From contig VGIQ01000019.1 in the NCBI GenBank assembly GCA_016867835.1, positions 1-32,627 of the forward strand: 32,627 nt of DNA, written 5' to 3'. This DNA comes from Calditrichota bacterium. GTDB taxonomy: Bacteria; Electryoneota; AABM5-125-24; Hatepunaeales; Hatepunaeaceae. The notes beneath the pieces were generated by a model, which was not told where the DNA came from, did no database searches, and saw only the letters and a program-made list of their open reading frames with translations. Each line of letters begins with the position of its first letter. The stretch's first letter is position 1. Of the stretch, positions 1 to 32,627 are shown piece by piece. The position numbers and the translations under genes are program-made.

Positions 1-170
1 GCGGTGATCGAACGCGACGAGACGGCTACTTTGCCCGTTGCCCGAGCCTCAAGGGATGCTACACCCAGGGTGATACTTACGAAGAGGTTCTCGTCAATCT
101 GAAAGATGTAGTCGGACTGGTCGTCGATGATATGCTCGAATGTGGCGAGGAGATAGCGTTGTCATGCTGA
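1..170 (+). pseudogene. HicB-like antitoxin, 5'-truncated by the window edge and frameshifted
   Basis: The stretch from about 21 to 170 translates (frame of base 3) to a peptide containing DGYFARCPSLKGC, then TQGDTYEEVLVNLKD and VDDMLECGEE. This is the typical single-domain HicB antitoxin fold, whose family neutralises HicA mRNA interferases. The residues expected just upstream (AVIERDE) lie in the frame of base 1, so the two halves join only if one base is missing near position 21. Either the gene is broken or the assembly has an error there. The stop codon at 168-170 lies inside the palindromic repeat that begins at 161, so the repeat supplies the C-terminus. A hicA partner would normally lie upstream, outside the window. 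The family call is fairly secure; functional status is doubtful. Confidence 0.7.
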
Positions 171-227
171 ACGTAGTGAAGCATCTCGTCTGATTAGGAG
201 GAGACCCTTCACTTCGTTCAGAATGAC
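161..227. repeat. Imperfect palindromic intergenic repeat
   Basis: Arms 161-187 and 201-227 are inverted copies that match at 23 of 27 positions, separated by a 13-base loop. The arm core GTCATNCTGAACG...GTGAAG resembles a widely dispersed intergenic repeat type seen in many bacterial genomes. It ends the hicB-like reading frame and lies just upstream of the atpE leader. It may fold as a hairpin in RNA. No transposase is present, so if mobile it would depend on an element elsewhere. Confidence 0.75.
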
Positions 228-255
228 ATCAAGCCTTTAGTACTTATTAAGTAGT

Positions 256-283
256 AAATCAACACCATAAACACCACAACACA
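256..283 (+). promoter_or_regulatory. G-free A/C-rich leader of atpE, no Shine-Dalgarno
   Basis: The 28 bases immediately before the atpE ATG contain no G at all and are made of A, C and a few T. No purine-rich ribosome binding site exists. Such unstructured leaders are known to favour SD-independent or S1-assisted initiation, and E. coli atpE is a classic case of a leader-enhanced start. The role here is inferred from composition. Confidence 0.45.
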
Positions 284-526
284 ATGATCGCTGAACTCAC
301 CAACACGGCTTACGCCTATCTTTCGTCCGGCATCGGAGCCGGGCTCGTTACCATCGGCGCCGGTCTCGGTATCGGCAAAATCGCTGCCAACGCTATGGAG
401 GGCATCGCCCGCCAGCCCGAAGCGACCGCCAAGATCCAGACCGCGATGATCATCTCCGCGGCGCTGATCGAAGGCATCGCGCTGCTCAGCGCGGTCATAT
501 GTCTGCTGCTGAATCTTAAGGCTTAG
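284..526 (+). CDS. atpE: ATP synthase F0 subunit c
   Basis: This 80-residue hairpin of two membrane helices forms the rotating c-ring of F1Fo ATP synthase. Helix 1 (about 10-34) carries the glycine-rich GAGLGIGK motif. The polar loop has the conserved ARQPE at 42-46. Helix 2 (about 53-76) holds the ion-carrying glutamate E63 in LIEGIALL. Residues that mark sodium-coupled rings (Gln in helix 1 near residue 30, Ser after the glutamate) are Ile and Gly here, so proton coupling is likely. The ATG at 284 gives the normal family length. atpB, usually directly upstream, is replaced here by a HicB remnant and a repeat. Palindromic repeats lie on both sides of the gene. Confidence 0.96.
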   Translation: MIAELTNTAYAYLSSGIGAGLVTIGAGLGIGKIAANAMEGIARQPEATAKIQTAMIISAALIEGIALLSAVICLLLNLKA

Positions 527-534
527 TCACCGCA

Positions 535-613
535 TCATTCCCGCGCAGGCGGGAATCTAGTCAAGTTGAAAAATCACGGGGGCGAGTCTGGATTCCCGCC
601 TGCGCGGGAATGA
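535..613. repeat. Perfect 23-bp inverted repeat (MITE-like) between atpE and atpF
   Basis: Arms 535-557 and 591-613 are exact reverse complements, separated by 33 bases. Each arm is itself nearly palindromic (TTCCCGC-GCAG-GCGGGAA), so several foldings are possible. This is the common TCATTCCCGCGCAGGCGGGA-type dispersed bacterial repeat. It begins 8 bases after the atpE stop and ends 22 bases before atpF. In the transcript it would form a strong hairpin with no following T-run. It could therefore stabilise the upstream atpE message or reduce read-through, rather than act as a classic terminator. Confidence 0.85.
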
Positions 614-635
614 CAACCGTCCCGGACCAAAGCCT

Positions 636-1118
636 ATGATGGACATCCATCCGGGTCTGATGATCTGGACCATCATCTCATTCGTCATTCTTCTGGCGAT
701 CCTGAAGAAGTTCGCCTGGGGACCGATCCTCAAGGCGCTCGACGAACGGGAGTTGGGCATCAAGACCAACATCGAACAAGCCCGGGCGGCTCGCGAGGAA
801 GCCGACAAAGCCCTCGCCGAATACAAGCGCAAACTGGCTGAAGCCCAAGCCGAAGCGCAAGCCGTCGTCTCCAAGTCCCGCGCCGATGCCGAGCGGGTCC
901 GCGAGGATCTACTCGCCAAGTCCAAGGAAGAGGCGCAGGGGCTGGTCGAGCGGGCTCGCCGGCAGATCGAGATGGAGACGCAAGCCGCGCTCAACTCGAT
1001 ACGCGCCGAGGTGGCGGACCTGGCGGTGAATGTGGCTTCCAAAGCGATCGGCAAGTCACTGACGCCCGACGTCCACAGCCGTTTGGTCGCTGAATCCCTT
1101 GCGGAGTCGCGCAATTGA
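636..1118 (+). CDS. atpF: ATP synthase F0 subunit b
   Basis: This 160-residue peripheral-stalk subunit connects the membrane sector to F1. One N-terminal membrane helix (about 7-24, IWTIISFVILLAILKKF) is followed by the family motif WGPILKALDERE. A long charged, alanine-rich coiled coil then runs to the C-terminus. The length is normal for the family. Two adjacent ATG codons (636 and 639) are possible starts, and neither has a convincing Shine-Dalgarno sequence. The stop overlaps the TTG start of atpH by four bases, so translation of b and delta is probably coupled. Confidence 0.95.
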   Translation: MMDIHPGLMIWTIISFVILLAILKKFAWGPILKALDERELGIKTNIEQARAAREEADKALAEYKRKLAEAQAEAQAVVSKSRADAERVREDLLAKSKEEAQGLVERARRQIEMETQAALNSIRAEVADLAVNVASKAIGKSLTPDVHSRLVAESLAESRN

Positions 1119-1648
1119 GCGGACTCCTGACGCGGCGCTACGTCGTGCCGCTGTACGAGGTGGCGCTGAAGGCGAACGCTCTCGACGCCGTCGAAGGCGA
1201 CCTGAAGCAACTCGACGGCGCGTTGGCGGCATCGCCCGACCTGAAGCGGCTGCTGCTTAGCCCCTCCGAGCCGCGCGCGGTGAAAAAGCGCCTTCTTGAG
1301 AGGCTGTTCACCGGCGCGTCGCCCTACACGCTGAAGTTTATCGGTCTGGTGATCGACAAGAACCGCCCCGAGGTGCTGCTCGCCGCGAGCCGCCTCTACG
1401 GCGACCTGCTCAACGCCCATCGCGGTATCGTAACCGGTACGGTCGAATCGGCGGTGCCGTTGGGCGAAGCGCTCTTCGGGCAGTTGAAAGCCGCGCTGGG
1501 CGAGCGCTTCGGCGGGAAACTGGAACTGGAGCAACGCGTCGATCCGGGGCTGCTGGGCGGCGTGCGGGTGCGGGTGGGGAACAGCGTCTATGACGGGTCG
1601 GTGAAGGGGCGGCTGGATAGGATTAGAGCCGCTTTGGCTGGACAATGA
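1115..1648 (+). CDS. atpH: ATP synthase F1 subunit delta
   Basis: This 177-residue protein caps F1 and joins it to the b stalk. The N-terminal helical domain begins with the usual RRYVVPLYEVAL pattern. The C-terminal half ends with VDPGLLGGVRVRVGN and then YDGSVKGRLDRIRAAL, the conserved end of delta/OSCP proteins. It starts with TTG inside a TTGA overlap with the atpF stop. Its own stop overlaps the ATG of the next gene (ATGA). That next gene is not an ATP synthase subunit, although atpA would be expected there. Confidence 0.94.
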   Translation: MSGLLTRRYVVPLYEVALKANALDAVEGDLKQLDGALAASPDLKRLLLSPSEPRAVKKRLLERLFTGASPYTLKFIGLVIDKNRPEVLLAASRLYGDLLNAHRGIVTGTVESAVPLGEALFGQLKAALGERFGGKLELEQRVDPGLLGGVRVRVGNSVYDGSVKGRLDRIRAALAGQ

Positions 1649-1932
1649 CCAAGTTGCTCACTATCGACAATTCTCGGCGTATTGAACTGCCTGAAGAAGC
1701 GTTGGAGTCACTCAGAGCCAAACCCGGTGATTCTATTCGGCTGCGGACCTTGGACAACGGAGACGTGGTGCTTGAGCATACCATCGACATTATGGAACTC
1801 TATGGCTCCATTGATCCCAAAGGGATTCATTTGAGCGATGAGGAGTTGGATGGAGCTCTTGGCAAATATAGATTTGAAGACACGTTTAGTGGATTGCCCG
1901 AAGGAATTGGGACTACTTCGAGGGAAGTGTGA
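1645..1932 (+). CDS. AbrB/MazE-like swapped-hairpin DNA-binding protein (antitoxin-like)
   Basis: The 95-residue product has an N-terminal AbrB/SpoVT-type swapped-hairpin domain (about 1-46: IDNSRRIELPEEALESL, KPGD, then paired strands ending VVLEH). A short tail follows with ELYGSI...GIHLSDEELDGAL, as in AbrB-type antitoxins usually paired with PIN-domain toxins. Residues 74-95 do not follow the usual tail and no PIN gene follows. Instead it overlaps the methyltransferase-nuclease gene by four bases (GTGA). Members of this fold autoregulate their operons, so it may act as a controller of the downstream restriction gene; this is inference. Base composition is more AT-rich than the flanking atp genes, which fits horizontal acquisition. 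Confidence 0.72.
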   Translation: MTKLLTIDNSRRIELPEEALESLRAKPGDSIRLRTLDNGDVVLEHTIDIMELYGSIDPKGIHLSDEELDGALGKYRFEDTFSGLPEGIGTTSREV

Positions 1933-3167
1933 AAGATTCAGTGAAAAATCGACTTATCTGCGGCGACAATCTTGTTGAGTTGGCGACATTGCCGACGGAG
2001 TCCGTTGATCTTATCTATATTGACCCGCCTTTCTTCAGCAATCGGAACTATGAGATTGTTTGGGGGGATGAAGCCGAGATTCGCAGTTTTGAGGACCGCT
2101 GGGAAGGCGGAGTCTATGCTTATATCGATTGGATGAAGAAGCGTGTGCAGATCTTATATAGGATTTTAAAACCTACTGGATCATTTTATCTGCATTGCGA
2201 CTGGCATGCTGGACATTATCTCAAAGTCATGCTTGATGATATATTTGGGCGAGAGAACTTTCATAATGAGATTGTTTGGCACTACTTCATGGGCGGGAAA
2301 TCAAGACGCTTCTTCGCTCGAAAGCACGATGTGATATTCTTTTATACGAAGGGCAAGCGATGGACTTTCAATTATGTTGAGGTCGAGCGTCGTCTCCCCA
2401 AAAAGCCCAGTTTAGGAAGTCATAAGCCGCTTGTTCACAAGGGAGATGCCTGGTATAGCACGGTGGGAATGGATGACGTATGGGATATTTCAGGCGTATT
2501 CAACATGAGTAAAGAATACCAGGGCTATAATACACAAAAACCTGAGGAATTGCTTGAGAGGATTATTTGGGCATCATCGAACCCTGGTGATCTTGTCTTG
2601 GACGCATTTTGCGGCTGCGGCACAACGCTGGCAGTTGCACAAAAATACGGAAGAAGGTGGATTGGGATTGACATTTCTCCTTCAGCAATAGCATTGATCA
2701 AGAAACGCTTAGCAACGATAGGAGTGGATGAAGATTCACTGCTAATAACTGGGATGCCGAAGAACTTGGCCGACTTGAGGAAGTTGAAACCGTTCGAGTT
2801 TCAGTACTGGGCAATTAACGAACTGCATGGAACACCAAGCTCAAAGAAGACTGGCGATATGGGAATTGATGGGTTTTCATTCCTCGAGAGCCATCCAATC
2901 CAGGTGAAGCAATCGGATGGTGTTGGAAGAAACGTTGTGGATAACTTTCTATCTGCACTCAAACGTTATTACAAGACTCCCCGACGTCAATATCACGGTC
3001 TAATCATAGGTTTCAGCTTCACCAAAGGAGCATTTGAAGAAGTAGCTCGATTGAAAGGCGAAGGAGTGAACATTGAACTTGTGTTGGTTGAAGATATATT
3101 AGGCCGTAAGATCAGATTTGAGCAAGTTGTTCAGCGCAACCGTCAAAATGGATTGCAAATATCTTGA
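1929..3167 (+). CDS. DNA methyltransferase (beta-class N4/N6-amino type) fused to an Mrr-like nuclease domain
   Basis: In this 412-residue protein the catalytic motif IV (DPPF, 32-35) comes first and the AdoMet-binding motif I (FCGCGTT, 227-233, with GIDIS at 246-250) comes later. That is the beta-class order, with the target-recognition region between (about 110-200). The C-terminal part (about 289-395) resembles the Mrr/type IV restriction endonuclease core. It has GDMGIDG (catalytic Asp D314), then IQVKQ (Q325/K327 of the PD-(D/E)xK-like site), then a segment with GLIIGFSFTKGAFEEVA, as in Mrr proteins. One chain could therefore both modify and cut or sense DNA. It starts with GTG, overlapping the AbrB-like gene by four bases. 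AT-rich codon use contrasts with atpH and atpA. Methyltransferase identity is strong; the nuclease domain is a motif-level call. Confidence 0.85.
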   Translation: MKDSVKNRLICGDNLVELATLPTESVDLIYIDPPFFSNRNYEIVWGDEAEIRSFEDRWEGGVYAYIDWMKKRVQILYRILKPTGSFYLHCDWHAGHYLKVMLDDIFGRENFHNEIVWHYFMGGKSRRFFARKHDVIFFYTKGKRWTFNYVEVERRLPKKPSLGSHKPLVHKGDAWYSTVGMDDVWDISGVFNMSKEYQGYNTQKPEELLERIIWASSNPGDLVLDAFCGCGTTLAVAQKYGRRWIGIDISPSAIALIKKRLATIGVDEDSLLITGMPKNLADLRKLKPFEFQYWAINELHGTPSSKKTGDMGIDGFSFLESHPIQVKQSDGVGRNVVDNFLSALKRYYKTPRRQYHGLIIGFSFTKGAFEEVARLKGEGVNIELVLVEDILGRKIRFEQVVQRNRQNGLQIS

Positions 3168-3202
3168 TCTTGCGCCTGTCACCATCATTTACATTGGCAT
3201 TG

Positions 3203-3241
3203 ACACCCGTCATCAGTCATCACTCATCAGTCATTTAGCAC
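3203..3241 (+). promoter_or_regulatory. G-poor leader of atpA with short direct repeats, no Shine-Dalgarno
   Basis: The 39 bases before the atpA ATG contain only four Gs. They include two copies of ATCAGTCAT (3212-3220 and 3226-3234) and no purine-rich ribosome binding site. The leader composition resembles those of atpE and atpD. A role in SD-independent initiation is inferred. Confidence 0.4.
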
Positions 3242-4762
<1,521 letters not shown>

Positions 4763-4859
4763 AGAACGAGGCAACACCCCGGTTGATGTCATCTAAGCGC
4801 GATGTGAGTACAATTCAGGATTCCTGTACGTCACACTCTAACCATCTTCTGACTTTGCG

Positions 4860-6332
4860 TTGCTTGTGAAGACAGGATCAGCCTTTAAGGGCAATACCCG
4901 CACCGGAATCGGCCTTATGCTGTTGTTGTTGACCGGGTTCTCGATCTACTTGCCTACGACCGGAATCAAGCCGTCCGGAGATGATTTTGACAAGTTTTTG
5001 CCGTCTATTATCGCTTCAGAAACTTCGTGGCCGGCGCTCTTTTCTCCCTTGATAAGACCGATTCCCTATAATATGTATCGACCCGGCGGTGCGTGGGTCT
5101 TGCAGGGTCTTGGAGAAAGGCTGTTCGGTAATGGAGCACAGGGCGGCCAGTGGATCAAATTAGCGGTCTATCTGGCGTCTTTAATGCTAATATATCGGAT
5201 AGCGAGACGGCTATTCGATGGGTCAATTCCGGCATTGCTTGCGATGGGGCTGACGATCTTCCATCCTCAAATGCACGCTGCCATTGCTTCAATAGACGGA
5301 ACTGCAGATGTGGTTTCCACGTTCTTTCTATTAGTTGCTGTTTTAGCGATGCTGCGAGCCACTCAGGAACCAGGTAGTTATGATAATTTGATTATTGGTC
5401 TGGCTACTATAGGCGGCCTGATGTTCAAAGAAAATGCCGTAGCCATTCCGGCCTGCCTCGGTATATTACTTCTCGCACGAGCCGATTGGATGCGAAATCG
5501 GAGACTTTGGCTGGGAGTCATGTTAAGCGCGATTATAGTTTTAATTTACATCGCCATTAGGATTGTGGCGGGGCTGACAATACCTGGCTCCGGGCGTTAT
5601 GCACTATCGTTACTTAATATTCCGGTGAATCTTGCGCTACTTGTTGGCGGTGCAGTGGTAACTACCAATACTGTCACGATCTATACTGAGCGGGGCATAT
5701 ATTTGGTATGGGGGGCAATATCAGGATTGGTATTGTTCCTCCCCATTTCACTTGGCTTATTCTCTGTTCAAAGTCGCAATCGAAAGCATGACCTGAGACT
5801 CACTCTGATGCTTGTGTTGGCGGCGGTTTTTTCACAGGTTCCCTCATTATTGATGGAACATATTAGTGAAATGCACCTCTATCGCAGTCTGCCCTTTCTA
5901 TGTATGGTTGCGGCGATAGGATTGACTCGTGCCTTTAATGCAACCTCTCGAGTATTACGAGCCTTAGTGATATCAACACTGCTTGTCTTTTTACTCACCG
6001 GATTAAACAGCATAGATGCAAAGCAAGAGTTTCTTTATGATAACGGTGCGAGAGCCAATCGAATGTTGATGCAAATACGGCGGGCCGTTCCCGATCCAGA
6101 GAAGAGATCCAAATTCTGGCTCATTCCGGATAGATCAACAGGCGAAATTCGTGAGTATAGCATTTATCAACAGAAAGCCAATACGATCATTGCTTACAAT
6201 CCTGTGACCTATCTTTACCGACGAAGCGATTTGCTTTCGATTGTCGAACCTACAAAGACCGATACTCAGGGTGTCAAAGTATATTATTTCCGAATTATGC
6301 CTGGTGATTCCATACTTTATCTTGGTCGGTAG
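4860..6332 (+). CDS. Multi-pass membrane protein resembling GT-C/PMT-family glycosyltransferases
   Basis: The product is about 490 residues with some ten hydrophobic segments, starting at about 15-33. The first external loop carries an acidic pair (GDDFDKF, D41-D42), where GT-C glycosyltransferases keep their catalytic acidic residues. A following YRPGG segment and a long run of helices resemble dolichyl-phosphate-mannose/PMT-like or TMTC-like proteins. Such enzymes use lipid-linked sugars at the outer face of the membrane. The C-terminal soluble part (about 400-490) has no recognised domain. The TTG at 4860 is the longest start and the GTG at 4866 is equally possible; neither has an SD. Composition is clearly more AT-rich than the atp genes on either side, suggesting acquisition. 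No link to ATP synthesis is apparent. The family assignment is tentative. Confidence 0.6.
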   Translation: MLVKTGSAFKGNTRTGIGLMLLLLTGFSIYLPTTGIKPSGDDFDKFLPSIIASETSWPALFSPLIRPIPYNMYRPGGAWVLQGLGERLFGNGAQGGQWIKLAVYLASLMLIYRIARRLFDGSIPALLAMGLTIFHPQMHAAIASIDGTADVVSTFFLLVAVLAMLRATQEPGSYDNLIIGLATIGGLMFKENAVAIPACLGILLLARADWMRNRRLWLGVMLSAIIVLIYIAIRIVAGLTIPGSGRYALSLLNIPVNLALLVGGAVVTTNTVTIYTERGIYLVWGAISGLVLFLPISLGLFSVQSRNRKHDLRLTLMLVLAAVFSQVPSLLMEHISEMHLYRSLPFLCMVAAIGLTRAFNATSRVLRALVISTLLVFLLTGLNSIDAKQEFLYDNGARANRMLMQIRRAVPDPEKRSKFWLIPDRSTGEIREYSIYQQKANTIIAYNPVTYLYRRSDLLSIVEPTKTDTQGVKVYYFRIMPGDSILYLGR

Positions 6333-6374
6333 CGAAAATACTGCCGGTCGTCGGATTCCGTTCAAGTCTCCCTA

Positions 6375-7232
6375 ATGCCTTCGCTTAAACAAATCAAACG
6401 CCGCATCACCGGCGTCAAGAGCACCGCCCAAATCACCCGCGCGATGAAGATGGTCGCCGCGGCGAAGTTGAAGCGCACCCAGACCAATATGGAGCGCTCG
6501 CGGCCCTATTCGCGGCGGCTCTCGGAATTGATCGCTGCGCTGGCTGCGCATACCGACGCGTCGCTCCATCCGCTCCTCGCGGTCCGTCCGCCCGAGCGGG
6601 TCGGAGTCGTTGCCGTTACGTCCGATCGCGGCCTCTGCGGATCGTTCAATGCCAACATCTGTCGCCGAACCCAGCGCGTCCTGAGGGAGCACGAGTCGGC
6701 AACGGTGGAACTCTTCACCATCGGGCGCAAGGGCTACGACTTCTTTCGCAAGCGCGGAGTAAGGATACACAAGCACTTTCCGGGGGTCTTCCACGAACTG
6801 GAGTTCTCCCAGGCGGCAGCCATCGGTGCCGGCATCGTCGATCTCTATACCAGCGGCGACTTTGACCGTATCTATTTGGTCTATAACGAGTTCAAGAACG
6901 CCATCCAGCAGCGGATCATCGCCGAGCAATTGTTGCCCGTCGATACCTCCGGCATCCTGCACACTGCCCGCTCGACCGAGTTCGTTTATGAGCCTTCGCC
7001 TGAAGCGGTGCTGGATAAGTTGCTTCCGCTATTCGTCAACATTAAGATCTGGCACGTGTTGCTTGAGTCGTATGCTGCTGAGCAGGGTGCCCGGATGTCG
7101 GCAATGGAGAATGCTACCGACAACGCAACCGAATTGCTCTCCGACCTCTCGCTGCAATACAACAAAGCGCGTCAAGCGGCTATCACCAAGGAATTGCTCG
7201 AAATCGTCGGCGGCGCTGAGGGATTGAAGTAA
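6375..7232 (+). CDS. atpG: ATP synthase F1 subunit gamma
   Basis: This 285-residue central-stalk subunit rotates inside alpha3beta3. The N-terminal helix begins with the family signature (IKRRITGVKSTAQITRAMKM, then VAAAKL). The central Rossmann-like region contains VAVTSDRGLCGSFN. The C-terminal helix contains RMSAMENATDNA and ends NKARQAAITKELLEIVGGA. All are canonical. The gene begins 42 bases after the membrane glycosyltransferase-like gene, with no clear ribosome binding site. It is separated from atpD by a lipoprotein gene. Confidence 0.96.
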   Translation: MPSLKQIKRRITGVKSTAQITRAMKMVAAAKLKRTQTNMERSRPYSRRLSELIAALAAHTDASLHPLLAVRPPERVGVVAVTSDRGLCGSFNANICRRTQRVLREHESATVELFTIGRKGYDFFRKRGVRIHKHFPGVFHELEFSQAAAIGAGIVDLYTSGDFDRIYLVYNEFKNAIQQRIIAEQLLPVDTSGILHTARSTEFVYEPSPEAVLDKLLPLFVNIKIWHVLLESYAAEQGARMSAMENATDNATELLSDLSLQYNKARQAAITKELLEIVGGAEGLK

Positions 7233-7282
7233 GCAGCGCAGTCGGACGTTAGTAGCCCTAATCAACCTTAACCGGATGTCAT

Positions 7283-9756
<2,474 letters not shown>

Positions 9757-9863
9757 CCTTTGATAGGTCTCCACTCACTCCTTGACGCTGCCTGTCATCC
9801 GTTGACAGCGGGCTTGCTATGCTTCCTATGGCTGACTGGAGTTGTGCTTCTTTACGATTTTGC

Positions 9864-9892
9864 TTGACAATGCGCTGTTTCGTGATTATTAT
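9864..9892 (+). promoter_or_regulatory. Near-consensus sigma70-type promoter for the TPR/Exb cluster
   Basis: TTGACA at 9864-9869 and TATTAT at 9887-9892 are separated by exactly 17 bases. They lie in the 208-base gap between atpC and the first TPR gene, about 70 bases before its start. The gap otherwise holds only small potential hairpins. Confidence 0.75.
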
Positions 9893-9910
9893 GGTCTGTC
9901 CTATGGACCT

Positions 9911-9933
9911 CACGGCGCTCCAAATTAGCCGTG
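9911..9933. other. Small inverted repeat downstream of the promoter, possible operator or leader hairpin
   Basis: CACGGC (9911-9916) and GCCGTG (9928-9933) are exact inverted copies around an 11-base AT-rich loop, some 20-40 bases after the -10 box. It could be a regulator site or a 5' UTR hairpin. The arms are short, so chance occurrence is possible. Confidence 0.3.
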
Positions 9934-9964
9934 CCGATCATATTATGGTCCGTTCCAACCCGGA

Positions 9965-12649
9965 GTGGAATTGTCGATTCGCCGATCGCTGATCGGACTG
10001 ATTAGCCTTGCCACCCTCGCGATCTCTCTTGCCCCCTTGCGCCTGTCGGCAGCAGAGAGTGGCGAGCCCGACTCGTCCGATGCCCTTTATCGCGCCTATT
10101 CCGAATTCTACTTCCTGCGGCGCTGGGTCGAGTCCCGGCATGAGTTGATACTTCGCGAGTCATTCCTCGCCTGGCTCTATCAGAGTGCGGCTGCTGAGGC
10201 TGAAGCGCGCGCGGCTCAAAATCCTGCTGCCGTGCTTGAAGCTATGACGCCTCCCGAACTGTCGGGCTGGAGCGAAGACCATTATCTCCCTGAAGAACTC
10301 CCCGAGGATGCCCCTCTTAGGATTCGATTCCGGCAGGTTCTCGACTTTGAGCGCGACGAATTCAACCACAAGTATCTCCAGGCTCGTCTGATCAAGGATC
10401 GGCTGATCGCATCCGCCAACCCGGTCGAACGGAAGCGAATGTTCCGGCGCGACCTTGAGACAGCCCTGTTGGCTTATCGCGATAACGACTATCGTGCCGC
10501 GCTCCTCAGGTTCGATGAGTGTCTCGAAGCCTACGGTTACAGCGATGTCGCCGATGTGGCTTACTATCGCGGTGAGACTTTTCTGGCGTTGAACCTCTAC
10601 GACCAGGCGTATGCCGATTTCCGCTTCGTCGTGGAGCGAACCGCTGAACCGGGTCTTCGTCGCAAATCCCTTGGGCGCTTAGTATCGCTGGCCGGTGACC
10701 GGGGTGATGCCGCCGGCTTGAAGGAGGTGCTCAACCTTTACACCTCCGAGTTCGGCGCTATGTCGGACGCTAACTACTGGCAGACCATAGACGTCGCGGC
10801 ACGCTACTTTTTCGCTGCCGGGAATTGGACAGCCGCAAGGACGCAATCCCTTTCCATTCCTGACAAGTCGGATCGCTACGCCGCAGCGCAGTTGCGCGCC
10901 GCCAATTGTTCTCTCGCTCTTCTCGACCTTGAGGATGCCGAAGAGCGCTTCACCGCGCTATCCAGTCATTCCGGCAAGGATGCAGATGTCAATATCGCTC
11001 GCGAGGCGCAGGTCAAGATAGGCATCATCAATTACTTGCGTGGCGATTGCGACATCGCCTTTACGGAATTTACCCGGATCAAAGGCACTGATGAACTGGC
11101 CGAGCAGGCCGAGTTGATGAGCGCCTGGGCGCTCTATAAACTGAACGCCCTGAGGCAGGCGCGCGAACTGCTACGCCGGTTCATCGATACCCATCCCGGC
11201 AGCCAATACCTTTATGAGGCTCAATGCCTGGACGGCTTCTGCGCCGAACTGATGGGTGAAAACAGCACGGCACTCGAGCACTACCGGCGGGTGATGTCGG
11301 CTCTTGACGACCGGCAGGACTTCCACGACTATAACTATGAACTGAAGTCCATTTCCGAGGTTCAAGGCGCCCTCGCCGGCCTTGAGGAAGCCCTGTTTGT
11401 AGAGGCTGAGCGCGAGTATTTCGATAGTTACGTGGCACTGCATCGCAAGATGATGCAGTTGACTCAAGGGGTTCGGTTCTCCCGGGCTATAAAGACGACG
11501 CCACTCCTAAAGGAAATCATCGCCGAACAGGCTGCCCTGGGTGATCTTTTCAGCCAGCAGGATGCTCTGGAGAGTGCAATCTACGAGACCCAGGACAGTA
11601 AACTGCTTGCCGAATACGAGGCGATCGTCAACCGCCTCTATGAAGCCGGCGGCGATCTTGGTTCGGCATCGGCTTTCTATCTAAAGCAACGTTCCTTGAT
11701 CCAGCGCGAGCAAGATCAGGCGTTTGAAGCATTGATGGCCGACACCCTCGCAGCACGGCTTGAGCGGGAATGGAGCGCATCGCAGGAAACCATAGCACTG
11801 CTCAAAGCCGAGCGCGCCCGAGTCGGCGGTGACGATCCCGAAATGGCTATCGACCTGGCTGGTCTTGAGGTCGATCTGACCGCACTGCAGGATCGTATTC
11901 TTAGAGTCCGCAGCGATTTGCGAAGGATCGGACAGGATCACGTCGTCAGCCGGCTCGAAGACTGGAGTGATTTCGCCTATCGTCGCTACACTTTCGGCGG
12001 CGTCAATTTCGACGACCTCTACGCCCGGCTCGACCGGCTCGAAGCACTTGATACCCATATCCGGACGGCTGGAAAGGTCTTGCAGGATCGCCGGGCGGTC
12101 CACCGTGAAGCGGTTCCCCTCGATGAAAACCTTACCCTTGCCAGCGCCCCAGGTGAGGCTCCTTACTTTGCACCCATGGTGCCGCTTTGGGGACTGGAAT
12201 CGTCTGGTGATGATGCCGCTCCTTCATCCTTGGAAATGGCGCCGCTTGAGGAGGCTGCGCCTGATACCGCCGCTCCCGACACAGGAACGGTGATTCCCGA
12301 GCCGGTGGGTGATGCACCAATCGAGACGCAGCCTGCTCCACCATCGGAAACCGAATCGGAAGTCCGTCCTCCAGAGTCTTCGCCCGAGCCTACGCCCGAA
12401 CCGGATCCTTCGCCCGAGCCTGAGCCAGAGCCTGAGCCTACTCCTGAACCTGAGCCATCGCCCGAGCCTCCATCCGAACCGACTCCCGTGCCGGAGCCAA
12501 CTCCTGAGCCTGTGCCATCGCCCGAGCCTGAGCCATCGCCCGAGCCTGAGCCTGAACCTGAACCTGAGCCCACTCCGCCCTCAGAACCCGAGAGTGCACC
12601 TGAAGAACCTTCGGGAGGTAATTCCAGTGATGCGGAGGGCAATCGATGA
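9965..12649 (+). CDS. Exported TPR-repeat protein with Pro/Glu-rich C-terminal tail
   Basis: The 894-residue product begins with an N-terminal signal sequence (basic RR at 6-7, hydrophobic to about 28, LRLSAAES cleavage region). TPR-like helical pairs follow (for example [25 protein letters not shown] and [25 protein letters not shown], each seen as shorter blocks in the sequence). A coiled-coil region lies near 590-690. The last 110 or so residues are a Pro/Glu/Ser-rich tail that could span the periplasm or peptidoglycan. TPR proteins of this size next to ExbB/ExbD are often parts of gliding or envelope-transport machines; that role is inferred. GTG at 9965 is the longest start. TTG at 9971, six bases after GGAG, is a good alternative. 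It overlaps the next gene by four bases (ATGA). Confidence 0.8.
12382..12580 (+). repeat. Degenerate PEPxPEP-encoding tandem repeat
   Basis: The DNA encodes runs of Pro-Glu and Ser/Thr-Pro dipeptides built from CCTGAGCC/CCCGAGCC units, inside the 3' end of the first TPR gene. Extended Pro-Glu tails of this kind are rod-like and resemble the spacer regions of TonB proteins. The repeat DNA is prone to length change. Confidence 0.8.
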
Positions 12650-15600
12650 GAAATCGCCTCTACGCTCTACCTTTGGCGCTCGTGCTCGCCTTGATGGTCC
12701 TTTCAGGTCTGATGCAACTGATCGCGCAGGAACCCGAGGAGAACGAGGATTCACTAAAGGTCGTTCTCGGCCTCGAACAACTTCCTCCTGACGTCCGCGG
12801 ACGCTGGATAGGCTTGCGCAACCAGGTGGATCCAGAGCGCTATGGCGACCTGCTCGGCGAAGGCGAACTGCTCCTCTGGCAGTTGGGAGAATTGCGCCAG
12901 TCGATCGGGATACGGCCACCCACACCCGATATGCCGGCTTATAGCCTATATAGCAGTATCGAAGGCCGGCTGATATCACTTCTCGATAAGATTCAACTCG
13001 CCATCGTCCTGAAGATGCCGGACGAGGAGTTGGAAGGACTGCTTGATTATTACCGCAGCGAAAAGGAGAGCCTTGTGGCGGGAGCGCGCTCCGAGCGACA
13101 ACGCCTGATCGACGAAGGTGTCGCCCTCCTCCGCCAGCATGAGAACGATCCCTACTTCCTGCGTTATCCGCATCGTCGTGCGGCTATAGCAGACCTTTAC
13201 TTCCGGCTCACCGAACTGATTTACGAGGAGTCTTACGACCGGTTCCTCGATGAGACCGACACCTATATAGCCCAACTCGACTCGCTCTCCAAGGTTAACC
13301 CTCAGGCGGTGCAGGGATTGATCCCGCCCAAGCCCGACTATAGCCGGGTATTGGCGATGTATCAGCGCATCGTAGATGAGTTTCCCGCAAGCCAGTTTGC
13401 CGACGACGCACTCTACAACCTCGCGGTGTTGTTCGGTGAAAGCGAGCATCAGAGCGACCGGGTCCAAGCCAACCGGCTGCATGAAACTTTGCTTCGAGTC
13501 TATCCGGAAAGCGACTATCGGCTCAATTCCCTTCGGCGGATCGGCGAATTCTACTTCAACCCGCCGGTCAACGACCTCGAAAAGTCCGTTGAGATCTACC
13601 AACAGATCGCAACCGAGTTCAGCGACACCGAATACCTAAGCGAAGCCTGGTATAAACTCGGTTGGTGCTACTACCGGATGAACGAGATTGAGGCGGCAGT
13701 TGAGCACTTTGCCCGTTCGCTTGACGCAGCGCGCTACGATGAGAGCCGTTCCGCCGGATCCGGAGGGATCGACATCGCCACCGAGTCGATCAACTACATC
13801 GGCATCTGCTTTGCCATCGATCCCCGGGACTGGAAAGGCGCCGGAATCGGCAATTTGGTCGCCTGGCTCGACACGAATCCCGAACGAAGGACTCGCTACG
13901 GCCGCCGGTTGATCGTCCAGTTGGGCGACATCTATCATCTGCAAATTGGTCGCCATGCAGATGCCGTCGAGGCTTATGAGCGGTTCGTCGCATTCTATCC
14001 GCTCGATCCACGCACCTGGAAGATCGCTCGCAGTGTCGTAGAAATTTTCCAAAGCGGCGAGATTTACAATCCACAGCGCGCCTACGGCGAGAAGATCAAG
14101 TTTTTCCAGACCTTCAGTCCCGATTCTGTCTGGTGGGCCGCGAACGATGATCCAGCCGGGCGTAATGAACTTACTATTCTGCTTGAGAGTTATCTCGATC
14201 TGATCCTGCAGGAAACCCTGGCGCTGGCGAGCCAGTCGAACTCACCGGAACTATTTGCCGACTACGAGCGCTTTGCCCGCCAGTATCTCCGCTTTTGGCC
14301 GCACGGTCCAAATGCTTATCGAATCCATTACAACCTCGCCTCCTCGCTCGAGAAGAGCCGCGACAAGCGTATGCTGGCTTTGCGCGAATACTGGCAGGTC
14401 GTCAACGCCTACACTGACACCTCCAATCGAGCCGTTGCTGCTCAGCGCATAGTCGGCATAGCACAGGATTTGATGAAGGAAGAGCGCGAAGGGACGATTC
14501 GCCTCACCGCCCAGGGCACAATTGAACCGGGAGTGGGAGTCGTTGCCGATGCAGCCGTTGACACCTCCGTCGCTCTGCCGATACCGACTCCGTTAATGAA
14601 TGGAGAAGCGCTCCTTCTCACCTCGTTCGACCTGTTTGTCAGCCTTTATCCGGCATCCCCGCTGGTGCAGCAGATGCTTTATCAGGCCGGGAGCATTCTC
14701 TACGACCACAACCGGTTCGCCGATTCGCGCCTCTATCTGGAGCGACTTCTTGCCGAGTTCCCGGACAGTAAGTTTACCGAGGATGCCTACACCTTGCTCC
14801 TCGAAAGTCGGTTCCGGATGAATGAGTTTGCCGAGGTCGAGGGGATCGCGGCTCGGATCAAGGACGCAAAGGTCTCGGACAAACTTCGCGAAGCCGCCGG
14901 CAAGCGCAAGGCCGAGTCGGTCTTCCTCAACGCATCGAATCTGAAGCAGGGTGAGGATCACTACGCGGCAGCGGCAGAATTCCGACGCGTTGCACTCGAA
15001 TCACCAGACTTTCAATTCGCCGACCGGTCGCTCTTTCAAGCCGGACTCGAGTTCAACCTGGCCGAAGCCTGGAAAGAGGCTAACGAGGCCTTTCTCTTGC
15101 TCGCCGACCGCTATCCCAAGTCGGAGTTTGGCGACAAGTCACTTTACAATGCCGGCTTCAACCTCCAGAGCAATCTGAAACAGCCGGCCCAATCAGCTGC
15201 AGTCTTTGAGCGACTAGCCAACGCCTTCCCGCAGTCCGATCTGACCCAGGGTGCGCTCTCCAATGCCAGCGCCAACTTCAATCAGGTGGAGGATCACCGT
15301 TCGGCAATCCGGGTCAATGAACTCTACGTTAAACTCTACCCCGCGGCTGAGGATGCAAGCGTCTATCTCTTTGAGAATGCGTCGCACTACCTGAAGCTGG
15401 GCGAGGTTGATAAAGCCAACGACATCTATCGCCGCTTTGCCGAGCGTTATCCCGACGATCCGCGCACTGTGCAAGCCTATTTCGAGCGTGGCAAATACCT
15501 CCTCGATAAAGGTGACCGCGCCGGTTCCGCCAAGGAATATACCGCCACTGTCGATGCTCATCAGCGACTGGTAGGACGCGATCTTGCCGGTTCACCGCGC

Positions 15601-18054
15601 TATGCTTCGCAAGCCCTTTCGGCGCTTCTCCTTTGGGAACAGGAAGAGTATGCCAAACTCCGCCTGAATGTCCCTGAGGCGCAGTTCGCCGCTACCAAGG
15701 AGCGCAAGAAGCAGTGGCGCAATGCGATGGTCGAGAAGTATCAGCAACTGGCCCGACTTGGTCAGAAGGAAGCCTACCGGGCTTTCTACCAGATGGGACT
15801 TCTCGACGAGGACTTCGCTCGCAACACCTACGCCCTCGAGAATCCTCCCGGAAAGACCGATCAAGCCCGACAGGAGGCGCTCGCCAAACTGATTGACGAG
15901 TCGATTATCCTGAATCTCGTCGCTGCGCAGACCTACCGCAGCGGATACGACAATCTTACCGGCATTATCCAGCCGCTTGAGCAGGAGCGCGCCAAACGCG
16001 GCGTTGAATTCGCTAGTTACAGCGAAATGGTCGCACGCCTGCAGAAGGACGAATCTGCAATTGGGGTTGCCGATTCGCTCTCCAGGATGACCAGTCTCCA
16101 ACGGGCACTGGTGGAACTCGACTCGGCGCTTATCGAAGCTCAGCGTTGGTCGGACTCCTGCCGATTGAAGATTCCTGAAGTTGTCTTCCGCAATGGCGAC
16201 TATCTGACTCGCCTCTGGAAGTCGAGTGGCTTCAATGTCCGTTCGACCGACAAGGACGAGGAGGTTCGAATGCTCTTCCGTGAGGAAGCAGTCAAGAACC
16301 TGGTCACACCGCTGGCACCGGAAGTGATTGGGCAGTATGCTCAAGCCCTCCTGACGGCACGTGAGGTCGGACTTGCCGAACCCTGGCGCAGCCGGGCCGA
16401 GCAAGGTTACGCCGCAACGCTCGATACACTCTTGTCGCAGTATGTCGAGCAAGTTAATCTGGCTCAATCGCGCCTCGATCGCTACATCGGGCAGTATGAG
16501 ACGATGCTCCCCCGGGGAGGGAACGCCAAGTCTCCCCAAGGCTTCTATCCCGATGAAATGGGTGGCATCATCCTCGATCAGATCGAGTATGTGAATGCCT
16601 TCTTGGGTGATTTGCTTGCGGCTTACCGGCTAACGCTCGACACCCTCGCATCGTATCATCTGCCCTATGGCTTCGGCGAACAAGCCAACAATAAGGCACT
16701 CGGCTATCTGCTTGAAAAGGCCAATCAGTTTCAACGTTATATAGAAGATGCCCGCCGGCGTCACGAGCAGTATGCCGCGAAGTATGATGAGACGAGCGAG
16801 ATTCACTGGGACGACGCTGCGGTGGCCTTCGAAGACGCCGCCGGCAATTTCGCAACCTATGAGGCTGCACTGCTCGAGGGGGCGTTCCAGTTGCGTCAGG
16901 ACTATGCACTTTCGGGTGAGACCGGCATCGAAATCATGCATCGCCTGATTGCCCTCAACCCCGATCGATATGCGGCAATGGCAGGCATTGCGGCGCAGCA
17001 AAACGCGATCGTGACCGATGCCCGGTGGAAAATCTGGGCGGAAAGTGTGGACGGCTTCCAGGATGTGCAATTCGACGATGGAGAATGGCTTGCTTCAGTT
17101 GAGTCCCGCTTCCCGGGCGGATCGGCATTTGGAATCCTCGACAGCCTGGGTGCGCGTTCAATCTGGTTTAGTCGCGAACGGCCGCTTCCGGTTACCCAGG
17201 TAATAGAAGTCCCGGTCGAGACTCCTCCACCGGCGGAAACGCCTGCCCCTGTAGAATCGTCTTCCGACACGACCGGATCCGATTCTATAGCCGGCGAAGC
17301 GACCGAAATGGATATGCTCTCACTTGAGGAGTCAGCCGAAAGTGATACTTCGGGTGGATCGGGAGAAGATGCGATGCCTGAGGATACCCTTGCAAGTGCC
17401 GGGGAGACGCCTACGACAACGCCGGCCCCTTTCACACCGCCGCCTCCCGAACGTCGCACCATTGAAGTAATTCCCCCCGAGGAAGAGGCGCTATACCGCC
17501 TCTGGATGGAGTCCGACAGCGCCGGTGTTCGTCGCTACTGGTTCCGCCGGACTTTCGCGCTCGAAGAGAAACCGACATCGGGCCGAGTCTGGGCTACCGC
17601 CGACGACAACTACAGCCTATTCGTCAACGGCACATATGTGTCCGAAGACAAGCCGGACGAGGTTGACTGGCAGATGGTCGATGAGATCAACATCACCGAT
17701 TACCTGCAGGTTGGACGAAACGTCATTGCCTTCGAGGCTTCGGATGTGGACGCGACGCGCTATGGGCTGCTCGCCGGTCTGATCTACGAGGTCGTCCCGG
17801 ATCTTCAGAAACAACTTTCTTCGGTCGTAGATCGAGCCCGGCAGGAAGACCTTCGGCGCAAGTCTGAGAGTGCTGCCTGGTTGAGGTTCGCCGGCACACC
17901 CAAGACGCCGCAGGCAACCCCCGAAACTGTTGCCATCAGCGTAACTCCAGCACCCGGAGAAGAGCTCTCCACGCCGCCGAGGCCTGCTGTCGAGAAGCCG
18001 ACTCCGGAACAGTTGCACGACTTTCGCGTCAACATAAGGAACAAGTTGCGCTAA
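12646..18054 (+). CDS. Giant exported TPR protein with C-terminal galactose-binding-like domain
   Basis: This 1802-residue protein begins with a signal peptide or anchor (hydrophobic about 9-27). Many tetratricopeptide-type units follow between about 220 and 1000 (patterns such as [42 protein letters not shown]). A long helical, coiled-coil-like middle (about 1000-1500) comes next. An acidic Pro/Ser/Thr-rich linker spans about 1525-1610. Residues about 1615-1715 form a beta-rich domain ([17 protein letters not shown] ... [11 protein letters not shown]) like the N-terminal sandwich of rhamnosidases and other galactose-binding-like folds, which often bind sugars. GGAGG (12634-12638) precedes the ATG by seven bases. 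It lies between another TPR gene and exbB/exbD, suggesting a structural or cargo part of the same envelope complex. Confidence 0.82.
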
Positions 18055-18386
18055 TGGACTATTCCAAACATCCGCGACCGTTATTCTGGAGCATAGCCGC
18101 AGTTGCGGTGGTGACTTCCTCGCTTCCGGCTCAGCAACCCGCCAGGAGCGGATCCGAAGAGGTCCTAATGCTGGAGGAGATCCGCATCGAAGTCCAGCCT
18201 GAGCGTCCTACGGTCGTCATCACCATTCCGCGACAGCGCCCTTCCATCAAGCCGGTAGCGCTGAGCAAGGACATTGAGACCCTGGCGCAAGGTGAAGCGC
18301 ACCGGGTAAAGCCCCGACTTTCCGATCTGACACCGGCTCAGGTCGAAGATGAGCAAAAGATGCTTGCCAAAGAGCGAACGCCGTAG
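18054..18386 (+). CDS. Small exported protein of unknown function in the TPR/Exb cluster
   Basis: The 110-residue product starts one base inside the upstream stop (TAATG), so it is probably coupled to the giant TPR gene. A signal peptide is likely (hydrophobic about 10-25, ending LPAQQ). The mature part has a beta-like stretch EEIRIEVQPERPTVVITIP followed by a charged tail rich in Lys, Glu and Pro. It matches no family I recognise. Its fixed position between a TPR protein and ExbB suggests an accessory periplasmic component. Confidence 0.65.
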   Translation: MDYSKHPRPLFWSIAAVAVVTSSLPAQQPARSGSEEVLMLEEIRIEVQPERPTVVITIPRQRPSIKPVALSKDIETLAQGEAHRVKPRLSDLTPAQVEDEQKMLAKERTP

Positions 18387-18392
18387 TATATT
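18364..18392 (+). promoter_or_regulatory. Probable promoter for exbB
   Basis: TTGCCA (18364-18369) and TATATT (18387-18392) are separated by 17 bases, with the spacer covering the stop codon of the preceding gene. The following 145 bases to the exbB ATG contain no gene. They would form a long leader ending in the ribosome binding site GGAGGA at 18521-18526. Confidence 0.5.
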
Positions 18393-18536
18393 GTGCGCTC
18401 GTATTCGACCCGGCGGGGAGACACCTCTCCGCACTAAGACTTTCAAACGAATGCCGGCCATCATCCGCGCGGGCGGAACGTCCGGACTCACAAGACATAA
18501 ATCAACAATCCGAGACTGACGGAGGACCAAGGTCTA

Positions 18537-19178
18537 ATGGCATCGCAATTCTTCCATACGTTCAGCACCAGCGTTCCGGGCTGGCAGATGATGTGGGCGA
18601 TCCTGCTCTTCGGGATCTTCACCATCGCCATAATCATCGAACGCGGGCTCTTCATTTACGTGAAGTCGAACGTCAACGCGAACCTCTTTATGGCGGAGAT
18701 TCGCAAACTGGTGTCAGCAGGCGACTTCAAGAAAGCGATCGCGCTTTGTAAGTCGGCTGGTGAGAAAGCCCTTCCCAAGGTTGTCCATGCGGCTCTCTCT
18801 GAGGCTGACCGCCGGGAGTTCGTCGATTATCGCGCGGTCCAGAACGCTGTGGACGAAGCCACCCTCGAACTGATCCCCAGACTCTCCAAGCGGACCGGCT
18901 TCCTCGCCGTGCTCGGCAACATCGCCACCCTCACCGGTCTTCTTGGCACCATCTACGGTCTGATCATCTCCTTCTCGGCGGCCGGTTCAGCCGGTGGAGG
19001 TGCCGAAGCGTTGGCTCAAGGTATCGGTATTGCGATGTTCACGACTTTGTGGGGCCTTGTCGTTGCCATCCCGGCCATCATCGCCTACACATTGATCAAC
19101 ACCAAGACCAACGACATCATCGACGACATCGACGAGCACTCGGTCAAACTGATACACCTCCTGACCGGAGGCAAGTAA
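18537..19178 (+). CDS. exbB: ExbB/TolQ/MotA-family proton channel protein
   Basis: The 213-residue inner-membrane protein of the proton-driven energising complex has helix 1 at about 18-42. A cytoplasmic segment follows (about 45-118). Helices 2 and 3 lie at about 121-146 and 162-188 and contain the family motif TGLLGTIYGLI and TTLWGLVVAIPA. Threonines T138 and T170 appear to match the conserved pore threonines of ExbB. The start is secured by GGAGGA ten bases upstream. It is followed with no gap by the first exbD. With ExbD it would convert proton flow to motion of the TonB-like partner encoded two genes later. Confidence 0.92.
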   Translation: MASQFFHTFSTSVPGWQMMWAILLFGIFTIAIIIERGLFIYVKSNVNANLFMAEIRKLVSAGDFKKAIALCKSAGEKALPKVVHAALSEADRREFVDYRAVQNAVDEATLELIPRLSKRTGFLAVLGNIATLTGLLGTIYGLIISFSAAGSAGGGAEALAQGIGIAMFTTLWGLVVAIPAIIAYTLINTKTNDIIDDIDEHSVKLIHLLTGGK

Positions 19179-19787
19179 GTGGCTTTCAAACCCTCGCTTA
19201 AGAAGAAGCGGGAGCCGGAAAGCACCGAACTGAACCTGCTGCCGGTGATGAATCTTATCATCGTGCTGATTCCAATGCTCTTGAGCGTTGCAAAGTTGAC
19301 CCAGATGGCGCTCCTCGAATACCTCCCTCCGGCTGAAGCCGCCGAGGCTGAGGATGCGGGCGCGCCGCCGCAAGAGCAAGGCGCCGGCGACAAGCCGACT
19401 ACCCTCAGTCTGCTTGTCAATATCGCCGAATCCGGCTTGCAGGTCAGCATGTTCAATAAGGTCGAGCCGGGTCCTTATTTCTTCGAGATACCTCTGAAGC
19501 CCGATGGTGAATACGATTACGCGACTCTGACCCAACGCCTCTACGAAGTGAAAGAGCGCGAGGTCGGTTCGCCTGTCGGTGCCGATTCGGTGCTGAATGA
19601 CAAAACCGGTCGATATGACGTCTTCCCGACCTACCGGGTCAAAGACGGGCGGGAGGTCTCTATTACCGCCATCGGCCGGACGTCGTTCCAAAACGTAGTC
19701 CGGGTGATGGATGCCTGCCGCAACATCACATTTGCCGGCGAAATGCAGGAACTCTTCCCGATCACGATCCTGAAGCAGTTCCAGTAG
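19179..19787 (+). CDS. exbD: ExbD/TolR-family protein 1, membrane Asp replaced by Asn
   Basis: The 202-residue product has one N-terminal membrane helix (about 18-38) followed by a periplasmic domain. The usual ExbD pattern places an essential protonatable aspartate three residues after the conserved proline. Here the motif is LNLLPVMNLIIVLIPMLL, with N25 at that position. Thus this copy probably cannot carry a proton itself. The periplasmic part is longer than in E. coli ExbD and includes a Glu/Ala/Gly-rich linker (50-70). It starts with GTG directly after the exbB stop, with GGAGG (19167-19171) as ribosome binding site. Confidence 0.85.
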   Translation: MAFKPSLKKKREPESTELNLLPVMNLIIVLIPMLLSVAKLTQMALLEYLPPAEAAEAEDAGAPPQEQGAGDKPTTLSLLVNIAESGLQVSMFNKVEPGPYFFEIPLKPDGEYDYATLTQRLYEVKEREVGSPVGADSVLNDKTGRYDVFPTYRVKDGREVSITAIGRTSFQNVVRVMDACRNITFAGEMQELFPITILKQFQ

Positions 19788-19825
19788 TCTCGATTCCGCA
19801 AGACTTGAACCTCAAGGAACCATAA

Positions 19826-20347
19826 ATGGCGTTTGCACCCTCGAAGAGCGGCAAGCACCGCCGCAAGGAGAAGGGCGAACTCTTGCTCAACTCGATGATG
19901 GACATGATGACCATCATCCTGCTCTTTCTCTTAAAGACGATGGGATCATCGGGAGCCCTGCTCCGGCCCTCGCCCTATGTCTCCCTGCCGGAGGCACAGC
20001 GCGAGAAGGAACCGGAGAAAGGACTCGGAATCCTTATCACCGGAATGGGCGTATTCGAAGATGTTGAGGCGAAACGCGATGCCGCTGGAAACCTTCTGCC
20101 TCCGCGCCAGATTTCGGACACTGAGGAGATGAGCGACCCTGCCAATGTGGTCGTCCCAAGCCTTGAAGACTTCCTCCGCGAGCATAAGGACTTCACCCTC
20201 CGGCTCGGCAAGCCGTTCAAGGGCGAAATCACCGTCCAATGCGATAAAGAGGTAACCTACGACTGGCTGCTTAAAGTGATCAACACCTGCGGCCAGACTG
20301 AATACGCCTCGATCGACTTTGTCGTCCTTAAAGCGAAGAAATCGTGA
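19826..20347 (+). CDS. exbD: ExbD/TolR-family protein 2, membrane Asp retained
   Basis: The 173-residue paralogue has a basic N-terminus, then a membrane helix with LLLNSMMDMMTIILLFLL. D26 sits at the position of the essential ExbD aspartate. A periplasmic domain (about 50-170) ends with a TolR-like fold region (PFKGEITVQCDKEVTYDWLL, seen in shorter blocks). It shares the N-terminal MAFxPS start with the first copy, pointing to ancient duplication. AAGGA (19814-19818) lies seven bases before the ATG. It probably pairs with copy 1 in an ExbB5-ExbD heterodimer. Confidence 0.85.
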   Translation: MAFAPSKSGKHRRKEKGELLLNSMMDMMTIILLFLLKTMGSSGALLRPSPYVSLPEAQREKEPEKGLGILITGMGVFEDVEAKRDAAGNLLPPRQISDTEEMSDPANVVVPSLEDFLREHKDFTLRLGKPFKGEITVQCDKEVTYDWLLKVINTCGQTEYASIDFVVLKAKKS

Positions 20348-20354
20348 GGAAGAT

Positions 20355-21383
20355 ATGACCCAGGCTATGACCTTTCCCCGCGAATTCGAACGCAGTTTCT
20401 TTCGCGACCTCGATCGCAACTTCTTCACCATCTGGCTCATCTGCTTCATCCTGGGCAATGGCATTTGCCTCTATATGGCAGGACAGCCGGTCAAGGAACT
20501 GACTGCGGAGCAAGTGAAGCGCTATACCGAGGCGATCTACCGCGTTAAGACCACCGCCCCAGCCAAGGTTGCCAAGAAGGCTGAGACCAAGGTTGCGGTT
20601 GGGGAGGAGAAACCGGTAGATGAAGCCCCCAAAGTCGAGGAGAAGAAAGCCGAAGTGCGGTCCATGTCGGCTGAAGAGAAAGCCGAGCGTCTTTCTGCCG
20701 AACGTGAAGCCCGCCGCCAGAAGCAGGAGGCGCGCCGTCAGGCCATCGCCGAGCGCGTCAAAATCGTCGCCGGACCGACCGCACGCGGTGGCGCCCGGCG
20801 CGGTGGTGCCGCCGCCGCCCGCGAAGCCATCGGCCTTTCCAGCGGCCAGATGAGCGGCTTCAATGTGAAGGAAATGGTCGGCATGGTGGGAGAAGCCGGC
20901 ACCGCCGAAAAGGTAAAGAAACTGCGCGGCGGAGGCGCAGTATCCGCTGACGTCGGAGATATTGACATCTCGGCTCTGAAGACGACCTTCTCGGCCGATG
21001 AACTCGACCTGATGGTCAATGAAGCGCCGCTGCAGGTCTCCAAGAGTGCCATTACCGCCAAAGGCTCAGGCACCAAAGCCAAACAGCGCAGCCAGGGCGC
21101 AATAGGGGATCTGGTCCTCCAGAACAAGAACCAGGTGCAGTATTGCTACTGGACTCTCAAGAAGCGAGATTCGAGCCTGAAAGGCCGGTTAGTCGTCGAA
21201 TTCACCATTGCTCCATCGGGCGAGGTGATCCGGGTGAGGTTCCGGGAGAGCAACTGGGGCGGCAACAGCCTTGGCGGAGATGTCGAACGCTGCATCGAGA
21301 ACGTTCTGAAGTCGTGGCACTTCGAGGCGATTCCTGACGCTGACGGCAACGTAACGGCCGGCGCGACCTACATATTCGAATAG
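20355..21383 (+). CDS. TonB/AgmX-like energy transducer
   Basis: The 342-residue protein has a cytoplasmic N-terminus and a single membrane helix (about 24-43). A Lys/Glu/Ala-rich extended region (about 60-160) follows. The C-terminal domain (about 250-342) has NKNQVQYCYWTLKKRDSSLKG (as two shorter blocks), VVEFTIAPSGEV, and VERCIENVLKSWHFEAIP. This is the AgmX/PglI-type TonB C-terminal fold, named from gliding-motility and TonB-like proteins. It should transmit ExbB/ExbD motion to an outer-envelope partner. The ATG at 20355 with GAGGA (20346-20350) is preferred over a longer TTG reading at 20319. The terminator at 21411 follows, closing the cluster. Confidence 0.85.
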   Translation: MTQAMTFPREFERSFFRDLDRNFFTIWLICFILGNGICLYMAGQPVKELTAEQVKRYTEAIYRVKTTAPAKVAKKAETKVAVGEEKPVDEAPKVEEKKAEVRSMSAEEKAERLSAEREARRQKQEARRQAIAERVKIVAGPTARGGARRGGAAAAREAIGLSSGQMSGFNVKEMVGMVGEAGTAEKVKKLRGGGAVSADVGDIDISALKTTFSADELDLMVNEAPLQVSKSAITAKGSGTKAKQRSQGAIGDLVLQNKNQVQYCYWTLKKRDSSLKGRLVVEFTIAPSGEVIRVRFRESNWGGNSLGGDVERCIENVLKSWHFEAIPDADGNVTAGATYIFE

Positions 21384-21410
21384 AGAAAGCCCTACTCTGG
21401 CATCGCAAGG

Positions 21411-21437
21411 CGGGGCTGAGTCTTCAGCCCCGTTTTT
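21411..21437 (+). terminator. Strong intrinsic terminator of the TPR/Exb cluster
   Basis: A perfect 9-bp stem (CGGGGCTGA at 21411-21419 with TCAGCCCCG at 21424-21432), a 4-base loop and TTTTT at 21433-21437. Confidence 0.92.
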
Positions 21438-21457
21438 GCATATAGTAAGGAACTACT

Positions 21458-21835
21458 ATGAACCGCACTATCGGGCAGACCCTCTTTTGGGCGCCACGAA
21501 TCTTAACGATCGCCTTTGCCCTTTTCCTGGCGCTGTTCGCCCTCGATGCCACCCAGGAGACAAGCGGACTTTGGGAAGGCATCGGTGCGACGCTGATTCA
21601 CCTATTACCCACTTCGACCATTCTGCTGATACTGGTCGCTGCATGGCGGTGGGAGTGGATCGGAGCCCTGCTCTATGTTGCAGCCGGAGTGGCTTACATC
21701 GTCTTGTTTCCGCCTGCCCGACAGCATTTGTCGTGGATTCTGACGATCTCCGGCCCGGCTTTCCTGATCGGCATCCTCTTTCTGTTCAACTGGTTCAAGC
21801 ACAATGAACTGCGACGCCTTCACGGGCATCATTAA
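21458..21835 (+). CDS. Four-helix integral membrane protein of unknown function
   Basis: The 125-residue protein has four hydrophobic segments at about 12-30, 43-62, 66-84 and 92-112, and a short His-rich end (LRRLHGHH). It resembles small uncharacterised membrane proteins commonly annotated only as hypothetical. An AAGGA sequence upstream of the ATG supports the start. It lies between a terminator and aspS (15-base gap) and may be co-transcribed with aspS. Confidence 0.75.
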   Translation: MNRTIGQTLFWAPRILTIAFALFLALFALDATQETSGLWEGIGATLIHLLPTSTILLILVAAWRWEWIGALLYVAAGVAYIVLFPPARQHLSWILTISGPAFLIGILFLFNWFKHNELRRLHGHH

Positions 21836-21850
21836 AGGATTTGTTTAACC

Positions 21851-23617
21851 TTGAGTTACAGAACTCACACCTGCGGCGAACTGCGAGCCGTTCATAGCGA
21901 ACAGTCCGTAACCATGGCCGGTTGGACGGCACGGGTGCGCGATCTTGGCGGACTCACCTTCGCCGACCTGCGTGACCGCTACGGCAAGACCCAGGTTGTC
22001 GCCGATAGAGGCACTGCAGCCGCCGACTTCCTCAAGAGCCTCCATAACGAAGACGTCATTCAGATTACCGGCACGGTAGGCTTGCGTCCGGCCGGGATGA
22101 TCAATAAGGAAATGGCGACCGGCGAAGTCGAAGTGAAATTAGAGTCGTTTGTCCTCCTGTCTCCTGCGGCGCCGCTGCCGCTCGGCGTTGAGGAGGCGGA
22201 AGAAGCCGGTGAAGACCTTCGTCTGCGCTATCGCTGCCTCGACCTGCGCCGCCCACGGATGTTAGGAAATCTGCTCCTGCGACATAGAGCGCTCCAGTCG
22301 GTACGTCGTTTCCACGATGAGGCCGGTTTCGTTGAGGTCGAAACGCCTTTCCTTATCCGCTCGACGCCGGAGGGTGCGCGCGACTATCTCGTGCCGAGCC
22401 GCGTTCATCCGGGTCATTGCTATGCACTGCCCCAGTCACCGCAACTCTATAAGCAAGCCCTGATGGTTGCCGGGCTCGACCGGTATTGCCAGATTGTCCG
22501 CTGCTTCCGTGACGAAGACCTGCGTCGCGACCGCCAGCCTGAGTTTACTCAAATAGACCTTGAGATGTCGTTCGTCGATGAGGAAGACGTCTTTTCTCAC
22601 GTAGAGCGAATGATGCAACGATTGGCATTCGATACGCTCGGCATCGAAGTGCCTTTGCCGCTGCCCCGGATCGACTACTTCGACGCGCTTGCCCGCTTCG
22701 GCAGCGACGCTCCCGACCTTCGCTATGGACTGGAAATTAAGAGGATTGACCCGCACTTTAGAGGGAGCGGTTTTCGTGCCTTCGAGGAGGCTCTTGCCGG
22801 TGGTGAAGGGGTCTTTGGTATAAACGCACCTGGTAAAGGGGAACTTTCGCGTCGGGAGCGCGTAGAACTTGAAGAACTTGCCAGGAGCGAGGGTCTGGCC
22901 GGCTTGCTAACAGCACCGCTGTCAGGCGAGGGGCTTACCGGAGTTCTGGCCAAGGTCCTCGATTCAGAGCGCCAATTGGCTCTGGCAAAGGCGTTGGGAG
23001 CAGTTCCCGGTGATATGCTGATGCTTGCCGCCGGTCCGGTGGGAGCAACCCTTGCCGAATTGGGGCGGCTGCGCCGGGCGTTGGCGTTGCAGTGGAATCT
23101 GATTGAACCGGGCGAACTTCGGTTCTGTTGGGTGCCGAATCCACCGCTTTTCGAGCCGGCGGGCGATGGTGAAGGACTGACCGCCGTTCATCACCCTTTC
23201 ACCTCGCCGGTGCCGGAAGATGTCGATTTACTTGAGAACGAGCCGCTTAAAGTTCGCAGCCGTGCTTATGACCTTGTCCTGAACGGCTTTGAAGTCGGCT
23301 CGGGGAGCATCAGAATGCACGACCCGGCGCAACAGGAGCGGGTCTTTAAGGTGATCGGCCTCGAGCAGTCTGAAGCGCGCCGGAGGTTCGGGTTCCTGCT
23401 GGAGGCATTGTCCTACGGTGCGCCGCCACACGGCGGCATCGCGCTCGGTTTCGACCGGCTGGTTATGCTGCTGGCGGGAGAAACGAGCATCCGGGAGGTG
23501 ATCGCCTTCCCCAAGACCAACACCGCCGTATCACTAATGGACGGATCGCCCGCAGCAATCGATGCTGAGCAGATGCGGGAACTCGGGTTGGAGTGGATTG
23601 CCTCAAAAAAGGCTTGA
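21851..23617 (+). CDS. aspS: Aspartyl-tRNA synthetase
   Basis: This 588-residue class IIb synthetase is of the bacterial type. The N-terminal OB-fold anticodon domain (about 1-105) includes RDLGGLTFADLRDR. Motif 1 region precedes STPEGARDYLVPSR (171-184). Motif 2 is FRDEDLRRDRQPEFTQID (219-236). A GAD insert domain lies at about 290-410, and motif 3 is GFDRLVMLL (533-541). Leu32 in RDLGG is the residue found in discriminating enzymes such as E. coli, whereas non-discriminating forms often have His there. So it may charge only tRNA-Asp, but this is weak evidence. The start is TTG, with AAGGA 11 bases upstream; the first in-frame ATG would cut the anticodon domain. Confidence 0.96.
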   Translation: MSYRTHTCGELRAVHSEQSVTMAGWTARVRDLGGLTFADLRDRYGKTQVVADRGTAAADFLKSLHNEDVIQITGTVGLRPAGMINKEMATGEVEVKLESFVLLSPAAPLPLGVEEAEEAGEDLRLRYRCLDLRRPRMLGNLLLRHRALQSVRRFHDEAGFVEVETPFLIRSTPEGARDYLVPSRVHPGHCYALPQSPQLYKQALMVAGLDRYCQIVRCFRDEDLRRDRQPEFTQIDLEMSFVDEEDVFSHVERMMQRLAFDTLGIEVPLPLPRIDYFDALARFGSDAPDLRYGLEIKRIDPHFRGSGFRAFEEALAGGEGVFGINAPGKGELSRRERVELEELARSEGLAGLLTAPLSGEGLTGVLAKVLDSERQLALAKALGAVPGDMLMLAAGPVGATLAELGRLRRALALQWNLIEPGELRFCWVPNPPLFEPAGDGEGLTAVHHPFTSPVPEDVDLLENEPLKVRSRAYDLVLNGFEVGSGSIRMHDPAQQERVFKVIGLEQSEARRRFGFLLEALSYGAPPHGGIALGFDRLVMLLAGETSIREVIAFPKTNTAVSLMDGSPAAIDAEQMRELGLEWIASKKA

Positions 23618-23642
23618 CTTTTGTGATTGGTCGCATTACTAT
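23614..23642 (+). promoter_or_regulatory. Promoter for the Lpp-like/LysM gene pair
   Basis: TTGACT (23614-23619) and TACTAT (23637-23642) are separated by 17 bases. The -35 box contains the aspS stop codon. The following lipoprotein gene starts 45 bases later after AGGAGA. Confidence 0.65.
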
Positions 23643-23686
23643 TGAAGTAGTGCTGGAGGTTCGGTCTGAAATTAACAGGAGAAGCA

Positions 23687-23944
23687 ATGAGATTGTCGGG
23701 CAAAGGTGTCGGCTTAGCCGTCGCACTGGCCCTGTCTGCCTCGATCCTCACCGTCGGCTGCACGAAGTATGCAAGCCCCGACGACCTGAAGCGACTCGAT
23801 GAAGCGCAGAAGGCCGCCATCGCCGCGGAGAAGGAACTCGACCAACTGAATAAGGAACGCGCTGACCTCGAGCGCCAGGTTGCCAAGAAGCAATCGGAAG
23901 TCGATGCAGCCCAGGCCGAGTTGGATCAACTTAAAACGAAGTAA
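23687..23944 (+). CDS. Lpp-like coiled-coil lipoprotein
   Basis: The 85-residue product has a signal peptide with lipobox LTVGC (Cys25), so it is lipid-anchored. The mature chain is a continuous heptad-like coiled coil (AAEKELDQLNKERADLERQ and further) ending in Lys (DQLKTK). In E. coli Lpp a C-terminal lysine is attached to peptidoglycan, and this ending would allow the same, which is speculative. Strong AGGAGA ribosome binding site. The next gene, a LysM protein, follows after 18 bases, so the pair may tether the outer membrane to the wall. Confidence 0.8.
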   Translation: MRLSGKGVGLAVALALSASILTVGCTKYASPDDLKRLDEAQKAAIAAEKELDQLNKERADLERQVAKKQSEVDAAQAELDQLKTK

Positions 23945-23962
23945 CCCTTAAGGGAGAACAGA

Positions 23963-24817
23963 ATGAACCGCAACTATACGATTCTTGCGGCGCTCCTGAT
24001 GGCGGTTACGCTCGTTTTCGTGACCGTCGTCCCCGCTGCTGCCGCCGAGCGGATGAAGTATGAGGACTACCAGCGGCAGTTGAAGGCTTATCAGGACCGC
24101 GAAGCCGCAGCCCGGACGGCGATTGACGCCGAGCAGCAGGCTATTGCCGCGCTCCGCACTCAATTGGCCGATCTCGAATCCCATCTGGCCGGACTGTGGG
24201 ACGAGAAATTCGCCGCACTCGGCATCACCCGGGAGGCCTACGAGGCCTATCTGAAGCGCATCGAAGGCCTTGAAGCCCGCGTCGATGAACTTGCCAAGAT
24301 GACCCCGGAGGCACTTCTCAACTACGCGAAGGAACTCGACGACATCGCGGCTCAGATCGCTTCCATGCTCACCGATCCGATTGCCCGCCTAAAGGCAGTC
24401 AACGAGCGTCTGACGGCATTGGCGGCGCGGGTCGAGCGGCTGAAGGCTTCGCTTCCCAAGCCGAAGCACGATATGTACACAGTCGTGCGCGGCGACTGTC
24501 TCTGGCGCATCGCCAAGAAGCCGGAGATCTACGCCGATCCCTTTAAGTGGCTCCGCATCTGGAGCGCTAACAAGACGATGATCCGCGACCCTGACCTGAT
24601 CTACCCGAAGCAGCAGTTTGCGGTCCCGCGTCTAATCGGTCCGGGTGAGTATCTCGTTAAGCGCGGCGACAGCCTGAAGAAGATCGCCGGAATGGCCGAC
24701 GTCTATGGCGACCCGTTCCAGTGGACGAAGATCTATCAGGCTAACAAGACCGGTAAGTTCCTCGACAATCCGAATGTCATTTACCCGGAGATGATACTCT
24801 CCATCCCGCGTAACTGA
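23963..24817 (+). CDS. Exported coiled-coil protein with two LysM domains
   Basis: The 284-residue protein has a signal peptide ending near AAAA (25-28). An Ala/Glu-rich coiled coil spans about 31-165. Two LysM modules follow at about 171-222 (YTVVRGDCLWRIAKK ... DPDLIYPKQQF) and 230-282 (YLVKRGDSLKKIAGM ... NPNVIYPEMILSIP). LysM binds peptidoglycan, and the coiled coil could contact the upstream Lpp-like lipoprotein. A GGGAGA ribosome binding site overlaps a small CCCTTAAGGG palindrome (23945-23954). No catalytic domain is visible, so it is probably structural. Confidence 0.88.
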   Translation: MNRNYTILAALLMAVTLVFVTVVPAAAAERMKYEDYQRQLKAYQDREAAARTAIDAEQQAIAALRTQLADLESHLAGLWDEKFAALGITREAYEAYLKRIEGLEARVDELAKMTPEALLNYAKELDDIAAQIASMLTDPIARLKAVNERLTALAARVERLKASLPKPKHDMYTVVRGDCLWRIAKKPEIYADPFKWLRIWSANKTMIRDPDLIYPKQQFAVPRLIGPGEYLVKRGDSLKKIAGMADVYGDPFQWTKIYQANKTGKFLDNPNVIYPEMILSIPRN

Positions 24818-24927
24818 CTCGCCTCTTTAGATTGAGCGGCGGGCAACAGGGGGGGTGCGTTGGGAGGGTGACAGATACTGCTGAGTGGTGCATCCTTCGG
24901 GAGAGGTTTCCGGTTATCTTTCGGATC

Positions 24928-24947
24928 GTCAGAAGCGCGCTTCTGAC
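24928..24947. other. Perfect 20-bp palindrome between the LysM gene and phoH
   Basis: The bases at 24928-24947 form a perfect palindrome with half-site GTCAGAAGCG. It could be a dimeric regulator's operator or an RNA hairpin with little loop. It lies within a 202-base gene-free gap that also contains the terminator at 24964-25012. Confidence 0.55.
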
Positions 24948-24963
24948 TTCCCAGATCGAGGTC

Positions 24964-25012
24964 GTATGCCCCTGCAACGCCGTATGGCGTGAGCGGGGGC
25001 ATACCTATTTTT
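24964..25012 (+). terminator. Branched-stem intrinsic terminator upstream of phoH
   Basis: GTATGCCCC (24964-24972) pairs exactly with GGGGCATAC (24996-25004). Inside it ACGCC (24977-24981) pairs with GGCGT (24986-24990) around GTAT. CTATTTTT follows at 25005-25012. It ends only eight bases before the phoH ATG, so it may instead be a conditional attenuator for phoH. Confidence 0.7.
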
Positions 25013-25019
25013 GAATTTG

Positions 25020-26084
25020 ATGCGAGACTCACCGCCTACCGAACTGCTCATTGAAGTCGCTGATGATGTGGCTCCCCGACTCCTCGGCGTCGGGGAGAGT
25101 CACTTACGGCGCATCGAGGAGCGCGTTCAGACTTCACTCGGCGCACGTGGTAGCCGAATCTATATGCGCGGACCGGCTGCGGAACTGGAGAAACTGCGCC
25201 GCGTCTTTACCGACCTTGAGGCTCTCTGTCGCGATAGGGAGGAGGTAACAGATGCCGACCTTGACACCATTCTGAACCTGGCTGGACTCGGAACACCCCT
25301 TGCTCCAAGGTCAGGCAAGAATGGCGGGGAATTCGTTAAATCCGAAGGAGTGGGTGCATCCACCAGCGATTCGCTTCGCAAGTCGGGAGAACGTGGCGAT
25401 CCGAGATCCTACGATGGTGCCAACGGGATTGTCTTCGAGTCGCCGCGCGGCACCATCCGGCCCCGTGGTGCTCATCAGGAACGCTATGTCCACTTGATGG
25501 AGCAAATGACGGTCGTCTTTGCGATCGGCCCGGCCGGGACCGGCAAGACCTATTTGGCGGTGGCAAAGGCCGTGGATGCCTTCCAGAGACGGCAGGTCGA
25601 TAAGATCATCCTCGTCCGGCCCGTCGTCGAGTCGGGCGAAACCCTCGGATTCCTCCCCGGCGATATCCTCGAAAAGGTCGATCCCTATTTTCGTCCGCTT
25701 TACGACGCCCTCGGCGATATGATCTCCGTCGAACGTATGCGGCGGTTCATCGACCGCGGCATGATCGAAATCGCACCGCTCGCCTATATGCGGGGACGAA
25801 CCCTCAACAACGCCTTCGTTATCCTCGACGAAGCCCAGAATACCACGTCGGGTCAAATGAAGATGTTTCTGACCCGACTGGGGGCGTCGTCCCGCGCGGT
25901 CCTGACCGGCGACCGGACCCAAATCGACCTGCCCGATCCTGGAAAATCGGGACTTATCGAAGCAGAAAGCATCCTGCAGGGCATTCAGGGGATCGGATTC
26001 ATCGAATTCGACCAGGGTGATGTGGTGCGGCATCCGCTGGTGGCGGACATTCTGAAAGCGTATGAGAAGAAGGATGAAGGATGA
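25020..26084 (+). CDS. phoH: PhoH-family ATPase
   Basis: The 354-residue protein has an N-terminal KH-like region (about 8-75) and a low-conservation linker (about 95-145). The PhoH ATPase core (about 150-354) has Walker A GPAGTGKT (170-177) and Walker B VILDEAQ (267-273). Further motifs are LVRPVVESGETLGFLPGD and LTGDRTQIDLP. PhoH proteins are linked to RNA metabolism and often precede ybeY, as here. ATG 25020 is chosen; upstream in-frame TTG codons at 25011 and 25017 overlap or abut the terminator T-run. No clear ribosome binding site, so initiation may be unusual or leaderless. It overlaps the HD-domain gene by 23 bases. Confidence 0.93.
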   Translation: MRDSPPTELLIEVADDVAPRLLGVGESHLRRIEERVQTSLGARGSRIYMRGPAAELEKLRRVFTDLEALCRDREEVTDADLDTILNLAGLGTPLAPRSGKNGGEFVKSEGVGASTSDSLRKSGERGDPRSYDGANGIVFESPRGTIRPRGAHQERYVHLMEQMTVVFAIGPAGTGKTYLAVAKAVDAFQRRQVDKIILVRPVVESGETLGFLPGDILEKVDPYFRPLYDALGDMISVERMRRFIDRGMIEIAPLAYMRGRTLNNAFVILDEAQNTTSGQMKMFLTRLGASSRAVLTGDRTQIDLPDPGKSGLIEAESILQGIQGIGFIEFDQGDVVRHPLVADILKAYEKKDEG

Positions 26085-28455
26085 AAACCGCAGGATCAAG
26101 GTGAAGTTCGGTTTGCACCCTCAAGTGTTGGCCTGTGCGGCACTGGGGGCGTTGTTGGGGGTGCTGGCGCCGCGAGGAAAGACGCTTGAGTTCGCATCAC
26201 TGAGTGAAGGGAGCATCGCACCGGCGCGGGTGATTGCGCCGTTCGACTTTGAAGTGTTGAAAGGGTCGGAGGAACTGCGTGCGGAGCGAGCAGCGGCGGC
26301 AGCGGCGAGCGAAGTGGTCTTTGAGGGGATGGGCGACAGTTCTGGCAAGGTGGCTGATATCTTCGGCATTGGGCAGTTGGTGTCGAGTGAATTGAGCCGT
26401 ATTGGACGGCGAGAGTTGACGGGAATCTACGACACTTTGGAAGAAGGAGACGACAGTGGTGGAGTGCGACTTGCTATGGTGGCGAGTCGGATCGACTCTG
26501 CGACCGGAAGGCGATTTCCTCCATCGGTTTGGCGTTATCTGGTCGGCTTGCACCTCGCATCGCCCAAGGGAGATGATCGTCTCGCCCGATTCTTTGATCA
26601 AATTGACCGCTCGCTGCGCACTTTGGGTCAAGCCGGAATTGTTGAGCGGCGGGATTGGGATCCCGATCGTTCTGAAGGCCGGGCACTTATTCGTCGTGGT
26701 ATCGAGGAGTGGGAGATTCCTCTAAAGGCTGTCGTCCCGGTCAAATCGCCAATGGAGCGTTTGTTAAGCGCACTTCATGGGTTATTCACCAGTCTCCCCG
26801 ATAGCGACGCTGCGGCTGAGGCCGCCGAAGCGATACTTGAGACAATGCTTCTTCCCGACTTGCGCTACGATGCCGAAACAACCGAAGCGCGCCGCAAAGC
26901 CGCGATGGCGAGGGTGCCACTCGCCAAGGGCTTCGTAAAGCGCGATGAACTTATCATCGACAGCCACATTCGGGTAACCCGGGAACACCTGGAGAAACTC
27001 CATTCGCTCGCCGTCAAGCGCGCTGAGATGGTCCTCGAGCGCGGCGGGGTATTGGCACGTCTGCCACTGGTCGGCACGCTCCTGATGGGTGGACTGATCG
27101 TTACCCTTTTTGCTCAGTTCCTTATTCGGGTGCGGCTGCCGGTCTGGCAGGACGTCAAACGCTCGGGACTTGCGGTGATGCTTCTTGCTGTAGCCTTTCT
27201 CGTGCAGGCCCTGGTCTTGCAGCGCCTCGAGGCTTCGCCTTATCTCGTTCCGGCGGCGGTTACGACGCTGCTTATAGCAATATTGATAGACCGGGCGACG
27301 GCACTTGGCGCGGCAGTGGCATTGGCACTCGGATCCGGTCTTATCGCCGGCAATGACTTTCAGTATGTCTTAATAACGGCGTCTGCTGGGATCGTCCCGG
27401 TGATCGCACTTGGCACGGTGCAGCACCGCCGCGACCTCATCCGGATAGGAGTGCCTTTGGCACTGGTTTATCTCGCTATTGTGCCGGCATTTCATATCAT
27501 TACAGGCGGTGCCGGAGGCTCGCTTTTAGGCGGCCTCGGTGCCGGACTTGTTAGTGCCGCGCTTTCGCCGATCCTGGTGCTTGGACTGGTGCCGCTCTGT
27601 GAGGGGCTTTTTCGGATCACCACCGATCTCCGCCTTCTCGAACTCGTGGACTTGAATCAACCTCTCCTGCGGCAATTGGCTATCAAGTCACCCGGCACTT
27701 ACCACCATAGTTTAATGGTAGGCAGCCTCGCTGAAGCCGGAGCCCGCGCAATAGGTGCGAATAGTCTTCTGACCCGTGCCGGTGCTTACTACCACGACAT
27801 CGGCAAGATGGAGATAGGTGAGTATTTCATCGAGAATCAAGCCACTGGCAGCGAGAATATCCACGATCGTCTGGCTCCCGAGGATTCTGCGCGCATTGTG
27901 ATAGACCACGTTCATCGCGGTCTGAGGCTGGCGACAGAACATCGCCTCCCGCCGGAAGTCACGGCATTTATCACTGAGCATCACGGCACGACCCGTCTGG
28001 CTTACTTTCTTGCCAAAGCCGGACGCGATGGCCGGCCTGGGGTCGATTCCGGAGCCTTTCGTTATCCCGGCCCAAAGCCTCGTTCGCGCGAGACTAGCAT
28101 CCTGATGCTTGCCGACGCCATTGAGGCGGCCACACGGTCGCTGACCGCGCCTTCGCCGGAGGAGATAAGATCGACCATCGACCGCCTGGTTCGTATGCGG
28201 CTCACCGAAGGCGACCTCGACGAGTGCCCGTTGACGCTGCGGGAGATCGAACTGGTCAAATCGGAATTCCATAAGGTCCTGACCGGCATTCATCATCAGC
28301 GGGTCGTTTATCCGGAACCTCCCGGTGGGGCGACCGATGACGGGACTAACGAGAAACTAAAGAACTCCTCCTTGCCTTCCCCTATGAACGGGGATGTAAG
28401 TACCAGCGATCGCGCAATCTCTGGAAGGGCAAGCGAGGAGGAAGAGAACCGATGA
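26062..28455 (+). CDS. 7TM-HD phosphohydrolase, PgpH-like (possible cyclic-di-AMP phosphodiesterase)
   Basis: The 797-residue protein has a first membrane helix at about 20-36 and an extracytoplasmic 7TMR-HDED-type domain (about 45-325). About seven helices lie at 333-515, followed by a cytoplasmic HD domain. HD-site residues include H548/H549 (TYHHSLMVGSLAE) and H578-D579 (YYHDIGKM). ENQ and ITEHHGTTRL follow, as in PgpH. In Listeria and related bacteria PgpH hydrolyses cyclic-di-AMP; substrate here is inferred. The start is 26062 or the in-frame ATG at 26074. The phoH-pgpH-ybeY order is a known conserved arrangement. It overlaps ybeY by four bases. Confidence 0.9.
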   Translation: MRRRMKDENRRIKVKFGLHPQVLACAALGALLGVLAPRGKTLEFASLSEGSIAPARVIAPFDFEVLKGSEELRAERAAAAAASEVVFEGMGDSSGKVADIFGIGQLVSSELSRIGRRELTGIYDTLEEGDDSGGVRLAMVASRIDSATGRRFPPSVWRYLVGLHLASPKGDDRLARFFDQIDRSLRTLGQAGIVERRDWDPDRSEGRALIRRGIEEWEIPLKAVVPVKSPMERLLSALHGLFTSLPDSDAAAEAAEAILETMLLPDLRYDAETTEARRKAAMARVPLAKGFVKRDELIIDSHIRVTREHLEKLHSLAVKRAEMVLERGGVLARLPLVGTLLMGGLIVTLFAQFLIRVRLPVWQDVKRSGLAVMLLAVAFLVQALVLQRLEASPYLVPAAVTTLLIAILIDRATALGAAVALALGSGLIAGNDFQYVLITASAGIVPVIALGTVQHRRDLIRIGVPLALVYLAIVPAFHIITGGAGGSLLGGLGAGLVSAALSPILVLGLVPLCEGLFRITTDLRLLELVDLNQPLLRQLAIKSPGTYHHSLMVGSLAEAGARAIGANSLLTRAGAYYHDIGKMEIGEYFIENQATGSENIHDRLAPEDSARIVIDHVHRGLRLATEHRLPPEVTAFITEHHGTTRLAYFLAKAGRDGRPGVDSGAFRYPGPKPRSRETSILMLADAIEAATRSLTAPSPEEIRSTIDRLVRMRLTEGDLDECPLTLREIELVKSEFHKVLTGIHHQRVVYPEPPGGATDDGTNEKLKNSSLPSPMNGDVSTSDRAISGRASEEEENR

Positions 28456-28934
28456 GCGAGCGGGTGAACGCCGGTCGCCGCACCGGGCACGGAGGCGTCT
28501 TTGTAGAGTTTGAGGAGGCTGAGACCGACCCACACCTCGCACTGGCTTTGACATCGGCAATGAAACTTGCTATTGGTGGTGAAGGGCGTCGAATTGGCGG
28601 GTTAACCGTGATCCTGACGGGCGATGCCGTTTTGCAGGAGTTGAATCGTCAGTATCTGGAACTGGACGAAGTGACGGACGTCCTGGCATTCGATGTGGGC
28701 GACGAGGGATCTGAGACAGTGGAAGGGGATGTCTATATTAGCGTTCTCCAGGCGGGGACTCAGGCAGCGGTTCGGGGGGAAGCGGTGAACGTTGAAATCG
28801 TGCGGCTGGCGGTTCACGGGGTGCTGCATCTCTGCGGTTGGGATCATGACGATGAAGGGAGCCTTGCCGAAATGGTGGAACATGGCGAAGGCTACGTTCA
28901 GGAACTAATTTCGCGAGGTCTGCTTGGACGTTGA
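28452..28934 (+). CDS. ybeY: Endoribonuclease YbeY
   Basis: The 160-residue metal-dependent RNase is involved in 16S rRNA 3'-end maturation and ribosome quality control. The zinc-binding motif HGVLHLCGWDH carries H122, H126 and H132. The upstream TDVLAFD and GDVYIS motifs are typical. Start ATG overlaps the preceding stop in ATGA. It overlaps the CorC-like gene by 11 bases. Confidence 0.94.
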   Translation: MSERVNAGRRTGHGGVFVEFEEAETDPHLALALTSAMKLAIGGEGRRIGGLTVILTGDAVLQELNRQYLELDEVTDVLAFDVGDEGSETVEGDVYISVLQAGTQAAVRGEAVNVEIVRLAVHGVLHLCGWDHDDEGSLAEMVEHGEGYVQELISRGLLGR

Positions 28935-30213
28935 GACGATATTAAGGCTGGTGGTGGTGTTGTTGTTGTTGGTCTTATCGGCGTTTATCTCAAGCGCTGA
29001 GTCGGCTTACTTTTCGCTGGGCCGGAGCCGGCTCGAGCGGTTGCGGGCTTCCGATGATCCTCGAGGGAGGCTGGTAGGACGCCTGATGAGCCGTCCACGG
29101 GAGTTGTTGGCTGCGATCTTGACGGTGAATACATTGGTGAACACGGCAGCGGCGGCGTTGGCAGCGCTTGTGGCAATCGAATGGGCTGAGGCTGCAGACT
29201 GGGACATTGCGCTCGCGGTTGGCATCGAAGTCGTGGCGATCACTTCGGCGATTCTCTTTTTTGGGGAGTTGATCCCTAAACTGCAAGCCTTGCGCGATCC
29301 CGAAAAGTGGGCGCTTGGAAGCGCGCGAATTTTGCAGGCGGTCAAATGGCTGGCTTCGCCGGTGTCGGTACCGCTGGCGCTCCTGGCCGGTGGGCTGGCA
29401 CGCCTCTTTGGGATTCGTCCACAGCAGACGTTCACCTTATCGGAAGAGGAGATTCGGGCTCTCTTCCATGTTGGCGAGAAGCACGGCGTCCTCGAAGAAG
29501 AAGAGCGGGAGATGATCCACTCCATCTTCGAATTCGGGGACACGATTGCACGGGAAGTGATGGTCCCGCGAATCGACGTAGTCGCCGTCGAAAAGGAGAT
29601 TTCCCTTCCCGATTTAATCGCTACGATTCAGAAGTTTGGGCACTCCCGGATCCCGGTCTTCGATGGACGGATAGACAACATCATCGGGGTAATTCACGCC
29701 AAGGACTTATTGCCGGCGCTGCGGGAGCCGGAGTCGTTCGAAGCCTTGAAGGTCATCCGCCCTCCTTTCTTTATCCCCGAAGAAAAGAAGATCGACGATC
29801 TGCTGAGAGAGTTCCAATCGTCCAAGGTACACATGGCTATCGTCGTGGATGAATATGGCGGAACCGCCGGTGTCGTGACCCTCGAAGATATCATCGAAGA
29901 GATCGTCGGTGAGATTCAAGATGAATACGACCGTGAGCAACCGCTCGTCACCCGAATGGATGAGACGACCCTGATCGCCAGCGGTCGGGTGCCAATTTAC
30001 GATCTCAATGAGCATCTCGACTCACTTACCATTGAGGAGTCGGAGGCTTACGACACGCTTGGCGGATTCGTCTATAGTCAACTGGGAAGGCTTCCCCGGC
30101 GCGGCGACCGGTTCGAGTTCGAGTCGCTGCGCTTTACTGTGGAGGAGTTGGTCGGGAAGCGGATCGTTCGTGTCCGGATCGAGAAGATGGAAGACGTCTT
30201 CGGCAATGCTTGA
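28924..30213 (+). CDS. CNNM/CBS/CorC-family (hemolysin C-like) membrane protein
   Basis: The 429-residue protein has an N-terminal CNNM membrane domain (about 1-150) with SSAESAYFSL and FGELIPK (112-118). A paired CBS domain (about 205-325) contains MVPRIDVVAVE and VDEYGGTAGVVTLEDIIEEI. A C-terminal CorC/HlyC domain (about 340-425) completes the family plan. Relatives transport or sense Mg2+ or Co2+ and bind adenine nucleotides through the CBS pair. TTG start overlaps ybeY by 11 bases, and the end overlaps the next gene by eight. Confidence 0.92.
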   Translation: MDVETILRLVVVLLLLVLSAFISSAESAYFSLGRSRLERLRASDDPRGRLVGRLMSRPRELLAAILTVNTLVNTAAAALAALVAIEWAEAADWDIALAVGIEVVAITSAILFFGELIPKLQALRDPEKWALGSARILQAVKWLASPVSVPLALLAGGLARLFGIRPQQTFTLSEEEIRALFHVGEKHGVLEEEEREMIHSIFEFGDTIAREVMVPRIDVVAVEKEISLPDLIATIQKFGHSRIPVFDGRIDNIIGVIHAKDLLPALREPESFEALKVIRPPFFIPEEKKIDDLLREFQSSKVHMAIVVDEYGGTAGVVTLEDIIEEIVGEIQDEYDREQPLVTRMDETTLIASGRVPIYDLNEHLDSLTIEESEAYDTLGGFVYSQLGRLPRRGDRFEFESLRFTVEELVGKRIVRVRIEKMEDVFGNA

Positions 30214-30754
30214 CTATCTGAAGTTCGCTATGCAGAGAATGATCCTCGGTCGAGCAGTTCGTAAGCGGGGAGCGCAACTCGATGCCGAAGGCGATATCGA
30301 ACTGCGACGCCTCTGGGATCGGGTGCACCGGATCGCCGTTACCTGGCCCGGTCAAGGCGTCGATGCGACCTCGGCGACGTTGGTTTTAAATCGCTTGCGG
30401 GAGCGCTTTCCAGAAGCGCTGGTCACGGTTTTGGCGCTGCCCGGTATCGGTGCCGCGCCGCCGCCGGAACTTAGCGCTGATGTCTGGCCGATGGAAAAGC
30501 GATTGCTCAATTGGCTCGGCCTGCCGGATCAGCGGCTAAGGTCACGACTAATGGAAATGGGGTTCGATACGGTGATAGATCTCTCGCCCGGATATGATGC
30601 CATCAGCGCCTACTATTGCCTGTTGACAGGAGCACGCCTGCGAATCGGATTCGCCGGACAGAAGTCGGATCGGGCGTTCAACTATCAGGTAGCGCCAACT
30701 GGCGAGCGAGCAGGCGCGGAGCGCTATCGGGTGCTGGCGAAGTATATCGGCTGA
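30206..30754 (+). CDS. GT9-like protein lacking the C-terminal domain
   Basis: The 182-residue product resembles the N-terminal Rossmann half of family 9 (heptosyltransferase-type) glycosyltransferases. It has ATLVLNRLRERFPEALVTVLALPG, seen as a first strand-helix unit, then RLMEMGFDTVIDLSPG and LTGARLRIGFAG. Family members are about 330-360 residues and use a second domain to bind the nucleotide sugar. Here the protein stops at LAKYIG, just before a palindrome-rich gap. It may be a truncated remnant or a genuine single-domain form; none of the three forward frames after the stop restores the missing half. It begins in an ATGCTTGA overlap with the upstream stop, so it is probably coupled to the CorC-like gene. 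Confidence 0.65.
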   Translation: MLDYLKFAMQRMILGRAVRKRGAQLDAEGDIELRRLWDRVHRIAVTWPGQGVDATSATLVLNRLRERFPEALVTVLALPGIGAAPPPELSADVWPMEKRLLNWLGLPDQRLRSRLMEMGFDTVIDLSPGYDAISAYYCLLTGARLRIGFAGQKSDRAFNYQVAPTGERAGAERYRVLAKYIG

Positions 30755-30759
30755 TCCGT

Positions 30760-30864
30760 CCCCCAATTGTCGGGGGTTAGAAGATAGGGGGGGTAACAAA
30801 GCAGATCCTCCTGCTGCGGGAGGATAAGAGGAGATTCGATTCGAGTGCACCGCGATATGCACTC
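30760..30864 (+). promoter_or_regulatory. Hairpin-rich leader region upstream of RNase G/E
   Basis: The 190-base gap before the RNase gene holds three inverted repeats. They are CCCCC/GGGGG (30760-30764 and 30772-30776), ATCCTCC/GGAGGAT (30805-30811 and 30819-30825) and GAGTGCA/TGCACTC (30843-30849 and 30858-30864). RNase E messages in enterobacteria are autoregulated through 5' UTR hairpins, so similar control is possible here. Only the hairpins are seen directly. No T-run marks any as a terminator. Confidence 0.45.
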
Positions 30865-30944
30865 TGACCTTTGGGCCGGTGGGGCGGGGCTAAATATGCC
30901 GGCGGAATCATTTAGGGAGTCTTTTGGCTCCATTGTGACTACGG

Positions 30945-32519
30945 ATGAAACAAGATATAATCATCAACTCCACCACCAGCGAGACGCGGATCGCGCTCCT
31001 CGAAGACGACCAGTTGGTCGAACTCTTCGTCGAGCGCCCCGACAACGAGCGGATGGTGGGAAGCCTCTACAAAGGGGTCATACGCAAAGTCATGGTCGGG
31101 ATGTCGGCGGCTTTCGTCGATATCGGGCTGGCACAGGATGCCTTCCTACACTTTTCCGACATCGGAGGCGGCAACGAACTGATCAAACTGTCACACGAGC
31201 CCGATGTCGAACAGTCCGAAGAGGATATGGACGGCACGCGGAGAAGATGGGAGGGGCAGGATCTAAAGGTCAGCCAGGAAGTTCTGGTTCAGATCATAAA
31301 GGAACCGATAGGGCGTAAGGGCCCCCGGGTCAGCACCCAGATTGCGCTGCCGGGTCGGTTCATCGTCCTCGTGCCGAACGAGTCGTTTATCGGCGTGTCT
31401 CGCAAGGTTACGCAATTCAGGGAAAAGCGCCGGCTGCGCCAGATCGCCGGACGGATGCGGCCCAAAGGCTTCGGTCTGATTGTTCGCACCCTCGCCGAAG
31501 CCAAGACGGATGAGGAACTTCGCGCCGATTTGGACCGGATCATCAAATCCTGGCGCAAGATGGAGTCTGCCGTCCGAAACCTCAAGGGAGCCGGTTTAGT
31601 TTATCGCGACCTTACGATGGCTTCGTCGATCATCCGCGACCTCTTCACTCCTGAAGTGAACAGCCTCGTGGTCGATTCGCGCAAACTGCACCGCGAAATC
31701 TCCGACTACATTGCCGACGTTCAGCCCGGCTTGAAGGAAAAGGTCCAACTATACAGCGACCGACTTCCGATCTTCGATAAGTATGACATCGAGTCCGAGA
31801 TTGAGAAGTGCCTCTCGCGCAAGATCTGGATAGGCGGCGGCAGTTACATTTACTTCGACCAGACCGAAGCCCTTGTTGCGATCGACGTCAACAGCGGAAG
31901 ATTCGTAGGGAAGCGGGATCACGAGGAGAATTCCCTCAAGGTCAATCTCAAAGCGGCGAAAGAGATAAGCCGCCAGATGCGGCTGCGCGACATCGGCGGT
32001 ATCATTGTGATTGACTTCATCGACATGTCCGAGGAGAAGAACCGTAAAAAGGTCTTCGACGAAATGCGGCGGGCAATGCGTATGGATCGCGCCAAGTGGG
32101 ATCTGGCACCAATTGGACCGTTCGGCCTGATGGAGATGACCCGGCAGCGCATCCGGCCGGCACTCGTTTACTCACTTCGTGAACCTTGCCCCACCTGTAA
32201 CGGCAGCGGCCTTGTTTCGTCCGTCGAAACGGTCGTCACTACCCTTGAACGATGGATCAAGCGATATGCGTCCCAGACCCGTGAACACCGGCTTAGCCTC
32301 ACCGTCCATCCCCGCATCAAATCTTACCTGACGGGAGGCCTGACCAGCCGCCTAAACCGTATCATGTGGGCAAATCGCGTCTTCATTTCGATGGAGATTG
32401 AAGAGAGCCTGAAGATTGACGAATTCAAGGCCTGGTCTCCCCGCCAGAAGCGCGACATCACCACGGACTTTGCAGTAACAATTCAGCAGGGTGAGGCTCC
32501 AGCCAATGGCAGGGCTTGA
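30945..32519 (+). CDS. rng: Ribonuclease G/E family endoribonuclease
   Basis: This 524-residue enzyme processes rRNA and degrades mRNA. An S1-type RNA-binding domain (about 35-130) contains a charged insert (about 82-108). The 5'-sensor and RNase H-like regions follow. The DNase I-like catalytic region has D314 (AIDVNSG) and D357 (VIDFID), matching the metal-binding aspartates of RNase E. The zinc-link motif CPTC is at 415-418. The length is close to RNase G, and the long scaffold tail of RNase E is absent. It lies directly upstream of rplU, a common bacterial arrangement. The ATG at 30945 gives the usual N-terminus (KQDIIINSTTSETRIALLE). Confidence 0.94.
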   Translation: MKQDIIINSTTSETRIALLEDDQLVELFVERPDNERMVGSLYKGVIRKVMVGMSAAFVDIGLAQDAFLHFSDIGGGNELIKLSHEPDVEQSEEDMDGTRRRWEGQDLKVSQEVLVQIIKEPIGRKGPRVSTQIALPGRFIVLVPNESFIGVSRKVTQFREKRRLRQIAGRMRPKGFGLIVRTLAEAKTDEELRADLDRIIKSWRKMESAVRNLKGAGLVYRDLTMASSIIRDLFTPEVNSLVVDSRKLHREISDYIADVQPGLKEKVQLYSDRLPIFDKYDIESEIEKCLSRKIWIGGGSYIYFDQTEALVAIDVNSGRFVGKRDHEENSLKVNLKAAKEISRQMRLRDIGGIIVIDFIDMSEEKNRKKVFDEMRRAMRMDRAKWDLAPIGPFGLMEMTRQRIRPALVYSLREPCPTCNGSGLVSSVETVVTTLERWIKRYASQTREHRLSLTVHPRIKSYLTGGLTSRLNRIMWANRVFISMEIEESLKIDEFKAWSPRQKRDITTDFAVTIQQGEAPANGRA

Positions 32520-32545
32520 CGAGCGCCGCTTGTCGTGCTTATATT
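32516..32545 (+). promoter_or_regulatory. Promoter for rplU
   Basis: TTGACG (32516-32521) and TATATT (32540-32545) are separated by 18 bases. The -35 box contains the stop codon of the RNase gene. The rplU ATG is 34 bases after the -10 box. Confidence 0.6.
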
Positions 32546-32579
32546 GTGGCTCTATATCATCGAAGGACTCTCGCAAGCA

Positions 32580-32627
32580 ATGAAGGCCATAATCAAGTTG
32601 TCGGGACGGCAGTATCAGGTTGTCCCG
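32580..32627 (+). CDS. rplU: Ribosomal protein bL21, N-terminal fragment cut by the window end
   Basis: The first 16 codons read MKAIIKLSGRQYQVVP, the conserved start of bL21, a 50S protein that contacts 23S rRNA. GAAGGA lies upstream as a ribosome binding site. The position after the RNase G/E gene is typical; rpmA would be expected next. The rest is outside the window. Confidence 0.92.
   Translation, partial: MKAIIKLSGRQYQVVP

Follow-up and report, generated by a model that had tools for sequence, protein, structure and literature searches.

The gene at positions 1929–3167 of the window (the whole stretch of 32,627 nucleotides that was analysed) encodes a 412-aa protein that is probably a one-gene restriction–modification (RM) enzyme of a Type IIG/IIC-like kind, a rating that covers the whole scheme, including the lateral arrival of the gene and its role. 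According to this scheme, the methylase module would bind a specific sequence via its one target-recognition region (TRD) and methylate it, with N6-adenine as the predicted target, and the Mrr-type domain, lacking a sequence reader of its own, would cut near the same site when unmethylated. The gene would have arrived laterally beside an orphaned VapB antitoxin gene, would be read through from the ATP-synthase operon, and would serve at the atp site as phage defence and as an addiction module, since loss of the gene could expose the chromosome. The relevant features are the following:

1115–1648, plus strand: atpH (F1 delta subunit), host gene upstream of the insert
1645–1932, plus strand: AbrB/VapB-like antitoxin gene, 95 aa (MazE_antitoxin, E 1.5e-4)
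1929–3167, plus strand: methyltransferase–nuclease open reading frame, GTG start, 412 aa, single chain
2004–2705, plus strand: beta-class N6_N4_Mtase domain, aa 26–259 (PF01555, E 8.3e-52; nearest solved folds CcrM, RsrI, and M.BceJIV)
2280–2513, plus strand: hypervariable, putative target-recognition region, aa ~118–195 (per-region identity across homologues)
2784–3101, plus strand: predicted Mrr-type PD-(D/E)xK nuclease domain, aa 286–391 (D310, D314, Q325, K327)
3242–4762, plus strand: atpA (F1 alpha subunit), host gene downstream of the insert

Methylase and Nuclease Domains

The methylase half corresponds to PF01555 over aa 26–259 (E 8e-52), and motif IV (DPPF, aa 32–35) precedes motif I (FCGCG, aa 227–231, within FCGCGTT, aa 227–233), which is the beta-class order that the sequence-only reading had claimed. 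Its sequence neighbours among solved structures were M.BceJIV, CcrM, RsrI, and MboIIA, and a fold search with the full-length model returned CcrM, RsrI, and M.BceJIV as the top solved folds for this half. The DPPF motif is one that we take to point to N6-adenine methylation, and the methylase half is predicted to be a beta-class N6-adenine-type methyltransferase.

The nuclease domain was not reported by any of the searches of the full 412-aa protein against Pfam, NCBIfam, PHROGs, and PADLOC, and surfaced only when the C-terminal part was scanned alone and across the family. Homologues were gathered from the same genome, its relatives, GTDB contigs, plasmids, phages, and IMG/VR, and the C-terminal domains of 63 sequences picked by profile match were aligned (alignment A2), with the divergent C-termini of L013, L022, L071, and L099 left outside. 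Only six columns were invariant among the 63 members, namely D310, G312, D314, G315, V326, and K327 in window numbering. The motifs GIDG (aa 312–315) and IQVK (aa 324–327), followed by GLIIGFSFTKGAFEEVA, had been the basis for proposing a nuclease in which D314, Q325, and K327 should be conserved; this held for D314 and K327 in 63 of 63 sequences, and position 325 proved less strict (Q in 39, S in 23, E in 1). SxK thus replaces QxK at the nuclease site in about one third of the family, a subgroup in which cleavage could be weakened.

When scanned singly, 61 of the 63 C-terminal domains matched Mrr_cat (PF04471; E ≤ 1, best 1.1e-11), which confirmed at the sequence level that the resemblance to Mrr-type nucleases is not due to chance; the window's own domain scored slightly below the Pfam cut-off of 21 (19.4 bits, E 0.0012). 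A sequence profile of the domain gave no significant nuclease match in the PDB, and the fold search did find one: the AlphaFold2 model built from alignment A2 (pLDDT 88.8) retrieved MspJI as the first Foldseek match (prob 1.00, E 4e-3), a moderate match with a TM of 0.49–0.56 by query length, and EndoMS/NucS were also among the nearest PDB entries. MspJI is a Mrr-cat enzyme with a D…QxK site (PMC3874153, PMC12707154). Structure prediction had been proposed as a check of the C-terminal domain, and the predicted fold did not turn out to be unrelated to PD-(D/E)xK nucleases. Conservation, Mrr_cat matches, and modelled fold therefore carry the assignment of aa about 286–391 as a Mrr-type PD-(D/E)xK nuclease domain beyond a reading of motifs, and the combination of methyltransferase and Mrr-type nuclease on one chain is upheld at the level of predicted domains.

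Target-Recognition Region and Family Distribution

The search for homologues with the same fusion was successful. Among 90 distinct open reading frames with a C-terminal match, 74 keep both methyltransferase motifs together with the nuclease motif. The nuclease is lost or diverged and the methylase kept in L011, L022, L047, L051 (a group), and L099, the direction of loss to be predicted for a nuclease that depends on the methylase. A nuclease motif lacking a regular methyltransferase motif was seen in few members, several of which are truncated or frameshifted or likely regex misses. The family extends over bacteria, archaea, and many phage contigs, and many of its members in IMG/VR and phage records are annotated as DNA methylase.

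Per-region identity to the window revealed a single hypervariable stretch, aa 118–195, situated between the two methylase motifs, and none in the nuclease. Identity in this stretch was 19–39% for all homologues except L030, and the flanking core was mostly 50–80% identical (up to 81%). Since no other variable or DNA-reading domain was found, the simplest mechanism would be one region steering both methylation and cleavage. The exception, L030, matches the window at 79% in aa 118–195 and is located on an IMG/VR contig, where its neighbours are a terminase gene and a transposase of the IS1595 type. The core tree nevertheless places the window with L031 (split with 96% ultrafast-bootstrap support) and apart from L030, which suggests that the recognition region has been exchanged between family members.

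Genomic Context

The gene is situated between atpH and atpA, in agreement with the earlier placement in the ATP-synthase operon. The start of the AbrB-like gene overlaps the atpH stop by 4 nt (ATGA), and the GTG start of the methyltransferase–nuclease gene overlaps the stop of the AbrB-like gene by 4 nt (GTGA), which chains the three genes translationally. The insert spans ~1.6 kb (about 1649–3241) and is AT-rich, with a GC content of 44–45% compared to 60–65% in the flanking atp genes, a composition that is foreign. No inverted repeats or clear duplication that would define a mobile element were found at its flanks, the Rfam scan returned no element, and promoter and terminator scans gave scores not above those of shuffled sequence. 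No helicase or Res gene lies beside the gene in the window, its neighbours being the AbrB-like gene and atpA. Expression alongside ATP synthase and a role in defence, both of which the sequence-only reading had put forward, remain putative.

That reading had also coupled the AbrB-like gene to the enzyme, an interpretation that the homologues do not support. Behind seven of the nine same-class homologues inspected (L143–L151) lies a PIN (VapC) gene, complete or truncated (E < 1e-8); L150 is followed by a 56-aa PIN fragment, and L149 by neither gene nor fragment. No AbrB-like gene was seen beside the relatives L030 and L019. Directly 3′ of 1645–1932 a PIN toxin gene is absent and the methylase–nuclease gene occupies the slot; because no PIN gene remains there, the AbrB-like gene is probably a solitary VapB antitoxin whose VapC is missing. 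The pair at L150, found in the window's own genome on contig C36 directly upstream of gatB, is another addiction-module remnant among housekeeping genes.

The locus was surveyed in 36 genomes of the phylum that carry atpH and atpA on one contig, with gaps computed by hand from coordinates. The two genes adjoin in 33 of them (gaps of about 20–255 bp), and inserts are present in the other three, G000 (1.6 kb), G007 (2.1 kb), and G014 (2.5 kb), all of which hold RM or toxin–antitoxin genes. The G007 insert is composed of a methylase-only relative (L011, 285 aa, 61% identical) and genes encoding HEPN and nucleotidyltransferase proteins, and the G014 insert bears the nucleotidyltransferase followed by HEPN, in reversed order with respect to G007, along with two uncharacterised open reading frames. 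In G006, two toxin–antitoxin-like gene pairs are located just upstream of atpA, one MazE-like/PIN and the other an Unstab_antitox gene whose 107-aa partner is unclassified; atpH was not found in this 94%-complete genome, whose atp operon may be split and which was left out of the insert count. A gene encoding a 720-aa repeat-containing protein also precedes atpA there (locus L128, contig C51). On the core tree L011 is grouped apart from the window, among other relatives (moderate support), a placement in favour of independent insertions, and the idea of the junction as a landing site rests on small numbers.

Other members of the family are found at other sites. The window's genome carries a second copy, 51% identical, which lies between uvrB and purD and shares 4 nt with the latter. 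The G006 gene most closely related to this copy is likewise located directly after uvrB, so the copy appears to be vertically inherited. Further copies lie behind gatB in G012 and behind pyrD in G017; in this phylum, then, such genes commonly stand alone behind housekeeping genes. Post-uvrB methylase–nuclease genes were recorded in two genera (L135, 6005–7303; L139, 5930–7129). The window's atp operon contains two additional genes. A second AT-rich gene (4860–6332) forms an insert between atpA and atpG; it encodes a PMT_2-type glycosyltransferase of 490 aa, and none of the relatives' atp loci that were examined contained a match to it. The 175-aa open reading frame at 7283–7810, between atpG and atpD, has no Pfam match and occupies the same place in 8 of 8 same-class relatives, which marks it at the sequence level as an uncharacterised gene fixed in the ATP-synthase operon of the class.

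Alternative Explanations

The most serious competitor, which we hold to be unlikely, is an orphan methyltransferase with a regulatory or anti-restriction function, whose Mrr-like domain merely binds or nicks DNA or is inactive; the domain could then be a DNA-binding or regulatory relic. Many relatives sit in phages, whose DNA is protected by methylation on its own, and L030, the closest phage-record homologue, has a terminase gene as its neighbour. At this atp site G007 has kept the methylase but no nuclease, NA-iREase1 (PF22722, annotated as an inactive REase family) matches 41 of the 63 members, and SxK variants are common. Against this, D310, D314, and K327 are invariant in 63 sequences, which would be unexpected for a dead domain, and 39 members keep QxK as in MspJI (PMC3874153, PMC12707154). 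A modification-dependent, Type IV-like nuclease that cuts otherwise-modified DNA, with the methylase marking self DNA, seems improbable. The nearest folds and family (MspJI, Mrr) do include modification-dependent enzymes, but Pfam, whose matches are of methyltransferase type on the full protein and Mrr_cat on its C-terminal domain, finds no SRA, winged-helix (wH), or Mrr_N reader domain in the 412 aa, specificity variation falls entirely within the TRD of the methyltransferase, and a modification-dependent nuclease fused to a methylase would be in danger of attacking the enzyme's own methylation product. Modification-dependent cleavage, one of the two options of the sequence-only reading, consequently loses ground, and cutting of unmodified sites fits better.

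An assembly or binning chimera, in which the insert would not truly belong to the atp operon, is the least credible of these explanations and very improbable: the assembly is a draft of 214 contigs and the GC step at the insert is sharp, but the start/stop overlaps of 4 nt are clean at both upstream junctions, the atp operon continues downstream of the insert, and a relative is found at this junction in an independent genome, G007. The one-gene RM enzyme remains our preferred reading. Its extension to a large family of phages, bacteria, and archaea filed as DNA methyltransferases, as minimal beta-class/Mrr RM enzymes with exchangeable TRD cassettes that spread in an addiction-type manner into or behind housekeeping operons, with atpH–atpA as a recurrent landing site, is put forward tentatively and may well not hold.

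Comparison with Known Systems

The layout of beta-class methylase plus Mrr domain was not described in the open literature searched and may be catalogued in the subscription literature or REBASE, which lay outside that search; nothing direct on RM or toxin–antitoxin genes within the atp operon was found in the open literature either. If active, such proteins would rank among the smallest complete RM systems, at one gene and about 400 aa, and would depart in layout from textbook Type IIG; many "methylases" of phages and bacteria would then have to be re-annotated. The near-matching TRD in the phage contig of L030 suggests that one specificity can be shared by phage and host, and the atpH–atpA inserts amount to a small natural experiment on whether addiction genes are retained by attaching themselves to essential operons.

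Type IIG/IIC enzymes (BpuSI, MmeI, BcgI) likewise carry a methylase and a PD-(D/E)xK nuclease on one chain, and, as predicted here, one specificity module would serve both activities. In known examples of these types the nuclease is N-terminal, whereas the window protein combines a beta-class order with a predicted C-terminal Mrr-type QxK nuclease in only 412 aa, with its TRD inside the methylase. Type IIG enzymes are described as single chains that join a nuclease to a gamma-class methylase (PMC4081073); being beta-class, our protein would work like Type IIG and is not filed as a classical member. The MspJI family and EcoKMrr share the Mrr-cat fold and the D…QxK active site with the predicted nuclease domain, but they cleave DNA that is modified and have readers of the SRA-like or Mrr_N kind, while the window protein has a methylase partner and no reader. 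CcrM, M.RsrI, M.BceJIV, and Type III Mod resemble its N-terminal 270 aa in motif order and fold and, unlike it, lack a C-terminal nuclease; Type III RM additionally needs a separate Res helicase-nuclease, which is absent beside the gene. Regarding VapBC, the adjacent AbrB-like gene is of the VapB kind, but the putative RM gene stands where VapC would, and in sister genomes VapBC or HEPN–MNT modules are found at this atp junction or close to it.

Follow-up and report, generated by a model that had tools for sequence, protein, structure and literature searches.

According to models of the MotAB, ExbBD and TolQR motors, two equivalent aspartates alternate and the dimer turns by 36 degrees per proton (PMC12215075). 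In the solved motors, one Asp touches a Thr of the ring and the other faces the cytoplasmic cavity (PMC12905483). The importance of this residue was demonstrated in Myxococcus xanthus, where the D28N substitution in AglQ abolishes conductance, motility and sporulation (PMC3858216); whether AglQ and AglS associate as hetero- or homodimers is stated as not known in a review of the field (PMC9389320). No report of Asn at the ExbD/TolR site, or of an AglQ–AglS heterodimer, was found in the open-access literature, most subscription journals lying outside this search. An operon is analyzed here in which one of two tandem ExbD proteins carries Asn at the proton site and the other Asp.

The window, i.e. 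the whole stretch of 32,627 nucleotides analyzed, is a single contig from the draft genome of a Calditrichota bacterium (2.9 Mb in 214 contigs). Downstream of ATP synthase genes, it contains a run of plus-strand genes encoding two TPR proteins, a small secreted protein, an ExbB-like protein, two ExbDs (hereafter ExbD1 and ExbD2) and a TonB-like protein:

9965..12649, plus strand: secreted TPR protein, 894 aa (open reading frame; Pfam TPR_6 7e-7, YfiO weak)
12646..18054, plus strand: giant TPR protein, 1802 aa, with tol_pal_ybgF-like repeats (NCBIfam TIGR02795 2.4e-27)
18054..18386, plus strand: small secreted protein, 110 aa (open reading frame)
18537..19178, plus strand: ExbB/TolQ-like ring subunit, 213 aa (Pfam MotA_ExbB 4.2e-25; alignment to solved TolQ/ExbB; covariation)
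19179..19787, plus strand: ExbD1, the acid-free copy, GTG start, 202 aa, TM helix 21-48 (Pfam ExbD PF02472 5.7e-8)
19826..20347, plus strand: ExbD2, the acid-bearing copy, ATG start, 173 aa (Pfam ExbD PF02472 1.4e-9)
20355..21383, plus strand: TonB-like force transducer with one TM helix, a linker and an AgmX/PglI (GltG/GltJ-type) C-terminal domain (NCBIfam NF033768 1.7e-17)

The genes are tightly packed: the start codon of ExbD1 begins at the base following the ExbB stop codon, and the ATG of the TonB-like gene at 20355 lies 7 bases past the stop codon of ExbD2. The operon probably opens with the gene for the 894-aa TPR protein, which is preceded by a promoter-like TTGACA-17-TATTAT at 9864-9892 (a consensus match only). 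The giant TPR protein is secreted, like its 894-aa neighbor, and the 110-aa protein has no family match in Pfam or NCBIfam. Among relatives, the order ExbB–ExbD1–ExbD2 is kept; those with the same operon include the named Candidatus Electryonea, Hatepunaea and Tariuqbacter, which suggests an affinity of the genome with Electryoneota-type bacteria. In 112 long loci, genes near the motor encode the C-terminal domain of the giant TPR protein (52 loci), the small secreted protein (69) and an AgmX-like domain (93). Upstream in the window (636-9756), genes unrelated to ATP synthase break up the series atpF, H, A, G, D and C; their products are, at 1645-3167, a MazE-like antitoxin and an N6_N4 DNA methylase, at 4860-6332, a PMT_2 membrane glycosyltransferase and, at 7283-7810, a small protein without assignment. 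In the TonB-like protein (20355-21383), the His that belongs to the SHLS motif of TonB/TolA is missing from the TM helix. Some relatives (L015 and L016) have a His at this place and others lack it, so that contact with ExbB may differ.

The sequence of ExbD1 reads ELNLLPVMNLIIVLIPMLL, and that of ExbD2 reads ELLLNSMMDMMTIILLFLLK. A preliminary description had placed Asn25 of the first copy and Asp26 of the second at the same proton-carrying position, and this is borne out by the codons (AAT at 19251-19253 and GAC at 19901-19903) and by profile alignment to TolR (9ddm) and E. coli ExbD (6tyi), in which Asn25 falls without gaps on the essential Asp (Asp25 in 6tyi). Two further residues distinguish the copies, Pro32 in ExbD1 (19272-19274) and Lys37 in ExbD2 (19934-19936). 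The preliminary description had also considered that another acid in the first copy might fill the role; the TM helix of the window's ExbD1 offers no acidic residue in its stead, the nearest being Glu47 at its outer end, and the place 14 residues beyond the site (+14) is occupied by Lys. In the ring protein, Thr170 (19044-19046) aligns with the conserved pore Thr of solved TolQ and ExbB and is directly preceded by Thr169 (19041-19043). Thr170 presumably corresponds to Thr181 in E. coli ExbB numbering. The single-chain model of ExbD2 (pLDDT 77.5) has ExbD 8vgc as its top Foldseek match (E 5.5e-3, probability 1.0), while that of ExbD1 (pLDDT 76.6) yields no convincing ExbD match when searched with Foldseek against the PDB; on alignment, the periplasmic domain of ExbD1 proves longer and contains insertions.

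The Asn/Asp pattern is conserved. The pair is present in 23 of 39 genomes of the phylum, with Asp in all 23 ExbD2 sequences and, in the orthologs of ExbD1, Asn in 20, Ser in one and Asp in two; the nearest ExbD1 relative, 76% identical, retains Asn. A wider set was seeded on ExbD2 to avoid selecting on ExbD1: GTDB contigs and 386 genomes were searched with an ExbD2 profile, the adjoining ExbD1 was read at each locus and duplicates were removed. ExbD2 has Asp in 122/122 cases. Among 120 distinct pairs from more than 40 genome families, 108 ExbD1 are non-acidic (102 Asn, 3 Ser and 3 Gly) and 12 have Asp. Asn-type ExbD1 was seen in 44 coded genome families and, beyond these, in Electryoneota and Calditrichota identified by name; a MAG named Caldithrix abyssi (L051) has the Asn/Asp pair. 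Searches seeded on ExbD1 also recover an adjoining Asp-bearing ExbD2; a scan of the GTDB contigs with ExbD1 alone gave no matches, those obtained there coming from the ExbD2 profile. As controls, ordinary ExbDs from the genome of the window and related genomes have Asp in 70 of 71 cases (Gly in the other), ordinary loci with adjacent ExbDs are all-Asp in 19 of 20, and another contig of the window's own genome harbors an ordinary Asp/Asp tandem. One ordinary-looking pair (L218, G412:C1:521300-523100) displays Gly/Asp at the proton site and is perhaps an independent one-acid pair. Three loci of family f77 (L153, L161 and L169) have Asp-bearing ExbD2-type genes with no recognizable ExbD1 or ExbB immediately upstream.

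Other positions of the pore helices vary with the copy. In the ExbD2-seeded set, Pro at +7 from the site accompanies 106 of the 108 non-acidic ExbD1 and none of the 12 acidic ones. Loci added later include two Asp-type ExbD1 with this Pro (L281/L297) and several Asn-type copies without it, which weakens the idea of a strict Asn–Pro coupling. Lys at +11, three helix turns above the Asp (Lys37 in the window), is found in 97/122 ExbD2; at this place the ordinary ExbDs among the control sequences are for the most part uncharged, with Val or some other residue.

The state of ExbD1 is mirrored in the ring. A set of 148 distinct operons, assembled with a deliberate search for Asp-type ExbD1 relatives, comprises 115 operons with non-acidic ExbD1 and 33 with Asp, the latter being partly sought out. 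Position 169 of ExbB is Thr in 112 and Cys in three of the former; in the latter it is Asn in 23, Cys in six and Ala in four, and never Thr. Among the 213 columns of ExbB this one has the strongest association with ExbD1 state, and the adjoining pore Thr170 is unchanged in 148/148; the Thr of the GLLGT motif is likewise found in 114/114 operons. Operon and pair counts are phylogenetically non-independent. The association was also read on a tree of ExbB and ExbD2 (IQ-TREE) from which column 169 had been left out. The acid state of ExbD1 switches seven times on this tree, and where branches are well supported it yields six independent comparisons, all of which (6/6) agree for most pairings, with a median sign-test p of 0.031 (0.031-0.0625) that carries no correction for the post hoc choice of column 169 as the best in the first 114 operons. 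The switch at L281/L297, added after this choice, agrees with the pattern. In this lineage, and in L020/L022 nested within family f6, Asp-type ExbD1 occurs with Ala at ExbB169 and the sister loci (Asn or Gly in ExbD1) have Thr. These two nested switches are the clearest of all; L281/L297 may have returned recently from Asn to Asp, which would make them a test case supplied by nature. Ser23 of ExbD2 also tracks ExbD1 state but is unchanged in both nested switches, and was not counted as a coupled site.

Outside this set the relationship takes another form. Ordinary Asp/Asp ExbBs have Thr-Thr at the two positions in 22/25 cases, so that Thr169 by itself does not bar an acid in ExbD1; a general rule that Thr169 needs a non-acidic ExbD1 was rejected on this ground, and the coupling is restricted to the present ExbD1/ExbD2 family. 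Homologs with Asp in both copies, which the preliminary description had named as counter-evidence, do exist. They are a minority (12/120 in the ExbD2-seeded set and 33/148 after the deliberate search), most pairs being asymmetric, and they include AglRQS-like lineages as well as lineages nested among Asn types. They look like evolutionary switches between two types of motor rather than a refutation.

The two site residues and how they are conserved, the constant order of the genes and the covariation of ExbB with ExbD1 are direct observations; from them we infer that the operon probably encodes an obligate ExbB5:ExbD1:ExbD2 proton motor, related to AglRQS of Myxococcus, in which ExbD2 is the sole acid-bearing chain and which drives the TonB-like AgmX/PglI protein. 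The rotor pair within the ExbB pore would be an obligate heterodimer in a 5:2 complex of the ExbB/ExbD–TolQ/TolR–AglRQS class. Only ExbD2 would offer a protonatable Asp, and ExbD1, whose site holds Asn or, in rare cases, Ser or Gly and is mostly followed by Pro two helix turns on, would be a specialized non-conducting partner to which the ExbB ring is tuned. With one proton site per ring, a full turn would take five rather than 10 protons, in steps of 72 degrees; in an alternative cycle, one chain would work and the other anchor it as a fixed strut. Force would be passed to the TonB-like protein, which would pull on a TPR assembly in the outer membrane or periplasm or set it in motion; with its GltG/GltJ-type end, this output resembles that of Agl-Glt. 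Since D28N leaves AglQ without conductance and cells without motility (PMC3858216) and the environments of the two Asp already differ in solved motors (PMC12905483), an Asn-bearing copy that is still required to function implies an altered mechanism; Pro32 and the changes in the ring presumably make the Asn state workable. The simplest working arrangement pairs ExbD1 with ExbD2 in each ring, because a ring with ExbD1 twice would have no acid by which to conduct protons in the accepted manner. Covariation of its site with the residue beside the pore Thr argues for ExbD1 within the pore or ring. For the one-site asymmetric heterodimer put forward in the preliminary description, the asymmetry of the residues is confirmed, the presence of ExbD1 in the ring has gained support, and the heterodimer itself is retained as the probable arrangement; the Asp/Asp members of the same family speak against it. 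In broader terms, the chances appear evenly balanced that these operons represent a widespread rotary class, with an obligate asymmetric rotor, a coevolved ExbB ring, 72 degrees per proton, five protons per turn and repeated switches to and from the two-acid type.

Other readings of the pair deserve consideration. The rotor could consist of two ExbD2 chains, each with its Asp, and ExbD1 could be an accessory or regulatory paralog outside the pore (a plug, a peptidoglycan clamp or an assembly factor). ExbD2 alone has every hallmark of the class, including its invariant Asp (122/122), and the longer, insertion-bearing periplasmic domain of ExbD1, together with the failure of its model to retrieve a convincing ExbD from the PDB, fits such a role. 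We nevertheless regard this reading as unlikely: ExbD1 has kept the pore-helix motif, with gap-free alignment to TolR/ExbD, its site covaries with the ExbB residue adjoining the pore Thr, and sporulation in Myxococcus requires both AglQ and AglS (PMC3858216). Rotors might also be mixed, ExbD1 and ExbD2 swapping places such that ExbD2:ExbD2 is active, ExbD1:ExbD2 slower and ExbD1:ExbD1 dead, with ExbD1 as a means of tuning gear ratio or proton leak. A single exbB gene followed by two tandem exbD genes is compatible with this, as is the rule of homodimers for ExbD and TolR; conserved one-to-one linkage and diverged motifs (Pro32 in ExbD1, Lys37 in ExbD2) better fit two fixed, non-equivalent positions and make mixing quite improbable.

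That ExbD1 moves protons by another route, through Asn, water or a different acid such as a Glu near the outer end of the helix, so that the motor is functionally two-sited, finds some backing in the 36 of 108 non-acidic ExbD1 with an acid at +1 to +14, mostly Glu at about +14. It is nonetheless very doubtful, as the window has Lys at this outer-end place, 72/108 have no acid there, an acid at this end would lie ~20 angstrom above the site by helix geometry, and the occurrence of Ser and Gly at the site leaves no conserved protonatable group. Finally, the genome is a draft in 214 contigs, and ExbD1 might be decaying or its Asn an artifact of sequencing or assembly. This is scarcely credible: the frame is open, Asn is conserved over more than 40 families and shared by the nearest relative, and chance or sequencing error is ruled out for Asn25 because of its conservation across orthologs.

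Loss of the acid from one ExbD across dozens of families, its partner always having Asp, challenges models in which two acids take turns, and the change that kills AglQ (D28N, PMC3858216) is the natural state of ExbD1 here. A natural one-acid motor with matching changes in the ring would make the questions of alternation and of homo- versus heterodimers directly testable. Being asymmetric, with distinguishable rotor chains, such a 5:2 motor would be ready-made for structural work, and the nested Asn-to-Asp switches, with Ala replacing Thr in ExbB, point to candidate residues for exchange.

Among known systems, AglR-AglQ-AglS of Myxococcus, which powers Agl-Glt gliding and Agl-Nfs sporulation, shares with the window a tandem of two ExbD-like genes behind an ExbB-like one, a TonB-like partner with an AgmX/PglI-type domain (GltG/GltJ) and TPR partners. 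The TonB-like protein scores 63.3 bits with NF033768 (cut-off 40) and 40.5 with the full GltG model (cut-off 650); no Glt-specific genes beyond the TPR and AgmX types were found in the window. Both AglQ and AglS have Asp (PMC9389320), whereas the window's copy in the AglQ position has Asn and Pro, and the neighbor of the pore Thr in its ExbB is Thr in place of Cys or Asn. Because the conserved Asp of both copies is not shared, the motor is not assigned to AglRQS. Asp is found in both copies at L164, whose ExbDs (162 and 194 aa) have the published lengths of AglQ and AglS (PMC3169522), suggesting an AglQ/AglS-type pair.

The Ton system (ExbB5-ExbD2-TonB) resembles the window in the pore motifs of ExbB, the ExbD fold and a TonB-like transducer, but in the window the ExbDs are of two kinds and the essential Asp is missing from one of them; its ring protein scores 51.7 bits with NCBIfam exbB (cut-off 206), and ExbD1 matches no NCBIfam ExbD model. 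Likeness to TolQ-TolR-TolA (Tol-Pal) resides in TolQ as the top NCBIfam match of the ring subunit, at 73.5 bits against a cut-off of 221, and in a YbgF-like TPR neighbor; ExbD2 reaches 14 bits against the TolR cut-off of 127, and neither tolB nor pal was recognized among the window's open reading frames. The TPH-vWA proteins that occur in heterologous pairs with TolQ-like rings also provide two different pore-helix proteins per ring gene; in the available text of that study they have a conserved pore-helix Asp, vWA rather than ExbD periplasmic domains and no reported Asn/Asp asymmetry (PMC12204202). Ordinary adjacent ExbD pairs of Calditrichota and related genomes, tandem exbD genes beside exbB, differ in having Asp in all copies (19/20 loci). 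As for the 5:2 class as a whole, the window has its ring, with a MotA_ExbB domain (4.2e-25) and invariant pore Thr, and its single-TM partner with an essential pore-helix Asp, the invariant Asp26 of ExbD2; the Asp on both chains would hold for an ExbD2:ExbD2 rotor and fail for an ExbD1:ExbD2 pair. These features of the ring and of ExbD2 place the motor within the 5:2 class.
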